A DNA stretch of 64,000 bases from assembly GCF_004345735.1 (NCBI RefSeq), contig NZ_SLXL01000002.1, positions 372,001 through 436,000 on the forward strand. The letters are read 5' to 3'. The first letter of the stretch is position 1. Every line of letters starts with the position of its first letter. This document shows positions 1-64,000 of the stretch, one piece after another. The notes beneath the pieces were generated by a model. That model ran no database searches and was not told where the DNA came from. It saw nothing but the letters and a program-made list of their open reading frames with translations. The stretch comes from Rhodovulum adriaticum (GTDB lineage: Bacteria > Pseudomonadota > Alphaproteobacteria > Rhodobacterales > Rhodobacteraceae). The translations under genes were made by a program, and so were the position numbers.

Positions 1-1289
1 ACTACCTGCACCACACCGCCGGCAAGGTCTATCTGGGCGGCCCGATCACCGGCATTCAGCCGCCCACCCATTACGATTTCCGCTCGCGCCGCGACACGCC
101 CAATGAACTGCGCGCCTATTTCCGCAAGCTGGGCTGGCGCCGCATCGTGGCCTTCCAGACCCGCAACCCGCTGCACCGTGCGCACCAGGAACTGACCTTC
201 CGCGCCGCGAAAGAGGCGCAGGCCAACCTGTTGATCCACCCGGTCGTCGGCATGACGAAACCGGGCGACGTGGACCATTTCACCCGCGTGCGCTGCTACG
301 AGGCGGTGCTGGACAAATACCCCCAGTCCACCACCACGATGAGCCTGCTGAACCTGGCCATGCGCATGGCCGGCCCGCGCGAGGCAGTGTGGCACGGCCT
401 GATCCGCCGCAACCACGGCTGCACCCATTTCATCGTCGGCCGCGACCATGCCGGCCCGGGCAAGAACAGCGCGGGCGAGGATTTCTACGGCCCCTATGAC
501 GCGCAGGAACTGTTCCGCCAGCACCAAGACGAAATCGGCCTGGAAATGGTCGACTTCAAGCACATGGTCTACGTGCAGGAACGCGCGCAATACGAACCCG
601 CCGACGAGATCGAAGAGGGCGTGACGGTCCTGAACATCTCGGGCACCGAACTGCGCCGCCGCCTGGCCGAGGGTCTGGAAATCCCCGAATGGTTCTCCTT
701 CCCCGAGGTGGTCAGCGAACTGCGCAAGACCAAGCCGCCGCGCTCGCAGCAGGGCTTCACCGTCTTCTTCACCGGCCTCAGCGGTTCGGGCAAATCCACT
801 ATCGCCAACGCGCTGATGGTCAAGCTGATGGAAATGGGCGGCCGCCCTGTCACGCTGCTGGACGGCGACGTGGTGCGCAAGCACCTGTCCTCGGAACTGG
901 GTTTCTCCAAGGAACACCGCGACATCAACATCCGCCGGATCGGCTATGTCGCCAGTGAGATCACCAAGAACGGCGGCATCGCGATCTGTGCGCCCATCGC
1001 GCCCTACACCGCCACCCGCCGCGCCGTGCGCGAGATGATCGAACAATACGGCGCCTTCTGCGAGGTGCATGTCGCCACGCCCCTTGAGGAATGCGAGCGC
1101 CGCGACCGCAAGGGCCTGTACAAGCTGGCCCGCGAAGGCAAGATCAAAGAGTTCACCGGCATCTCCGACCCCTACGAGGCGCCCGAGACCCCCGAACTAT
1201 GCGTCGACACAACCGGCGTGGACGTGGACAATTGCGCCCACCAGGTGATCCTCAAGCTGGAAAGCATGGGGCTGATCGCGGGCAACTGA
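1..1289 (+). CDS. sat/cysC: Bifunctional sulfate adenylyltransferase / adenylylsulfate kinase (5' end missing)
   Basis: The protein activates sulfate: ATP sulfurylase makes adenylylsulfate (APS) and the APS kinase domain phosphorylates it to PAPS, in the cytoplasm. The reading frame is open from base 3, so the gene starts before the window; about 428 residues are visible. The sulfurylase part shows [10 protein letters not shown] (nucleotide-binding HxxH type) near visible residue 52 and GRDHAGPG near 147. The kinase follows from about residue 250, with the P-loop GLSGSGKS and a complete C-terminus ending in GLIAGN. The fused order sat then cysC is known in alphaproteobacteria. A strong hairpin terminator follows at 1316-1343. 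The function is secure; only the N-terminal part is unseen. Confidence 0.95.
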
Positions 1290-1315
1290 GCCACGGCGCG
1301 CATCGCCTGACAACT

Positions 1316-1343
1316 GGCCGCCCGGGGATAACCCCGGGCGGCC
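1316..1343 (+). terminator. Rho-independent-type terminator after sat/cysC
   Basis: A perfect 12-bp GC-rich stem (GGCCGCCCGGGG with CCCCGGGCGGCC) surrounds an ATAA tetraloop and is followed by GTTTCG. It lies 27 bp after the sat/cysC stop and before the start of the next gene at 1365. Confidence 0.8.
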
Positions 1344-1364
1344 GTTTCGTATCGGAGATGCCGG

Positions 1365-2057
1365 ATGCTGGTGGTCTCGCTCACCTCGATCCCGCCCCGC
1401 TTTGCCACGCTCCGCCCGGTGCTGGCCTCGATCCTGAACCAGCGCCCACGGCCCGACCGGGTAATCCTCGCCCTGCCCCGCCAGTACCGCCGCTTTCCCG
1501 GCACGTTCCCCCGACCGGCACTGCCCGACGGGGTGGTCCTGCTCAGGCTGGACACCGATCCCGGCCCCGCGGCCAAGGTGCTGCCCGCCGCCCGTGCCCT
1601 GGCCGGGACGGGCGCAAGGCTGGTCTATTGCGATGACGATTGCCTGTACGGCCCGGGCTGGCTGGCCGCGCTCTGCGCCGCACAGGACGGCCCCGATACC
1701 GTGGTCGCCGCGTCGGGCTTTGCGGTCACGGCGCTGCGCCGCCGCTCCACCCCGGCGGGCGATACCGATATCGCGCAGGGGTTCTCGGGCGTGCTGATCC
1801 GCCCCGACATGATCCCGTCAGACGCGTATGACATCCCGCCCGCGGCCTGGGCCGTCGATGATATCTGGCTGTCGGGCCATTACGCGCGCCAGGACCTGCC
1901 GATCCGCCTAGCACCGGCCGCCCGTGCCGCCTGCACCCCGCTGAACCGCCCCGGCGCCTTGCAGGACGCAAAGATCGACGGCCAGACCCGCGCCGGGGCG
2001 AACGCCGCCTGCGCGGATCTGCTGCACAGCCGCTACGGCCTCTGGCCCCCACGCTGA
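1365..2057 (+). CDS. Glycosyltransferase-like protein (GT-A fold)
   Basis: A 230-residue cytoplasmic protein with no signal peptide. It begins MLVVSLTSIPPRF, has an N-terminal Rossmann-like segment, a CDDDCLYGPGW motif near residues 88-98 that resembles the DxD metal/nucleotide-sugar site of GT-A enzymes, and a later WAVDDIWLSGH segment resembling the downstream acidic motif. These features suggest transfer of a sugar from a nucleotide-sugar donor, but the acceptor cannot be read from the sequence. It stands alone: a terminator precedes it and convergent genes follow, so there is no operon context. The start is the only ATG close after the upstream terminator. The fold assignment is moderate and the substrate is unknown. 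Confidence 0.65.
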   Translation: MLVVSLTSIPPRFATLRPVLASILNQRPRPDRVILALPRQYRRFPGTFPRPALPDGVVLLRLDTDPGPAAKVLPAARALAGTGARLVYCDDDCLYGPGWLAALCAAQDGPDTVVAASGFAVTALRRRSTPAGDTDIAQGFSGVLIRPDMIPSDAYDIPPAAWAVDDIWLSGHYARQDLPIRLAPAARAACTPLNRPGALQDAKIDGQTRAGANAACADLLHSRYGLWPPR

Positions 2058-2059
2058 GG

Positions 2060-2145
2060 GCTGCTTCTTCTTGGCCAAAATACCCCCGCCGGAGGCACGC
2101 GCCCGGCACGGGCGCGTTCGAAAAATCTTTGCCAGGATTTTTCAG
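2060..2145. repeat. Intergenic repeat with two hairpins between convergent genes
   Basis: The spacer carries a Shine-Dalgarno-free block reading CTTCTTCTTGGCC then AATACCCCCGCCGGAGGC, a form I remember as recurring between genes in Rhodobacteraceae genomes. It is followed by a perfect hairpin with an 8-bp stem (CGCGCCCG, loop GCA, CGGGCGCG; 2098-2116) and a second one (GAAAAATC, 8-nt loop, GATTTTTC; 2120-2143). The hairpins sit between the stop of the glycosyltransferase gene and the stop of the DUF1150 gene, so they probably end transcription from both sides. Only one copy is visible in this window, so its repetitive nature rests on memory. Confidence 0.5.
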
Positions 2146-2155
2146 GCTGGCCCGC

Positions 2156-2383
2156 TCAGTGAACGTTCACCGGCGCCAGGTTGTTCTGCCGGGCCACCAC
2201 GAAGGCCAACCGGCGATCGCGCACCAGCGCCAACCGCTCGCCGCTGGCATCGTGCAGGGCGTACAGCTCTTGCATGCCGCCGGCCTGTTCGCGCAATTCG
2301 TCGGGCAGATCGGACACTTTCACTGGGCGGACATAGACGATGCGGTTGTCGCCCTCGGGCAGGAAATCGTATTTCGTGTTCAT
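2156..2383 (-). CDS. DUF1150 family small protein
   Basis: A 75-residue protein beginning MNTKYDFLPEGDNRIVYVR, with the ELREQAGG and LYALHDASGERLA segments typical of DUF1150. Members of this alphaproteobacterial family are usually encoded next to a small heat-shock protein, as here, where hsp20 lies 15 bp upstream on the same strand. The two genes very probably share a transcript. The biochemical role is unknown; the context suggests a part in the heat-shock or chaperone response. No signal peptide or membrane segment is present. Confidence 0.8.
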   Translation of the reverse strand: MNTKYDFLPEGDNRIVYVRPVKVSDLPDELREQAGGMQELYALHDASGERLALVRDRRLAFVVARQNNLAPVNVH

Positions 2384-2398
2384 CGCTCCCCCTATGGC

Positions 2399-2812
2399 TC
2401 AGGTCGTTTCGATACGGATCGTCTGCACCACGCTGTCGGGCTCGGCCCGGGTCAGATCGACATGCAGCAGCCCGTTTTCCATCGTCGCGCCAGCGACCTC
2501 GACGCCGTCGGCCAGCACAAAGCTGCGCTGGAACTGACGCGCGGCGATGCCGCGGTGCAGAAAGACACGGGCGCCGTCCTCGTCGGCCTGGCGGCCGCGG
2601 ATCACCAGTTGCCGATCCTCGACGGTGATCGAGAGGTCGGCCTCGCAAAAGCCCGCAACCGCCAGCGTGATGCGATACCCGCGTTCCGAGGTCTGTTCGA
2701 TATTGTAGGGGGGATAGCCTTCGTTGCCGGACTTGGCGGTCCGTTCCACGAGGCGTTCGAGTTGCTCGAATCCCAGCAGGTAGGGATGCGAACCGAGGGT
2801 CAGTTTCGTCAT
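2399..2812 (-). CDS. Hsp20 family small heat-shock protein
   Basis: A 137-residue ATP-independent holdase chaperone of the alpha-crystallin family that binds unfolding proteins in the cytoplasm. The start MTKLTLGSHPYL was chosen over an ATG 48 bp further upstream because AAGGACTT lies just before it and family members start this way. The segment PPYNIEQ (about residues 33-39) opens the alpha-crystallin domain, and GFCEADLSITVEDRQLVIRG and ENGLLHVDLTR are its core strands. The gene is first in a pair with DUF1150. A RpoH-type promoter lies upstream at 2880-2910. It resembles the IbpA-like class. Confidence 0.92.
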   Translation of the reverse strand: MTKLTLGSHPYLLGFEQLERLVERTAKSGNEGYPPYNIEQTSERGYRITLAVAGFCEADLSITVEDRQLVIRGRQADEDGARVFLHRGIAARQFQRSFVLADGVEVAGATMENGLLHVDLTRAEPDSVVQTIRIETT

Positions 2813-2879
2813 TATGGCAAGTCCTTGAACAAGCGACCTGATGTGTTTGCGGCCCCGCACACGCGGCGGCCATTGGGGG

Positions 2880-2910
2880 AAATATGGGTTCCCGCCGCGC
2901 CCGTCGCAAG
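2880..2910 (-). promoter_or_regulatory. RpoH (sigma-32)-type promoter of hsp20
   Basis: Read on the minus strand, CTTGCG (2905-2910) is followed after 16 nt by CCCATATTT (2880-2888). This resembles the heat-shock consensus CTTGAA with CCCATNT. It lies about 70 bp upstream of the hsp20 start, and rpoH itself is encoded at 56038-56937. The assignment is by eye. Confidence 0.55.
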
Positions 2911-2982
2911 ACCGGCTTCCCGCGGGCGGGGAAAAACGCTATGGTTACGAACCCGTTCAAAGGCTGACTCAAGGCAGGACCG

Positions 2983-3201
2983 ATGAACATCGCCACCGAG
3001 ATGAATTCCGAAGAGATCCTGCGCGCCCGGCTGGAGGTGCTGCGCCACGAGCATCGCGATCTGGACGAGGCCATCCGCGCCCTGCAGGAGCGCAGCACCA
3101 GCGACCAGTTCACCATGATGCGGCTGAAGCGTCAGAAACTGGCGCTGAAGGACCGCATCGCCCTGCTTGAGGACCAGTTGACCCCCGACATCATTGCGTA
3201 A
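2983..3201 (+). CDS. DUF465 (YdcH) family protein
   Basis: A 72-residue, highly charged, almost entirely helical protein. It has the hallmarks of the YdcH/DUF465 family: the EVLRHEHRDLDEAI segment (about residues 18-31) and a C-terminal LKRQKLALKDRIALLED coiled-coil. Function is unknown. It is divergent from hsp20 across a 170-bp spacer and 48 bp upstream of purE, so it may be co-transcribed with the pur genes. It is well supported as a real gene by the family match, despite its size. Confidence 0.85.
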   Translation: MNIATEMNSEEILRARLEVLRHEHRDLDEAIRALQERSTSDQFTMMRLKRQKLALKDRIALLEDQLTPDIIA

Positions 3202-3249
3202 GACCCGCACACGGCTATAGTGCGCGCTCGCAATCCAAGGGGGCGTGGC

Positions 3250-3738
3250 ATGGCAGACGTGAAAGTGGGCATCATCATGGGCAGCCAGTCGGACTGGCCC
3301 ACCATGAAGGAAGCGGCAGACATCCTCGACACGCTTGGCGTGGCCTATGAGGCGCGGATCGTTTCGGCCCACCGCACGCCTGACCGGCTGTGGGAGTATG
3401 GCAAGACGGCGCTTGATCGTGGCCTGCAGGCCATCATCGCAGGCGCAGGCGGCGCGGCGCATCTGCCGGGCATGATGGCGTCTAAAACGCGTGTGCCCGT
3501 GATCGGCGTTCCCGTTCAGACCCGCGCACTGTCGGGCGTGGACAGCCTATATTCCATCGTGCAGATGCCGCGCGGCTTTCCGGTGGCAACCATGGCGATC
3601 GGGGCAGCGGGTGCGGCCAATGCCGGGTTGATGGCCGCGGGCATCCTGGCGCTGAACGATCCTGCCCTTGCCGACCGGCTGGACCGTTGGCGCGCCGATC
3701 TGTCCGCCTCGATCCCGCAGGAGCCGCGTGATGAGTGA
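3250..3738 (+). CDS. purE: N5-carboxyaminoimidazole ribonucleotide mutase PurE
   Basis: Converts N5-CAIR to CAIR in de novo purine synthesis, acting after PurK. The protein is 162 residues, normal for bacterial class I PurE. It carries [13 protein letters not shown] near the N-terminus (substrate phosphate site), the [12 protein letters not shown] motif with the catalytic His, and the Gly/Ala-rich [11 protein letters not shown]. The start MADVKVG was chosen over an upstream ATG at 3220 because it fits the family N-terminus. The stop overlaps the purK start, so the two are translationally coupled. Confidence 0.97.
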
Positions 3739-4807
3739 GCCGCTGGCCCAAGGGGCGACCATCGGCATTCTGGGCGGCGGGCAACTGGGCCGGATGCTGT
3801 CGGTCGCGGCCGCGCGCCTGGGATTGCGCTGCCACATCTTTGAGCCGGGCGCAGAACCGCCCGCGGGCCATGTCGCCCACCGCGTGACCACCGCCTCTTA
3901 CGAGGACAGCGCCGCGCTGGCGGCCTTTGCTGCCTCGGTCGATGTCGTCACTTATGAGTTCGAGAACATCCCAACCGCCGCCCTGGACGCGATCGAGGCT
4001 GTGGTGCCCATCCGCCCGAACCGCCGGGCGCTGGCCGTCAGTCAGGACCGCCTGGTCGAAAAGGCATTCCTGTCAGAGCTGGGGCTGAAAACCGCCCCCT
4101 TTGCCGCCGTCGATGACGAGGTCGACCTTGCCGAGGCCTTGGCGGACATCGGCACCCCCGCGATCCTGAAAACCCGCCGCTTCGGCTATGACGGCAAGGG
4201 GCAGGCGCGGATCATGGCGCCCGACGAGGCCCCCGCCGCACTGGCCGCAATGGCAGGCGCCCCGGCGATCCTGGAGGGGTTCGTCGCGTTCACCTCGGAA
4301 ATCTCGGTCATCGCGGCGCGCGGCCTGGGCGGAGAGGTTGCCTGCTTCGACCCCGGCACCAACGTGCACGAGGGCGGTATCCTGCGCACCACCACCGTTC
4401 CCGCCCCGCTGCCCGCCGCGCTGCGGACCGATGCGGTCCTGCTGGCGGGGCGCATCCTGAACGCGCTGGACTATGTCGGCGTGATGGGGGTGGAACTGTT
4501 CGTGACGCCCGGCGGGCTGGTGGTCAACGAGATCGCCCCCCGGGTGCACAATTCGGGCCACTGGACGCAGGATGGCTGCGTGATCGACCAGTTCGAACAG
4601 CACATCCGCGCGGTGGCGGGCTGGCCCCTGGGCGATGGCGCGCGGCATTCCGATATCCGTATGGAAAACCTGATCGGCACCGACATGGACCGCGTGCCCG
4701 AACTGGCCCGCGACCCGGCCGTGGCGCTGCATCTTTACGGCAAGGCAGAGATCAAGCCGGGCCGCAAGATGGGCCACGCGAACCGCCGCCTGGGCCCGGC
4801 GGCGTGA
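3731..4807 (+). CDS. purK: N5-carboxyaminoimidazole ribonucleotide synthase PurK
   Basis: An ATP-grasp ligase that carboxylates AIR with bicarbonate and ATP to give N5-CAIR, the substrate of PurE. It is 358 residues. [12 protein letters not shown] near residue 14 is the N-terminal dinucleotide-like motif, [12 protein letters not shown] is an ATP-grasp lysine/loop segment, and [14 protein letters not shown] is the metal-binding strand near the C-terminus. The ATG at 3731 overlaps the last 8 bp of purE; an upstream in-frame ATG inside purE is not favoured. The last bases overlap the GTG start of the Nudix gene. Confidence 0.96.
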
Positions 4808-5265
4808 CGCCTGCGCTGAACGCGGATCGGCCCCGGCTGGCGGTGCGCGCCCTGATCTTGCAGGAAAACCGCCTGCTGCTGGTCAATGCCTTTCCGGGCG
4901 GAGTCAGCGATCTGTGGTGTGCGCCCGGCGGCGGGGTGGAACCCGGCCGCTCGCTGCCGGAAAACCTGATGCGCGAGGTGCACGAGGAAACCGGCCTGAC
5001 CGTCGATGTCGGCGCCCCCTGCCTGGTGAACGAGTTTCACGACCCCACCCGCCCCTTTCACCAGGTGGATGTCTATTTCCGCTGCACCCTGCGGGCCGGG
5101 CGGCTGGACCCGCACTGGGCAGACCCAGCCGGGGTGGTGACCGAGCGCCGCTTTTTCACCCGCGACCAGATGGCCGCGATCCGGTTCAAGCCCGACAGCC
5201 TGCCCCGCGCCGCCTGGGATGGCGACGCGGTGATCTATGATCCGCTGGAGCCGCTGGTTCGCTGA
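4804..5265 (+). CDS. Nudix hydrolase
   Basis: A 153-residue Nudix-fold pyrophosphohydrolase. The GTG start overlaps the purK stop as GTGA, which fits a three-gene purEK-nudix operon. The Nudix box is seen around residues 41-64, with GGGVEPG followed by REVHEETGL. The catalytic REVHEE helix is intact, but the first glutamate of the GX5EX7REUXEEXGU consensus is Arg (in PGRSLPE). The substrate is not predictable from sequence; nucleotide-derived compounds are typical, and the operon hints at nucleotide metabolism. Confidence 0.88.
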   Translation: MTPALNADRPRLAVRALILQENRLLLVNAFPGGVSDLWCAPGGGVEPGRSLPENLMREVHEETGLTVDVGAPCLVNEFHDPTRPFHQVDVYFRCTLRAGRLDPHWADPAGVVTERRFFTRDQMAAIRFKPDSLPRAAWDGDAVIYDPLEPLVR

Positions 5266-5270
5266 GGGTC

Positions 5271-6395
5271 TCAGCCCACCGCGACAGCGCCCTTGGGCCA
5301 GATCCGCAGGACCAGCGCCCCCGCGCCCGAAATGCTGAGTGCCAGCACGAACAGCCAGCCCAGGAACGGGATGATGCCGATCAGCCCGGCCACCACGGCC
5401 CCCGTGACGGCAGCCAGCGCACGGTCGCCCAGGCTGTCAGGCACGGCACGGCCAAACAATTTCAGCAGGCCCACGCCAAACGCGTAAACAGCAATGATAT
5501 AGCCTGCAGCGCCCAGCAGGAAGGCCGCGGCAGCGGCAGCGGGGGCAACGATCAGGCCGATGACCGTCAGCGCCAGCAGCACCGTCGCCCCGATCAACGA
5601 GGACAGCCCCAGGAAACCAACCCCCATCGCCCGCAGCGTCCGGTCCAGCAGGGTTTCGCGCAGCCGCGCCATCTGCCCCGGCCAGACGCCCGCGATCAGC
5701 GCGGCCAGCGCTGCGGTCAGCACGATCCCGCCCAGCAGGTTGACGATGACCGCACCCCAGACCCCGGGATGCCCCTTGGCCATCGCGCGCGGGCCGTGCT
5801 GCGCCACCTCGCGGGTGATACGCTCCGCCGGGATGACCGAGGCCGGCACCTCGATTGCGTCGGGATCCTTGGCAACCAGGGTCAGCGCGCCGTCGATCCG
5901 CGCCTCGGGGCCAAAGGTCACGCTGCGTGCGGACAACAGGACATCGCCCGCCACCGTCCCCGTAATCTCGACCCGGTCGCCGCCGATCAGGGCGTTGCCC
6001 GCCACCGGCGCGGCCAGGGTCACGTTCGCGCCCCAGACCCGCAGGTCGCCGCCCACGGGTTCGCGCAGATCGACCGAATAGGCGGAAACCGTCGCATCGC
6101 CGTCAATCGCGCCGCGCAACTCCAGGTCCATGCCCGCCGCATAAAGCGCGTCGCCGATCGTGGCCTCCAGCTCGATCCGGCGCCCGGCCAGGTGGGCCGT
6201 CCCCTCAATCGGGGCCTGAACACGGACGGTTTCACCGGCCATGAACAGATCGTCTGCGCCCGCCTGGGCATGGATCGGCGCGGAACCGGCGTGAAAGGCA
6301 TCCAGCCCCAGCCGGAAATCGCCCCCCTCGGGGCGGTCTTCGGCCCCGGCGATCGTCGCCCAGGCCAGCATCGCTATCATCAGGAAAAAGCGCAT
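5271..6395 (-). CDS. Bactofilin-like polymer-forming membrane protein
   Basis: A 374-residue envelope protein of unknown role. The start MRFFLMIAMLAWATIAGA gives a clear signal peptide and follows a strong AAGGAGGG ribosome binding site; a longer frame upstream lacks this. Residues about 40-210 form short repeating beta-helix-like units (GDALYAAGMDLELRGAIDGD, GGDLRVWGANVTL, GNALIGGDRVEI, GDVLLSARSV), like bactofilins or polymer-forming proteins. From about residue 225 there are four to five hydrophobic segments (for example GVGFLGLSSLIGATVLLALT), so the repeat region should face the periplasm. It is convergent with the Nudix gene and downstream of groEL, from which the groEL terminator separates it. 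Confidence 0.7.
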   Translation of the reverse strand: MRFFLMIAMLAWATIAGAEDRPEGGDFRLGLDAFHAGSAPIHAQAGADDLFMAGETVRVQAPIEGTAHLAGRRIELEATIGDALYAAGMDLELRGAIDGDATVSAYSVDLREPVGGDLRVWGANVTLAAPVAGNALIGGDRVEITGTVAGDVLLSARSVTFGPEARIDGALTLVAKDPDAIEVPASVIPAERITREVAQHGPRAMAKGHPGVWGAVIVNLLGGIVLTAALAALIAGVWPGQMARLRETLLDRTLRAMGVGFLGLSSLIGATVLLALTVIGLIVAPAAAAAAFLLGAAGYIIAVYAFGVGLLKLFGRAVPDSLGDRALAAVTGAVVAGLIGIIPFLGWLFVLALSISGAGALVLRIWPKGAVAVG

Positions 6396-6470
6396 CCGCT
6401 TACCCTCCTTTAGGTGGAATCGCCTGAGAGAGTACGCCGGAATCGGGCAAAGGGGCATGACGGAAACAAG

Positions 6471-6496
6471 AAAGGGCCCGCAGATGCGGGCCCTTT
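6471..6496 (-). terminator. Terminator of the groES-groEL operon
   Basis: A perfect palindrome (AAAGGGCCCGCA, loop GA, TGCGGGCCCTTT) lies 24 bp beyond the groEL stop. On the minus strand it is followed by CTTGTTTCC, giving a T-rich tail. It is a classic intrinsic terminator. Confidence 0.88.
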
Positions 6497-6519
6497 CCAA
6501 ATGTCGAACCGGGATCGGC

Positions 6520-8178
<1,659 letters not shown>

Positions 8179-8205
8179 CTAAATCTGGATTATCGGGGGA
8201 CAGGC

Positions 8206-8493
8206 TCAGGAAATGATCCCGAGGATGTCGCTTTCCTTCATGATCAGCAGTTCTTCGCCGTCGATCGTCACCTCGGTGCCCGACCATTTGCCGAAGAGGA
8301 TGCGGTCGCCTTCCTTGACGCCCATCTCGATCAGCTCGCCCGAGTCCTTGCGGGTGCCTTCGCCGCAAGCGATCACTTCGCCCTCGGCCGGTTTTTCCTT
8401 GGCGCTGTCGGGGATGATCAGGCCGCCCTTGGTCTTTTCATCGCTTTCGACACGGCGGACCAGAACCCGGTCGTGGAGAGGTTTGAATGCCAT
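8206..8493 (-). CDS. groS: Co-chaperonin GroES
   Basis: The 95-residue heptameric lid of GroEL. It starts [17 protein letters not shown] and carries the mobile-loop segment [17 protein letters not shown] (about residues 19-35) that contacts GroEL, then [14 protein letters not shown] and the C-terminal ESDILGII. It is first in the groES-groEL operon, with AAGGAGCG upstream of the ATG. Upstream regulatory sites are listed separately. Confidence 0.99.
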
Positions 8494-8524
8494 CTTTGAA
8501 CGCTCCTTGGTTCAGTGTGAGCTG

Positions 8525-8551
8525 TTGTCACTCGCACTCCGTGAGTGCTAA
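8525..8551 (-). promoter_or_regulatory. CIRCE operator (HrcA site)
   Basis: On the minus strand the sequence reads TTAGCACTC, a 9-nt spacer, then GAGTGACAA. The consensus is TTAGCACTC-N9-GAGTGCTAA, so the first arm is perfect and the second differs at two of nine bases. It lies between the promoter and the groES start, the classical position for HrcA repression. Confidence 0.85.
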
Positions 8552-8558
8552 CGAGCCG

Positions 8559-8587
8559 GAAATATGGAAGCCCGCGATGCCTGTCAA
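8559..8587 (-). promoter_or_regulatory. groES promoter
   Basis: Minus strand: TTGACA (8582-8587), 17-nt spacer, TATTTC (8559-8564). The same stretch also reads CTTGAC then CCATATTT, which resembles a heat-shock promoter, so housekeeping and RpoH promoters may overlap. The CIRCE element starts 7 bp downstream of the -10 box. Confidence 0.65.
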
Positions 8588-8719
8588 GCGAGGGGGGCGC
8601 AAAATTTTTCCCGCCCCGCAGGCGTCATGCAGATGTTGCAAACCGCCCCCGTGACAAGCCATCCCCCCCACCCTATAAGGGCGCCCGACCCTATTTTTCC
8701 TGAACGAACGGACCCTCCC

Positions 8720-9640
8720 ATGACGATCAAGGTTCTCGGCCACAAGGCCCCCGACACCGATTCCACCGGCTCGCCCCTGATCTGGGCGTGGTATCTGACC
8801 GAAGTGAAAGGCACCCCCGCCGAGGCGAAGCTGCTGGGCGAACCCAACACCGAGGCGAAATTCGTGCTGGAACGCTGGGGCTTTGCCCAGCCCGAGATCA
8901 TCGCCGACGTGGCCGAGGATGACGACGTGGTCGTGGTCGACACCAACAACGTCGCCGAACTGCCCGAGCATATCAACGACGCCAATGTCGTGGCCGTGAT
9001 CGACCACCACCTGCTGCAAGGCGGGCTGAAAACCAAGTCGCCGATCGAAATCACCGTGCGTCCCGTGGCCTGCACCGCCACCATCATGCACGACCTGATG
9101 GGCGACGATGCGGCCAAGATGCCCGAAAACATCAAGGGCGCGATGCTGTCGTGCATCCTGTCCGACACGCTGGAATTCCGCTCGCCCACCACGACGGATG
9201 TGGACAAGGCGCTGGCCGAGAAACTGGCCGCCGATCTGGGCATCGCAATCCCCGACTACGCGGCGGAAATGTTCGCTGCCAAATCCGATGTCTCGGCCTT
9301 TTCGGACGCCGAACTGCTGCGCATGGACTCCAAGGAATACGAGGTCGGCGGCAAGAAATTCCGCGTCTCGGTGCTGGAAACCACCGCGCCGGCCGTCGTG
9401 CTGGACCGCAAGGCCAGCCTGATGGACAGCATGACCACCGTCGCCGCCGAGGACGGGGTCGATCAGGTGCTGCTCTTCGTCGTCGATATCCTGAACGAAG
9501 AGGCCACCCTGCTGGTCCCCAATGACCTGACCAAGACGGTGGCCGAGAAAAGCTTTGGCGCCACGGTCGATGGCGACACCGTGGTCCTGCCCGGCGTGAT
9601 GAGCCGCAAGAAACAGATCATCCCCAACCTGCAGGTCTGA
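8720..9640 (+). CDS. ppaC: Manganese-dependent inorganic pyrophosphatase (family II, DHH)
   Basis: Hydrolyses pyrophosphate to phosphate, pulling biosynthetic reactions forward in the cytoplasm. It is 306 residues, the normal family II length. The N-terminal GHKAPDTDS (residues 6-14) and VIDHHLLQGG (DHH motif) supply the metal ligands; the second domain contains VLLFVVDILNEE and the C-terminal MSRKKQIIP with the Arg-Lys-Lys phosphate site. The start is the ATG at 8720, where the protein begins as in family members; an in-frame ATG further upstream overlaps the groES control region. A terminator follows at 9658-9686. Confidence 0.96.
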   Translation: MTIKVLGHKAPDTDSTGSPLIWAWYLTEVKGTPAEAKLLGEPNTEAKFVLERWGFAQPEIIADVAEDDDVVVVDTNNVAELPEHINDANVVAVIDHHLLQGGLKTKSPIEITVRPVACTATIMHDLMGDDAAKMPENIKGAMLSCILSDTLEFRSPTTTDVDKALAEKLAADLGIAIPDYAAEMFAAKSDVSAFSDAELLRMDSKEYEVGGKKFRVSVLETTAPAVVLDRKASLMDSMTTVAAEDGVDQVLLFVVDILNEEATLLVPNDLTKTVAEKSFGATVDGDTVVLPGVMSRKKQIIPNLQV

Positions 9641-9657
9641 ACCAGGCCACCGCTTCC

Positions 9658-9686
9658 AAAGGGGCGCCCCGCGCGGCGCCCCTTTT
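9658..9686 (+). terminator. Terminator after ppaC
   Basis: A stem AAAGGGGCGCC with GGCGCCCCTTTT and a CCGCGC loop ends in TTTTC, 17 bp after the ppaC stop. It has the form of an intrinsic terminator. Confidence 0.85.
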
Positions 9687-9719
9687 CATGTCAGCCCACC
9701 GGACACCGGAACCCGCACC

Positions 9720-10589
9720 ATGACCCAGATCATCGAAAGCCTTGATACCGTTTCCGCCCGCTACAAAGCCATGTTCGTGGATATCTGGGGCTGCGTGCAT
9801 GACGGCGAAAAACCCTTTGCCGAGGCGGTGGACGCGTTGCAGCGCTATCGCGCGGGCGGCGGTATCGTGGTGCTGGTGACGAACGCACCGCGCCATCGCA
9901 ACAGCGTGGCCGCCCAGTTGGACAAGATCGGCGTGGCCCGCGACGCCTGGGACACGATCGCCACATCGGGCGACAGCGCGCGCGCCGCGATGTATCGTGG
10001 GGCGGTTGGCGAAAAGGTCTTCTTCATGGGCGAAGACCACGACATGACCTTCTTCGACCCGCTCAAGATCATCGAGAACCCGGTGCCGATCACCCGCGTG
10101 CCGCTGGAACAGGCCGAGGGCATCGTTTGTACCGGCCCGTTCGACGTGCATGCCGATCCGTCCGAGCTGCGCCCGCAATTGCTGTATGCCAAGGCGAAAG
10201 GCCTGAAACTGCTATGCGCCAACCCCGATATCGTCGTGGACCGGGGCGAGGTGCGCGAATGGTGCGCGGGCGCCGTGGCGCGGCTGTATACCGAGATGGG
10301 GGGCGAAAGCCTGTATTTCGGCAAGCCGCACCCGCCGATCTATGACCTGGCCCGCCGCCGTCTGGCCCAGATCGCGGACGTGCCCGACACCGCGATCCTG
10401 TGCGTCGGCGACGGCATCCACACCGACATCGCTGGCGCCATGGGCGAGGATCTGGACAGCCTGTTCATCACCGGCGGGCTGGCCGCGGCCGAAACGAAAA
10501 CCGACCGCCAGCCCGATCCCGCAGCGCTGGACGCCTTTCTGCAGGACGCCCAGTTCAGCCCGACCTATTCCATCGGCTACCTGCGCTAA
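9720..10589 (+). CDS. HAD-superfamily class IIA protein (TIGR01459-like)
   Basis: A 289-residue soluble HAD-fold protein. The first motif reads VDIWGCVHDG (residues 21-30), close to the DVWGVIHDG form of the TIGR01459 subfamily, in which the usual second Asp of DxD is replaced by Trp. A NagD-type capping region follows, then FGKPHPPIYDLA and CVGDGIHTDIAGA, the third and fourth HAD motifs. Because the acid/base Asp is missing, phosphatase activity is uncertain and the substrate is unknown. It lies in its own unit after the ppaC terminator, with a short hairpin at 10590-10604 just behind its stop. Confidence 0.82.
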   Translation: MTQIIESLDTVSARYKAMFVDIWGCVHDGEKPFAEAVDALQRYRAGGGIVVLVTNAPRHRNSVAAQLDKIGVARDAWDTIATSGDSARAAMYRGAVGEKVFFMGEDHDMTFFDPLKIIENPVPITRVPLEQAEGIVCTGPFDVHADPSELRPQLLYAKAKGLKLLCANPDIVVDRGEVREWCAGAVARLYTEMGGESLYFGKPHPPIYDLARRRLAQIADVPDTAILCVGDGIHTDIAGAMGEDLDSLFITGGLAAAETKTDRQPDPAALDAFLQDAQFSPTYSIGYLR

Positions 10590-10620
10590 GCCCGAAAAAC
10601 GGGCGCGCAACAAAGTTGCG
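10590..10620 (+). terminator. Weak paired hairpins after the HAD gene
   Basis: Two small stem-loops follow the stop codon: GCCCG-AAAAA-CGGGC (10590-10604) and CGCAAC-AAA-GTTGCG (10606-10620). Neither has a T-run, so termination here is only possible. Confidence 0.35.
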
Positions 10621-10726
10621 ACATTCCCACGTTCGGCGAAGAAATATTGCCGAACCCGATTGCGGCGCCCGCGGCGCTTCGTTATGCTGCGCTGCAACAT
10701 CGTGATCGGAGACCGAGGTCTTGGAA

Positions 10727-11170
10727 ATGCTCGACAACATGCCACGCGGAACGATTTGCATCGAGGATATCGAGATCGGCATGGTCCGCCACCTGCGCAA
10801 GGAGGTGACGGATCGCGATATCGAACTGTTCGCCGAGGTCTCTACCGACCGCAACCCGGTGCACCTGGACGAAGATTACGCGCAGGAAACCATCTTTGAG
10901 GGTCGGATTGCCCACGGCATGCTGACCGCCGGGCTGGTTTCGGCCGTCATCGGTGAACAACTGCCGGGCCACGGCACGATCTACATGGGCCAAACCCTGA
11001 AATTCCTGGCCCCCGTGCGCCCCGGCGATGTCGTCACCGCCGAGGTCGAAGTGACCGCCATCGATTATGGCAAGCGCCGGGTAACCCTTGATTGCCGCTG
11101 CCTGGTGAAGGATAAGCCGGTCCTGAAGGGCGAGGCCGTGGTGCTGGCGCCCACCAAGAAATTCGATTGA
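10727..11170 (+). CDS. MaoC-family (R)-specific enoyl-CoA hydratase-like protein
   Basis: A 147-residue single hotdog-domain protein. The segment LFAEVSTDRNPVHLDEDYA (about residues 34-52) carries the hydratase-2 motif with its catalytic Asp and His, and IAHGMLTAGLVS is the conserved helix after it. The family hydrates trans-2-enoyl-CoA to (R)-3-hydroxyacyl-CoA, as PhaJ does for polyhydroxyalkanoate synthesis; the exact substrate is not shown. The ATG at 10727 was chosen because CCGAGG lies 8 nt upstream; a TTG at 10721 is an alternative. The spacer to ribF is 32 bp, so the two may be co-transcribed. Confidence 0.85.
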   Translation: MLDNMPRGTICIEDIEIGMVRHLRKEVTDRDIELFAEVSTDRNPVHLDEDYAQETIFEGRIAHGMLTAGLVSAVIGEQLPGHGTIYMGQTLKFLAPVRPGDVVTAEVEVTAIDYGKRRVTLDCRCLVKDKPVLKGEAVVLAPTKKFD

Positions 11171-11202
11171 CGGCGCCGGGTCCCCGGTGCAATCGGGGAC
11201 CG

Positions 11203-12162
11203 ATGCAGACCTTCACCACATGGACAGGCCCGGCCGAGGGCGAACGCGGCGCGGTCGCGGCGATCGGCAATTTCGACGGTGTCCACCTGGGCCACCGCGT
11301 GGTGATCGACGCCGCCCGCACCGAGGCGCGCAAGCGCAACGCCCCCCTAAGCGCGCTGACCTTTGAGCCGCACCCGCGCGAATTCTTCGCCCCCGACGCG
11401 GCCCCCTTTCGCCTGATGAATGCCGAGGCGCGCGCCAACCGGCTGGCCAAGCTGCAGGTGGACCACCTGTACCAGTTGCCGTTCGACGCGAAACTGGCGG
11501 CCCTGACGCCCGAGGCGTTCGCCCGGCAGGTCATCGCAGACGGGCTGGGGCTGTCCCACGTGGTGGTGGGGGCGGATTTCTGTTTCGGCAAGGGGCGCAC
11601 CGGCCATGTGGGCGACCTGGAACGGTTCGGCGCCGAAATGGGCTTTGGCGTCAGCGTGGTCGAGTTGCTGTCCAACCAGGTTGGCGAGGTGTCCTCGACC
11701 GCGATCCGCGAGGCGCTGACCGATGGCCGCCCGCGCGATGCGGCGGAAATGCTGGGCCACTGGCACCGGATCGAGGGCGAGGTGCTGCACGGCGATGCGC
11801 GCGGCCGCGCGCTTGGCTATCCCACCGCGAATATGTCGATCCACGCCCTGCACCGCCCGCGCTTTGGCGTTTACGCGGTGCGGGTGGACGTGCTGTCGGG
11901 CCCCTACGCGGGCAGCTATGACGGCGCGGCCTCGATCGGGGTGCGCCCGATGTTCGGCGAGAATGTGCCCAACTGCGAAACCTTCCTGTTCGACTTCGAC
12001 GGCGATCTTTACGGCACGCACCTGTCGGTGGCGCTGGTCGCCTTCCTGCGGGACGAGATGCGGTTCGACAGCCTGAACGCGCTGGTGGACCAGATGGACC
12101 GCGACTGCGCCCGCGCGCGGGATATCCTGGCCGACGCGCCGCCCCTTCCCTTCCGCCCCTGA
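11203..12162 (+). CDS. ribF: Bifunctional riboflavin kinase / FAD synthetase RibF
   Basis: Phosphorylates riboflavin to FMN and adenylylates FMN to FAD. It is 319 residues, typical for RibF. The N-terminal nucleotidyltransferase domain shows AIGNFDGVHLGHR (HxGH motif) near residue 23 and VSSTAIREAL (STxIR motif); the C-terminal flavokinase shows GRALGYPTANM and SIGVRPMFGENVP. The start MQTFTTW was preferred over an alternative TTG start at 11167 because GGGGA precedes it. It is followed 19 bp later by the YcgN-like gene. Confidence 0.96.
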   Translation: MQTFTTWTGPAEGERGAVAAIGNFDGVHLGHRVVIDAARTEARKRNAPLSALTFEPHPREFFAPDAAPFRLMNAEARANRLAKLQVDHLYQLPFDAKLAALTPEAFARQVIADGLGLSHVVVGADFCFGKGRTGHVGDLERFGAEMGFGVSVVELLSNQVGEVSSTAIREALTDGRPRDAAEMLGHWHRIEGEVLHGDARGRALGYPTANMSIHALHRPRFGVYAVRVDVLSGPYAGSYDGAASIGVRPMFGENVPNCETFLFDFDGDLYGTHLSVALVAFLRDEMRFDSLNALVDQMDRDCARARDILADAPPLPFRP

Positions 12163-12181
12163 CCGGCACAGACTGGCAACC

Positions 12182-12652
12182 ATGGCCAAACGTCCCGCCC
12201 GCACCGAACTGCGCCCCCGTTTCTGGGAACGCTTCCCGCTGGACCGCCTCAGCGAGCGGGAGTGGGAGGCCCTGTGCGACGGCTGCGGCAAATGCTGCCT
12301 GAACAAGCTGGAGGACGAGGACACCGGCGAGGTCGTCTTTACCCGCGTCGCCTGCCGCCTGCTGGACGATGAAACCTGCCGCTGTGGCAACTATCATTGC
12401 CGCAAGGCCATCGTGCCCGAATGCGTCGTGCTGACCCCGCAGACCATCGCGGATGTCGCCTACTGGATGCCGGCCACCTGTGCCTACCGCCTGCTGTGGC
12501 AGCAGCAGCCGCTGCCCGACTGGCACCCGCTGGTCACCGGCGACCCCGAAAGCGTGCACGCAGCAGGCATGTCGGTGCGCGGCTGGACCGTTCCCGAATT
12601 TGAAATCCCGGTCGAGGACTGGGAAGACCACATCATCCAAGAGGAGCTGTGA
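12182..12652 (+). CDS. YcgN/UPF0260 family cysteine-cluster protein
   Basis: A 156-residue protein with a metal-binding cysteine pattern: LCDGCGKCCLNKL (about residues 35-47), then CRLLDDETCRCGNYHCRKAIVPEC with six further Cys. The ordered pattern matches the YcgN (UPF0260) family, whose function is unknown; binding of a metal or iron-sulfur centre is the usual inference. It is encoded between ribF and a threonine aldolase, and its stop overlaps a possible GTG start of the next gene. Confidence 0.85.
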   Translation: MAKRPARTELRPRFWERFPLDRLSEREWEALCDGCGKCCLNKLEDEDTGEVVFTRVACRLLDDETCRCGNYHCRKAIVPECVVLTPQTIADVAYWMPATCAYRLLWQQQPLPDWHPLVTGDPESVHAAGMSVRGWTVPEFEIPVEDWEDHIIQEEL

Positions 12653-12657
12653 GCGAC

Positions 12658-13710
12658 ATGCATTTCGCCTCGGACAACACCGCGCCCGTCCCCCCGCAGG
12701 TTCTGGAGGCGCTGATCGAGGCCAATCACGGCTATGCCATGCCCTATGGCACCGAACTGGCCATGACCGAGGTCCGCGACCAACTGCGCCAGATCTTCGA
12801 GGCGCCCGAGGCCGAGATCTACCTGGTCGCCACCGGCACCGCCGCCAACGCGCTGGCGCTGGCCTGCCTGTGCCCGCCCTGGGCCACGATCTATTGCCAC
12901 CCCGAGGCCCATATCGAAGAGGACGAATGCGCCGCGCCGGAATTTTACACTGGCGGGGCGAAGCTGACCCTGGTCGAGGGCGACCACGGCAAGATCGCCC
13001 CCGGTGCGCTGGAACAGGCGCTGGCCTTCACCGGGCGGGCGGGCGTGCATAACGTGCAAAAGGGGGCGCTGTCGCTGACCAACACCACCGAGGCCGGCAC
13101 CGTCTACACCCCCGGCGAGGTCGCCACGCTGATCGGGATCGCCCATGCCCACGGCCTGCCCGTGCATATGGACGGCGCGCGCTTTGCCAATGCGCTGGTC
13201 ACGGCGGGCTGCACCCCGGCGGAACTGACATGGAAGGCCGGGGTCGACGTGCTGTGCCTGGGCGGCACCAAGAACGGCCTGATGGGGGTAGAGGCGGTGA
13301 TCCTGTTCGACCCCGCCCGCGCCTGGGAATTCGAGCTGCGGCGCAAGCGTGGCGGGCACCTGTTTTCCAAGCACCGCTACCTGTCCGCCCAGATGGCCGC
13401 CTGGCTGAACGACGACCTGTGGCTGAAATTGGCCGAGCGCGCCAATACCGCCGCCCGGCGCCTGTCGGACGGGATCGCCGCGCTGCCCGGCGCACATCTG
13501 GTCCACCCGACCCAGGCCAATTCCGTCTTTGCCGCCTGGCCGCGCGAGGGGCACCGCCGCGCACAAGAGGCGGGCGCACAATACTACCTCTGGCCGATGG
13601 ACCAGTCGCTGGAGGGGCCGGGCGACGCGCCGCTTTCGGCCCGGCTGGTCTGTTCCTGGTGCACCACCGAAGAGGATGTGGACAGTTTCCTGGCGCTGAT
13701 CTCGGGCTGA
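12658..13710 (+). CDS. Low-specificity L-threonine aldolase family, PLP-dependent
   Basis: Cleaves L-threonine or L-allo-threonine to glycine and acetaldehyde with pyridoxal phosphate. The protein is 350 residues from the ATG at 12658 (MHFASDNTAPV); GAGGAG lies 11 nt upstream. A GTG at 12649, which would overlap the previous stop, is the alternative. HMDGARFANAL (Asp of the cofactor site) and CLGGTKNGLMG with the Schiff-base Lys are visible. The Lys segment GGTKNG matches the aldolase group and not serine hydroxymethyltransferase. It precedes an amino-acid ABC importer on the same strand, so a role in amino-acid use is likely. Confidence 0.9.
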   Translation: MHFASDNTAPVPPQVLEALIEANHGYAMPYGTELAMTEVRDQLRQIFEAPEAEIYLVATGTAANALALACLCPPWATIYCHPEAHIEEDECAAPEFYTGGAKLTLVEGDHGKIAPGALEQALAFTGRAGVHNVQKGALSLTNTTEAGTVYTPGEVATLIGIAHAHGLPVHMDGARFANALVTAGCTPAELTWKAGVDVLCLGGTKNGLMGVEAVILFDPARAWEFELRRKRGGHLFSKHRYLSAQMAAWLNDDLWLKLAERANTAARRLSDGIAALPGAHLVHPTQANSVFAAWPREGHRRAQEAGAQYYLWPMDQSLEGPGDAPLSARLVCSWCTTEEDVDSFLALISG

Positions 13711-13847
13711 GGCGTTCTGACACCGCCGGTCCCGCCGACACAGGCAAAGGCTGTGCCTAAATACTGGGCAATCGCCTGTCGCAACGCCGGTTCCCCGTTG
13801 CATTCACCCGCGATTTGCGCCCTACTCCGGGACCGAAACAAGGAAAG

Positions 13848-14636
13848 ATGGCAGGCGTGACAGATACCCTCCCCCCCGTGCTGGAGATTCGCGACCTCCA
13901 CAAAAGCTACGGCGCGTTGGAGGTTCTGAAAGGCGTCAGCGTCACGGCCCGCAAGGGCGATGTCGTTTCGCTGATCGGGTCGTCGGGATCCGGCAAATCC
14001 ACACTGCTGCGTTGCGCCAACCTGCTGGAGGACAGCCAGCAAGGCGACATCCTGTTCGAGGGCGAGCCGGTCAAGTGGAAGGGCAAGGGCCCGAACCGCC
14101 ACCCCGCCGACCGCCGCCAGGTCATCCGCATGCGCACCAACCTGTCGATGGTGTTCCAGCAGTTCAACCTTTGGGCCCACATGTCCATCCTGCAAAACGT
14201 GATGGAGGCCCCCGTCACCGTGCTGGGCGAGGACCGCGAAAAGGTCGAAACCCGCGCGCGTGCCCTGCTGGACAAGGTCGGCATTGGCGACAAGTGCGAT
14301 GTCTACCCGGCCCAGTTGTCGGGCGGCCAGCAGCAGCGCGCCGCCATCGCGCGGGCACTGGCGATGCAGCCCCGCGCGCTGTTGTTCGACGAACCGACCT
14401 CGGCGCTGGACCCCGAATTGCAGCAAGAGGTGGTGCGCGTCATCAAGGCCCTGGCCGCCGAGGACCGCACCATGATCATCGTGACCCATGACATGCGGCT
14501 GGCCGCCGACGTGTCCGACCACGTCGTGTTCCTGCACCAGGGCCTGATCGAGGAGGAAGGCCCCCCCGACCGCCTGTTCGGGGCGCCGCGTTCCGAACGG
14601 CTGAAACAGTTTCTCAGTGCAACCGTCGCGGCGTAA
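13848..14636 (+). CDS. Polar amino-acid ABC transporter ATP-binding protein (HisP-like)
   Basis: The ATPase of a polar amino-acid importer, bound to the inner face of the membrane. It is 262 residues. Walker A is GSSGSGKSTLL (about residues 43-53), the Q-loop lies in MVFQQFNLW, the signature is LSGGQQQRAAIARAL, and Walker B is LLFDEPTSALD. It is closest to the HisP/OccP group of basic-amino-acid importers. The ATG at 13848 follows AAGGA with a short spacing; a GTG 9 bp later is the alternative start. It opens a four-gene operon with the binding protein and two permeases. Confidence 0.93.
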   Translation: MAGVTDTLPPVLEIRDLHKSYGALEVLKGVSVTARKGDVVSLIGSSGSGKSTLLRCANLLEDSQQGDILFEGEPVKWKGKGPNRHPADRRQVIRMRTNLSMVFQQFNLWAHMSILQNVMEAPVTVLGEDREKVETRARALLDKVGIGDKCDVYPAQLSGGQQQRAAIARALAMQPRALLFDEPTSALDPELQQEVVRVIKALAAEDRTMIIVTHDMRLAADVSDHVVFLHQGLIEEEGPPDRLFGAPRSERLKQFLSATVAA

Positions 14637-14689
14637 GACCGCGCAAGACCGCCGGGTGCGCCCGGCACATCACAACAGGGGAGTATACG

Positions 14690-15415
14690 ATGAAAAAACT
14701 GATCCTTGGCACCACGGCCCTGGCCCTGTCGGCCGGCATGGCGCTGGCGCAAGACGTGATCCGCATGGGCACCGAAGGCGCCTATCCTCCGTACAACTTC
14801 ATCAACGACAATGGCGAGGTCGACGGGTTCGAGCGCGAGCTGGGCGACGAGCTGTGCAAGCGCGCCGAACTGACCTGCACCTGGGTCACGAACGAGTGGG
14901 ACTCGATCATCCCCAACCTGGTCTCGGGCAACTATGACACGATCATCGCCGGGATGAGCATCACCGACGAGCGCGACGAGGTGATCGACTTCACCCAGAA
15001 CTACTTCCCGCCGGATCCGTCCGTCTATGTCGGCCTGTCCGAGGGCATCGACGTGGAAAACGCCGTGGTCGTCGCCCAGACCGGCACGATCCAGGCCAGC
15101 CACGTGGCCTCGACCGGGGCGACGCTGCTGGAATTCCCCACCCCCGACGAAACCGTCGCCGCCGTGCGCAACGGCGAGGCCGACGCGGTGCTGGCAGACA
15201 AGGGCTTTCTTGAACCGATCGTCAAGGAATCGGGCGGCGAACTGGTCATCATCGGCGACGACGTGATGCTGGGCGACGGCATCGGCATGGGCCTGCGCGA
15301 GTCCGACGCCGAGCTGAAGGCAACCTTTGACGCCGCGATCCAGAGCATGAAGGATGACGGCAGCCTCGCCATCCTGATCGCCAAGTGGTTCGACGGCATG
15401 GACAGCGGCTTCTGA
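14690..15415 (+). CDS. Periplasmic polar amino-acid-binding protein
   Basis: The 241-residue solute receptor of the importer. The signal peptide MKKLILGTTALALSAGMALA is cleaved before QDV. The mature part is a family 3 extracellular solute-binding domain: RMGTEGAYPPYNF, GFERELGDELCKR and AGMSITDERDEVIDFT, as in ArgT/HisJ-type receptors for lysine, arginine, ornithine or octopine. The mature protein starts with a substrate-binding acidic/aromatic pattern typical of basic amino acids; the ligand itself is inferred. A hairpin at 15428-15454 follows the stop and may protect this part of the message. Confidence 0.92.
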   Translation: MKKLILGTTALALSAGMALAQDVIRMGTEGAYPPYNFINDNGEVDGFERELGDELCKRAELTCTWVTNEWDSIIPNLVSGNYDTIIAGMSITDERDEVIDFTQNYFPPDPSVYVGLSEGIDVENAVVVAQTGTIQASHVASTGATLLEFPTPDETVAAVRNGEADAVLADKGFLEPIVKESGGELVIIGDDVMLGDGIGMGLRESDAELKATFDAAIQSMKDDGSLAILIAKWFDGMDSGF

Positions 15416-15427
15416 GCCGCGAAAGAC

Positions 15428-15454
15428 GGGCGCGCGACCCCGCGTTGCGCGCCC
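15428..15454 (+). other. Intercistronic hairpin after the binding-protein gene
   Basis: GGGCGCGC pairs with GCGCGCCC across an 11-nt loop. It lies 13 bp after the stop codon of the binding protein and just before the permease ATG at 15465. Such stem-loops commonly stabilise the upstream message or attenuate transcription, letting the receptor outnumber the permeases. Confidence 0.6.
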
Positions 15455-15464
15455 GATCCCGCCG

Positions 15465-16346
15465 ATGTTCCCATCCTGCGCTGACCCCTCCACGCTTGAC
15501 GGTGCCGCCTGGCTGGCCTGCTACCTGACCAACGGCAAGCACATGGCGTTCTACACCTCCTTCGGGACGGTGATGCTGTTGCTTGCGGTGACGGCACCGG
15601 CGGCGCTGTTGTTCGGTTTCGGCGGCGCGATGGCGGCGCGCGCGCGGCTGTGGCCCGTACGCGTGATCGGGCGGACCTACACGGCTATGGTGCGCGGCGT
15701 GCCCGACATCATCTTTTTTCTGTTCGTGCCGATCGCGCTGGACCAGGCCTTTGAATGGTTACGCCACCAGGCGAAATGCCCCGACTGGACCGAGCCGATC
15801 CGCCAGGGCAACGATTTCGTTGTCTGCGCCCAGGCCAAGCTGCCCCTGTCGACCAGCCCGCAATGGGTGCATGAAACCTACGGCTTCTTTCTGGCGGTGC
15901 TGGCCTTTGCCATCGTCTTCGGCGCCTTTGCCGCCAACGTGCTGTTCGGGGCGATGCGGGCGGTGCCCCGCGCGCAGATGGAAACCGCCGAGGCCTACGG
16001 AATGACCGAGCGCCAGTCGTTCTGGCGCATCCTCGTGCCGCAGATGTGGATCTATGCCCTGCCGGGGCTGTCCAACCTGTGGATGATCCTGATCAAGGCG
16101 ACGCCTTTGCTGTTTCTCCTGGGGGTCGAGGATATCGTCTACTGGGCGCGCGAACTGGGCGGGGCCAAGACCTCGATCTATGCCTATCCGCATCCCGACT
16201 GGCGGCTTTACTACTTCCTCGGGCTGCTGGTCTTTTACCTGTCGCTGACCAAGGTTTCCGAAATCGTGCTGGGCCGGCTGACGGTGCGCCTGTCCCACGG
16301 GCAGGCAACGCTGGGCGGCGAAGCCTTGCGAAAGGCCGACGCATGA
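15465..16346 (+). CDS. Polar amino-acid ABC transporter permease (HisQ-like)
   Basis: A 293-residue inner-membrane permease. Hydrophobic segments begin at about residues 28 (FYTSFGTVMLLLAVTAPAAL), 65, 140 and in the C-terminal quarter. The EAA-type loop is ETAEAYGMTERQSFWRILVP, where the ATPase docks. The start ATG lies 11 bp past the hairpin. A hydrophilic stretch (QAKCPDWTEPIRQGNDFV) between the helices is longer than in typical HisQ. Its stop overlaps the next permease as ATGA. Confidence 0.9.
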   Translation: MFPSCADPSTLDGAAWLACYLTNGKHMAFYTSFGTVMLLLAVTAPAALLFGFGGAMAARARLWPVRVIGRTYTAMVRGVPDIIFFLFVPIALDQAFEWLRHQAKCPDWTEPIRQGNDFVVCAQAKLPLSTSPQWVHETYGFFLAVLAFAIVFGAFAANVLFGAMRAVPRAQMETAEAYGMTERQSFWRILVPQMWIYALPGLSNLWMILIKATPLLFLLGVEDIVYWARELGGAKTSIYAYPHPDWRLYYFLGLLVFYLSLTKVSEIVLGRLTVRLSHGQATLGGEALRKADA

Positions 16347-17182
16347 GCTGCGTTCAAACGATCCAGGATTACGGGCTGCGGGCACTGGGGGTCGGCGAAC
16401 GCCTGTTGCCGCGCGCCGACATCACCCTGTGCGAGCAGTTCACCCTGATCGGGTCGGGCCTGATCTGGAACGTCTATTTCGGCGCGCTGGCGTTGCTATC
16501 GGGCTTCTTCCTGGCGACCGGCCTGGCGCTGGCCAAGAACAGCCGCTACCGGCTGCTGCGCAAACCGGCGGAATGGTTCATCTTCATCTTTCGCGGCTCG
16601 CCGCTCTTCATCCAGTTCTTCCTGGCCTACGAAACCTTCGTGCTGCTGCCCCGCTCTGGCATTGAAATCAACCTGCTGTTCACCGAGATCACCGCCGAAA
16701 CCCGCTGGCTGACGCGGGCCTGGGCCGGGGCGCTGATCGTGTTGTTCCTGAACACCGCCGCCTATTCTGCGGAAATCTTCTACGGCGCGCTGCGTTCCGT
16801 ACCCAAGGGCGATGTCGAGGCCGCCGAGGCCTATGGCATGACCGGGCGGGTCAAGTTCCGCCGGGTGGTCTGGCCCACGATGCTGCGCCTGGCCTGGCCC
16901 GCCTACACGAACGAGGCGATCTTCCTGTTCCACGCAACGACGCTGGTCTTCTTCTCGGGTTTCCCGGCATGGCAGCAGCGGGGCGACGCGCTGTATTATG
17001 CCAACTATTTTGCCGACAAGACCTTCAACCCGTTCATTCCCTACCCCATCGTGGCGGGCTATTTCATCGCGCTGACCCTGTGCATCATCCTGGTGTTCGG
17101 GGCAATCAACCGGCGCCTGAACCGGCACCTGCACCCAGCCGCACGCCCGCGCCTGCGCATCCGGCCGCAGATCATCAGGTAA
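16343..17182 (+). CDS. Polar amino-acid ABC transporter permease (HisM-like)
   Basis: The second permease, 279 residues from the ATG at 16343, which overlaps the previous stop (ATGA). A longer reading frame upstream runs inside the first permease and is not real. FGALALLSGFFLATGLALAK is one membrane segment, and the EAA loop is EAAEAYGMTGRVKFRRVVWP. FRGSPLFIQFFLAYE is the conserved RGTPLLVQ-like motif. It should form the permease heterodimer with its neighbour and the ATPase at 13848-14636. Confidence 0.9.
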   Translation: MSCVQTIQDYGLRALGVGERLLPRADITLCEQFTLIGSGLIWNVYFGALALLSGFFLATGLALAKNSRYRLLRKPAEWFIFIFRGSPLFIQFFLAYETFVLLPRSGIEINLLFTEITAETRWLTRAWAGALIVLFLNTAAYSAEIFYGALRSVPKGDVEAAEAYGMTGRVKFRRVVWPTMLRLAWPAYTNEAIFLFHATTLVFFSGFPAWQQRGDALYYANYFADKTFNPFIPYPIVAGYFIALTLCIILVFGAINRRLNRHLHPAARPRLRIRPQIIR

Positions 17183-17215
17183 CGGCGGGACCGCAACACC
17201 AAAGGCCAAGACCCC

Positions 17216-17893
17216 ATGCAGATCGGTATCCTCGAAGCCGGCCACATGGCCGCCCCCCTGCGCCATGAACTGGGCGATTACAGCGACCTGTTCCGGCAGC
17301 TTTTTGCACCGCATGGGCTGAGCTTTCACACCTGGGATGTCGAAGGGATGGCGTTTCCCGACAGTGTGCACGCCGCCGATGGCTGGCTGATTACCGGCTC
17401 GCGCCACGGCGTCTATGAGGATCACCCCTTCCTGCCGCCGCTGGAGGCGTTCATCCGCGCGGCGCACGCAGCGGACGTGCCGATGGTGGGCATCTGCTTT
17501 GGCCATCAGGTCATGGCACAGGCCTTGGGCGGACGGGTGGAAAAATTCGCGGGCGGCTGGTCGGTGGGGGCGCAAAGCTACCGGATCGAGGGGCAGGACG
17601 TTACCCTGAACGCCTGGCATCAGGATCAGGTGATCGTACCACCCGAGGGTGCGGAAACCGTGGGCCACAGCGCGTTTTGCGCCCATGCGGCGCTGCGCTA
17701 TGGCGATTGGGGACTCAGCCTGCAACCCCATCCCGAATTCGGGCGCGACGTGATCGCCGGAATGATCGCGCAGCGCGGCCCGGGCACGGTGCCCGACGCG
17801 TTGCTGGCGACCGCCCAAGCGCGGCTGGAGACGCCCACCGACCGCCCCGACATGGCCCGCCGGCTGGCACAGTTCCTGACCACACGGTCCTGA
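17216..17893 (+). CDS. Class I glutamine amidotransferase
   Basis: A 225-residue stand-alone amidotransferase domain of the GMP-synthase type. The nucleophile is Cys94 in GICFGHQ; LQPHPEF supplies the catalytic His and Glu of the triad. It should release ammonia from glutamine or cleave a gamma-glutamyl bond, as in PuuD-like and similar enzymes; the acceptor is not visible. It lies 33 bp after the amino-acid permease on the same strand, so the imported compound may be its substrate. Confidence 0.85.
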   Translation: MQIGILEAGHMAAPLRHELGDYSDLFRQLFAPHGLSFHTWDVEGMAFPDSVHAADGWLITGSRHGVYEDHPFLPPLEAFIRAAHAADVPMVGICFGHQVMAQALGGRVEKFAGGWSVGAQSYRIEGQDVTLNAWHQDQVIVPPEGAETVGHSAFCAHAALRYGDWGLSLQPHPEFGRDVIAGMIAQRGPGTVPDALLATAQARLETPTDRPDMARRLAQFLTTRS

Positions 17894-18042
17894 GAACGGG
17901 CATCGGGCCACAGGCTCAGGGGCTGCGCGGGGGGCAAATCGGCGCAGGGTCCGGCCCATCAATTGTCGTGCAGGCCCCTTGGGCGCGCGGGCAAAATCGT
18001 TTATCGCTATTCTTAAATTGAATTTCAGAAAAGGCGAAAGCC

Positions 18043-19260
18043 ATGGCGCTTGCCCCCAATGTCTACGACGCCGAACCGATCCCCGAGCAAGCCCGCGCCG
18101 AGATCGAGCGGTTGCTCGCATCGGGTGACCTGTTCCGCTATACCGCGCCCAAGGATGCGCCGGTCAGCCTGCTGGAACGGGAATTCGCCGAGTTCATGGG
18201 GGCGAAATACGCGGTCGCGGTCTCGTCCTGTTCGGCGGCGCTGTTCCTGTCGCTCAAGGCGCTGGACCTGCCGCGGGGCGCGCGGGTGCTGATCCCGGCC
18301 TTTACCTTTGCCGCGGTGCCGTCCGCCATCGTGCATGCCGATTGCCAGCCCGTCCTGGCCGAGGTCGGCGCGAACTATCGCCTGGACATGGACGATTTCG
18401 CCGCCAAGCTGGAGGATGACATTTCCGCTGTCATCATCAGTCACATGCGCGGCCATACCTCGGACATGGATGCGATCATGGACCTGTGCACCGCCCGCGA
18501 CATCCCCGTGATCGAGGACGCGGCCCATTCGCTGGGCACGCTGTGGCACGGCCGCAAGATCGGCACCATCGGCAAGATCGGCTGCTTTTCCTTCCAGTCC
18601 TACAAGCTGGTGAACGCGGGCGAAGGCGGCATCCTGATTACCGACGACGCCGACCTGGCCGCGCGCGCCATCATCATGTCCGGCGCGTATGAGCATAACT
18701 GGAAAAAACACCACGGGTTCCAGAACAGCTTTGCCCGCTGGCAGAACAAGCTGCCGTTGTACAACCTGCGCCTTCAGAACCTGTCCGCCGCGGTGATCCG
18801 CCCGCAACTGCCCGAGATCGAGCGCCGCGCGAATGACGGCCGGGCCAACCACGATTACGTGGCCGAATTGCTCAACCGCTCGCCCTGGCTGGACGTGCCC
18901 CCGCCGCTGGAACCCGAAACGCGGGCCCCGGATTCGATCCAGTTCAACCTGGTCGGCTTCGACAACGACGAAGAGGCAACCGCCTTTCAGGAGGCCGCCA
19001 AGGCCCGGGGCGTGTCGGTGCAGGTCTTTGGCCTGAGCCAGGACAACGCACGCGCCTATTGGAACTGGCAGTTCATAGAGGGGCCGATGCCCGACCTGCC
19101 GCAGACCCGTGCGATGCTGATGCGGGCCTGCGACACCCGCCTGCCCGCCCGCCTGACCCGCGACGACCTGGATTTCATCGCCACTGCGCTGGTCGAGGCC
19201 GCCGCCGCGGTCAAGGTCCGCGACGGTGCGCAGCCCCGGAGTGCGGGAACCGCGGCCTGA
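18043..19260 (+). CDS. DegT/DnrJ/EryC1/StrS family PLP aminotransferase
   Basis: A 405-residue PLP-dependent protein of the sugar-aminotransferase family. VSSCSAALFLSLKALDL, PAFTFAAVPSAIVHA and IEDAAHSLGTLWHG lie in order, and the Schiff-base Lys is in FQSYKLVNAGEGG near residue 188. The family usually aminates keto-sugars, but no other sugar genes are nearby; instead an amino-acid importer and an amidotransferase precede it. The 149-bp upstream spacer is AT-richer than its surroundings, suggesting its own promoter. The specific reaction is unresolved. Confidence 0.85.
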   Translation: MALAPNVYDAEPIPEQARAEIERLLASGDLFRYTAPKDAPVSLLEREFAEFMGAKYAVAVSSCSAALFLSLKALDLPRGARVLIPAFTFAAVPSAIVHADCQPVLAEVGANYRLDMDDFAAKLEDDISAVIISHMRGHTSDMDAIMDLCTARDIPVIEDAAHSLGTLWHGRKIGTIGKIGCFSFQSYKLVNAGEGGILITDDADLAARAIIMSGAYEHNWKKHHGFQNSFARWQNKLPLYNLRLQNLSAAVIRPQLPEIERRANDGRANHDYVAELLNRSPWLDVPPPLEPETRAPDSIQFNLVGFDNDEEATAFQEAAKARGVSVQVFGLSQDNARAYWNWQFIEGPMPDLPQTRAMLMRACDTRLPARLTRDDLDFIATALVEAAAAVKVRDGAQPRSAGTAA

Positions 19261-19281
19261 CGGCGGCGCGCCCCCGGTCGG

Positions 19282-20598
19282 TCAACCCTCGCGCAGGGCG
19301 CGGTCGAAATAGACCGCAAGCGGTTGCAGCAGATAGGACAACGGCGTGCGGTCGCGGGTTCGCAGGAACACCTCGACCGGCAGACCGGGCATCAGTTCGA
19401 TATCCGGCAGTGCGGCCAGCGCTTCGGCCTCGGGCAGGATCACCACCTCGTAATAGCTGGCGCCAGTCGCCTGGTCGGTCAGCACATCCGCCGACAGGCG
19501 CACCACCTCGCCCGGCAGGTCGGGCGTGGTTCGCGTGTCGTATGTGGTCAGCTTCAGCGACACCGGCTGACCGGGATAGACCTGGTCGATATCGACGGGG
19601 TTGATCCGTGCAGAAACCTGCAAGGGCTGCCCGCCCGGCACCACGTACATCAGCGGCTCTGCCGGCTGAACCACCGCCCGCACCGCAAACACCTTGGAGC
19701 CGAAGACGACGCCATCGGCGGGGCTGCGCACCTCCAGCCGGGCCAACTGCTCGGCCAGGCTTAGCCGGCGTTCCTGCAGGGCGATTTCGCTGTATTGCAG
19801 ATCGCGCAATTCGCTGATCGCCTCTTCGCGGCGGCGATCCGTCAGACGCAGCGCGCGCACGGACAGTTCCGAAATGCGGGCGCGGTTTTCGGCGATCTGG
19901 GCATCCAGCCGGCCGATATCCCCGTCCAGACGCGCCTGTTCGCGCTGCAATTCCAGCACCTGCCCGATTGGCACCAGGCTTTGGGCGAACAGGGTTTCCT
20001 TGTCGGCCAATTCCCGTTCGATCAGCGACAACTGCCGTTCAAGGGCGGCCACCTGCGCCCGTATCCCCGCAATCTGGTTGTCGATCTGGATCTTCTGTTC
20101 CTCAATCTGGTTCAGTTCCTGGGCAAGCGAGGCCCGCCGCGCGGCAAACAGGCTTTTCTGCCCATCGACCTGCCCCCGCACCCAGTCCGCATCCAGATGG
20201 GCAAAGCCGGTCACCGCCGGGAATACCGGCGCCTCGGCGCCGTCACGCTCTGCGATCAGGCGGCCCTTGCGCACCTCGATTTCCAGTAATTGCCGTTCCA
20301 CGATGGCCAATTCCGAGCGCAGGAACGTCCCGTCCAGCGTCACCAGCACATCCCCCGCCGCGACCCTGTCGCCATCCTTGGCATGGATCGCGCCTACGAC
20401 GCCGCCGTCCTGATGCTGCACGACCTGGCGTTCGCTTTCCACCTTGACCGTGCCCGAGGCGACGACAGCGCCAGCGATATTCGTAAAGACCGCCCAGCCC
20501 CCCAGCCCCGCGAACAGCAGGGCAAGCGCGAGATAGCCCACCGCAAGCGGCAACCGGGCGCCGAAACGTGCGGGGACGTTTTCCTGTGGCCTGCTCAT
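19282..20598 (-). CDS. Type I secretion periplasmic adaptor (HlyD/PrtE family)
   Basis: A 438-residue membrane-fusion protein linking the inner-membrane ABC exporter to an outer-membrane TolC-type channel. One N-terminal membrane helix (ALALLFAGLGGWAVFTNIAG, about residues 20-40) is followed by a long coiled-coil hairpin (around residues 80-300, rich in EELRE/LE heptads) between lipoyl-type halves, and a C-terminal beta domain. The ATG overlaps the preceding ABC gene stop (ATGA). No TolC gene is in the window. Confidence 0.9.
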   Translation of the reverse strand: MSRPQENVPARFGARLPLAVGYLALALLFAGLGGWAVFTNIAGAVVASGTVKVESERQVVQHQDGGVVGAIHAKDGDRVAAGDVLVTLDGTFLRSELAIVERQLLEIEVRKGRLIAERDGAEAPVFPAVTGFAHLDADWVRGQVDGQKSLFAARRASLAQELNQIEEQKIQIDNQIAGIRAQVAALERQLSLIERELADKETLFAQSLVPIGQVLELQREQARLDGDIGRLDAQIAENRARISELSVRALRLTDRRREEAISELRDLQYSEIALQERRLSLAEQLARLEVRSPADGVVFGSKVFAVRAVVQPAEPLMYVVPGGQPLQVSARINPVDIDQVYPGQPVSLKLTTYDTRTTPDLPGEVVRLSADVLTDQATGASYYEVVILPEAEALAALPDIELMPGLPVEVFLRTRDRTPLSYLLQPLAVYFDRALREG

Positions 20599-22343
20599 CC
20601 CGTGGCCTCCCGCGGGGCCGCCGCCGCCGTCCCCATGGCGCGCTGCACATCACTGGCATTCTTCATCATCGCGCGCACCACCTCGTCGCGGGGGCCAAGC
20701 GCCTTTTGACGGCCCCCATCCAGCACCAGCAAACGGTCGCAGACCGCAATCGCCGAGGGTCTGTGGGTCATGATCAACACCGATTTGCGGGCCTTTTTCA
20801 TGTCGGCCACAACGGCGTTCAGTGCCTCGGACCCTTCCGCATCCAGGGCCGAGTTTGGCTCGTCCAGGACCAGCAGCACCGGGTCGTGATAAAGCGCCCG
20901 CGCCAGGGCCAGCCGCTGCCGCTGCCCCCCTGACAAAAGATGTCCGCCTGCACTCAACTCTGTGTCGTAGCCCTCGGGCAGGCGCAGCACGATTTCGTGG
21001 ACGCGGGCCAGTTTGGCCGCCTCGACCACGCGGGCGGCATCGGGTTCCTGTGCCATATGCGCGATATTCTCGGCCACGGTGCCATCGAAGAACCGCACAT
21101 CCTGCGGCAGGCAGCCGATGTGGCGGCCAAGGATCTCGGGCGCGTACTGATCCAGCGTCGCCCCGGCCAGCCGAACCTGCCCCGCCGCGGGCTGCACCAG
21201 GCCCAGGATCGCGCGCGCCAGGCTGGTCTTGCCTGCACCGCTCTTGCCGATCACGCCCAGGGCCTCGCCGGGGGCAAGCTCGAAATCGATGCCTTGCAGA
21301 ACCGGCGGGGCGCCGTCGGCATCGCTGCGCAGCGCCAGGCCCGACACTTTCAGGCGCGCCTCGGGGCGGGGCAACTCGGTCGGGGGGCGCCGTGCGGGCA
21401 ATGCCTCCAGGAACTCGGCCAGGCTGCGCCAGGCGGTTCGGGCCCGCTGGATCGTCGGCCATTGGCCCAGGATCTGTTCGACCGGCACCAGCGCCCGGCC
21501 CAGCAGGATGGAACTGGCAATCATTGCGCCGGGCGTCAGCTGGTTGCGCAGCACCAGCCACGCGCCAAGTGCCAGCATCGCCGATTGCAGAAACAGGCGG
21601 AACGCCCGCGAAAAGCTGGTAAAGGTGCCGCCCCGGTCATTGGCGCGCAGGGCGGCCTCGCCCGCGCGGTCCTGCACCTGTGCCCAGCGTTCGGCCAGCA
21701 CCGGCGCCATGCCCTGCGACCAGACCAGGGCGCCGCTTTCCTCGGCCTGCCGGGCCAGGCGCTGCGCGCCGTGGCCGATGCGCTGTGCCTCGTCCAGGGC
21801 GCGGCGGCTAAGCAACTGGTTGATCACCGAAACCACGATCAGCAGCGCGCCCCCCGCCACGGCCAACCACCCCATCAACGGGTGGAACAGGAAAATCGCC
21901 GCCAGGAAAAGGGGCGTCCAGGGCAGATCGAACAGCGCCAGAAAGACCGGGGAGGCGCTGAGATTGCGCAGCGCGTCCAGATCGTACAGGGCAGCCGTTC
22001 CCGGCCCCTTGCCCCCCCGCAGCGCCGCGCGTTCCACCACCGCGACAAAGACCCGCCGGTTCAAGAGGGTTTGCAGCCGCGTCCCGATCCGGGCGGCAAC
22101 GCGCCCGCGCGCGTAATCCAGCAGCCAGTAGAAAAGGTACAGCGCCGCCACCAGGATCAGCAGCGCCAGCAGCGTTTCTTCGGAGCGCGAGCTGAGAACC
22201 CGGTCATAGACCTGCAACATGAAAAGCGGGCCGGTCAGCATCAGCAGGTTGGTGAACACGCTGAACAGCACAACGGCCACAAACAACGCCCGGCCCCGGA
22301 TCCGGCCCAGGCTCACCTCGGGGGTGTCTTCCCTCACAGCCAT
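20595..22343 (-). CDS. Type I secretion system permease/ATPase (PrtD family)
   Basis: A 582-residue ABC exporter half-transporter. The start MAVREDTPEVS was chosen because AGGTGG lies upstream. About 250 residues of membrane helices (from FVAVVLFSVFTNLLMLTGPL) precede the nucleotide-binding domain, with Walker A GKSGAGKTSLARAI near 366, signature LSGGQRQRLALARAL and Walker B LLVLDEPNSALD. No C39 peptidase or RTX-handling domain is present, as in PrtD/AprD. It is translationally coupled to the HlyD gene and lies 207 bp downstream of the nuclease gene, its probable cargo. Confidence 0.92.
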   Translation of the reverse strand: MAVREDTPEVSLGRIRGRALFVAVVLFSVFTNLLMLTGPLFMLQVYDRVLSSRSEETLLALLILVAALYLFYWLLDYARGRVAARIGTRLQTLLNRRVFVAVVERAALRGGKGPGTAALYDLDALRNLSASPVFLALFDLPWTPLFLAAIFLFHPLMGWLAVAGGALLIVVSVINQLLSRRALDEAQRIGHGAQRLARQAEESGALVWSQGMAPVLAERWAQVQDRAGEAALRANDRGGTFTSFSRAFRLFLQSAMLALGAWLVLRNQLTPGAMIASSILLGRALVPVEQILGQWPTIQRARTAWRSLAEFLEALPARRPPTELPRPEARLKVSGLALRSDADGAPPVLQGIDFELAPGEALGVIGKSGAGKTSLARAILGLVQPAAGQVRLAGATLDQYAPEILGRHIGCLPQDVRFFDGTVAENIAHMAQEPDAARVVEAAKLARVHEIVLRLPEGYDTELSAGGHLLSGGQRQRLALARALYHDPVLLVLDEPNSALDAEGSEALNAVVADMKKARKSVLIMTHRPSAIAVCDRLLVLDGGRQKALGPRDEVVRAMMKNASDVQRAMGTAAAAPREATG

Positions 22344-22505
22344 CCCGACCACCTGCAAATGCGCGCCATCCCCTTGCACGCCATCGCGGCGGCGGGTGGG
22401 CGCGGCGTTCTTCTATCGGTTTCGTTCGTCACACCAAGACCTTTCGCGGATCGGGCTGCGCGCGGGCGGACAGGATCGGCCCAACGCGGCGCCCGAAAGA
22501 AGACA

Positions 22506-22524
22506 CCGGCGCCCAGGGCGCCGG
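22506..22524 (-). terminator. Terminator after the nuclease/nucleotidase gene
   Basis: The stem CCGGCGCC, loop CAG, GGCGCCGG lies 27 bp beyond the stop of the minus-strand nuclease gene. On that strand it is followed by TGTCTTCTTTC. It would separate the nuclease transcript from the type I secretion genes. Confidence 0.65.
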
Positions 22525-22550
22525 CATCCGTTTCTATCGGGTCTGCCCGG

Positions 22551-25500
22551 TCAGACGGCCAGCAGGAACTCGTCCACCATCTCGCCCAGTTCCAGGCCCG
22601 ACTGGTAGTCGAGGTTCTGGATGCGCATGTCCTCATCCCGGCCGGTATCGGCCTCGGCGTAGGGCGTGCCTGCCTCGGGGGCGTGGAATTCCAGCAGGTA
22701 CTCGGCCAGCGCGTCCTGTTCGGTGAAGTCCTGCGCAAAGATCGCCGAACCGTTGGCGTAGGTTTCCACCTCCTGATCCGACAGGTCGTCGAACTCGAAC
22801 CAATCGGGGAAGGTGTAGCCATCGCCGCCACCGGCCAGGAAGTTCAGGGTGACCACGCCGAATTCCTGCTCGGCGGCGGCCTCGTTGGCCACGCCGTCCT
22901 GGGCAAGAACTTGGATGATGTTGCCGTCCCCATCAACCACGGCCGCGTCGACGATCCGGTAATCGGTTTCGCCCTCGTTGTCGTAGCTTTCGAAGGAGAA
23001 CATCAGCCCCGAGGTCTGGATGAACTGGCCGGCAACCCGCGGCAGCGCGTCGATGCCATGCTCGATGGCGGCCAGCAGTTCGGCGCCATCCATCAGGCCG
23101 ATCGCCAGACCGTTGTTGAAGGCCAGCGTCGTGGCGATGTCGTTCTCGCTGATGCCACCCTCGGGTTTCACAACGGTGCCGGTCTCGTCCAGGATTTCCT
23201 GGTTGACGGTGCGCACCGCCTCGGAACCGCCCGGCGGCACCAGGGTCTGGCCGATCGAGGCCCGGATACCGCCGCCGTTCTTGATCGAGACAACGAACTC
23301 CACATCCTCGAACACCGTGCCGGTGCCGTCAAAATACTCGTTCACGTACCACAGGTTCGCGTCAGAGCTGAGGTTGCCCAGGTTGGTTTCCTGGGTCCGC
23401 ACGCCATCGGGGTCCGTGGCGGTGTCGACACCCGAGCGGTTGCCGTTCAGGAAGACCTCGGAGACACCCAGGACGTTGCCCTCGGTTTCCAGGATCTGCT
23501 GTTGAACCGCATCGGCCAGGCGCTGAACCTCGGGATCGACCAGATCCTCGGCGCCCAGGGCCGCGACGCCGGCGTCATCGGTGGCATAGGCGCCCGAGAC
23601 CTCGGCGTCGTAACTTTCGGCGATGATCTCGCCATTAGCGTCGAAGTCGATGACCAGCCGGCCGACATACTTGTAAGAGCCGTCGGTGTTGACCACCGCC
23701 GTCTGACCCCCGTCGGCATTTTCCACGAAGATCGGGTATTCGCCCTGGGCGGTGTCCCCGTCACGCAGGCGGTCGTTTTCGTCCATCAGGCGGGTGTTGG
23801 ACCCGCCCGCGACGATGATGTCGACCCCCGACAGGCGGCTGGCCAGTTCCACCTCGATGTCGATCTGCTGCATGTGGGCCAGCAGGATGACCTTGTCCAT
23901 CCGCGGGTTGGCCTCCAGCAGGGCGTCCACCTCGGACTGGATTTCAGCGGCCAGCGCGTCCAGCTCGTCGGCAGTCGGCACCGTATCGGCCCACTCGGGC
24001 GAGATGGTGACATCGTCCGGGCTGGAAATCCGGTCCAGCGTCGGCGTGGTAGCGCCCACAACCCCGATCGGTTCAAAGTTCTCGTAGACCACGGTCGAGG
24101 TGGTCACGGTCCCCTTGACCAGTTCCGACCACTGGCCGCCCTCGGCCTCCAGCGGGGCCAGGTTCGCATCGGTCGAGACATCGAGGTTGGTCGAGAGATA
24201 GGCGAACTCGGCGCCCTGGAACTCGCGGTAGAACAGGTCGGTGCCTAGGAAGTAGAACGGATCATCGAAGAGTTCACCGAACCGTCCGGCGGCCGAGCCG
24301 TCGATCAGCGCGGCAAGCGCCTCGGTGCCGAAGTCGAACTCGTGGTTGCCGAAGGCAATCGCGTCGAAGCCCAGTTCGTTCTGGATCTGCATGTCGGCAA
24401 CACCGCCAGCGCCGAACAGCGCCTCGGAGGCCGAGTAGAACAGGCCCGGAATGAAGGCATCGCCCGAGGACAGGCGGATCGTGTTGTCCACCTGGCCGTC
24501 ATCGCCCAGGTCCTGCGCCTCCAGCGCGTTCATCACGGCCGAGAGGTTCGGCGCATCGAAGACCGAGTTGGCACCCCCCTCCTGGTCGGCGACGTGCAGC
24601 AGTTCCAGCGTGTAGTCCGAAACCCGGATGTCCAGGTCGGTGACGTATTCGACCTGCGTGCCATCCTCGGCGGTGCCGCCAACGGTGACATCCAGCGACA
24701 GGTCGGCCAGATCCCAGCGAGAGTTGACCAGCAGCGCCTCGCGATCTTCCGACAGGCGGGCCAGCCCCTGGTAGGCACCGTCGTCGTCACGCAGGATCAG
24801 CCAGCGGCCGGGCCAGGTGAACTCCATCCCGTTGACGCCCAGGATCTCGTAGCCCTCGGGGTCGTTGCCCAGAACATCGACGCGCTGGAAACCGAACTTG
24901 TCGATCACCGCGACATCGTCCATCGGCAGTTGTTCCAGATCCAGACCCACCATGATCGGGTCGTGGTCGCTGGCACGGAACGGATCGGTTTCGTCGTACA
25001 GATCCTGGTCGCCCGCCGGGGTGGGCTCATAGCTTTGGTCGTAGTCAAAGACCGTGGCGAAGGGCGAGTTCGCGTTCCACACCGCGGCGTCGAAATCACC
25101 GTTCGCGGTGTCGCAATCAAAGGCGGTGCCCTTGCCCATCACATAGTCCAGCGTGCCCCACTCGCCGCCGAAGACGTAGGACGAGGTGTCCGCGCCCTGA
25201 TCGGCCGCCAGGGTGTTGACGTAACCGGCCTCTTGCAGGGCTGCCAGCGGATCCTCACCGGCGTAAGAGTTCAGGTCGCCCACGATCAGCGTGTTCTGCG
25301 CATCGACCCCGGTCGGGTTGGTGTCCAGCCAATCGGCCAGTTCGGCCGCGGCCTTGGCGCGGGTGTCGTTCCAGAAGCCCTGGCCGTCGCCTTGGTCGCT
25401 GTCCGGGTTGGACGCGTCGCCAGCATCCAGCCCCGACGATCCCTTGGACTTGAGATGGTTCGACGACACGGTGATGACCTGACCGGCGGCGCCGCCCTCG

Positions 25501-27380
25501 ACCACCTCGAAGCTGGCGGTGACGGCAGGGCGGTTCCGCACGTCGCCGGTTTCGTTGGGATCCAGGAATTCCGCGCTGGCCAGTACGGCGGTTTCGCCGA
25601 CCTGCTGCACGACATCCTGCTTGTAGATGATGCCGTTGGTGATCGGCTGCTGCTGTTCGGCGTCCGGGAAATCGTCCCCGATGCCGGTCAGGCCGGTGGC
25701 CACATAGGCGTAAACCTCGGCACCCAGCTGGTCGTTCACCGCCTCGACCAGCGCGGCAACGGCGCTGTCATGGCTGTTGTTTTCCAGTTCCTGCAGGCCC
25801 AGAACATCCATGTCCAGCGCGACGATCTGGTTGGCCAGCTTGGTCAGCTGACGGTCATATTCGCTGGTGCTATCGGCGCCGCGCGGGTCGTCGCCGGTTT
25901 CGGTCTCGGCCCCGTAGGTATCGATCGTGGTGAAGAGGTTCAGCACGTTCAGGGAACCGACCTTCAGGTCGCCCTCGATCTGCGGCGGGGTTTCCTGCAG
26001 GACATCGGTGTCCTGATAGTCGCCTCGCGCGCCGCGCACTTCCAACTCATCGCTGTTGAACGAGTTGAAGTCCACCGACATCACCCCGGTCACGTTGGTC
26101 AGCGTATCCCCCATGGAGAAGGTATCGGTGCCATCCAGCGACCCGTCGTTGCCGTCGATCACCTCGATATCGGCCGGGTTCTGTTCGTCATAGCGATCCG
26201 AACCATCGTCGATGAAGACCGAGCGGTTGGCGTTCGCCTCGCTGTAGGCCTGGTAGACATAGGCATCCGCAGTGCCCGGCGTGATGACCTGCGTGTATTG
26301 CTGCAGCTTGCCACCCTCGGACACCATGTACTGGTTGTCGCGCGCCAGGTAGTAGGTTTCGGTGACGGTCACCTCGTCCATCGAAACCAGCATGCCCTCA
26401 AGCTGTTCGCGCGCATCCGCATCGACAGAGAACAGGTCGGTCGCCGTGACCAGGGCGCTGTTGTCGCCCGCATCGGCGATTTCGTAAGAGGACAGGGCGA
26501 TCTGGGTCTGACCGCCGAACTCGCCCGCCGTGCCGGTCACCGAAACGATCTGGCCCTCGGCCACATCGCCCGGGTTCAGGCCCGGCGCGTAGATGAAGAT
26601 CCCCTCGGAGGTGGTGGCATCCGCATCCGCATCGGCATCCTCTTCCTGCAGGAAGAAGCCCTCGATCTCGTTATCGCCCAGGAAGACGCGGGTCACCACG
26701 CCCTCGACCGTGACGGTCCGGCCGGCAAGCTCGGTGGACTGGCCGCCGCCCTGAACCGCGTGGATCATCACCAGGGTTTCGGGCGCCTCTTCGCCACCAT
26801 TGCCGTTGTCCTCGGCGGGGCCGGCCGGGGTGGGGGTGTTTACCGCGGGGTCGTTGGTATAGCTGGAAATCCCGTAATCGTCGCGGGCGGCCGCGACCTC
26901 GGGGCCGACCAGGCGGTAGACACCGGCCTGAACGCTGCTGCCGCCAAAGGCCTCGATCTCGACCAACCCTTCAAAGGCAGAGGCATCCGCCGCGTCGCCG
27001 TCAGAGAAGAACACACCGTCAAGTACGGTTTCGCTGCCGGTGATGGCCTCGCCCGACAGGGTCGAGGTCTGAACCAGCGCAACGGTGTAAGAGGAATTCT
27101 CGATCCAGTTGTCCGGGATCTCGACATCCGGGGTGACGCCATAGGTGCCCAGCACGCTGGCATTGCCGACAAGGAAATAGCCGTTGTCGCCGATCGTGTC
27201 GCCGGCACCGAAATCGACACGACGGTCGATCGTGCCATAGCTGCCGCCGTCATCGCTTTCGACGACGATCAGGCTCAGCCCATCCAGGCTGGCGCCGGGC
27301 GTACCGATCAGTTCCACGAATTCGATATCAGCGCCGGTCGTGCTGCCGACGATTTCGTTCAGGCGAAAAGTGATGCTCAC
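22551..27380 (-). CDS. Secreted multidomain ExeM/NucH-like nuclease with 5'-nucleotidase
   Basis: A 1609-residue acidic extracellular enzyme. The GTG at 27380 was chosen because GGGAG lies 7 nt upstream; the longer frame lacks a site. It opens with a lamin-tail-like domain (FVELIGTPG), then an OB-fold-like region (VTGTAGEFGGQTQIALSSYE). The endonuclease/exonuclease/phosphatase domain spans about 470-810 (VGSLNVLNLF, LQELEN, GDLNSY, SDHDPI). A metallophosphatase domain follows (LELLHVADQEGG, GNHEFDFG near 1012), then the 5'-nucleotidase C-terminal domain. It has no N-terminal signal peptide, and a type I exporter is next door, so type I secretion by a C-terminal signal is likely. I see no clear RTX nonapeptides. 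It should degrade extracellular DNA and dephosphorylate nucleotides. Confidence 0.9.
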   Translation of the reverse strand: MSITFRLNEIVGSTTGADIEFVELIGTPGASLDGLSLIVVESDDGGSYGTIDRRVDFGAGDTIGDNGYFLVGNASVLGTYGVTPDVEIPDNWIENSSYTVALVQTSTLSGEAITGSETVLDGVFFSDGDAADASAFEGLVEIEAFGGSSVQAGVYRLVGPEVAAARDDYGISSYTNDPAVNTPTPAGPAEDNGNGGEEAPETLVMIHAVQGGGQSTELAGRTVTVEGVVTRVFLGDNEIEGFFLQEEDADADADATTSEGIFIYAPGLNPGDVAEGQIVSVTGTAGEFGGQTQIALSSYEIADAGDNSALVTATDLFSVDADAREQLEGMLVSMDEVTVTETYYLARDNQYMVSEGGKLQQYTQVITPGTADAYVYQAYSEANANRSVFIDDGSDRYDEQNPADIEVIDGNDGSLDGTDTFSMGDTLTNVTGVMSVDFNSFNSDELEVRGARGDYQDTDVLQETPPQIEGDLKVGSLNVLNLFTTIDTYGAETETGDDPRGADSTSEYDRQLTKLANQIVALDMDVLGLQELENNSHDSAVAALVEAVNDQLGAEVYAYVATGLTGIGDDFPDAEQQQPITNGIIYKQDVVQQVGETAVLASAEFLDPNETGDVRNRPAVTASFEVVEGGAAGQVITVSSNHLKSKGSSGLDAGDASNPDSDQGDGQGFWNDTRAKAAAELADWLDTNPTGVDAQNTLIVGDLNSYAGEDPLAALQEAGYVNTLAADQGADTSSYVFGGEWGTLDYVMGKGTAFDCDTANGDFDAAVWNANSPFATVFDYDQSYEPTPAGDQDLYDETDPFRASDHDPIMVGLDLEQLPMDDVAVIDKFGFQRVDVLGNDPEGYEILGVNGMEFTWPGRWLILRDDDGAYQGLARLSEDREALLVNSRWDLADLSLDVTVGGTAEDGTQVEYVTDLDIRVSDYTLELLHVADQEGGANSVFDAPNLSAVMNALEAQDLGDDGQVDNTIRLSSGDAFIPGLFYSASEALFGAGGVADMQIQNELGFDAIAFGNHEFDFGTEALAALIDGSAAGRFGELFDDPFYFLGTDLFYREFQGAEFAYLSTNLDVSTDANLAPLEAEGGQWSELVKGTVTTSTVVYENFEPIGVVGATTPTLDRISSPDDVTISPEWADTVPTADELDALAAEIQSEVDALLEANPRMDKVILLAHMQQIDIEVELASRLSGVDIIVAGGSNTRLMDENDRLRDGDTAQGEYPIFVENADGGQTAVVNTDGSYKYVGRLVIDFDANGEIIAESYDAEVSGAYATDDAGVAALGAEDLVDPEVQRLADAVQQQILETEGNVLGVSEVFLNGNRSGVDTATDPDGVRTQETNLGNLSSDANLWYVNEYFDGTGTVFEDVEFVVSIKNGGGIRASIGQTLVPPGGSEAVRTVNQEILDETGTVVKPEGGISENDIATTLAFNNGLAIGLMDGAELLAAIEHGIDALPRVAGQFIQTSGLMFSFESYDNEGETDYRIVDAAVVDGDGNIIQVLAQDGVANEAAAEQEFGVVTLNFLAGGGDGYTFPDWFEFDDLSDQEVETYANGSAIFAQDFTEQDALAEYLLEFHAPEAGTPYAEADTGRDEDMRIQNLDYQSGLELGEMVDEFLLAV

Positions 27381-27647
27381 AGGAATACTCCCAAATCCCC
27401 TAGGCGGCCCAGACACGGCCGCGCGCCCGGCCCCCAATTACGGCCGCATTTCCACCCCCTGATTCACGATCGGGAGGTGCCAGTTCACAGACGGGACTTG
27501 GATGACGGCGGTGTGTGACAATTCGCCCTAGAAAAGTTAAATGTTTTGCTACAATGGCCGGGCGGCTGCACCAGCCAGGCCCGCGCACCGCAACGCTGGC
27601 CGCGCTGCCCCAAGGGGCGGCACAGCCAGCGCCTGTGGGTCAGGGCG

Positions 27648-28385
27648 TTACTCTGGCAGCGCCGAGGCAAGGAACTCCGAGAAGGCCGCCCAACTCGCCT
27701 GCTCGGCACGCGCCTGGTAGCGGCCCGAACCGAATACCGTAAAGGCGTGAGGCGCCCCCGAATAGACCTCGATCGTGTAGGTGTTGCCAGCGGCTTCCAT
27801 CTCGGTTGCGAAGGTCGCCACATCCTGCATCGTGATCGACGTGTCCGCGCCCCCGTGCAGGACCAGGATGGGTGGTTCGTCCCCGTCCCAGGACTGGCCT
27901 TCGGGGGTCGACAACCCGCCGTGAAAGGTGGTGTAGCCCCGCGCCATATCCGCCATGTCGCTGCGCGCCATTTCCAGCGCGACGGCGCCGCCGAAACAGT
28001 AGCCCATGACCACCATGTCGGTCGTCGCAGATCGCGCAAGCGCCTGTTCCGCGCCCGCCCGCAACAGCGCGCGCATGCGCCCCCGGTCGCCATATAGCGC
28101 CCCGGTGGCCGCGCGCCGGTGATCCACGGTTTCGGTCGGCGTTTCATCCCCGAACATGTCCAGCGCGAAGGCGTTGTAGCCCATCGCGGCCAGCATGTCG
28201 GCGCGCTGACGCTCGTACCCGGTCATGCCGTCCCAGTCATGCACGATCAGAACCAGCCCCCTGGGCTGCTCGGCCGCCGCCCAGTAGCCGGTGAAGCTGT
28301 TGCCATCGACGGTGTAGGCCACATCCTCGGCCAGGCTCGGCGTTGCCGCGATCATCGCAGCGGCGAAAAACGATCCAAGTCGCAT
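27648..28385 (-). CDS. Dienelactone hydrolase family protein, exported
   Basis: A 245-residue alpha/beta hydrolase. The start MRLGSFFAAAMIAATPSLA provides a signal peptide, making it periplasmic, and was preferred over a longer frame upstream. The catalytic triad is visible as Cys in GYCFGGAVAL, Asp in LHGGADTSI and His in SGAPHAFTV. VHDWDGMTGYERQRAD is the oxyanion-loop region. Substrate is unknown; the family cleaves ester or lactone bonds. It is a single gene, with a 267-bp spacer to the nuclease. Confidence 0.85.
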   Translation of the reverse strand: MRLGSFFAAAMIAATPSLAEDVAYTVDGNSFTGYWAAAEQPRGLVLIVHDWDGMTGYERQRADMLAAMGYNAFALDMFGDETPTETVDHRRAATGALYGDRGRMRALLRAGAEQALARSATTDMVVMGYCFGGAVALEMARSDMADMARGYTTFHGGLSTPEGQSWDGDEPPILVLHGGADTSITMQDVATFATEMEAAGNTYTIEVYSGAPHAFTVFGSGRYQARAEQASWAAFSEFLASALPE

Positions 28386-28574
28386 CGGGTCTCCCTCCCT
28401 TTCCCGGTCGGATACGCGGCAGCTGGCGCATCGCGATCCAACCGAAAAAATGGGGCGCTCTTTCCACGGGGCAAATCCAGGGGACGGCCCATGCAACGGT
28501 GCGCCGTGCCGGTGGGACATAGCCGCCCGCGCTTAACGTCGTTGCAATGACTGGGGACAGGCAGGGCAGGAACA

Positions 28575-28662
28575 TGGCGGAAGCGGTGGGATTCGAACCC
28601 ACGGATGGTTGCCCATCGCCGGTTTTCAAGACCGGTGCATTCGACCACTCTGCCACGCTTCC
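28575..28662 (-). tRNA. tRNA-Ser (anticodon UGA)
   Basis: An 88-nt class II tRNA on the minus strand. It starts GGAAGCGTGGCAGAGTGG; the anticodon loop is CTTGAAA between GGT and ACC, giving anticodon TGA, which reads UCA-type serine codons. A long variable arm (GCGATGGGCAACCATC) precedes the T-arm GTGGGTTCGAATCCCAC. The 3' end CGCTTCC-G-CCA is encoded. The acceptor stem GGAAGCG/CGCTTCC is perfect. Confidence 0.97.
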
Positions 28663-28901
28663 GTTCCGGCGGCGGCGGTGGCGTGATGGCGCCGTCCCGC
28701 CGGGCATTCACGCATAGGCCGTCATCCGCGATTCTGAAAGCGGCAAGGGCCGTTTTTTGCCACACCGGCGGCGGCAGGCTTTCCTTGTGCCGGGCCTGTC
28801 GCTATCATTTCGCGCGGACCGCGACCGGACTGGCCGGCCGCGACGATCCGTATCGCAGAACGACCAGACGCGGACCGCACCGCGCGGCAAGGGGGCACGG
28901 C

Positions 28902-29735
28902 ATGCAGGCAAACCGTATCGCAGCTCTGGCGGTATTTCTCGTGAGCGTTTCAGCCCTGAGCGGCTGCCAGCAAGGCGGACCGTTCGGCTTTCTGACCTCG
29001 CCGCCCGACGCAGAGGGCGGCAGCACACCGGCGACCGCGACACGCCTGGTGGAACGCGATGTCGAGGCGCCCGAGGTTTTCCAGGTCACCGAAACCGCGC
29101 TGTGGGACGGACGGCCCTCGCTGGGGGGCGTATGGGTCGCCTATCCCGATGTCACCGACCCCGAGCGCGTGATCATTCGCAACTCCGCCAACGGGAAATT
29201 CGTCATCGGCGCGCTGTTCCGGCGCGACCGGCCCGCAACGGGTGCCGCGTTGCAGGTCTCCTCGGACGCGGCAGAGGCGTTGGGCATGGTATCCGGTCAA
29301 CCGGCCGAGTTGAACGTGACCGCGCTGCGCCGCGACGAAACCGCCGTGCCCGTCACCGAAGAGGCCGAAACCACCCCGCCCCCGGACGGGGAAATCGACA
29401 GCGAACCGTTGGCCGCCGCAGCCGCCGCGATTGCAAGCGCCGAGGCCGTCGAACCGGACCCCGCCCCGACCCCCGCCCCCCGACAGCCGCAGGCCTCTGC
29501 GCTTGCCAAGCCCTATATCCAGGTCGGCATCTTCAGCGTTCAGGCCAACGCCACCCGCACCGGCGAGACATTGCGCCAGGCCGGGGTCGTGCCGACGGTC
29601 TATGATCAGGAAAGCCGCGGCAAACGTTTCTGGCGGGTCGTGGTCGGCCCGGCCGGCACTGCCACGGAACGCGCCCAGCTCTTGGAAAAGGTCAAGGGGC
29701 TGGGGTATTCGGATGCCTATTTCGTAACCAACTGA
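28902..29735 (+). CDS. SPOR-domain lipoprotein (RlpA-like)
   Basis: A 277-residue lipoprotein. The ATG at 28902 gives MQANRIAALAVFLVSVSALSGC, a lipoprotein signal with lipobox LSGC. A beta-rich domain follows (FQVTETALWDGRPSLGGVWV, SNGKFVIGALF-like), then a Pro/Ala/Glu-rich linker (around residues 150-200) and a C-terminal SPOR domain (PYIQVGIFSVQANATRTGE, FWRVVVGPAGT) that binds denuded peptidoglycan at the septum. The RlpA resemblance of the middle domain is by eye. It is 28 bp upstream of the D,D-carboxypeptidase start, fitting a cell-wall operon. Confidence 0.83.
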   Translation: MQANRIAALAVFLVSVSALSGCQQGGPFGFLTSPPDAEGGSTPATATRLVERDVEAPEVFQVTETALWDGRPSLGGVWVAYPDVTDPERVIIRNSANGKFVIGALFRRDRPATGAALQVSSDAAEALGMVSGQPAELNVTALRRDETAVPVTEEAETTPPPDGEIDSEPLAAAAAAIASAEAVEPDPAPTPAPRQPQASALAKPYIQVGIFSVQANATRTGETLRQAGVVPTVYDQESRGKRFWRVVVGPAGTATERAQLLEKVKGLGYSDAYFVTN

Positions 29736-29763
29736 CCGGCCCCGCCCAATGACAGGAGGTTCC

Positions 29764-30927
29764 ATGCGCCCCCCCTTGCTCCGCCTGGCTGTAGCCGCGT
29801 TGGCCGTGATGGTGCTGGCCCTGCCCGCGCGCGCGGCCTTTGAGACACGCGCCAAGGCCGCCTACGTGATCGACCAGTCCACCGGCACCGTTCTGCTGGA
29901 AAAGAACGCCCAACAGCCGCTGCCCCCGGCCTCCATGTCCAAGCTGATGACGCTGAACATGCTGTTCGAGGCGCTGCATGACGGGCGGGTAACGCTGCAG
30001 ACCCGGTTTTCCGTGTCAGAGCGGGCCAAGGCGATGGGCGGCTCCACCATGTTCCTGAACGAACGCGACCGCCCCACGGTCGAGGAACTGATCCAGGGCA
30101 TCATCGTGATGTCGGGCAACGACGCCTGCGTTGTGGTGGCAGAGGGGCTGGCCGGCACCGAAGAGGCATTCGCCCGCCTGATGACCGAACGCGCCCAGGC
30201 CCTGGGCATGGAAAACTCCACCTTCGCCAATGCCAGCGGCTGGCCCCATCCCAACCAGCGGATGAGCATGAAGGATCTGGCGATCCTGGCGCAGCGGCTG
30301 ATCGACGAATTTCCCGAATATTACGGCTATTTCAGCGAGCGGGAGTTTCCCTTTGACGGGCGCGCGCCGCAGAACCGTTTCAACCGCAACCCGTTGTTGG
30401 GGCTGGGGATCGGCGCCGACGGGCTGAAGACCGGCCATACCTCCGAGGCGGGCTATGGCCTGGTCGGGTCCGCGTTGCAGGCGGGGCGTCGGGTGACCTT
30501 CGTCATCTCGGGGCTGGACACCGCCGAGCAGCGCGCCGAAGAGGCAGAGCGCATCGTCAACTGGGCCTTCCGCCAATTCGTGCAGCGCAAGATCCTGCGC
30601 GAGGGCCAGCGCCTGGCTGAAACCGGCGTCTGGCTGGGCGAGATCGAGCAGGTCTCGCTTGTCGTGCCCGCCGATATCGAAATGCTGCTGCCCGCCGTCG
30701 TGCGCGAGGATGTAGAGGCCGAGATCACCTATCGCTCGCCCGTGATCGCCCCCATCGCCGAGGGGCAGGAACTGGGCGAGTTGGTCATCAACCGGCCCGA
30801 ACTGGCGCCGGTCCGCGTGCCCCTGGTGGCCGAGCGCGCCGTCGCCCGTGGTGGGTTCGTGCCGCGCCTGCGCACCGCCGCGCAAGTTCTGATGCGCCGT
30901 TTCGGGGTGCAGGACGCCGGCCTCTGA
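29764..30927 (+). CDS. dacC: D-alanyl-D-alanine carboxypeptidase (DacC/DacF type)
   Basis: A 387-residue low-molecular-weight penicillin-binding protein that trims the terminal D-Ala of peptidoglycan stems in the periplasm. The ATG at 29764 is 5 nt after AGGAGG; an ATG at 29749 overlaps that site and is rejected. Signal peptide MRPPLLRLAVAALAVMVLA. The active-site SxxK is S57-M-S-K60 in PASMSKLMT, the SxN motif is in IVMSGNDACV, and KTG is in GLKTGHTSEAGYG. A beta-rich C-terminal domain anchors it. It precedes tmk. Confidence 0.95.
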   Translation: MRPPLLRLAVAALAVMVLALPARAAFETRAKAAYVIDQSTGTVLLEKNAQQPLPPASMSKLMTLNMLFEALHDGRVTLQTRFSVSERAKAMGGSTMFLNERDRPTVEELIQGIIVMSGNDACVVVAEGLAGTEEAFARLMTERAQALGMENSTFANASGWPHPNQRMSMKDLAILAQRLIDEFPEYYGYFSEREFPFDGRAPQNRFNRNPLLGLGIGADGLKTGHTSEAGYGLVGSALQAGRRVTFVISGLDTAEQRAEEAERIVNWAFRQFVQRKILREGQRLAETGVWLGEIEQVSLVVPADIEMLLPAVVREDVEAEITYRSPVIAPIAEGQELGELVINRPELAPVRVPLVAERAVARGGFVPRLRTAAQVLMRRFGVQDAGL

Positions 30928-31553
30928 TGCCAGGGGCCGGGCGGTTCATCAGTTTCGAGGGGATCGACGGATCGGGCAAATCCACCCAGGCCCGCCGTTT
31001 GGCCGATACCCTGCGCACCGAGGGGCACCAGGTGGTGCTGACCCGTGAACCCGGCGGCAGCCCCGGCGCCGAGGAAATCCGCCGCCTGGTGCTGGAGGGC
31101 GACCCCGACCGCTGGTCTGCGGAAACCGAACTGCTGCTGTTCACCGCCGCCCGCCGCGACCATCTGGAAAAGACGATCCGCCCCGCCCTGGCCGCGGGCA
31201 AGGTGGTGATCTGCGACCGCTTTGCGGATTCCACGCGTGTCTATCAAGGGATCACGCGGGGCGATCTGCGCGGGGCGGTGGACCGTCTGCATGCGCTGAT
31301 GATCGGACAGGATCCTGACCTGACGCTGATCCTGGACATGGACCCGGGCCTGGGGCTGGCCCGCGCGAAAGGCCGCAACGGCACCGAGGAACGGTTCGAA
31401 GATTTCGGCGAAGGGATGCAGGCCCGGATGCGCGCGGGGTTTCTGGACCTGGCACGGGAATTTCCCGACCGCTGCCAGGTGGTGGACGCACAGCGCAGCA
31501 CGGATGACATCGCCGCCGAAATCGCCGCGCTGGTCAGGGGGGCCCTGGCATGA
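30927..31553 (+). CDS. tmk: Thymidylate kinase
   Basis: Phosphorylates dTMP to dTDP in pyrimidine deoxynucleotide synthesis. It is 208 residues, the usual length. The P-loop EGIDGSGKSTQARRL begins near residue 9, LTREPGGSPGAEEIR is the DR/E-type motif, and ICDRFADSTRVYQG binds the nucleotide. The ATG is part of a TGATG overlap with the dacC stop, and the stop overlaps holB. Linkage to holB, tatD and the MBL gene is a common alphaproteobacterial arrangement. Confidence 0.97.
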   Translation: MPGAGRFISFEGIDGSGKSTQARRLADTLRTEGHQVVLTREPGGSPGAEEIRRLVLEGDPDRWSAETELLLFTAARRDHLEKTIRPALAAGKVVICDRFADSTRVYQGITRGDLRGAVDRLHALMIGQDPDLTLILDMDPGLGLARAKGRNGTEERFEDFGEGMQARMRAGFLDLAREFPDRCQVVDAQRSTDDIAAEIAALVRGALA

Positions 31554-32701
31554 CCGCGCCCGACGACCTGCCCGAACCCGACCGGATCGAGGGCGCTCCC
31601 CACCCCCGCGAAACCGCCCGACTGATCGGCCAAGGCGCCGCCGAAGCCACGTTCCTGGAGGCGTTTTCCGGCGGGCGGATGCATCACGGCTGGCTGCTGA
31701 CCGGCCCGCACGGGGTGGGCAAGGCAACGCTGGCCTGGTCCATCGCGCGCTTCCTGCTGGCCCAACCGGCAGAACCGCAGGGCGCCGGGCTGTTCGGCGA
31801 TGCCCCCCCTGCCCCGGACAGCCTGGCCATCGCCCCCGATCACCCCGTTGCCCACCGCATCGCCGCACTGTCCGATCCGGGCCTGTTCCTGCTGCGCCGG
31901 GCCTGGGACGACAAGAAGAAGGGCCTGAAAACCGTCATCACCGTGGACGAGGTGCGCAAGCTGCACGCCTTCTTTGGCTTGTCCGCGACAGAGGGCGGGC
32001 GGCGCGTGGTCATCGTGGACAGCGCCGACGAGATGAACCCCAACGCCGCCAACGCCCTGCTGAAACTGCTGGAGGAACCGCCCGCGCGCGCAACCCTGCT
32101 GCTGGTCAGCCATCAACCCGCGCGCTTGTTGCCAACGATCCGCTCGCGCTGCCGGGAATTGCGGCTCTCGCCGCTTGCGCCCCCGGACATGGCCCAGGCG
32201 CTGGCCCAGGCCGGTCATGCGCCCGGCGAGGGCGCAGGCGCGCTGGCCGAACTGTCGGGCGGGTCGGTGGGCGAGGCGCTGCGCCTGCTGCAACTGGACG
32301 GGCTGACACTTTATTCCGAACTGGTGGCGCTGCTGGCCGGTCACCCCCGCATGGACCGCCCCCGCACCATCGCGCTGGCCCAATCCGTCACCGGCAAGGG
32401 CGCCGAGGCGCGGCTGGATCTGGCCCTGCGCCTGATAGAATTGCTTCTGTCCCGGCTGGCCCGCACCGGCGCCACCGGTCAGCCCCCGCCAGAGGCCGCC
32501 GAAGACGAGGCCGCGATGCTGGCCCGGCTATCGCCCGATGCCCATGCGGCACGGGGCTGGGCCGAGGCCGCGCAAACGCTGAGCGCGCGGGCACGCCAGG
32601 GCAAGGCCGTCAACCTTGACCCCGCCTCGCTCATCCTTGATACCGTGCACAGGATCGACGACATCGCCGGCCGCCTGACTGCCCGAGGCACCCCCGCATG
32701 A
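31550..32701 (+). CDS. holB: DNA polymerase III subunit delta'
   Basis: A clamp-loader subunit, 383 residues, starting with an ATGA overlap with tmk. It has GPHGVGKATLAWSIA (P-loop-like), VDEVRKLHAFF, IVDSADEMNPNAANALLKLLEEPP, and the sensor-type SHQPARLLPTIRSRC. The order tmk-holB-tatD is conserved. An alpha/zinc-binding segment typical of gamma subunits is absent, which fits the delta' rather than the tau subunit. The C-terminal third is less conserved. Confidence 0.95.
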   Translation: MTAPDDLPEPDRIEGAPHPRETARLIGQGAAEATFLEAFSGGRMHHGWLLTGPHGVGKATLAWSIARFLLAQPAEPQGAGLFGDAPPAPDSLAIAPDHPVAHRIAALSDPGLFLLRRAWDDKKKGLKTVITVDEVRKLHAFFGLSATEGGRRVVIVDSADEMNPNAANALLKLLEEPPARATLLLVSHQPARLLPTIRSRCRELRLSPLAPPDMAQALAQAGHAPGEGAGALAELSGGSVGEALRLLQLDGLTLYSELVALLAGHPRMDRPRTIALAQSVTGKGAEARLDLALRLIELLLSRLARTGATGQPPPEAAEDEAAMLARLSPDAHAARGWAEAAQTLSARARQGKAVNLDPASLILDTVHRIDDIAGRLTARGTPA

Positions 32702-33507
32702 GTGACGACAGACCCGAAATCACCGACAGCCATTGTCACCTGGATTTCCCCGATTTCGCCAATGAACTGGAACTGGTGCTAGACCGGGCACAACAGGCCG
32801 GCGTCACGCGCATGGTCACGATCTGCACCCGCCTGCGCCAGGTGGATCAGGTGCGCGCCATCGCGGATGCCTACGCCCCCGTCTATTGGGCCGCAGGCAC
32901 CCACCCGATGAGCGCGGCCGAGGAACCGATGGCCACGGTGGACGAACTGGTCGCGCTGGCCCGCCACCCGAAATTCGTGGGCATCGGCGAAACCGGGCTG
33001 GATTACCACTACACCGCCGAGTCCGCCGAGGTGCAGCAACACAGCCTGCGCATCCACATCGCGGCGGCGCGCGAAACCGGCCTGCCGCTGATCATCCATG
33101 CCCGCGCCGCGGACGCGGACATGGCCCGCATCCTGACCGAGGAATACAAGACCGGCGCCTATTCCTGCGTGATGCACTGCTTCAGTTCCGGCGCGGATCT
33201 GGCCCGCGCGGCGCTGGATCTGGGCTTCTACCTGTCGATGTCGGGCATCGCGGCCTTTCCCAAGTCTAAGGAGTTGCGCGAAATCTTCGCCGCGGCCCCG
33301 GTGGACCGTATCCTTGTCGAAACCGACGCGCCCTACCTGGCGCCCCCGCCCCATCGCGGCAAGCGGAACGAACCGGCCTTCAGCGTGCATACCGCGCAGG
33401 TGGGGGCCGATCTGTTCGGCATGGATTATGCGGCCTTTGCCGCGCAGACCCAGGCCAATTTCGAGCGGCTGTTCTGGAAAACCGTTTCCGCGCAGGCGCC
33501 CGCGTGA
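32698..33507 (+). CDS. TatD family metal-dependent deoxyribonuclease
   Basis: A 269-residue TIM-barrel hydrolase, starting with an ATGA overlap with holB. SHCHLDFPDF (residues 11-20) carries the HxH metal motif, IGETGLDYHYT supplies the bridging Glu, and LVETDAPYLAPPPHRGKRNEP carries the Asp of the metal site. The family acts as 3'-exonuclease on DNA and RNA in repair and quality control. The gene is coupled to the MBL hydrolase that follows (GTGA overlap). Confidence 0.95.
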   Translation: MSDDRPEITDSHCHLDFPDFANELELVLDRAQQAGVTRMVTICTRLRQVDQVRAIADAYAPVYWAAGTHPMSAAEEPMATVDELVALARHPKFVGIGETGLDYHYTAESAEVQQHSLRIHIAAARETGLPLIIHARAADADMARILTEEYKTGAYSCVMHCFSSGADLARAALDLGFYLSMSGIAAFPKSKELREIFAAAPVDRILVETDAPYLAPPPHRGKRNEPAFSVHTAQVGADLFGMDYAAFAAQTQANFERLFWKTVSAQAPA

Positions 33508-34304
33508 CCGGGGTGATCCGCTATACGATCCTGGGCTGCGGCTCGTCCGGGGGCGTGCCGCGCCTGGGGGGGCATTGGGGCAATTGCGACCCCGAAAACC
33601 CCCGCAACCGGCGCCAGCGCTGTTCCATGCTGATCGAGCGTGAGGGTCCGCAGGGCCTGACCCGCGTTCTGATCGACACCACGCCCGACCTGCGCGGCCA
33701 GTTGTTGCAGGCCGGCGTGGGCGAACTGGACGCGGTGCTATACACCCATGCCCACGCGGACCACGTCCACGGCATCGACGACCTGCGCCAGATCGTGTTC
33801 AACACGCGCAAGCGCCTGCCCGTCTGGGCGGACGGGGCGACGCAGGACGCGTTGTATTCCCGGTTCGGCTATGCCTTCACCCAGCCAGAGGGATCGCCCT
33901 ATCCGCCGATCCTGGAAATGCACACGATTGACGGGCCCGTCAGCATCGACGGCGCGGGCGGGCGGATCACGGCGGTCCCCTTCCGCATGAACCACGGCGC
34001 AATCGACGCATTGGGCTTTCGCATCGGCGGGCTGGCCTACATGCCCGACGTGATCGAGATGTATCCAGAAAGCTGGGACGTGCTGGCGGGGCTGGAGATC
34101 CTGGTGATCGATGCGCTGCGCTACAACCCGCACCCGACCCACCTGCACCTGGAAAAGACGCTGGACTGGATCGAACGGATCGCGCCGCGCCGCGCGGTGC
34201 TGACCAATATGCATATCGACATGGATTACGACACCGTCGCCGCCGAAACCGCCGATCACATCACCCCCGCCCATGACGGGATGGTGCTGAGCCTGCCCGC
34301 CTGA
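33504..34304 (+). CDS. MBL-fold metallo-hydrolase (PhnP-like)
   Basis: A 266-residue metallo-beta-lactamase-fold protein with a GTG start overlapping the tatD stop. LGCGSSGGVPR (near residue 11) and THAHADHVHGID (HxHxDH metal motif, about residues 76-87) are clear. A Cys-containing segment NRRQRCSM follows the first motif. The overall form is of the PhnP/cyclic phosphate phosphodiesterase type, but the substrate cannot be inferred. It sits in the tmk-holB-tatD run, as commonly found. Confidence 0.88.
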   Translation: MTGVIRYTILGCGSSGGVPRLGGHWGNCDPENPRNRRQRCSMLIEREGPQGLTRVLIDTTPDLRGQLLQAGVGELDAVLYTHAHADHVHGIDDLRQIVFNTRKRLPVWADGATQDALYSRFGYAFTQPEGSPYPPILEMHTIDGPVSIDGAGGRITAVPFRMNHGAIDALGFRIGGLAYMPDVIEMYPESWDVLAGLEILVIDALRYNPHPTHLHLEKTLDWIERIAPRRAVLTNMHIDMDYDTVAAETADHITPAHDGMVLSLPA

Positions 34305-35233
34305 TGCAGGCGCTGATCGAGGTCATCCTTCCCGTCTTTCTGGTGCTGGGCTTCGGCTATGTCGCGGTGTGGCGCGGGCTGTTCACCGATGCGGGCGTGG
34401 ATGGGCTGATGAAGTTCACGCAGAACTTTGCCATCCCCTGCCTGCTGTTCCGCGCGGTGTCCACCCTGGACCTTGGGCAAAGCTTCGAATGGCGGCTTTT
34501 GCTCAGCTTTTACACCGGGGCGGTGACCGGGTTCATCCTGGGCCTGCTGGGCGCGCGTCTGCTGTTCAAGCGCAGCTGGGAGGACAGCGTCGCCATCGGC
34601 TTTGTCGGGCTGTTCTCGAACTCGCTGCTGCTGGGCCTGCCGATCACCGAACGGGCCTATGGCGCCGACGCGCTGGAGGCCAACTACGCCATCATCGCGA
34701 TGCACTCGCCCTTTTGCTATGGGATCGGGCTGACCGCGATGGAAATTGCCCGCAACCAGGGCGCGGGACTGGTGCGCACGGCGGGCGCGATTGGCCGGGC
34801 GATGTTCCGCAATGCGCTGGTCATCGGCATCACGCTGGGGCTGGCCGTGAACCTGTCGGGGCTGACCCTGCCCGGCGTCGTGACCGAGGCGCTGGACCTG
34901 ATGATCCGCGCCGCCCTGCCTGCGGCGCTGTTCGGGTTGGGGGGCGTGCTGGTGCGGTATCGGCCAGAGGGCGATTTGCGCACCATCGCCTATGCGGTTT
35001 CGATCTCTCTCTTGGTGCATCCCACGGTGGTCTGGCTGATGGCGCGGGGGCTGGCGCTGGATGTCGGGCCCATGCGCTCTGCCGTGGTGACGGCGGCGAT
35101 GGCACCGGGCGTGAACGCCTATATCTTTGCCAACATGTATGGCGCGGCGCGGCGGGTGGCGGCGTCCTCGGTGCTGGTCGGGACGGCCCTGTCGATCCTG
35201 ACAGTCTGGGTGTGGCTGGCCCTGCTGCCATAG
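34304..35233 (+). CDS. AEC family transporter (auxin efflux carrier-type permease)
   Basis: A 309-residue integral membrane protein with about ten hydrophobic segments, in two halves as is usual for AEC carriers (for example EVILPVFLVLGFGYVAVW and ARLLFKRSWEDSVAIGFVGLFSNS). It probably exports or takes up organic acids or amino-acid derivatives. The ATG is fused with the preceding stop as TGATG. A bidirectional hairpin at 35240-35273 follows. Substrate is unknown. Confidence 0.88.
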   Translation: MQALIEVILPVFLVLGFGYVAVWRGLFTDAGVDGLMKFTQNFAIPCLLFRAVSTLDLGQSFEWRLLLSFYTGAVTGFILGLLGARLLFKRSWEDSVAIGFVGLFSNSLLLGLPITERAYGADALEANYAIIAMHSPFCYGIGLTAMEIARNQGAGLVRTAGAIGRAMFRNALVIGITLGLAVNLSGLTLPGVVTEALDLMIRAALPAALFGLGGVLVRYRPEGDLRTIAYAVSISLLVHPTVVWLMARGLALDVGPMRSAVVTAAMAPGVNAYIFANMYGAARRVAASSVLVGTALSILTVWVWLALLP

Positions 35234-35239
35234 GCAGCG

Positions 35240-35273
35240 GGCCGGAAGGAAACTCTCGATGTTCCCTCCGGCC
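35240..35273. terminator. Bidirectional terminator hairpin between convergent genes
   Basis: GGCCGGA pairs with TCCGGCC, extended by imperfect pairing of AGGAA with TTCCC. It lies between the AEC transporter stop (plus strand) and the PotC-like permease stop (minus strand) and would end both transcripts. Confidence 0.6.
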
Positions 35274-35282
35274 GAAAGGTTA

Positions 35283-36143
35283 TCAGCCCGGGCTCATCCC
35301 GCGGATCTTTTCCGAGCGGCGGCGCAGGATCTCGACCGTGGTCAGCAGCGCGATGGAGATGACCACCAGGATCGTCGCAACCGCCAGGATCGTCGGGCTG
35401 ATCTGTTCGCGCAGGCCGGTGAACATCTGCCAGGGCAGCGTCTGCTGATTGGCCGAGCCGACGAACAGCACCACGACGACCTCGTCAAACGAGGTGATAA
35501 AGGCAAACAGCCCGCCCGAAATCACGCCGGGCAGGATCAGCGGCATCTGCACCTTGAAAAACGTCGTCACCGGGTCCGCGCCAAGGCTGGCCGACGCCCG
35601 CGTCAGCGAGCGGTCGAACCCTACCAGGGTTGCCGTCACCGTGATGATGACAAAGGGAATGCCCAGGGCCGCGTGGGCCAGAACAACGCCCAGATAGGTG
35701 CCCTGCAGCCCGATCCGCGAATAGAAGAAATACATCCCCGCCGCCGAGATGATCAGCGGCACGATCATTGGCGAGATCAGGATCGCCATGATCGCACGAC
35801 GGAAGGGCACGTGATCCTGGCTCAGCCCGATGGCCGCCAGCGTACCCAGCGTGACCGACAGGAAGGTCGCCGCCGGCGCGATCTTGACCGAGTTCCACAA
35901 CGCCTGCTGCCAGTCGGGATTGGTGAAGAAATCCCGATAGTGCTTGAGCGAATAACCTTCGGGGTCGAAGGCCAGCATCTCGGGCGTGAAGGTAAAGAAA
36001 TCCTCGGCGTTAAAGCTGAGCGGGATGATGACCATGATCGGCGCGATCAGGAAAAAGAAGATCAGCCCGCAGATTACCAGGAACCCGTAATGCCAGATCT
36101 TCTGGCCGAGCGTCGCGTAGGGAGGCAGGTCCATCTGTGACAT
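35283..36143 (-). CDS. Polyamine-type ABC transporter permease (PotC-like)
   Basis: A 286-residue inner-membrane permease with about six hydrophobic segments (GFLVICGLIFFFLIAPIMVIIPL; PMIVPLIISAAGMYFFYS). The EAA-type loop is RASASLGADPVTTFFKVQMPLILPG. It matches the PotC-type permease of spermidine/putrescine or related opine importers. It is last in a minus-strand operon: ATPase, binding protein, DUF1330, PotB-like, PotC-like. The ATG at 36143 was chosen; the in-frame ATG 9 bp later is an alternative. Confidence 0.9.
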   Translation of the reverse strand: MSQMDLPPYATLGQKIWHYGFLVICGLIFFFLIAPIMVIIPLSFNAEDFFTFTPEMLAFDPEGYSLKHYRDFFTNPDWQQALWNSVKIAPAATFLSVTLGTLAAIGLSQDHVPFRRAIMAILISPMIVPLIISAAGMYFFYSRIGLQGTYLGVVLAHAALGIPFVIITVTATLVGFDRSLTRASASLGADPVTTFFKVQMPLILPGVISGGLFAFITSFDEVVVVLFVGSANQQTLPWQMFTGLREQISPTILAVATILVVISIALLTTVEILRRRSEKIRGMSPG

Positions 36144-36147
36144 CTCG

Positions 36148-37914
36148 TTACCCCAGGCTCACGTTGTCGATGCCCACCAGCCGGTCGTACAGCCAGTAGA
36201 GGATCAGCACCACCGCCAGCAGGATCGTGCCCAAAGCGGCCGCAAGGCCCCAGTTGAGCGAGCTGGAAATGTGATAGGCGATCCGGTTGGAAATGAAGGT
36301 GCCCGTCGTGCCGCCGACCAGTTCGGGCGTGATGTAGTAACCGATGGCCAGGATGAACACGAGAATACAGCCTGCGCCGATCCCCGGCACCGATTGCGGG
36401 AAATAGACCCGCCAAAAGGCCGTCCAGTTGGTCGCGCCCAGCGATTTCGCTGCGCGGACATAGGATGGCGGGATCGTCTTCATCACCGAATAGAGCGGCA
36501 GGATCATGAAGGGCAGCAGGATATGCGTCATCGCCACGATGGTGCCGAACTGGTTGTTGATCATCACCAGCCGCGCGTCGTCGGCGACGATATGCGCCCA
36601 GACCAGGATGTCATTGATCACCCCCTGCTGCTGCAACAGCACCTTCCACGCCGAGGTGCGCACCAGCAGCGAGGTCCAGAAGGGCAGCAGCACCAGGATC
36701 AGCAACAGGTTCGAGGTGCGCATGGGCAGGTTCGACAGCAGGTAGGCAATCGGATAGCCCAGCAGGACGCAGGATCCCATGATGACCATGCTCATGAACA
36801 GCGTGCGCTTGAATAGCAACATGTAGATCTGGCGATCCTCGGGCTGTGCGCTGACGCCGTCCACGGTCTTTTGCAGGTCGACCGATGCCAGGAAATAGCC
36901 CGAGGTATAGTCGGGCGAGAACGCCTTGATGGTCTTCCAGACCTCGGGGTCGGCCCAATCCTCATCCGCCTTGATGTACAGGTCGGCCAGGGCCACGGTC
37001 TCGAAATCGGGCACCGCCTGCGCCGCCGGGGCCAGCAGCGCACGGTCGGGCGCGGCAAGCGCCGCGAAATCCGGGGCCGGTTGTTTCGCCAGATCGCGGA
37101 AAAGCGCCAGATAGACGGGCGCCCAGGGTTCTTCTTCGGCGGGGTTGTCCTCGTCCTCGACCTGGGTGATGCGGGCAAACTCGGCATAGGCGTCGGCCGT
37201 TTCCGGCAGGGCGGCGGCGATGCCGGGTTTCAACTCGAACGGCGGCGCCGGCTTGTCGAAATCGCGCCCCGCGGCGTCTGCCTCTGCGGCCCAATCGGCG
37301 TTCGCGGCCAGCCAGTCGGGATCGCCCATCAGGCGCACCCAAGTTTTGGCCTCTTCCCAGGCGGGGTCCAGTGCCTCGAACTGGTCCAGGTAGGTTTCAC
37401 CGAAATCGTCGACCCGCCGCCCGGTCTTGCGGAACAGCGAAGAGATGCCGGTCATCTCGTAATTCAGGCGGGTGCCAAGGCGCGTGTGTTCCTTGCGCTC
37501 GGCGGCGGCCACCATGTCATAGGTAAAGGCCGCAAGAATGTTGTCGGGCGGCATCGCGCCGCTGTCCTCGTCCCAACCGGCCAGCGCCTGGGTCGTGCGC
37601 GGCAGCGTGTCGGAAACGATCTGGTTCTCGACCGAGCGGAACAGCATGTCCGCGATCGGGGCAATGAACGTCACCAGCACGAAGATCAGCAACGGCGCGA
37701 TCAGCATCAGGGCGCGCAGCTTCTGCGCGCGCAACGCACGTTTCAGGCTTTGCTTCAGCGGGCGGCCATCTGCGGCCAGAACGGGGCCATCGCCATCGCC
37801 GGACCCGTGCGGGGGCTGCGACTCGCGCGCGTCCAGGCCGGTGGCCTCGTGAAACGCGTCGTCGGGGGTGGGCGCATCGGCGGTCTGCGGGCCTGAACTG
37901 TTCAGGGTGCTCAT
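36148..37914 (-). CDS. Polyamine-type ABC transporter permease with large insert (PotB-like)
   Basis: A 588-residue permease, about twice the usual length of PotB (near 285). After a hydrophilic N-terminus, the first membrane segment is at about residues 67-92 (ALMLIAPLLIFVLVTFIAP). Residues about 95-365 form an acidic, largely soluble insert that should face the periplasm. The remaining helices and the EAA-type loop AAKSLGATNWTAFWRVYFP then form the permease domain. The start overlaps the DUF1330 stop (ATGA). Confidence 0.88.
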   Translation of the reverse strand: MSTLNSSGPQTADAPTPDDAFHEATGLDARESQPPHGSGDGDGPVLAADGRPLKQSLKRALRAQKLRALMLIAPLLIFVLVTFIAPIADMLFRSVENQIVSDTLPRTTQALAGWDEDSGAMPPDNILAAFTYDMVAAAERKEHTRLGTRLNYEMTGISSLFRKTGRRVDDFGETYLDQFEALDPAWEEAKTWVRLMGDPDWLAANADWAAEADAAGRDFDKPAPPFELKPGIAAALPETADAYAEFARITQVEDEDNPAEEEPWAPVYLALFRDLAKQPAPDFAALAAPDRALLAPAAQAVPDFETVALADLYIKADEDWADPEVWKTIKAFSPDYTSGYFLASVDLQKTVDGVSAQPEDRQIYMLLFKRTLFMSMVIMGSCVLLGYPIAYLLSNLPMRTSNLLLILVLLPFWTSLLVRTSAWKVLLQQQGVINDILVWAHIVADDARLVMINNQFGTIVAMTHILLPFMILPLYSVMKTIPPSYVRAAKSLGATNWTAFWRVYFPQSVPGIGAGCILVFILAIGYYITPELVGGTTGTFISNRIAYHISSSLNWGLAAALGTILLAVVLILYWLYDRLVGIDNVSLG

Positions 37915-38201
37915 CCGGTCCCCTCCACAAGGATGATGACGCTGTCGGCGCTGCTGCGGCGGATGTCAGCAACGGCCTGGTAAGCGGGGTCTTCGTAGGC
38001 GGCGCGCGCCGCTTCGTAGCTGGGAAACTCGATCACCACATGGCGGTCGTGGGCCGTGCCCTCGGCCACTTCGCTGCGGCCGCCGCGGACGACGAAACGT
38101 CCACCGTGGCTTTCCAGGATCGGCGTGTCGCGCTCGATATATTCGCGGTAGGCCTCGGGGTCAGTCACGGTGATATGACCGATGATGTATCCCTTGGGCA
38201 T
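37911..38201 (-). CDS. DUF1330 family protein
   Basis: A 96-residue dimeric alpha/beta-barrel (ferredoxin-like) small protein. MPKGYIIGHITVTDPEAY, the VRGG strand and the VVIEFPSYEAARAAYEDPAYQ motif with the DxxY-type end are typical of DUF1330. The start MPKGYI was preferred to a longer frame, with GGAGAAC upstream. It lies inside the ABC operon between the binding protein and the PotB-like permease, so it may process or sense the imported compound. Function is unknown. Confidence 0.85.
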   Translation of the reverse strand: MPKGYIIGHITVTDPEAYREYIERDTPILESHGGRFVVRGGRSEVAEGTAHDRHVVIEFPSYEAARAAYEDPAYQAVADIRRSSADSVIILVEGTG

Positions 38202-38226
38202 CGTCGCGTTCTCCGGGGTTCTGGGC

Positions 38227-38251
38227 GCGGCGGCGCAGGTCACGCCGCCGC
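38227..38251 (-). other. Intercistronic hairpin after the binding-protein gene
   Basis: A perfect 9-bp stem (GCGGCGGCG with CGCCGCCGC) around the loop CAGGTCA lies between the binding protein and DUF1330 genes. It probably stabilises the binding-protein message or partly ends transcription. Confidence 0.55.
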
Positions 38252-38296
38252 GGGTCTTGGGCCGGGCACGCAGCGGGGCGCGCCCGTGGCCCTTGC

Positions 38297-39403
38297 TTAC
38301 TTGGCCAGCCAGGCCTGGAACTTGGCGTCCAGGTCGTCGCGGTAATCAGCCCACCATTCGAAGTTCTGCAGGAAGGTGTTCTGCGCGTTGGCCGGATCGG
38401 TCGGCATGTGCGGGGCCATCTCGATGCCCAGGGTCGCGTGGGTGGACACCAGCGGCGCCGACGACGCGCGGGCCGGGCCGTAAGAGATGTACTTGGCCTG
38501 GTCGGCCAGACGCTGGGTATCGGTGGCGAACTTCACGAAGTCCATCGCGCGCGCCAGACGATCCTCGGGCAGACCCTCGGGAATGATCCAGCCGTCAAGG
38601 TCGTAGACCTGGCCGTCCCACAGCATGTTCACGGGCTGGCCCTGCTCGGCGATCAGGCTGAACAGACGACCGTTATAGGTAGAGCCCATGACGACTTCGC
38701 CATCGGCCAGCAGTTGCGGCGTGTCCGCACCGGCCGACCACCAGATCACGTCGTCCTTGATGGTGTCCAGCTTGGCCAGCGCGCGGTCCTGGCCCTCTTC
38801 GGTTTCCAGGACGTCGTAGATTTCGTCCTTCGGCACGCCGTCACACAGCAGCGCCCATTCCACGTTGTTGATCGGGCGCTTTTCCAGGCTGCGCTTGCCC
38901 GGGTAGGTTTCGGTGTCGAAGATCGCGCAGACGCTTTCGGGCGGCGTGTCGCCGACCATGTCCTGCCGATAGCCGAAGGTGATCGAGTAGACGATCTGCG
39001 GAATGAAGCAGTCGCTGACGATGGTTTCGCCGAAATCATCCGAGGCGGGCGTGCCGTCGGGTGCGGGGGCCAGCATCTCGTCGTGGTCGATTTCCATCGC
39101 CAGGCCTTCGTCGCACAGGCGCATCGCGTCGGCGGCGGTCACGTCCACCAGATCCCAGGTGACGTTGCCGGCCTCGTTCATCGCGCGCAGCTTGGCCACG
39201 GCCTCGTTCGAGCTTTCGTCCCAGACGACGGTCAGACCCTCATGCATTTCCTTGTAGGGGTCGGAATACGCGTTGATCTGGCTTTGCTGATAGGCGCCAC
39301 CCCAGGACACCAGCGTCATGGAATCGGCCATCTCCTGTGCCAGCGCCATCGGCGCGCCGACCAGGGCAATGCCCGTGCTCAGCAGAATGCTTTTGAGTTT
39401 CAT
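38297..39403 (-). CDS. Polyamine-type periplasmic substrate-binding protein (PotD/PotF-like)
   Basis: A 368-residue periplasmic receptor. The signal peptide MKLKSILLSTGIALVGAPMALA is followed by QEMADSMTLVSWGGAYQQSQ, the opening strand of family 1-type binding proteins of the polyamine class, and EAGNVTWDLVDVTAAD in the hinge. It has an even number of Cys that may form disulfides. The ligand may be a polyamine or another small cation; the sequence does not decide. It is the second gene of the operon. Confidence 0.9.
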   Translation of the reverse strand: MKLKSILLSTGIALVGAPMALAQEMADSMTLVSWGGAYQQSQINAYSDPYKEMHEGLTVVWDESSNEAVAKLRAMNEAGNVTWDLVDVTAADAMRLCDEGLAMEIDHDEMLAPAPDGTPASDDFGETIVSDCFIPQIVYSITFGYRQDMVGDTPPESVCAIFDTETYPGKRSLEKRPINNVEWALLCDGVPKDEIYDVLETEEGQDRALAKLDTIKDDVIWWSAGADTPQLLADGEVVMGSTYNGRLFSLIAEQGQPVNMLWDGQVYDLDGWIIPEGLPEDRLARAMDFVKFATDTQRLADQAKYISYGPARASSAPLVSTHATLGIEMAPHMPTDPANAQNTFLQNFEWWADYRDDLDAKFQAWLAK

Positions 39404-39484
39404 GCGGTTCTCTCCTTGTTGTGCGCCCTTTTGGGTTTTCTATGCCCCGCGCAGATCGGGCTTCGGGCGGGGCTTGGCCGGCGC

Positions 39485-40582
<1,098 letters not shown>

Positions 40583-40895
40583 GCGATACCCCCTGTTGCA
40601 TCGCGGCGCCCTGGCTGGGCCCCTGTGTATCGGCCTTTCAGGCTCTTACCCAAGACGGTAACATGTCATGCGTCAGTTGCAACGCAGAAGTTACCTCAGG
40701 TTCTAACTCGGAATTTTCCTTTTTTTCCAAGGACAAAACCGAAAGCGTGTCGCAGCGCCGTGGTATCACGCCCAGCCGGAAATGTGAGGGCCAGCCCCCG
40801 GCAGGCCACCGGACGGCCCCTGAAATGCTAGAAATTTCAGCGATTTTTGCCGCCCCTGGGCAGTCCTTGGTCGCGTTGGCAAGCGGCTGCGGGCG
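40583..40895. other. 313-bp intergenic region between the ABC operon and nadE
   Basis: No open frame here looks real. The spacer holds the promoter of the minus-strand ABC operon and the 3' end of the nadE transcript. It contains an AT-rich inverted repeat, CTGAAAT and ATTTCAG with a 7-nt loop (40820-40840), 56 bp beyond the nadE stop, which has no T-run. The part around 40700-40750 is unusually AT-rich for this genome. I cannot assign a specific operator. Confidence 0.5.
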
Positions 40896-42554
40896 TCAGG
40901 ACGGATCGCGCCAGCGGTTCACAATGGGATAGCGGCGATCCAGCCAGAACGCGCGGCGCGTCAGCCGCGCGCCGGGGGCGGACTGAAAGCGCTTGTATTC
41001 GCTGATATAGATCAGATGCTCGACCCGCTTGACGGTGTCGCGGTCGAATCCGGCCTCGACCAGTTCGGCCACCGATTTCTCGTCGTCGATCAGCCCTTCC
41101 AGGATCGCGTCCAGCACGTCGTAGGGCGGCAGGCTGTCCTCGTCCTTCTGATCCTCGCGCAACTCGGCGCTCGGCGGCTTGTCGATCACGCGGGGCGGGA
41201 TCACCTCGCCCGCCGGGCCCATCATCCAGTCACGGTGGTTTTCGTTGCGCCAGCGGCAGGTCTGGAACACCCGCGTCTTGTACAGATCCTTGATCGGGTT
41301 GTAGCCGCCCGCCATGTCGCCATAGATCGTGGCATAGCCCACCGCGACCTCTGACTTGTTGCCGGTGGTCAGCAGCATCTCGCCGAACTTGTTGGACAGC
41401 GCCATCAAGATCAGCCCGCGCAGGCGGGACTGGATGTTTTCCTCGGTCACGTCGGGGTCGCGACCTGCAAACAGCGGCGACAGCGCCTCTGTCACGGCGG
41501 CGCGGGGTCCGGTAATCGGCACCTCGTCCAACCGGCAGCCCAAGGCACGGGCCACGGCGGCGGCATCCTCCAGCGAATGCTGCGAGGTGTATTCCGAGGG
41601 CAGCATCACGCAGCGCACGTTGTCCGGCCCGATGGCATCGGCGGCAATCGCAGCCACCAGCGCACTGTCGATCCCGCCCGACAGACCCAGCACCACCTTG
41701 GAAAACCCGCTTTTGCCCAGGTAGTCGCGCAGGGCCGTGACCATGACGCGGTAATCCTGTTCCCACGTATCGGGATGCACCGCGCGCGCGCCCAGCTCGG
41801 CGCGCCAGCCCTCGGGCGTGCGGGTGAAATCCACATGGGCCAGCCCCTCGTCGAACAGGGGCATCTGCAGGGCCAGCTGCCCGCCGGGGTTCAGCACGAA
41901 GGATCCGCCGTCGAACACCTGATCGTCCTGCCCGCCGGTCAGGTTCAGATAGACCAGCGGCAACCCGGTTTCAACCGTGCGGGCCACCATCAGCGACATG
42001 CGGTGATCGAACTTCCCCCGGTGATAGGGCGAGCCGTTGGGCACCATCAGGATTTCGGCGCCGGTTTCGGCCAGCGCCTCGGTCACGTCGTCGAACCAGG
42101 CATCCTCGCAGATCGGCGTGCCGATGCGCACCGGGCCTACGGTGTAGGGACCGTTGATCGGGCCGCTGTCATAGATGCGCTTTTCGTCGAACACCCCGTC
42201 GTTGGGCAAGTGATGCTTGAAGATGCGCGCGGTGACCGCGCCGTTCTGGCAGATGTAATAGGCGTTGTAGAGGTGCCCATGCGCGGCAAAGGGCGCGCCG
42301 ATCCCCAACGCGGGCCCCTGCGCGCATTCGCGGGCCAGCGCGGCAACATGGGCCATGGCATCGGCGGCAAAGGCGGGCCGGGCCACGATGTCCTGCACCT
42401 GGTAGCCGGTCACGAACATTTCCGGCAGGGCCACCATATCGGCACCGGCGCGGCGCGCCTCTTCCCAGGCGGCGCGGGCCTTGTCGGCATTTGCGGCCAG
42501 CGCCCCCAGCGTGGGGTTGAGTTGCGCCAGCGTCAGGCGAAAGCTGTCGGCCAT
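40896..42554 (-). CDS. nadE: Glutamine-dependent NAD+ synthetase
   Basis: Amidates nicotinic acid adenine dinucleotide to NAD+ using ammonia from glutamine. It is 552 residues. The N-terminal nitrilase-type glutaminase domain carries Cys in PICEDAWFDDV, with FVTGYQVQDI near its start; the C-terminal synthetase carries the PP-loop LGLSGGIDSALVAA and LTTGNKSEVAVGYATIYGD. The start MADSFRLTL follows AAGGGGAT; an alternative start 18 bp upstream is weaker. The two-domain form explains the extra length compared with the ammonia-dependent enzyme. Confidence 0.97.
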   Translation of the reverse strand: MADSFRLTLAQLNPTLGALAANADKARAAWEEARRAGADMVALPEMFVTGYQVQDIVARPAFAADAMAHVAALARECAQGPALGIGAPFAAHGHLYNAYYICQNGAVTARIFKHHLPNDGVFDEKRIYDSGPINGPYTVGPVRIGTPICEDAWFDDVTEALAETGAEILMVPNGSPYHRGKFDHRMSLMVARTVETGLPLVYLNLTGGQDDQVFDGGSFVLNPGGQLALQMPLFDEGLAHVDFTRTPEGWRAELGARAVHPDTWEQDYRVMVTALRDYLGKSGFSKVVLGLSGGIDSALVAAIAADAIGPDNVRCVMLPSEYTSQHSLEDAAAVARALGCRLDEVPITGPRAAVTEALSPLFAGRDPDVTEENIQSRLRGLILMALSNKFGEMLLTTGNKSEVAVGYATIYGDMAGGYNPIKDLYKTRVFQTCRWRNENHRDWMMGPAGEVIPPRVIDKPPSAELREDQKDEDSLPPYDVLDAILEGLIDDEKSVAELVEAGFDRDTVKRVEHLIYISEYKRFQSAPGARLTRRAFWLDRRYPIVNRWRDPS

Positions 42555-42707
42555 GACCCCATCCCCTTGCATCTTTCCCGCGTCTTAGCAGACTTACAGG
42601 CAAGTGAAAGCCGATAGATAGCGAAAACCGTTGTCAGCCTGAGGCACCTAATCTAGGGTTTGCCCGCTTTCATCAGAGACCGCAGAGGCAGGGCCAAGGG
42701 GGCGAAA

Positions 42708-44123
42708 GTGCACAAGGCAGGCATGGCAGTATCGCGCGCAGCGCTGGTGGGATTCGTTATGCTTGCGGGAACGGCCCAGGCGCAGGACACCGACGAGGTC
42801 ATCACCCGGCAATACGATGACGGCGGCATCTACGAAGGCACCTTCAAGGATGGCAAGCAGCACGGCACCGGCACCTACCGGCTGCCCAACGGCTATGAAT
42901 ACACCGGCGAGTGGGTCGAGGGCCGGATAGAGGGCCAGGGCGTCGCGCGGCTGGTGAACGGTTCGATCTACGAGGGGCAGTTCAAGGACGGCAAGCCCCA
43001 CGGCATGGGCAAGATCACCTTCGCCGACGGCGGCACCTATGAGGGCGAGTGGGTCGAGGGCGAAATCACCGGAACCGGCGTCGCGGTCTATGCCAACGGC
43101 GTGCGCTACGAGGGCGAGTTCCGCAACGCCGTGCACCACGGCGTGGGCACCATGACCAGCCCCAACGGCTATGTCTACGAGGGCACCTGGGTCGGCGGCG
43201 TGAAAGAGGGCAAGGGCAAGATCACCTACCCCGGCGGCCGCATCTACGAAGGCGAGATGAAGGCCGGCGAACGCGCGGGCACGGGGACGCTGATTACCCC
43301 CGAGGGCCTGACCTATACCGGCGAATGGTCGGATGGCGGCATGAACGGCACCGGCCGCCTGACCCAGCCCAACGGCGACATCTACGAGGGCGATTTCGTT
43401 GACGGCGAACGCCACGGGACCGGCAAGGTCACCTACGCCAACGGCGATGTCTATCAGGGTGACTACGAGGCCGACAAACGCCACGGCATGGGCACCTTCA
43501 TCGGGGCGGACGGCTACCGCTATGAGGGCCAGTGGGTCGCCGGCCGGATGGAGGGCGAAGGCACCCTGACCTATCCCGACGGCACCATCTATGTCGGCAG
43601 TTTCGCCAACGACCTGCCCGAAGGCATCGGCAAGGTCGTCTATACCGACGGCTCCACCTACGAGGGGGACTGGGTCGCCGGCGTGATCGAGGGCAAGGGC
43701 CGCGCCACCTTCCCCGACGGCCAGGTCTATGAAGGTGAATTCAAGGACGCCGCCTATGACGGGCAGGGGACGATCACCTATCCGGGCGGCTATTCCTACG
43801 AAGGGGAATGGAAAAACGGCCTGCGCCACGGGCAAGGGACGGCCAGCTATGCCGACGGCTCGGTCTATACCGGCGAATACGTCCAGGGCCAGCGCGACGG
43901 CCAGGGCACCATCACCATGGCCGACGGGTTCACCTACGAAGGCGGCTGGAAGGCTGGCAAGTTCCACGGCCAGGGCCGGGCCACCTATGCGAACGGCGAT
44001 GTCTACGAGGGCACCTTTGCCATGGGCAAGCGCGAGGGCGACGGGGTCATGCGCTATGCAAGCGGCGAAGAGGAACGCGGCACCTGGAAGGATGGCGTTT
44101 TGACCACCGGCACGGTCGAGTAG
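42708..44123 (+). CDS. Secreted MORN-repeat protein (19 repeats)
   Basis: A 471-residue exported protein. The GTG at 42708 follows AAGGGGG by 5 nt and yields a signal peptide (MHKAGMAVSRAALVGFVMLAGTAQAQ); an ATG at 42723 would also give one. The rest is almost all MORN units of 23 residues (for example YEGTFKDGKQHGTGT), about 18 with YEG/YTG/YQG plus one degenerate ending. MORN repeats fold into an elongated beta-sheet that binds lipids or other proteins. No catalytic domain is present, so it is probably a periplasmic or surface scaffold. Confidence 0.85.
   Translation: MHKAGMAVSRAALVGFVMLAGTAQAQDTDEVITRQYDDGGIYEGTFKDGKQHGTGTYRLPNGYEYTGEWVEGRIEGQGVARLVNGSIYEGQFKDGKPHGMGKITFADGGTYEGEWVEGEITGTGVAVYANGVRYEGEFRNAVHHGVGTMTSPNGYVYEGTWVGGVKEGKGKITYPGGRIYEGEMKAGERAGTGTLITPEGLTYTGEWSDGGMNGTGRLTQPNGDIYEGDFVDGERHGTGKVTYANGDVYQGDYEADKRHGMGTFIGADGYRYEGQWVAGRMEGEGTLTYPDGTIYVGSFANDLPEGIGKVVYTDGSTYEGDWVAGVIEGKGRATFPDGQVYEGEFKDAAYDGQGTITYPGGYSYEGEWKNGLRHGQGTASYADGSVYTGEYVQGQRDGQGTITMADGFTYEGGWKAGKFHGQGRATYANGDVYEGTFAMGKREGDGVMRYASGEEERGTWKDGVLTTGTVE
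42831..44105 (+). repeat. Tandem 69-bp repeats encoding MORN units
   Basis: The coding sequence repeats about every 69 bp (23 codons), with recurring blocks such as TACGAGGGC and GACGGC. The copies are diverged in DNA while the protein pattern holds, so this is protein-level repetition and not a recent DNA expansion. Confidence 0.8.
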
Positions 44124-44126
44124 ACC

Positions 44127-44143
44127 GCCGCGGCCCGCGCGGC
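44127..44143. terminator. Possible bidirectional terminator hairpin
   Basis: GCCGCG pairs with CGCGGC across GCCCG, between the MORN gene stop and the convergent small secreted protein gene. There is no T-run on either side, so this is tentative. Confidence 0.35.
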
Positions 44144-44151
44144 AGGCGCGT

Positions 44152-44550
44152 TCAGACCCCGACCTCGGGGCCAGTACAGATCAGCGGTTCGCGGCTCTGC
44201 TCCACCTCGATCAGCTGAGTTGCTGCCGGGTCGTTCTCAAACCGCGCGGTCAGCCCCGTGGGCGCGCGGAAAAAGCTCCAGCACTGGGGATTGCCCGGAT
44301 CGCGGTCATAGCTGAAACAGATCAGGCCGTCCGCCTCGTACCAGCTGCCCTCGACGCAATCACCATCCAGAAAGGTCCAGATCACCCGTCGCTGCGGCAG
44401 GTATTGTTCTGCCCCGTAGGGTTGACCACCGGTCGCGTAATACAGCGTCTTTCCGGTGGCATAGGCGTCGAATTCCGCCGCGCTCATCGGCTCTTGCGCC
44501 AGCGCGGGCGGGGCGGCGACAACGGCAAGGGCGGCAAGGGTGCGGCGCAT
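44152..44550 (-). CDS. Small secreted protein of unknown function
   Basis: A 132-residue exported protein. The start MRRTLAALAVVAAPPALAQEP gives a clean signal peptide; longer frames upstream lack support. The mature part has FDAYATGKTLYYATGGQPYGAEQYLPQRRVIWTF and an acidic/aromatic region ending in EPLICTGPEVGV, with Cys pairs that may form disulfides (DCVEGSWY, LICFSYD, QCWSF). I do not recognise a named family. It is convergent with the MORN gene and divergent from ftsY. Confidence 0.75.
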   Translation of the reverse strand: MRRTLAALAVVAAPPALAQEPMSAAEFDAYATGKTLYYATGGQPYGAEQYLPQRRVIWTFLDGDCVEGSWYEADGLICFSYDRDPGNPQCWSFFRAPTGLTARFENDPAATQLIEVEQSREPLICTGPEVGV

Positions 44551-44761
44551 GGGGCCTCCGGTCCGGGAACGCGTGTGCCAGCGTGCCAGATCGCCGCACG
44601 ATTGACCAGAGGGGCGAGGAACTGCGGCGCCGGGTGGCATGGCGCGGGCGCGGCGCGCTTGGCAGGATGGCACGGTCGCGGGCCGGACGGCGACCCTTCC
44701 ATATCGCGGCGAATGCGCATAGGTCAGGGCAGGGCCAGGCCAAGGCCCGGCAGGAGGCGAC

Positions 44762-46606
44762 ATGGCATTGTTCAGCAAACTCAGAAACCGGTTGCGGAAA
44801 TCTTCCTCCAAGATCGAGGAGGGGCTGGAGGCCATCGTGCAGGAGGGGGGCACCGAAGAAGAGGTGACCCAGCCCGACGCCGCGCAACAGCCCCCCAACG
44901 CCCCCGAACCGCTGGTGCTGGGCGCGGATCAGGCGGTGACGCCGGACGCCGAGCGGATGCCGCCGCCCCCGGCCCCGCTGGACGACATGGACGAAGGCCC
45001 GGTCGCGGACCGGCCCGCCGAAACACCCAAGGCAGAGCCTGCACCGGACCCGGCCCCCACCCCGGCGGCAGAGCCGGACCCGGCCCCGTGGCAGGCCGCA
45101 GAACCGCAGCCCGAGCCCGAGCCCGAAATTATCCCCGAGCCGGAGCCTGCGCCACAGCCCGAGCCCACCCCGATTCCCATGCCGGAACCGGAAGAGGCCC
45201 CGGAACCGGACCCCGAACTGCCCCCGGCCCCGGAACCCGCGCCGGAACCCATCCCCGAACCGCGCCCCACGCCGCCGGAGGAACTGCCGGCGCCGCCGGT
45301 CGAAACGCCCCCCACCCCGCCGGCGGAATTGCCTGACGCGCCCGCGGAAACCCCGCCGGCCGCGCCCGACGAACTGCCCCCGCTGCCCCCGTCGGATCTG
45401 CCCGGCGGCGACACCGGCACGGACCTTCCGCAAACGGACGACACCGCGGGGCGCAAGGGGTTCTTCGGCCGCTTCTTGAACCGCAGCGCAGAGCAGCCCG
45501 AGGAACAGCCCGCACCCGAGGCACAGCCCGCCCCGCAAGAGCCGCCAATCCCCGAAGCGCCGCAAGAGCCGGCGCAGCCCTCGGCCTGGGTAACGCCCGA
45601 CCTGCCCCCGGCGGAACCGGGCTCCGACCCCGTACCTGACACGGCGCCCGCGCCGTCCGATGACCGCCCGCAATCGGCGCTGGCCGCGTTGGAGGACGAG
45701 CAATCCGCAGAGGAACCCGAACGCCGCGGCCTGTTCGGGCGCGTGCTGGGGGGCGGCAAGCGCACCGTCATCAAGCGCGAGCTGGACGACGACATGCTGG
45801 AAAGCCTGGAAGAGTTGCTGATCACCGCCGACATGGGCGTGGACACCGCCATGCGCGTGACCGCCAACATGGCCGAGGGCCGGTTCGGCAAACGCCTGTC
45901 GGTGGACGAGATCAAGGGCCTGCTGGCCCATGAAATCGCCCGGATCATGGATCCCGTCGCCGTGCCGATGCCGCTGTACCCGAAAAAGCCGCAAGTGGTG
46001 CTGGTGGTGGGCGTCAACGGTTCGGGCAAGACCACCACGATCGGCAAGCTGGCCAGCCAGTTCCGCGATGCGGGCAAATCCGTGATCATCGCCGCCGGCG
46101 ACACCTTCCGCGCCGCGGCAGTGGAACAGTTGCAGGTCTGGGGCGACCGCGCGGGCGTGCCGGTGATGACCGCGCCCGAGGGGTCCGACCCTGCCAGCCT
46201 GGCCTATGACGCCATGGCCCGGGCCGAGACCGAGGGCGCCGACCTGCTGATGATCGACACGGCGGGGCGGTTGCAGAACCGCCAGGATCTGATGGCCGAG
46301 CTGGAAAAGATCGTCCGCGTCATCCGCAAGCGCGATGAGACCGCGCCGCACAACACGCTGCTGGTGCTGGACGCCACGACCGGCCAGAACGCGCTGAGCC
46401 AGGTCGAAACCTTCCGCAAGATGGCCGACGTGTCGGGTCTGGTGATGACCAAGCTGGACGGAACCGCCAAGGGCGGCGTGCTGGTGGCCCTGGCCGACAA
46501 GTTCGGCCTGCCGATCCACGCCATCGGCGTGGGCGAAAAGATCGACGACCTGGCCCCCTTCGACCCCGAGGAATTCGCCGACGCGCTGGCCGGTATAGAT
46601 GGCTGA
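44762..46606 (+). CDS. ftsY: Signal recognition particle receptor FtsY
   Basis: The SRP receptor GTPase that docks ribosome-SRP complexes at the membrane. It is 614 residues, with about 320 in an acidic, Pro/Glu-rich linker (residues about 40-320) before the NG domain, longer than in many relatives. The G domain shows GVNGSGKTTTIGKLA (G1), DTFRAAAVEQL, LLMIDTAGRLQNRQ and MTKLDGTAKGG. Two amphipathic GFFGRFL/GLFGRVL-type segments lie near residues 233 and 322, like the lipid-binding helix at the N domain. Downstream genes follow in the usual order. Confidence 0.97.
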   Translation: MALFSKLRNRLRKSSSKIEEGLEAIVQEGGTEEEVTQPDAAQQPPNAPEPLVLGADQAVTPDAERMPPPPAPLDDMDEGPVADRPAETPKAEPAPDPAPTPAAEPDPAPWQAAEPQPEPEPEIIPEPEPAPQPEPTPIPMPEPEEAPEPDPELPPAPEPAPEPIPEPRPTPPEELPAPPVETPPTPPAELPDAPAETPPAAPDELPPLPPSDLPGGDTGTDLPQTDDTAGRKGFFGRFLNRSAEQPEEQPAPEAQPAPQEPPIPEAPQEPAQPSAWVTPDLPPAEPGSDPVPDTAPAPSDDRPQSALAALEDEQSAEEPERRGLFGRVLGGGKRTVIKRELDDDMLESLEELLITADMGVDTAMRVTANMAEGRFGKRLSVDEIKGLLAHEIARIMDPVAVPMPLYPKKPQVVLVVGVNGSGKTTTIGKLASQFRDAGKSVIIAAGDTFRAAAVEQLQVWGDRAGVPVMTAPEGSDPASLAYDAMARAETEGADLLMIDTAGRLQNRQDLMAELEKIVRVIRKRDETAPHNTLLVLDATTGQNALSQVETFRKMADVSGLVMTKLDGTAKGGVLVALADKFGLPIHAIGVGEKIDDLAPFDPEEFADALAGIDG

Positions 46607-46647
46607 CCGGCACGCGACCGCGCCCCTGACCGGCCGGGGGGCGCGGC

Positions 46648-47553
46648 ATGGCTGAGTGGCTGACCGGGATCGAGGGCACCGAGGCCGGGCACACCCTTGC
46701 CCTGGCGCTGGCATTGCTGGCCGCGCTGCTGCACGCGGTGTTCGGCGCCCTGCAAAAGGGGCGGCATGACCCGTGGCTCAGCCGGGGCGCGATCGATTTT
46801 TCCTACGGGATGATGGCCGCGCCCTTTGCGCTGTTCGTCGTGCCCTGGCCCGAACCCCATATGTGGCCGATCTTCGGCTGGGTGTTCCTGATCCACCTGG
46901 GCTACAAGATCTCGCAGGGGTACACCTATACCAAGGGCGCCTACACGGTGGTTTATCCGGTTGTGCGCGGCACCGGCCCGCTGTTCACCGTGATCGGCGC
47001 GGGGCTGCTGTTCGGGGAAACCTTTACCCTTGTGCAGTGGCTGGGCGTGGCGGTCTTGCTGGCCGGCATCTTTGGGCTGGCGCGCTACAACCTGATACAC
47101 TGGGAACTGGACCGCGACACGCTGAAGCCCGCGCTGGCGCTGGCGGTGCTGACCGGGGCCTTCGTCGCGCTTTACACCACCTATGATGCCTATGGCATTC
47201 GCGCCACAGCGAACCCATTTACCTTTCTGGCGTGGTTCTTCTTCATCGACGGGCTGACGGTGATGCCCTGGCTGGCCGCCGCCCGGTGGGCGAGCATGAC
47301 ACACAGGCCCGCGCCGGGGCCGCTGTTGCTGCGGGGGCTGACCGGCGGGTTTGTGGCCTTCTTCAGCTTCGGGGCGATCATGCTGGCCACCCGGCTGGAC
47401 AAGGTGGGCGAGGCCGCGGTGCTGCGCGAAACCTCGACCGTGTTTGCGGCCTTGATCGGCTGGCTGCTGCTGGGCGAAAAGGTGGGACCGCGGCGCCTGG
47501 CACTGATGGGGCTGATCGCCGCCGGCGCGGTGATCGTGGAAATGGGAGGCTGA
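46648..47553 (+). CDS. DMT superfamily (EamA-like) transporter
   Basis: A 301-residue inner-membrane protein with about ten hydrophobic segments in two homologous halves, as in EamA/DMT transporters. VVYPVVRGTGPLFTVIGAGLLFGE and ETSTVFAALIGWLLLGEKVG are the paired helix-4-like segments. Substrate unknown. It lies 41 bp after ftsY and 5 bp before yciB, an arrangement I know as conserved in this family of organisms. Confidence 0.85.
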   Translation: MAEWLTGIEGTEAGHTLALALALLAALLHAVFGALQKGRHDPWLSRGAIDFSYGMMAAPFALFVVPWPEPHMWPIFGWVFLIHLGYKISQGYTYTKGAYTVVYPVVRGTGPLFTVIGAGLLFGETFTLVQWLGVAVLLAGIFGLARYNLIHWELDRDTLKPALALAVLTGAFVALYTTYDAYGIRATANPFTFLAWFFFIDGLTVMPWLAAARWASMTHRPAPGPLLLRGLTGGFVAFFSFGAIMLATRLDKVGEAAVLRETSTVFAALIGWLLLGEKVGPRRLALMGLIAAGAVIVEMGG

Positions 47554-47558
47554 GGACC

Positions 47559-48167
47559 ATGGCCGAGAAACGCAAGATCAACCCGATCCTGAAATCGGTA
47601 CTGGAACTGGGCCCGATCGCGGCCTTCTTCGTCGCCTATCTGCAGCTGCGCGACCACAGCTTTACCATCGGCGGGGTGGAATATGAGGGCTTTATCCTGG
47701 TCACCGCCGGGTTTGTCCCGCTGATCCTGCTGACCACGGGCATCCTGTGGGCGCTGACGCGGCATGTGTCCAAAATGCAGATCGTGACGGCGGTTCTGGT
47801 CGTTCTGTTCGGCGGGCTGACCGTGTGGCTGAACGATGACCGCTTCTTCAAGATGAAGCCGACCGCGATCTACCTGCTGTTCGCCGGGGTGCTGGGCATC
47901 GGGCTGATGCGGGGCCGGTCCTACCTGCAATACGTGATGGAAGAGATGGTCCCCCTCGCACAAGAGGGCTGGATGATCCTGACCCGGCGGCTGACGATGT
48001 TCTTTGCCGGGCTGGCCGTGTTGAACGAGGTGATCTGGCGCACGATGTCCACCGACATGTGGGTCAATTTCAAGACCTTCGGCCTGACCATCGCGATCTT
48101 TGCCTTCTTCATGACGCAAGGCGGGCTGTTCAAGCGGTATGGCATCGAAGAGGATGCCGAGAACTGA
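47559..48167 (+). CDS. yciB: Inner-membrane septation-related protein YciB
   Basis: A 202-residue polytopic membrane protein with about five segments, starting MAEKRKINPILKSVLELGPIAAFF, which matches the YciB/IspZ family opening. VWLNDDRFFKMKPTAIYLLFA and NEVIWRTMSTDMWVNFKTFG are family signatures. Family members affect envelope stability and septation. It lies between the DMT transporter (5 bp) and DUF4153. Confidence 0.92.
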   Translation: MAEKRKINPILKSVLELGPIAAFFVAYLQLRDHSFTIGGVEYEGFILVTAGFVPLILLTTGILWALTRHVSKMQIVTAVLVVLFGGLTVWLNDDRFFKMKPTAIYLLFAGVLGIGLMRGRSYLQYVMEEMVPLAQEGWMILTRRLTMFFAGLAVLNEVIWRTMSTDMWVNFKTFGLTIAIFAFFMTQGGLFKRYGIEEDAEN

Positions 48168-48190
48168 GCCGTACGGGCGCGGGGGGCACC

Positions 48191-49969
48191 ATGGACGACA
48201 CGACGCGCACCACCCTGACGGGACGCATCGCATTGGGGCTGACCGGGTTGCTGGCCGGGGTGGCGATGTGGCTGCTGGTCGAGGTGCTGCCCGAGGCAAT
48301 GGTGGACCAGCCGCGCAACTACCTGTTCCTGACGGCGCTTGCCGCCGCCTTTTTCCCCGCCGCATTGGCCTTGACCGGCCCCCTGCCCCTGCCCCGCGCG
48401 CCCGCCGCCGCGTTCCTGCTGGCCGCGCCGCTGGCCGCACTGCTGAGCTGGGCCAGCCTGCGTTTCGATACGGTGGCCGGGTTTCTGGATACCGGGCATC
48501 CGCAGGCGGCCTTTGCGTTGCTGGCCTTCCTGCCGCTGCCCTTCCTGATCGCCGGGCTGGGGCCGCGCGGGCGATGGGGCGATTATAAAACCCTGTTCAT
48601 CCAGTCCTGGATGATCGTCGTCCGCTTTGCCGCGGCCTGGCTGTTCGTCGGGCTGGTCTGGGGGGTGCTGTTCCTGTCCAACGCCCTGCTGGAACTGGTC
48701 GGTATCGGCGTGATCGAATGGCTGATCGAACGCCAAGAGGCCCCCTATCTGCTGAGCGGGCTGACCCTGGGTGTCGCCCTGGCGGTGGTGGGCGAGCTGT
48801 CGGACTATGTCTCGCCCTACCTCGTGCTGCGGCTGCTGCGGCTGCTGATGCCGGTGGTGCTGTTGGTGGTGGCCGTGTTCCTGGCCGCGCTGCCGTTCCA
48901 GGGGCTGTCCAACCTCTTTGGCGATTTCTCGGCCACGGCGATCCTGTCGGCCATGGCGATCGGGGCGGCAACGCTGATCTCGGTCACGCTGGATGCCGAG
49001 GACAGCCGCCGCACGCCGGGCGGTGCGCTGTGCTGGGCGTGCCGGGCGATGGCGCTGCTGCTGCCCGCGCTGGCGGCACTGGCCGGTCTGGCGCTTTGGC
49101 AACGGGTGGCCCAGTACGGGCTGTCGCCGGACCGGATCGCAGCGGCCGCCGTCGTCGCGGTGCTGCTGGGATACGGGCTGGCCTACGCGGCCTCGGTGCT
49201 GGGCGGCCGGGGGTGGGCCGGGCGCATCCGGCGGGCCAATGTCGCCATGGCCGTGGTGGCGATGGGCGTGGCGGCGGCATTTCTGACCCCGCTGCTGAAC
49301 CCACAGGCCATAGCCGCCGCCGATCAGGTGGCCCGCTATCGCGACGGCACGACCAGCGCCGGTGCGCTGGACCTGTGGTCGCTGGCGCGGGAATGGGGCC
49401 GGCCGGGCCAGGCGGCCACCGAACGGCTGGCCGCGATGCGCGATCACCCCGAGGCCGAGACCATGGCCCGGCGTCTGGCCGCCCTGGACGAGGCCCCCAA
49501 CCGCTATGCGTTTGAGCGGGAAAGCGGTCCCGACGATGCCGCAGCGCTGAAGGCCGACCTGGCCACGCGCCTGCCGGTGCGCCCAAAGGGCGCCACCCTG
49601 CCCCCCGGCCTGCTGGACAGCCTGCGCCTGTGGGAATTGCAGCAGATCAGCCGCGCCTGCGCCAATCGAACGGCGGCGGGCAATCCGGGCTGCGTGGCGG
49701 TGCTGGCCGACCTGTCGGGCACGCGCGCGGGCGACGAAGTTCTGATCGTGGCGCACAACACGGCCGGTGCCCCCCTGGTGCGCGCCTATTTCCGCAACCA
49801 AAACGGCGCCGGTTTCGCCATGCGCAGCCCCGACTATCTGCAGGGCGGGGATTTCTACCGCGAGGCCGACACCGCCATCGATGCGCTGATCGCCGGGGCG
49901 TACACGCTGCGCCCGATGCCCCTGAACGCGCTCGATGTCGCCGGACGGCAGTTGTTCTTCGGCCGCTGA
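48191..49969 (+). CDS. DUF4153 family membrane protein
   Basis: A 592-residue protein with about ten hydrophobic segments in residues 10-390 and a soluble C-terminal third (GREWGRPGQAATERLAAMRDHPEA and beyond) that should lie in the periplasm. The WGDYKTLFIQSW and VGELSDYVSPYLV segments are typical of DUF4153. The ATG at 48191 is preferred to a longer frame inside yciB. Function is unknown; the yciB neighbour suggests an envelope role. Confidence 0.82.
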   Translation: MDDTTRTTLTGRIALGLTGLLAGVAMWLLVEVLPEAMVDQPRNYLFLTALAAAFFPAALALTGPLPLPRAPAAAFLLAAPLAALLSWASLRFDTVAGFLDTGHPQAAFALLAFLPLPFLIAGLGPRGRWGDYKTLFIQSWMIVVRFAAAWLFVGLVWGVLFLSNALLELVGIGVIEWLIERQEAPYLLSGLTLGVALAVVGELSDYVSPYLVLRLLRLLMPVVLLVVAVFLAALPFQGLSNLFGDFSATAILSAMAIGAATLISVTLDAEDSRRTPGGALCWACRAMALLLPALAALAGLALWQRVAQYGLSPDRIAAAAVVAVLLGYGLAYAASVLGGRGWAGRIRRANVAMAVVAMGVAAAFLTPLLNPQAIAAADQVARYRDGTTSAGALDLWSLAREWGRPGQAATERLAAMRDHPEAETMARRLAALDEAPNRYAFERESGPDDAAALKADLATRLPVRPKGATLPPGLLDSLRLWELQQISRACANRTAAGNPGCVAVLADLSGTRAGDEVLIVAHNTAGAPLVRAYFRNQNGAGFAMRSPDYLQGGDFYREADTAIDALIAGAYTLRPMPLNALDVAGRQLFFGR

Positions 49970-50037
49970 CATTTGCGATCCGTTAGGAACCGGCGGCTAA
50001 TCTGCCCCCAGGATGAACAACACCTACCGGAGGGGCC

Positions 50038-50628
50038 ATGCACGGGCTGATCAACCGCGCATTGCAGGACTTTTTGCGCGATGCCCACGGGCGCGAGGCC
50101 TGGGCGGCGATTGCCGGGGCCGCCGATGTCGACGTTCGCGGGTTCGAAGCGATGCTGACCTACCCCGACGCGCTGACAGAGGCCGTGCTGGACGCGGCCA
50201 GCGCGCATCTGCACACACCACGCGCGATGATCCTGGAGGATCTGGGAACCTACCTCGTGTCCGACCCATCGATGGAGGCGCTGCGCCGGCTGCTGCGCTT
50301 TGGCGGGGCGAATTTCATGGAGTTCCTGTATTCCCTGGATCACCTGCCCGACCGGGCGCGGCTGGCCGTGCCCGACCTGGACCTGCCCGACCTGACGCTG
50401 ACAGAGGACGGCCGGCAAAGCTATACCCTGCATTGCCGCGATGCCTGGGCCGGGTTCTGTCCCATCCTGCAGGGTATCCTGCGCGCCATGGCCGACGATT
50501 ACGGCGTTCTTGTCATGCTGGATATCACCGGCCTCGAGGGGCCCCGGACGGCGATCCGAATCCGACTGCTGGACATGCGCTTTGCCCGGGGGCGCGACTT
50601 TTCACTGAAGGGGGCGGCGGCGCCATGA
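50038..50628 (+). CDS. H-NOX-like (heme-NO-binding fold) protein with missing heme-site residues
   Basis: A 196-residue cytoplasmic protein whose length and helical pattern match bacterial H-NOX sensors (MHGLINRALQDFLRDAHG opening, FLYSLDHLPDRA, then a beta-rich end). By-eye alignment to canonical H-NOX places Pro104 at the proximal heme histidine (LDHLP against MDEVH), with His102 two residues earlier, and CRDAW at the YxSxR heme-propionate motif (133-137). It may therefore not bind heme in the usual way. GGAGGG precedes the ATG. The ATGA overlap couples it to the GGDEF protein, so it probably regulates that enzyme. Confidence 0.78.
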   Translation: MHGLINRALQDFLRDAHGREAWAAIAGAADVDVRGFEAMLTYPDALTEAVLDAASAHLHTPRAMILEDLGTYLVSDPSMEALRRLLRFGGANFMEFLYSLDHLPDRARLAVPDLDLPDLTLTEDGRQSYTLHCRDAWAGFCPILQGILRAMADDYGVLVMLDITGLEGPRTAIRIRLLDMRFARGRDFSLKGAAAP

Positions 50629-51629
50629 ACATGGCCGGTCCCCCCGTCGGGCAAGGGCGCGTGATCGGGCTGTCGGGTTCGGCCCTGGATCGGCTGATGC
50701 CGATGCATCTGTGGATCGGGGCCAGCGGGCTGGTCGTGCGGGCGGGGCCAACCCTGGCGCGCATGGCGGGCGACGGGCTGTGCGGCCAACCGCTGGAACG
50801 GGTGATCGCGCTACGCCATCCGGCCCGCGCCGCCACGCTGGACCTGATGCTGCGCCTGCAGGGCACGCCCCTGAAGCTGAACCTGACCGCCGCGCCCGAC
50901 ATGCCGTTGAAGGGTATGGTCGTGGCCCTGCCCGCGGGCAGCGGCGCGTTCCTGAACCTGTCCCCCGGCCTGTCGCTGGTCGAGGCGGTCAACCGCTTCG
51001 ACCTGACCTTGCAGGATTTCGCGGCGACCGACCTGGCGGTGGAACTGCTGTGGCTGGTCGAGGCCAAATCCGCCGTCACGACCGAGTTGAAGCGCCTGGC
51101 CAACCGCCTGAACGGCGCCCGCGCCAGTGCCGAGGCGCGCGCGGCCACCGACACGCTGACGAATGTCGCGAATCGCCGCGGGTTGGAGGCGATGCTGACC
51201 CGCCAGGCCGCATCCGGCCGCCCCTTCGCGGTGATGCAGGTGGACCTGGATCATTTCAAGGCGATCAACGACACCCATGGCCATGCGGCGGGCGATGCGC
51301 TGCTGCAAGAGGCGGCCGCGATCTTGCGCGGACAGTGCCGCCGCCGCGATGGGGTCGGGCGGATCGGCGGTGACGAATTCGTCCTGGTTTTCGACGACCT
51401 CGTAGACCCGCGCGTGCTGCACCGCATCGGGCAACGGCTGATCGAACGGCTGGAGCAGCCGATCGAGGTGAACGGCCAGACCTGCCGGATATCTGCCAGT
51501 ATCGGGGTCGCGCTTTCGACCGGCCCCGCCCCGACCGACCCTGTACGCCTGCTGCACGAGGCCGACCGGGCGCTTTACGAGTCCAAGCGCGCCGGGCGCG
51601 GCCGCGTCACCATCGCGGCGCCGGGCTGA
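50625..51629 (+). CDS. HNOBA-like / GGDEF diguanylate cyclase
   Basis: A 334-residue cytoplasmic protein. The ATG at 50625 overlaps the H-NOX-like stop. Residues about 27-150 resemble the H-NOX-associated (HNOBA) domain of soluble guanylate cyclases: MHLWIGASGLVVRAGPTLAR, PLKGMVVALPAGSGAFL, DFAATDLAVELLWLVE. A helical linker (about 145-175) leads to the GGDEF domain, with GGDEF at 248-252 (active-site form) and R239-R-R-D242 (inhibitory I-site). It should make c-di-GMP from GTP under control of its partner. Confidence 0.88.
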   Translation: MNMAGPPVGQGRVIGLSGSALDRLMPMHLWIGASGLVVRAGPTLARMAGDGLCGQPLERVIALRHPARAATLDLMLRLQGTPLKLNLTAAPDMPLKGMVVALPAGSGAFLNLSPGLSLVEAVNRFDLTLQDFAATDLAVELLWLVEAKSAVTTELKRLANRLNGARASAEARAATDTLTNVANRRGLEAMLTRQAASGRPFAVMQVDLDHFKAINDTHGHAAGDALLQEAAAILRGQCRRRDGVGRIGGDEFVLVFDDLVDPRVLHRIGQRLIERLEQPIEVNGQTCRISASIGVALSTGPAPTDPVRLLHEADRALYESKRAGRGRVTIAAPG

Positions 51630-51921
51630 CCCCTACTTGCGATCCGCGCGGGCGCTGCGGCCCCGGGGGCAAGCCGCCCCCGACACGGTCAGCACAAACG
51701 GCGCGGTCCACCAACAGGCGCGGTGGCCCGATGCCCCGAAACGGCAATGGCGAACACCCCGGAACGCAACGCGGACGGTGAACCGAAGCGGACAAGACGG
51801 CCAGCACATCGATAGATGTGAAAACGCGCACCGCCCCAGGCCACGGTCCTGCCCACGGACCACGACGCAGGCCGCCAAGGCGCGGCGCCGGGACTGCGCG
51901 CCCCGCGCCCGCCCGGCCGCC
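51630..51921. other. 292-bp spacer between the GGDEF gene and the MarR gene
   Basis: No credible gene is visible. A hairpin GGGGGC-AAGCC-GCCCCC (51665-51681) lies 36 bp after the GGDEF stop and may end transcription, without a T-run. Because both flanking genes point in, no promoter is expected here. Confidence 0.45.
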
Positions 51922-52419
51922 TCAGTAGATATAGCGGATCTGGTCGGACCAGTAGCGTTCCATCCGCTTCAGCGCGTGGGTGATTTCCACCAGCCCGCCG
52001 TGATCGATCACGCCGCGGCTGTCCAGCCCCTCGGCATGGCGGGCGAACAGCGCGCCGACCAGATCGCGCACGGTGCGCCCCTTCTGGGTCAGGCGAACCC
52101 GCACGGCGCGGCGGTCGATCTCGCACCGCTGGTGGTGCATGTAGCCCTTTTCCACCAGCTTTTTCAGGTTGTAGGACACGTTGGAGCCCTGGTAGTAGCC
52201 CCGGCTTTTCAATTCGCCGGCGGTCACCTCGTGATCGCCGACATTGAACAACAGCAGCGCCTGGACCGCGTTCAGTTCCAACAGGCCCAGCCGTTCGAAT
52301 TCGTCCTTGATGACATCGAGAAGCAGCCGGTGCAGCCGCTCGACCAGCGACAGGACCTCCAGATAGTCGTCCATGACGCCCGCTTGCCCCTGCACCGAAA
52401 GGGGGGAATGGATACTCAT
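51922..52419 (-). CDS. MarR-family transcriptional regulator (LdtR/PetP type)
   Basis: A 165-residue winged-helix regulator. The start MSIHSPLSVQ follows GGAG by 6 nt. DDYLEVLSLVERLHRLLLDVIKDEFERLG is the first helix pair, followed by GELKSRGYYQGSNVSYNLKKLVEKGYM (recognition helix) and wing VRVRLTQKGRTV. It closely matches the LdtR/PetP group of alphaproteobacteria, where PetP was first described beside a response regulator; no such partner is here. Target genes are unknown. Confidence 0.9.
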   Translation of the reverse strand: MSIHSPLSVQGQAGVMDDYLEVLSLVERLHRLLLDVIKDEFERLGLLELNAVQALLLFNVGDHEVTAGELKSRGYYQGSNVSYNLKKLVEKGYMHHQRCEIDRRAVRVRLTQKGRTVRDLVGALFARHAEGLDSRGVIDHGGLVEITHALKRMERYWSDQIRYIY

Positions 52420-52494
52420 GTCTTGCTCCACCGTTCGCTGTGCAACGGCAGGTGTAGCGACCGAATCAAGAACAGGGGGTTAAGAGGCCGGGAC

Positions 52495-52755
52495 TTACGC
52501 CCCGGCGGGGCGGCGGGCCAGGACACCCACAAGCGGCGCGAATTCCGCAGGCGGCGCGGCCTGCCCGGTGATCCAGCCATAAAGCGCGTGATCGTCCTGT
52601 GCCAACAGCGCCTCGAAGGCGTCCAGCGCCGCGGCGTCCATGTCGGCCAGATGGGCATCGGCATAGCCGCCCAGGATCAGGTCCATTTCCTTGGTGCCCC
52701 GGCGCCAGGCGCGGATATGCATCCGCTTGCGCCGATCCTCGACCGTTTCACCCAT
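52495..52755 (-). CDS. sdhE: Succinate dehydrogenase assembly factor SdhE
   Basis: An 86-residue soluble protein that promotes covalent FAD attachment to the flavoprotein subunit of succinate dehydrogenase. It carries the RGTKEMDLILGGYAD motif (about residues 19-33) with the RGxxE core of the SdhE family, and a helical remainder with DDHALYGWITG. No sdh genes are in the window. It lies 2 bp downstream of the XRE regulator on the same strand. Confidence 0.92.
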   Translation of the reverse strand: MGETVEDRRKRMHIRAWRRGTKEMDLILGGYADAHLADMDAAALDAFEALLAQDDHALYGWITGQAAPPAEFAPLVGVLARRPAGA

Positions 52756-52757
52756 TC

Positions 52758-53162
52758 TCAGCCATGCTCCTTCAGCGTCTGGCGCAGTTTCTTTTCCAGC
52801 ACGCCCAGGCGCACGGACAGGCGGCCCATCTCGGTCTTGACCTGGCGGATCTCGGTCAGGATCGCGCGCACGTCGCCGGGCAGGGCGTGCGCCTCATCCG
52901 GGCCGTCCAGCCCGTCGCCATGCCCGTTCAGCAGCCACATGATAGACACGTTCAGCACACCCGCCAGCATCTGCAGCTTGTTGGCGCGCGGCTCTGCCAT
53001 GTCCTCTTCCCAGGCGGTCACGGTCTTCAGCTTGACGCCCAGGCGCTTGGCCAGTTCGGATCGCGTCAGCCCCAATGCCTCGCGCGCACCGGCCACGCGG
53101 TCGCCAAAGGTGGCGGCATCCTCGGAATACCAGTCCGATCCGGTTGCGGTTTCATCGCTCAT
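52758..53162 (-). CDS. XRE-family transcriptional regulator
   Basis: A 134-residue regulator. The start MSDETATG follows AAGGTG; a longer frame upstream overlaps the divergent aspC gene. A helix-turn-helix domain occupies about residues 21-70 (LGLTRSELAKRLGVKLKTVTAWEEDMAEPR). The C-terminal half is a coiled coil (TEIRQVKTEMGRLSVRLGVLEKKLRQ), likely for dimers. It precedes sdhE by 2 bp and is divergent from aspC across about 90 bp, which it may control. Confidence 0.87.
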   Translation of the reverse strand: MSDETATGSDWYSEDAATFGDRVAGAREALGLTRSELAKRLGVKLKTVTAWEEDMAEPRANKLQMLAGVLNVSIMWLLNGHGDGLDGPDEAHALPGDVRAILTEIRQVKTEMGRLSVRLGVLEKKLRQTLKEHG

Positions 53163-53217
53163 CTGGGGCACCTTCGGGGCAAAGCCGCTTGCAACGGCCA
53201 TCGCCTGCACCCTATGA

Positions 53218-54453
<1,236 letters not shown>

Positions 54454-54467
54454 TCCGGGACTGCAAC

Positions 54468-54884
54468 ATGGCCAGCGAACTGCCCGACTACTATTTCCGC
54501 GTGCGCGAAAACGGGGCGCTGGTCTTTCGCATCGATACGGAAAACCGGCAGCGCCGGATCGACATGGACCAGATCGCCGTGGTCAACATCCGCAACGGCG
54601 AAATCAAGGCCCATGGCGATCGGACGCTGAGCGCAGAGGACCGCGCGGTGATCGAGGATTGGATCGCCGACCGCCGCGCGGTACTGGCAGAGCGCGAGAT
54701 TGACGACATCCTGCGCGCGGTCGACCACCTGAACCTGACCACGCAATGGGTACAATCGCGCGCCACTGACGAAGAGCTGGAAATCGTGACCGACGCGCTG
54801 CTGCTGGCGATGCACGACCTGCGCAGCACATTGGTTCGCAAGAAGGCAGAACGCCTGATGCGCGAACGGGGCGAGGGCGACTAG
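54468..54884 (+). CDS. Conserved hypothetical protein, 138 residues
   Basis: A 138-residue soluble protein (MASELPDYYFRVRENGALVFRID) with a short N-terminal beta region and a helical C-terminus ending in KKAERLMRERGEGD. No signal peptide, membrane helix or known motif is visible. It lies 14 bp after aspC on the same strand and is convergent with the lipoprotein gene by one base. I do not recognise a named family, though the codon use and tidy spacing mark it as real. Confidence 0.75.
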   Translation: MASELPDYYFRVRENGALVFRIDTENRQRRIDMDQIAVVNIRNGEIKAHGDRTLSAEDRAVIEDWIADRRAVLAEREIDDILRAVDHLNLTTQWVQSRATDEELEIVTDALLLAMHDLRSTLVRKKAERLMRERGEGD

Positions 54885-54885
54885 C

Positions 54886-55494
54886 TTAGCGGGCGGCCGC
54901 TGCGCCCGAGGTCGCCAAAACGCCCTGCGCGCTCTGGCGCTCCCACTTTTCGGCCATGACGATCCTGCGCGCGCGCCAGTTGTAGCGGGTATCCTCGGCC
55001 ACCGGCGCCCAGAACAACCGGCCGCCTTCGCGCCACGGGTCCAGAACGATCCCCTTGTCAAACGGGTCGCCGCGCCGGGAAAGGATCGCGGTGGAATGAT
55101 CGATGCGGAACGGATTGTCCGAATTGGCGATGGCCCGATGCACCTGCAAGGTGGCGAACCCTTCCTGCTTCAGCCGGGTTTCCATGTCCTCGGCCCAGTG
55201 CCAGCACAATCCGCGCGGGCGCAGGCCCATGTTGACCTTGGCGTTGTGAACCAGCGGCGGGTCGGTGATCTGGTATTCCTCGGCCAGCACGGCGGTATGG
55301 CTATAGGCCAGTTCCGCCGCGCGCGCGGCCTCTTGCTGGTCGACACCAGGGCCCATGGCGCGCAGCGCAGCGGCCAGGTCCGCAACCTGATCCGGGGCGC
55401 GTTCCGGTGTCTCTGGCGGGGTAACGCACCCGGCCAGCAGCAGGGTTGCGACGACGGTCAGCACGCGAACGATACCGCGTGGGCCGCAACTCAT
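54886..55494 (-). CDS. Putative lipoprotein, unknown function
   Basis: A 202-residue lipoprotein. The N-terminus MSCGPRGIVRVLTVVATLLLAGC ends in lipobox LLAGC. The mature part has VNMGLRPRGLCWHWAEDMETRL and a region with DNPFRIDHSTAILSRRGDPFDKGIVLDPWR. The Cys-His-Asp residues in GLCWHW and IDHS could form a cysteine-protease-like (transglutaminase) site, but this is a guess. I know no family name. It is convergent with the 54468-54884 gene. Confidence 0.7.
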   Translation of the reverse strand: MSCGPRGIVRVLTVVATLLLAGCVTPPETPERAPDQVADLAAALRAMGPGVDQQEAARAAELAYSHTAVLAEEYQITDPPLVHNAKVNMGLRPRGLCWHWAEDMETRLKQEGFATLQVHRAIANSDNPFRIDHSTAILSRRGDPFDKGIVLDPWREGGRLFWAPVAEDTRYNWRARRIVMAEKWERQSAQGVLATSGAAAAR

Positions 55495-55537
55495 GCCGTA
55501 TCTCCGTCAGGGGGGCAGATCCGCCGCCGGACCAGCC

Positions 55538-55816
55538 TCATTCCCACGCGCTCCACGGGAAGGGCTTGTCCTCGCTTTCCATGGCCTGAAACCGCGCCGT
55601 CATCGCCAGCCAGTTGCCCAGCCGGGTTCCGAATACAGTGATGTTGGGGTTGGGTTTGCCCGTGAACAGCAGCCAGCCGAATTGCAAAATCGCCGTCAGC
55701 CACAGCAACGCCTGCGCCACCGAGAACAGCAGCATCAAGACCACCATCCACGCGCCGCGCACCCAGACCGCACGCTTGTCCGCCTGCACCGCCGGCGTTT
55801 CGGGTCCGTCTGTCAT
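55538..55816 (-). CDS. DUF4389 family membrane protein
   Basis: A 92-residue small membrane protein. The start MTDGPETPAVQ was chosen because GGAGG lies 6 nt upstream; a start 42 bp earlier lacks a site. One or two hydrophobic segments (GAWMVVLMLLFSVAQALLWL, ILQFGWLLFTGK) are followed by PNPNITVFGTRLGNWLAM, the DUF4389 signature. Function is unknown. It is between the lipoprotein and rpoH on the same strand. Confidence 0.82.
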   Translation of the reverse strand: MTDGPETPAVQADKRAVWVRGAWMVVLMLLFSVAQALLWLTAILQFGWLLFTGKPNPNITVFGTRLGNWLAMTARFQAMESEDKPFPWSAWE

Positions 55817-56037
55817 CTGCACCTCCACGGTTGGGCCGGGGGCCAGCCCCGGCATCAAAAGACGATCATATCCTCGAAATGGCGCGGCGGGTCGGCCATC
55901 GCAACCCCCATCCGGTCCGTGCCGGGATCAGCGGCAGGCCTTTGCTGCAACGCCCCGGCAAGCGGGGCGCTGATGACAAGGCGGTCATAGGCCCCCTTGC
56001 GCCGTTCCCCGGTCGCAAGAGAGGCGCGGCGCGCGGC

Positions 56038-56937
56038 TCAGACCGCGGCCGCCATGCCCTTTTCACGGGCCAGGTCGGTCATGCGCTTCTGCAGCTTTTC
56101 AAAGGCGCGCACTTCGATCTGGCGAATCCGCTCGCGGCTGACATCGTAGACGCCCGACAACTCTTCCAGCGTGACCGGCTGGTCCTTCAGCCGACGCTGG
56201 ATCAGGATGTCCTTTTCCCGATCGTTCAGCACATCCATCGCCTGGGCCAGCAGGGCGCGACGGCTTTCCAGCTCATCCTTTTCGGCATAGGCCTCGGCCT
56301 GGTCGGCGTCCTCATCCTCCAGCCAGTCCTGCCACTCGGTCGCGGTGTCCGAATCGGCCCCGCCGACCATCGCGTTCAGCGAGGCATCGCCCCCCGACAA
56401 GCGACGGTTCATCGAGATGACCTCTTCTTCGGTCACGTTCAGATCGTTGGCAATCTGCTGGACATTCTCGGGGCGCAGGTCGCCATCCTCCAGCGCGCCG
56501 ATGCGCGCCTTGGCCTTGCGCAGGTTGAAGAACAGCTTTTTCTGGGCGCTGGTGGTGCCCAGCTTCACCAAGCTCCACGACCGCAGGATATATTCCTGGA
56601 TCGCGGCGCGAATCCACCACATCGCGTAGGTCGCCAGGCGAAAGCCTTTTTCGGGATCGAACCGCTTTACCGCCTGCATCAGGCCGACATTGGCCTCGGA
56701 AATCACCTCGGCCTGGGGCAGCCCGTAGCCGCGATAACCCATGGCGATCTTGGCCGCCAGCCGCAGGTGCGAGGTGACCATGCGGTGCGCCGCCTCGGTG
56801 TCCTGATGGTCCACCCAGCGTTTGGCCAGCATGTATTCCTCTTCCGGTTCCAGCAGCGGAAACTTGCGGATTTCCTGAAGATAGCGATTCAGGCCCTGCT
56901 CCGGGGACGGGGCAGGAAGGTTGGCATATGTGCTCAT
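56038..56937 (-). CDS. rpoH: RNA polymerase heat-shock sigma factor RpoH
   Basis: A 299-residue sigma-70-class factor. MSTYANLPAPSPEQGLNRYLQEIRKFPLL is region 1.2/2 of RpoH, EANVGLMQAVKRFDPEKGFRLATYAMWWIRAAIQEY covers region 2.2-2.4, QKKLFFNLR is the RpoH box, and the C-terminus holds the region 4 helix-turn-helix (LEELSGVYDVSRERIRQIE). It should direct transcription of heat-shock genes such as hsp20 and groES in this window. Alphaproteobacteria often carry more than one RpoH; only this one is in the window. Confidence 0.97.
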   Translation of the reverse strand: MSTYANLPAPSPEQGLNRYLQEIRKFPLLEPEEEYMLAKRWVDHQDTEAAHRMVTSHLRLAAKIAMGYRGYGLPQAEVISEANVGLMQAVKRFDPEKGFRLATYAMWWIRAAIQEYILRSWSLVKLGTTSAQKKLFFNLRKAKARIGALEDGDLRPENVQQIANDLNVTEEEVISMNRRLSGGDASLNAMVGGADSDTATEWQDWLEDEDADQAEAYAEKDELESRRALLAQAMDVLNDREKDILIQRRLKDQPVTLEELSGVYDVSRERIRQIEVRAFEKLQKRMTDLAREKGMAAAV

Positions 56938-57093
56938 GTGGTCCCTGTTACTCCCTCGGTCTTGTGTGTGAACTTAGGAACTGAACCGTGCAGTTCAAGT
57001 TGACGCTGATATAACCCTTGCACGGAAACGCGGCGGAAATCCGTCGAAATCGTTCGGATGTAACACCCGCTCACGCAGCTTTGCGCGGATGTT

Positions 57094-58116
57094 TCAGCCG
57101 CGTAACGTGGCGATCAGGCCGGTCATGTCGGCGGGCAGGGGCGCCGCGAAATGGCAATGTTCGCCCGTCTCGGGGTGGACGAAACCCAGCGTCGCCGCAT
57201 GCAGCGCCTGCCGGGGAAAGGCCGCGGCGGCCTCGGCGGCGGTCTCGCCCACGGCCCGCGCCGACAGCTTGCGCCGCCCGCCATAGACCGTGTCCCCGAT
57301 CAGCCCGTGCCCGATATGGGCCATGTGCACGCGGATTTGGTGGGTGCGCCCGGTTTCCAGCCAGCATTCCACTAGCGCGGCGGCGGGGGGCGTGCCGAAT
57401 CGCTCGACCACCTGCATCCGCGTGACCGCGTGGCGCCCACCGCCGGGCAGCACCGCCTGGCGTTGGCGATCCGTGCGGTGCCGCCCGATCTGCGTTGCGA
57501 TGCGCAGCACGCCGCCCGGTTCGGCACTGACGCCCGCCAGCCCGCGCAACCGCGGGTCGCCCGCATCGGGCAGGCCGACCACCAGCGCCCGGTACCGCCG
57601 GTCCACGCTGTGGGCGGCGAATTGCGCGGCCAGCCCGGCATGGGCCTTGTCGGTCTTGGCCACCACCAGCAGGCCGCTGGTATCCTTGTCGATCCGGTGC
57701 ACGATGCCAGGGCGTCGTTCGCCGCCGATCCCCGACAGGCTGTCGCCGCAATGGGCCAACAGCGCGTTGACCAGCGTCCCCGAGGGGCTGCCCGGCGCAG
57801 GATGCACGACCATGCCCGCGGGCTTGTCCACGACGATCAGGTGGGCATCCTCATGGACGACGGTCAGCGCGATGGCCTCGGGGCGGGTGGCGATCTGGGC
57901 CGGTTCCGCAATCGCGATCTCGATCGTGTCGCCCTCGGCGACCTTGGCGCGCGCCTCGGTCAGGGGCACACCGTCGCGGCTGACGCCCCCCTCGGCAATC
58001 AGCTTGGCCAGGCGCGACCGGGTCAGGCCCGCTTGCTCTGGCACATCGCGGGCCAGCGCCTTATCAAGGCGGGGGGGCGGGTTCGGCCCGATGACAACGG
58101 TAAGGTGGCGCGGCAT
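57094..58116 (-). CDS. rluD: RluA-family 23S rRNA pseudouridine synthase (RluD-like)
   Basis: A 340-residue rRNA-modifying enzyme. An S4-like domain (RLDKALARDVPEQAGLTRSRLAKLI) precedes the catalytic domain, with the catalytic Asp in VHRIDKDTSGLLVVAK and GRTHQIRVHMAHIGHGLIGD as a conserved motif near the C-terminus. The start MPRHLTVV at 58116 is favoured; MSMPRHL two codons earlier is an alternative. Its start codon shares bases with the divergent DUF6476 gene. Confidence 0.93.
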   Translation of the reverse strand: MPRHLTVVIGPNPPPRLDKALARDVPEQAGLTRSRLAKLIAEGGVSRDGVPLTEARAKVAEGDTIEIAIAEPAQIATRPEAIALTVVHEDAHLIVVDKPAGMVVHPAPGSPSGTLVNALLAHCGDSLSGIGGERRPGIVHRIDKDTSGLLVVAKTDKAHAGLAAQFAAHSVDRRYRALVVGLPDAGDPRLRGLAGVSAEPGGVLRIATQIGRHRTDRQRQAVLPGGGRHAVTRMQVVERFGTPPAAALVECWLETGRTHQIRVHMAHIGHGLIGDTVYGGRRKLSARAVGETAAEAAAAFPRQALHAATLGFVHPETGEHCHFAAPLPADMTGLIATLRG

Positions 58117-58426
58117 GGACATGGATGAAACCCCGGAACCGGGGGAACTGCCCCCGAACCTGAAACTGCTGAAAACGCTCGTCACCCTGCTGATGGTGAC
58201 GATGATTGGCGGGTTTCTAGTGATCGTTGCGCTGTTTGTCATCCGCATGCCGGGCGGCGGCGGCACACTGCCCCTGCCCGACACGATCTCCCTGCCCGAG
58301 GGCACGCAGGCCACCGCCTTTACCCGCGGGCCGAACTGGTTTGCCGTGGTGACCGGCGACGACCGCATCCTGATCTATGACGCCGCCACCGGCGACCTGC
58401 GCCAGACCGTTCAGATCACCCGCTAA
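58115..58426 (+). CDS. DUF6476-like small membrane protein
   Basis: A 103-residue protein: short hydrophilic start (MDMDETPEPGELPPNLKLLK), one membrane helix (TLVTLLMVTMIGGFLVIVALFVI, about residues 22-44) and a periplasmic C-terminus of about 55 residues (RGPNWFAVVTGDDRILIYDAA). I place it in DUF6476 by memory of this arrangement. AAGGTGG lies 6 nt upstream of the ATG at 58115, inside rluD on the other strand. Confidence 0.7.
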   Translation: MDMDETPEPGELPPNLKLLKTLVTLLMVTMIGGFLVIVALFVIRMPGGGGTLPLPDTISLPEGTQATAFTRGPNWFAVVTGDDRILIYDAATGDLRQTVQITR

Positions 58427-58432
58427 GGCGCC

Positions 58433-59044
58433 CTATTCCGGCGGAAACACCTTTTTCGCCAACAGGATACGCGACACGGCCGTAACGAAACACAACATGC
58501 CAAAGGCCCAGGCCAACGGCACGAACCAGCCCGGCCAGACGCAAAGCGCCACGAAAAAGGCGATGGTTTCAGTGCCTTCCAGCAGCCCGCCGGTGAAATA
58601 CAGCGATTTCAGGCCCCGTGCGCGCGTTTCCATCCGCCGCCGTTCTGCCAGGATGGCAAAGCCCAGAAACGTCGCCCCATTGAAATAAAAACTGGCCAGC
58701 AGGAACGCCCCCGCCGCGCCATTGGCTGCGGGGTCCATCAGCACGAATCCCAGCGGAATCGCCCCGTAGAACAGGAAATCGCACACGATATCCAGAAAAC
58801 CGCCGAAATCGGTTTTCGCCGTGGCCCGCGCCACCGCCCCGTCCAGCCCGTCGGCCAGCCGGCTGCCCAGCAGCGGGATCAGCGCCAGCGCGGGTTCCCC
58901 CAACGCGATCAGCCCCGCCGCCAGCAGCCCCAGTGCCAGCCCCGCCAGCGTGACCGTATCCGCCGTGACGCCCCGACCCGCCAGCGCCCGGCCCAGCCGG
59001 TCCAGCGGCGGATCGATCAGGCGCCGCATCCATCCGTCCAGCAT
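58433..59044 (-). CDS. CDP-alcohol phosphatidyltransferase family protein
   Basis: A 203-residue inner-membrane enzyme with about six hydrophobic segments. The motif D-G-x2-A-R-x8-G-x3-D-x3-D is complete in DGAVARATAKTDFGGFLDIV and the following residues, including all metal-binding Asp. It transfers a phosphatidyl or similar group from a CDP-alcohol; the acceptor is unknown. The start MLDGWMRRLIDPPLDRL was chosen over a longer frame upstream. It is convergent with DUF6476 by 6 bp. Confidence 0.9.
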   Translation of the reverse strand: MLDGWMRRLIDPPLDRLGRALAGRGVTADTVTLAGLALGLLAAGLIALGEPALALIPLLGSRLADGLDGAVARATAKTDFGGFLDIVCDFLFYGAIPLGFVLMDPAANGAAGAFLLASFYFNGATFLGFAILAERRRMETRARGLKSLYFTGGLLEGTETIAFFVALCVWPGWFVPLAWAFGMLCFVTAVSRILLAKKVFPPE

Positions 59045-59121
59045 GATACCTCCCGCATTTCGCGTCCCGATCTGGGCGCGAATCGGTGCGTGGCACAAGT
59101 CACGGATTGTAAAGGAAGAGG

Positions 59122-59198
59122 TGGTACCGCCTCCCCGGCTTGAACGGGGGACCTCTGGATCCACAATCCAGCGCTCTAACCAACTGAGCTAAGGCGGC
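59122..59198 (-). tRNA. tRNA-His (anticodon GUG)
   Basis: A 77-nt tRNA on the minus strand with an encoded CCA. The acceptor 5' end is GCCGCCT and the 3' end AGGCGGT-A-CCA. The anticodon arm is CTGGA-TTGTGGA-TCCAG (GTG), and the T-arm is CCCCG-TTCAAGC-CGGGG. Position 1:72 is a G:U pair and position 73 is A, with no extra G at -1 pairing with 73, a form known in alphaproteobacteria with a divergent HisRS. Confidence 0.96.
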
Positions 59199-59316
59199 CC
59201 GGTCCGCGCCATTTAGCGTCCCTGAAGAGGCAATGCAAGCCCCCTCGGGGCGCTCTCTTGCCAGCCTGTTGGCAACGCGGTAGGGACACGTCCTGCGTTT
59301 CGCAAAGGGGCGAGTG

Positions 59317-59541
59317 ATGAGTATCGACAAGCAAAGCGACTTTGCCGCCAACCTGCAAATCGGGCCGACCAGCCTGGGCATGGTGCGAATCTATGTCGAG
59401 GGCGACGGCCTGGAACTGCCGATGGATTTCGACCCTGAAGAGGCCGAAGAGATCGCCGAGGAAATCCGCGCCGCCGCCAGCCGCGCCCGCACCATGGCAG
59501 AGGGTGGCAAACCGGCCAAGGGGCCTAAGGCAAAGGGCTGA
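59317..59541 (+). CDS. DUF6324-like small protein
   Basis: A 74-residue acidic protein (MSIDKQSDFAANLQIGPTSLG) with a predicted beta-rich N-terminal half (MVRIYVEGDGLELPMDF), an acidic helix (DPEEAEEIAEEIRAAASRAR) and a basic tail (KPAKGPKAKG). The ATG at 59317 is 6 nt after AAGGGG; a GTG three bases earlier is an alternative. DUF6324 is from memory. Its 3' end overlaps the convergent mmcB by 17 bp. Confidence 0.72.
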   Translation: MSIDKQSDFAANLQIGPTSLGMVRIYVEGDGLELPMDFDPEEAEEIAEEIRAAASRARTMAEGGKPAKGPKAKG

Positions 59542-59974
59542 CCCCAGGATCGCGCAGCGCCTGCAACCGCAGGGCCGCATGGCGGGCAAAGGTCTGTAGC
59601 ACGGCGCGGCGCCGGGCCGGGGCCAGCCGCGACTCGGGCGCCTCGCGCACCAGTTCGGCACCGTATCCATCGGCCAGGATCAGGCCGGTGTCGTCGGGCA
59701 GCAGATCGCTGGGAAAATCCGCATCCACCGCCCAGAAAAAGCGGTCGCACCAGTCCAGATAGCCCTGCCACTTGCGGTCGGACGCGAAATCCGCCCGGCA
59801 CGACTTGCATTCGACAATCCAGATTTCGCCCTTGCGGCCCATGGCCATCACGTCCACCCGCAGCCCCGGCGCGGGCACCAGTTCCTCGACACAAGCAAAG
59901 CCCAGATCGCGCAAGTGGCGGCAGGTTCCACGGGCCAACATCTGGCCAGGGGTCAGCGGGGGCGTATCGGACAT
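59525..59974 (-). CDS. mmcB: MmcB-family DNA repair nuclease
   Basis: A 149-residue PD-(D/E)xK-type nuclease domain. VDVMAMGRKGEIWIVECKS supplies the Asp, Glu and Lys of the active site. Homologous Caulobacter MmcB takes part in damage-induced mutagenesis with ImuA/ImuB/DnaE2, in my recollection. The ATG at 59974 is preferred to a start further upstream because a LexA-box half-repeat occupies that part (59986-60000). Its 3' end overlaps the DUF6324-like gene by 17 bp. Confidence 0.85.
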   Translation of the reverse strand: MSDTPPLTPGQMLARGTCRHLRDLGFACVEELVPAPGLRVDVMAMGRKGEIWIVECKSCRADFASDRKWQGYLDWCDRFFWAVDADFPSDLLPDDTGLILADGYGAELVREAPESRLAPARRRAVLQTFARHAALRLQALRDPGVSPLP

Positions 59975-59985
59975 GGCCGCAGAAT

Positions 59986-60000
59986 GAACAATACGTGAAC
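59986..60000 (-). promoter_or_regulatory. LexA (SOS) box upstream of mmcB
   Basis: Minus strand: GTTC, 7-nt spacer ACGTATT, GTTC. This matches the alphaproteobacterial LexA consensus GTTC-N7-GTTC exactly and lies 12 bp upstream of the mmcB start. Confidence 0.75.
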
Positions 60001-60012
60001 ACATGGCAAGGC

Positions 60013-60041
60013 TTGCAGCCACCCCGGCGGCGCCCTATGTC
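60013..60041 (+). promoter_or_regulatory. Promoter of the 6S RNA candidate
   Basis: TTGCAG (60013-60018), a 17-nt spacer and TATGTC (60036-60041) form a housekeeping-type promoter. Transcription would begin about 7 bp later, at the start of the closing stem (60048). Confidence 0.55.
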
Positions 60042-60047
60042 AACGAA

Positions 60048-60215
60048 CAGGCGGTTCTGCCCTTCCCGTGACGAGGTCAAATTCCGGTGGCCTTAAGCAA
60101 TTCCGAGGGAGCTGGCTCTGACCGGGTCGTGGCCCGGCTACCTGGCGCCCACCTGTAGATACAGGTCCTCGGGAATTCGTTGCCTCAACGGTCGCGGTGG
60201 TTCCGCCTGCTTTCC
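60048..60215 (+). ncRNA. ssrS: 6S RNA candidate (SsrS)
   Basis: A highly structured, gene-free stretch of about 168 bp. CAGGCGG (60048-60054) pairs with CCGCCTG (60203-60209) to close the molecule. AATTCCGAGG (60099-60108) pairs with CCTCGGGAATT (60167-60177), and inside lie CCGGG-TCGTGG-CCCGG and a perfect ACCTGTA-GA-TACAGGT hairpin. Length, overall closed rod form and upstream promoter fit 6S RNA, which binds RNA polymerase; the sequence resembles Rhodobacteraceae 6S RNA as I recall it. An SRP, tmRNA or RNase P identity was checked and not supported. Confidence 0.65.
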
Positions 60216-60302
60216 ACCCCCACCCAACTGTTGGACGGTGTTTTCCGGGTTCAGAACGTGGGCCTTTGCGGCTAGACCGGGCCGAAATGCAGGAGCCCGC
60301 CC

Positions 60303-61019
60303 ATGCCGCCCTCTTTGCCGATCGGACCCGCAGTGCCGGGCTGGACAGCGCCGCCCATCCCCCCGCATGACGTTCTACAGGGCCGCTATACCAGACTGGA
60401 ACCGCTGCAAGCGGCGCGCCACGGCGACGACCTGTTCCGCGCCTGCCACGCCGACGACAGCATCTGGACCTACCTGCCCTATGGCCCCTTCGGCAGCGCG
60501 GCCGCCCATCGCGACTGGATCGCCCAGGCGACGGCGGGCAGCGATCCGCAATTCTACGCGATCTGCCCCGCCGAGGGCGGCGCCGCATTGGGGGTTCTCA
60601 GCTACCTGCGCATCCAACCCGCGGCAGGCAGCATCGAAATCGGGCATGTCTGCTTTTCTCCCGCGCTGCAACGCACCCGCATCGCGACAGAGGCCGTGAC
60701 CCTGCTGATCGCCCGCGCCTTTCAGGCGGGCTATCGCCGGGTGGAATGGAAATGCAACGCGCTGAACCTGGCCTCGCGCCGGGCGGCCCAACGGCTGGGC
60801 TTCAGCTATGAGGGTGTCTTTCGCCAACAGGCGGTGGTCAAGGGGCGCAACCGCGATACCGCATGGTTCGCCGCCATCGATGCGGAATGGCCCGCGCTGC
60901 AGGCCGCCCATGACCGCTGGCTGAGCCCGTCGAATTTCGATGACCAGGGACGCCAGATCGCACGGCTGGGCGATCTGACCGCACCGATCCGCGTGGCCAG
61001 CGATCCGGCCCTGGGCTGA
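60303..61019 (+). CDS. GNAT-family acetyltransferase (RimJ/RimL-like)
   Basis: A 238-residue acetyltransferase. GRYTRLEPLQAARHGDDLF opens the GNAT domain, GVLSYLRIQPAAGSIEIGHVCFSPALQRTRIATEA is the acetyl-CoA-binding strand/helix, and NLASRRAAQRLGFSYEGVFRQ is motif B. Such enzymes acetylate protein N-termini or small molecules. An AGGAG site precedes the ATG. The gene stands alone behind the ncRNA and before mce. Confidence 0.86.
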   Translation: MPPSLPIGPAVPGWTAPPIPPHDVLQGRYTRLEPLQAARHGDDLFRACHADDSIWTYLPYGPFGSAAAHRDWIAQATAGSDPQFYAICPAEGGAALGVLSYLRIQPAAGSIEIGHVCFSPALQRTRIATEAVTLLIARAFQAGYRRVEWKCNALNLASRRAAQRLGFSYEGVFRQQAVVKGRNRDTAWFAAIDAEWPALQAAHDRWLSPSNFDDQGRQIARLGDLTAPIRVASDPALG

Positions 61020-61081
61020 GGGCTTGCGTCGCGGCGCGGCAGGGCCGATAACCGCGCAACGCATTGCCAAGGGAGACTGCC

Positions 61082-61486
61082 ATGATCGGCCGCCTGAACC
61101 ATGTCGCCATCGCCGTTCCGGACCTGACCGCCGCCGCGGCGCAATATGCCAACACGCTGGGCGCCAAGGTCGGCGCGCCGCAGGACGAACCCGAGCACGG
61201 CGTGACCGTCGTCTTTATCGAACTGCCCAATACCAAGATCGAACTGCTGTATCCGCTGGGTGACGAAAGCCCGATCAAGGGCTTTCTGGACAAGAACCCC
61301 GCAGGCGGCATCCACCACATCTGCTACGAGGTGGACGATATCCTGGCCGCCCGCGACAAGCTGAAGGCCGAAGGCGCGCGCGTGCTGGGCAATGGCGAAC
61401 CCAAGATCGGCGCCCATGGCAAGCCGGTGCTGTTCCTGCACCCCAAGGATTTCAACGGCTGCCTGGTCGAGCTGGAACAGGTCTGA
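61082..61486 (+). CDS. mce: Methylmalonyl-CoA epimerase
   Basis: A 134-residue vicinal-oxygen-chelate (VOC) enzyme that interconverts (2R)- and (2S)-methylmalonyl-CoA for propionate use. MIGRLNHVAIAVPDLTAAA gives the first metal-ligand His, NPAGGIHHICYEVDDI supplies further ligands, and CLVELEQV ends with the metal Glu. The ATG at 61082 follows AAGGGAG. No other propionate genes are adjacent. Confidence 0.93.
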   Translation: MIGRLNHVAIAVPDLTAAAAQYANTLGAKVGAPQDEPEHGVTVVFIELPNTKIELLYPLGDESPIKGFLDKNPAGGIHHICYEVDDILAARDKLKAEGARVLGNGEPKIGAHGKPVLFLHPKDFNGCLVELEQV

Positions 61487-61499
61487 GCATGGCGCGGCG

Positions 61500-62204
61500 C
61501 TACGGCGCCGCCCCCTCGCGCGCGGCCAGCCCGTGGTACAGGTGCGTGAACACCGCCGCCCCCAGGATCGGAATCACCAGGTTCACCAGCGGCAGCGACA
61601 ACGGCACCGCCATCAGCAGGCCCGCCGCGAAAACCGTCAGCCCGTGCCGCTTGCGCAGGGCGACCGCGCCCTTGCGCCCCAGCCGCCGCATCGCGGCCAT
61701 CTGGAAATATTCCCGCCCCAGCAGATAGCCGTTGACCGTCCAGAACAGCAGCGGTGCAAGCGGGCCGACCAGGAAATACAGCACCAGCGCGGCCAGGTTC
61801 ACCGCCACCACCACGCCGAAGAAGCCCACCGCATCGCGGATCTGGTCCAGTACGGGGATGCGCGGGGCCTCGGGCAAATGCGGATAGTGGCGCCGTTCCA
61901 CCGCTGCGGCCACATCATCCAGAAACACCCCGATAAAGGCCGAGGCAACCGGCACCATCAGGAACACCGACAGCACCAGCATCAACAGCAGCGAGGCGCC
62001 GGACAGCAACTCGTCCACCCAGTTGACCGCGCCGATCCACGGCAGGCTCAGCGTGTCGGGCAACATCCAGCCGACCAGGAAAAACACCAGCGCATAAACC
62101 ACGGCCAGCAACAGCACGGTCAACCCCAGGCCCAGCAACAGAACCCGGCGAAAGGCCCGGTCGCCGATCTGGCCCAGCGTCTTCAGAAAGGCTGACAGGA
62201 TCAT
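61500..62204 (-). CDS. EI24 domain membrane protein (CysZ-like)
   Basis: A 234-residue polytopic membrane protein with about five hydrophobic segments (LLLGLGLTVLLLAVVYALVFFLVG; SGASLLLMLVLSVFLMVPVA). The GREYFQMAAMRRLGRKGA segment is typical of the EI24/CysZ family, which includes sulfate uptake proteins; function here is unproven. The ATG overlaps the nitroreductase stop (ATGA), so both are co-translated. Confidence 0.85.
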   Translation of the reverse strand: MILSAFLKTLGQIGDRAFRRVLLLGLGLTVLLLAVVYALVFFLVGWMLPDTLSLPWIGAVNWVDELLSGASLLLMLVLSVFLMVPVASAFIGVFLDDVAAAVERRHYPHLPEAPRIPVLDQIRDAVGFFGVVVAVNLAALVLYFLVGPLAPLLFWTVNGYLLGREYFQMAAMRRLGRKGAVALRKRHGLTVFAAGLLMAVPLSLPLVNLVIPILGAAVFTHLYHGLAAREGAAP

Positions 62205-62779
62205 TCCGCCCTCCACTCGGTGATGGCATCGATGTCGGGGCGCGGGCGTTCGGGCGGGGCGGCGGTGGCGGTGCCGATATGCACGATGCCCGCGACCTGT
62301 TCATGCGGGGCCACGCCCAGCCCCTGTTCCACGAAATCCCGATCGTGCGAGGCCCAGCCCGACATCCACGCCGCGCCCCAGCCAGAGGCCAGCACCGCGT
62401 TTACCAGCGCCAGGCAGACCGCGCCCGCGGAATAGATCTGCTCGATCTCGGGCACTTTTTCCGACGGTTTGGACGAGGCGATCACCGCCACCGCCAGCGG
62501 GCTGCCGAGATAGGCGTTGGCGGCCTTGTCGATGGTGGCGGCATCCTTGCCCAGGGCCGGCCCGCGCAGGCGCACCAGGTCGGCCAGCCGGTCCAGCGCG
62601 CCCCGTTCCAGCACGACAAAGCGCCAGGGCTCCAGCTTGCCGTGATCGGGGCTGCGGGCAGCGGCGGTCAGCATCTCGCGCAGCGCCGCGCGATCCGGCG
62701 CCGGTGCGGCAAGGGTGCGCAACGGGCAGGACCGGCGGGTGTGCAGGAATTCCAGAACGGCGGGGCGATGTATGGGCAT
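62201..62779 (-). CDS. Nitroreductase family protein
   Basis: A 192-residue FMN-dependent oxidoreductase. TRRSCPLRTLAAPAPDRA opens the family, ARSPDHGKLEPWRFVVLE holds FMN-binding residues, and AGAVCLALVNAVLASGWGAAWMSGW is the conserved core. It is close to the YdjA/small nitroreductase group. The start MPIHRPAVL follows AGGAGG at a longish spacing. It precedes the EI24 gene by an ATGA overlap. Confidence 0.88.
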   Translation of the reverse strand: MPIHRPAVLEFLHTRRSCPLRTLAAPAPDRAALREMLTAAARSPDHGKLEPWRFVVLERGALDRLADLVRLRGPALGKDAATIDKAANAYLGSPLAVAVIASSKPSEKVPEIEQIYSAGAVCLALVNAVLASGWGAAWMSGWASHDRDFVEQGLGVAPHEQVAGIVHIGTATAAPPERPRPDIDAITEWRAE

Positions 62780-62873
62780 GGGCAAGGGGCACCTCCTTTG
62801 GGTTCGATCTTGGGCCATGGGTCGCGGGGTTCAACCCTTGACCCGCTGCCACGGATCGCACAGCACCTGTGCC

Positions 62874-63125
62874 ATGACCGATCTTTCGCACCTGTCCGCG
62901 CCCGGCACCGAAATCGCGGTGCGCGTCACGCCCAAGGCCTCGCGCAACCGCGTGACGTTCGAGGATGGCCAGATCCGCGTTTACGTCACCACCGTCCCCG
63001 AGGGCGGCAAGGCCACGGCGGCGGTGGTCAAGCTGCTGGCCAAGGCCGTGGGCGTGCCGAAATCACGGCTGGATCTGGTCCGCGGGCAGACGGCACGGGA
63101 CAAGGTCTTTCGCGTCAGCGGGTAG
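62874..63125 (+). CDS. DUF167 (YggU) family protein
   Basis: An 83-residue soluble alpha/beta protein. MTDLSHLSAPGTEIAVRVTPKASRNRV and GQIRVYVTTVPEGGKATAAVVKLLAKAVGVPKSRLDLVRGQTARDK contain the conserved PKASRN and LVRGxxxRxK segments of DUF167. Function is unknown. The ATG at 62874 is preferred to a longer frame. It is divergent from the nitroreductase gene. Confidence 0.88.
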   Translation: MTDLSHLSAPGTEIAVRVTPKASRNRVTFEDGQIRVYVTTVPEGGKATAAVVKLLAKAVGVPKSRLDLVRGQTARDKVFRVSG

Positions 63126-63605
63126 GCCACCCGTTACCACAGGCCGCAGCGTGGCAAACCGCCCCACAGTTGCGCCCCGTTCGCACGATCATCCGAATTG
63201 TGGCACCGTTGGGCGAAACGGATTGTTCATGTTCGCTGGACAGAACCGCAACACCCCCACCCGAAACCTGCCCCAATGGACAGGTCGAATCGCCTGCCCC
63301 ATGGACAATCCCCGCCATATCCCCCGCAGCCGCGGCCCGGCCAAGGGGCGCCCTTTCACTCAAAGACCATAATTTTCCCATTCTTCCCACAAACTCGGGA
63401 CATGGTTCCGCCCCTAGTATGGAAAATGATCGGAAGGTTTTTCACCGATCACGCGTGAGGGGCCAGTCCCGCCCCATGTCGGTAACCAGTACGCTCGGGG
63501 TGCATCCGTTCCTGGCATGGCCGGGGTGCGGATGCGCTTCGGCGTGGGGGCTATCCACCACACAGCGTTGCGCCGATTGCGTGCGGGTATCTGCGGCCCC
63601 ATCGC
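63126..63605. other. 480-bp spacer without a recognised gene
   Basis: The spacer lies between convergent genes and has no credible open frame. It contains an imperfect direct repeat (CCTGCCCCAATGGACA, 63267-63282, and CCTGCCCCATGGACA, 63293-63307), a small hairpin AAGGG-GCG-CCCTT-T (63343-63356) that could end the DUF167 transcript, a hairpin with arms GATCGG and CCGATC, and an imperfect inverted pair GCATCCG/CGGATGC. It could hold a small RNA, but I cannot name one. Confidence 0.4.
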
Positions 63606-63845
63606 TCAGTCGATGGGGGGGCGGATTCGGTAGACGCCTTCGGGCAGGTCCAGCGCCGCGGCCAGTTCGTGCAATTGCGCCAGCGACAGGGTCACCTTCT
63701 GCACCCGGTCGGTCCGTGGGTCCAGTTGCTCGACCGTCACGCAATCCTCAAAGGCCGTGACGGTCACGTCCTCCTGCAAATGGGTCGGCCCCTCATCCAC
63801 AAGGGTGATGATCGTGGCGTCGAATTCGTGCTCGATCGTGAACAT
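63606..63845 (-). CDS. Hypothetical small protein, 79 residues
   Basis: A 79-residue acidic protein (MFTIEHEFDATIITLVDEGP) with alternating beta-type stretches and a C-terminal LHELAAALDLPEGVYRIRPPID. I know no family name. The product is soluble and acidic. It lies 9 bp downstream of the partial gene at the window edge on the same strand, which suggests an operon and supports it being real. Confidence 0.65.
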   Translation of the reverse strand: MFTIEHEFDATIITLVDEGPTHLQEDVTVTAFEDCVTVEQLDPRTDRVQKVTLSLAQLHELAAALDLPEGVYRIRPPID

Positions 63846-63854
63846 GGGAACAGG

Positions 63855-64000
63855 CTAGCCGCCCGCGGCCCGCTTGTGAAGCGCGCGCGCCTGCCGGCGG
63901 CGATGCATCGCGTAAAGCAGCGGCGCGGCCAGACGGTCATAGCCCCACCCCGCCACGCCGCGCAGGCCGGGACGCGTCACCAGCCAGGCCAGCCAGCGAT
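63855..64000 (-). CDS. C-terminal fragment of a possible DUF393 (DCC) protein
   Basis: The last 47 codons of a minus-strand gene whose start lies beyond the window. The translated end is WLAWLVTRPGLRGVAGWGY and DRLAAPLLYAMHRRRQARAL, then HKRAAGG and TAG. The shape recalls the C-terminal end of DUF393/DCC thiol-disulfide oxidoreductase-like proteins, but the active-site part is not visible, so this is tentative. It precedes the 79-residue gene by 9 bp. Confidence 0.4.
   Translation of the reverse strand, partial: RWLAWLVTRPGLRGVAGWGYDRLAAPLLYAMHRRRQARALHKRAAGG

Follow-up and report, generated by a model that had tools for sequence, protein, structure and literature searches.

Two overlapping genes of Rhodovulum adriaticum encode an H-NOX-like protein without the classical heme-binding residues and a diguanylate cyclase in which an HNOBA (PAS-like) part and a long helix precede a GGDEF domain. 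We propose, with a probability of about 0.6, that in this pair, which is of the 'Group 5' type, the H-NOX protein directly regulates, and probably inhibits, the cyclase through HNOBA, and does so without an ordinary His-ligated heme. The pair lies in a 64,000-nucleotide stretch of contig NZ_SLXL01000002.1 (hereafter referred to as the window) and belongs to an already published group that is common in Rhodobacteraceae-type bacteria, so that the locus is ordinary for its family. Here we describe the two proteins and their relatives, and weigh the explanations for an H-NOX protein that keeps its fold and its partner while lacking its heme site.

Architecture of the gene pair

Both genes lie on the forward strand. 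The H-NOX-like protein, of the His-less Group 5 type, consists of 196 residues (positions 50038–50628), and the HNOBA(PAS)–helix–GGDEF diguanylate cyclase consists of 334 residues (50625–51629); the two reading frames share an ATGA start/stop overlap at 50625–50628, confirming the coupled gene pair described in a first-pass annotation of the sequence. That annotation, whose observation on the pair is real and was in the main correctly read, also recognized a split version of soluble guanylate cyclase (sGC), with H-NOX, HNOBA, helix and cyclase in order, and this layout is supported by the profile, fold and family evidence presented below. The sGC beta-1 protein is a single chain with a cGMP cyclase and a His-ligated heme. 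The window pair shares its order of H-NOX, HNOBA/PAS, helix and cyclase, with an H-NOX model that reaches a Z score of 21.6 and an HNOBA profile match, but differs in having two chains, a GGDEF output and no proximal His. Chance does not explain the domain matches, given their E-values, the HNOBA assignment of the window protein being the weakest part and leaning on its relatives.

Structure of the H-NOX-like protein

The Pfam HNOB profile matched the first protein with 83.3 bits (E 2.4e-23), far above the cut-off of 25.5, which confirms the proposed membership of the H-NOX family. Its AlphaFold model (pLDDT 93.4), which can show neither heme nor a partner, adopts the H-NOX fold, with Z scores of about 20–22 to Nostoc H-NOX, which is also the best sequence match in the PDB (E 3e-19), and to the H-NOX domain of human sGC beta-1; the comparison with 2o09 gave a Z score of 20.6 and an rmsd of 2.3 over 178 residues. 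An alignment of 88 H-NOX sequences has a mean column identity of 54% and 16 invariant residues. Across 233 Group-5-type sequences, Pro117 never varies (233 of 233), and R83, R84, R87, A152, D153 and G156 are nearly invariant (231 to 233 of 233). These six residues, which Nostoc H-NOX lacks, could be candidates for the cyclase interface.

H-NOX mutants such as S. oneidensis H103G mimic the NO-bound state, and the H103G structure 2kil is among the structure matches of the window model. A comparison with activated and resting structures was mixed. The model matched human beta-1 better in NO-activated (Z 21.6, 21.4 and 20.8; rmsd 2.0–2.2) than in resting structures (Z 20.1 and 19.6; rmsd 2.4), and Manduca sGC better in the active (rmsd 2.5) than in the inactive form (rmsd 2.8). 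By contrast, S. oneidensis H-NOX gave a Z score of 18.8 (NO) and 19.1 (Fe(II), mutant), ligand-free compact Manduca sGC (9oxn) gave 18.6 (rmsd 2.5) against 12.6 (rmsd 2.2) for the extended form (9p2r), and the cinaciguat-inactive structure 7d9t lies at an rmsd of 2.3. As these matches are mixed and the model stands without a His-type control, a closer likeness to NO-activated sGC was not used as evidence. A literature search for H-NOX H103G in combination with a histidine kinase returned nothing.

The missing heme site

In an alignment with Nostoc H-NOX, the proximal His105 corresponds to Pro104 of the window protein (codon at 50347–50349), and the Y-x-S-x-R motif to C133-R-D-A-W137 (50434–50448). 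Both losses noted in the first-pass annotation are thus borne out, and by this alignment the window protein has neither the proximal His nor the YxSxR motif of a classical heme NO/O2-sensing H-NOX protein.

The loss is shared across the family. Position 104 is Pro in 174 of the 233 Group-5-type sequences, His in 17, Gln in 11, Arg in 9, Asn in 5, Ser in 4, Ala in 4, Gly in 3, Glu and Thr in 2 each, and Asp and Lys in 1 each, and on this alignment the absence of the proximal His is the rule. The review that describes Group 5 states, in its account of the group, that fewer than 10% of the members have the proximal His and that most have Pro (PMC8738867); our tally of 17 of 233 (7%) agrees with that figure, and Pro104 of the window protein fits the group. 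Of the 235 sequences, only 2, the classical outliers L246 and L247, carry the YxSxR motif; none of the 233 does, so that even the 17 His-type members lack it.

No His or Cys that could replace the ligand specifically in His-less members stands out at positions 2, 76, 98, 102, 133 and 141. His102 (50341–50343), which aligns with Asn103 of Nostoc H-NOX and had been hinted at as a substitute, was rejected as a replacement ligand; the position is Asp or Glu in 224 of 233 sequences and His in only 5, and is therefore not a conserved substitute. Cys133 is the nearest candidate (121 of 216 His-less versus 6 of 17 His-type sequences, p 0.13). Cys occupies this position in 127 of 233 sequences, the window protein included, and Val in 56 of 235, so the residue is partly conserved and not invariant. 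In the window, Cys133 (50434–50436) takes the place of the YxSxR Tyr, as in the other sequences of those 127; the review's account of Group 5 describes its members as lacking a conserved Cys (PMC8738867).

Two further positions may vary with residue 104. Trp135 accompanies His104 in 10 of 17 His-type against 14 of 216 His-less sequences (Fisher 2e-7, the best of 1,057 tests). Among 17 nearest-relative pairs, this association runs 8:0 (p 0.008), as one of 175 tests and failing correction, and on the tree it reduces to only two well-supported independent pairs. For Ile/Val144 the nearest-relative pairs run 10:0, the position having been picked post hoc. The co-variation of residues 135 and 144 with His104 is thus suggestive only. 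The His carriers themselves are scattered, the 17 requiring 14 changes on the best tree, in which branch support is weak, so that gain and loss of His are not distinguishable.

The cyclase

The second protein matched the Pfam GGDEF profile with 138 bits, and its model (pLDDT 94.6) has a mixed strand and helix N-terminal part, a long signalling helix formed by residues 137 to 173 (51033–51143), and a GGDEF domain (residues 173 to 326; 51141–51602) that matches experimental GGDEF structures at Z scores as high as 25. The GGDEF motif (residues 248 to 252; 51366–51380) is invariant in 81 aligned sequences, including that of the window, and in the inhibitory I-site RRRD (residues 239 to 242; 51339–51350), R239 and D242 are at least 90% conserved, as expected from the initial description of both sites as intact. 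A class III nucleotide cyclase output is absent; the output is GGDEF, and in the Pfam search no further type of cyclase reached E ≤ 1.

The HNOBA/PAS-like part spans about residues 17 to 113 (50673–50963), as delimited by the Pfam match (residues 17 to 88), the family profile, and the strands and helices of the model. The proposed HNOBA domain is borne out by the relatives: taken singly, the window protein scored 22.3 bits (E 1e-4), just below the curated cut-off of 23.4, but 62 of the 81 aligned cyclases, the window included, matched HNOBA at E ≤ 0.01, and positions 7–169 of the cyclase family profile align to residues 206–383 of sGC beta-1 (E 7e-8). The relatives and the family profile together point to an HNOBA domain in the window cyclase. 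The structural search mostly covered residues 133 to 334, and the PAS/HNOBA assignment therefore rests on sequence.

Conservation of the pairing

We examined 243 loci (29 relatives, 28 named loci, 5 plasmid loci, 30 further loci, 120 regions and 31 further loci). Removal of 5 identical duplicates and 4 proteins shorter than 170 residues left 234, or 235 with the window, and setting aside L246 and L247, classical-looking sequences with YxSxR and His, gave the 233 Group-5-type sequences. These two divergent H-NOX copies, from genomes G294 and G004, have retained the proximal His as well as YxSxR, a combination seen in none of the 233.

A GGDEF gene, identified by a GGDEF-like motif required downstream of the H-NOX gene, follows in 229 of 232 Group-5-type loci (the window not counted), with the -4 offset of the window pair in 160 of the 229 and an RxxD site in 225. 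The three loci without a partner (L015, L041 and L116) are at contig ends, where the downstream DNA is too short for a whole partner gene. As the partner is found in every His-type locus (17 of 17) and in 212 of the 215 others, the pairing does not depend on His.

Of 295 genomes from the same family, 214 (that of the window included) have an H-NOX match, and among the named relatives found the nearest belong to Rhodovulum. Premature stops shorten the H-NOX protein to 79 residues in G271 (L218) and to 41 residues in G176 (L242), and in G036 (L240) the gene is split into two frames; judged from these sequences, a few species or assemblies seem to have a broken gene.

Genome setting

The window's genome encodes one HNOB protein, three GGDEF proteins and two EAL proteins. 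The neighbours of the pair are an FtsY-like signal-recognition GTPase, an EamA transporter, IspA (septation protein A) and a DUF4153 protein, with a MarR-type regulator and Sdh5 downstream on the opposite strand. At 44762–46606, the window encodes an SRP54/FtsY-type GTPase of 614 residues with a Pro/Glu/Ala-rich N-terminal stretch of about 330 residues before the SRP54 domains. The genome has no clear NirK or NirS, the NirK-family matches being weak.

Endogenous NO was considered as an explanation for His-type members. A nitrite reductase, counted where NirK passed the cut-off or a NirS-type match was strong (E < 1e-90), was found in 9 of 16 genomes with a His-type H-NOX and in 21 of 62 other genomes, the latter being that of the window and 61 hand-picked ones spread along the list numbering; this gave no clear link (Fisher p 0.15).

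Comparison with known systems

According to the review, what defines Group 5 is a sequence network, drawn at E < 1e-47, in which its members cluster with the H-NOX protein of Paracoccus denitrificans (PMC8738867). The window protein shares 39.9% identity with P. denitrificans H-NOX over 83% of its length (E 2e-21) in a pairwise comparison. The gene layout is the same: in the account given in PMC5588039, the H-NOX gene Pden_3719 overlaps the GGDEF gene Pden_3720 (DgcA), and the protein has no axial His, as is also the case in R. sphaeroides. A sequence from P. denitrificans HAMBI_2443 (L063, not Pden_3719 itself) reads SLRELPGR and has Pro at the proximal position, as in the window. The novelty implied in the first-pass annotation does not hold, since both the replacement of His by Pro in this group and the overlap of H-NOX and GGDEF genes already appear in the portions of PMC8738867 and PMC5588039 that treat it.

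The Dinoroseobacter shibae pair Dshi_2815/Dgc1 (L076) also resembles that of the window, with a -4 offset and 48% identity; L076 is the only H-NOX match in G035, a genome that carries the tested 4,000 bases of D. shibae plasmid pDSHI03 at 100%. Unlike the window protein, L076 has the proximal His (GLDDLHDRARL). In G035, a segment of 3.2 kb or more, with a multicopper oxidase gene in it, is identical between replicons C2 and C4. In Rhodobacter capsulatus, H-NOX likewise lies beside a c-di-GMP gene (RCAP_rcc02630/02629, as mentioned in PMC7232146); in strain SP108 (L057) the offset is -4, as in the window, but the proximal residue is Gln (SLDDLQGR). As sketched in PMC8846402 and PMC5588039, a separate H-NOX protein also controls a cyclase in Shewanella woodyi and Legionella pneumophila, where, compared here by description, the partner is a two-domain DGC–PDE, the Legionella PDE being probably inactive (PMC5588039). 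Our literature searches turned up no measurements of binding, heme or activity for the window protein or a Pro-type member, and nothing on a Rhodobacterales H-NOX with proline and heme.

Proposed regulation of the cyclase by H-NOX

In the mechanism that we favour, H-NOX would bind the HNOBA (PAS-like) part of the cyclase encoded by the overlapping gene. The signalling helix would relay the conformational state of H-NOX to the GGDEF domain, whose activity would thereby be set, and probably lowered, in the way that D. shibae H-NOX acts on Dgc1 when NO is present. Because Pro stands in for the His and the propionate motif is lost, the window H-NOX cannot use the classical Fe–His rupture at the proximal site as its switch. 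It may be heme-free, or hold heme only weakly or by an unusual mode, and its resting form possibly resembles the 'His-released' state.

Published experiments bear on this proposal in both directions. According to the relevant part of PMC5588039, the P. denitrificans hnoX mutant is poor in biofilm, which its authors read as loss of DgcA inhibition; this phenotype, in a His-less member, would argue for regulation of the cyclase by H-NOX. The same source reports that NO also acts independently of H-NOX, which counts against the proposal. PMC8846402 and PMC7232146, both citing Bedrunka 2018, state that in D. shibae H-NOX acts with NO to inhibit Dgc1. Since D. shibae has the proximal His, this result cannot simply carry over to Pro-type proteins such as that of the window, and the experiments, made on a His-type member, weigh against such use.

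Among the alternatives, the one that survives best, possible though on balance doubtful, sees the Pro-type H-NOX as blind to any signal, acting on the cyclase as a scaffold or constitutive inhibitor to tune or stabilize it, with control exerted through expression. It would account for the persistence of the pairing and of protein conservation without His, the six near-invariant residues could form the interface, and D. shibae hnox is placed under the CtrA phosphorelay in the passage on this gene in PMC7232146; on the other hand, the whole H-NOX architecture is kept, which a plain scaffold might not need. We consider it unlikely that the Pro-type H-NOX senses NO in the ordinary way despite a rewired proximal side, binding both heme and NO with a different axial ligand or without one (four-coordinate or with water). 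The retained fold and the invariant Pro117 fit such a sensor, as does the partly conserved Cys133 as a possible ligand, and NO control through H-NOX is proposed by the P. denitrificans authors (PMC5588039) and NO sensing described for the D. shibae relative (PMC8846402), in the parts of these articles concerned. Against it stand the lack of a conserved substitute His nearby and of YxSxR, and the differences at residues 135 and 144 between His-type and His-less members (noted post hoc); D. shibae has the canonical His and therefore lends no support to an alternative ligand. A decaying, pseudogene-like remnant is very improbable, as the truncated and split relatives are outweighed by the intact gene of the window, the family-wide conservation and presence described above, and the P. 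denitrificans deletion phenotype (PMC5588039), which already leaves this idea poorly supported.

A bolder version of direct regulation, which we put forward tentatively and think improbable, holds that the heme ligand came and went many times, and that the Pro-type would be the heme-free counterpart of the form in which NO has broken the bond, a default inhibitor of the cyclase that answers to a different input.

The locus belongs to a widespread group for which the review, in its discussion of Group 5, asks how members sense NO at all (PMC8738867). The NO-responsive D. shibae H-NOX carries the proximal His, and the window protein and that of P. denitrificans carry Pro. Such relatives make it testable whether an H-NOX protein without its heme ligand regulates a cyclase, and in response to what signal. 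Under the bolder, heme-free version, His-type and Pro-type members would form a natural on/off series for H-NOX signalling.
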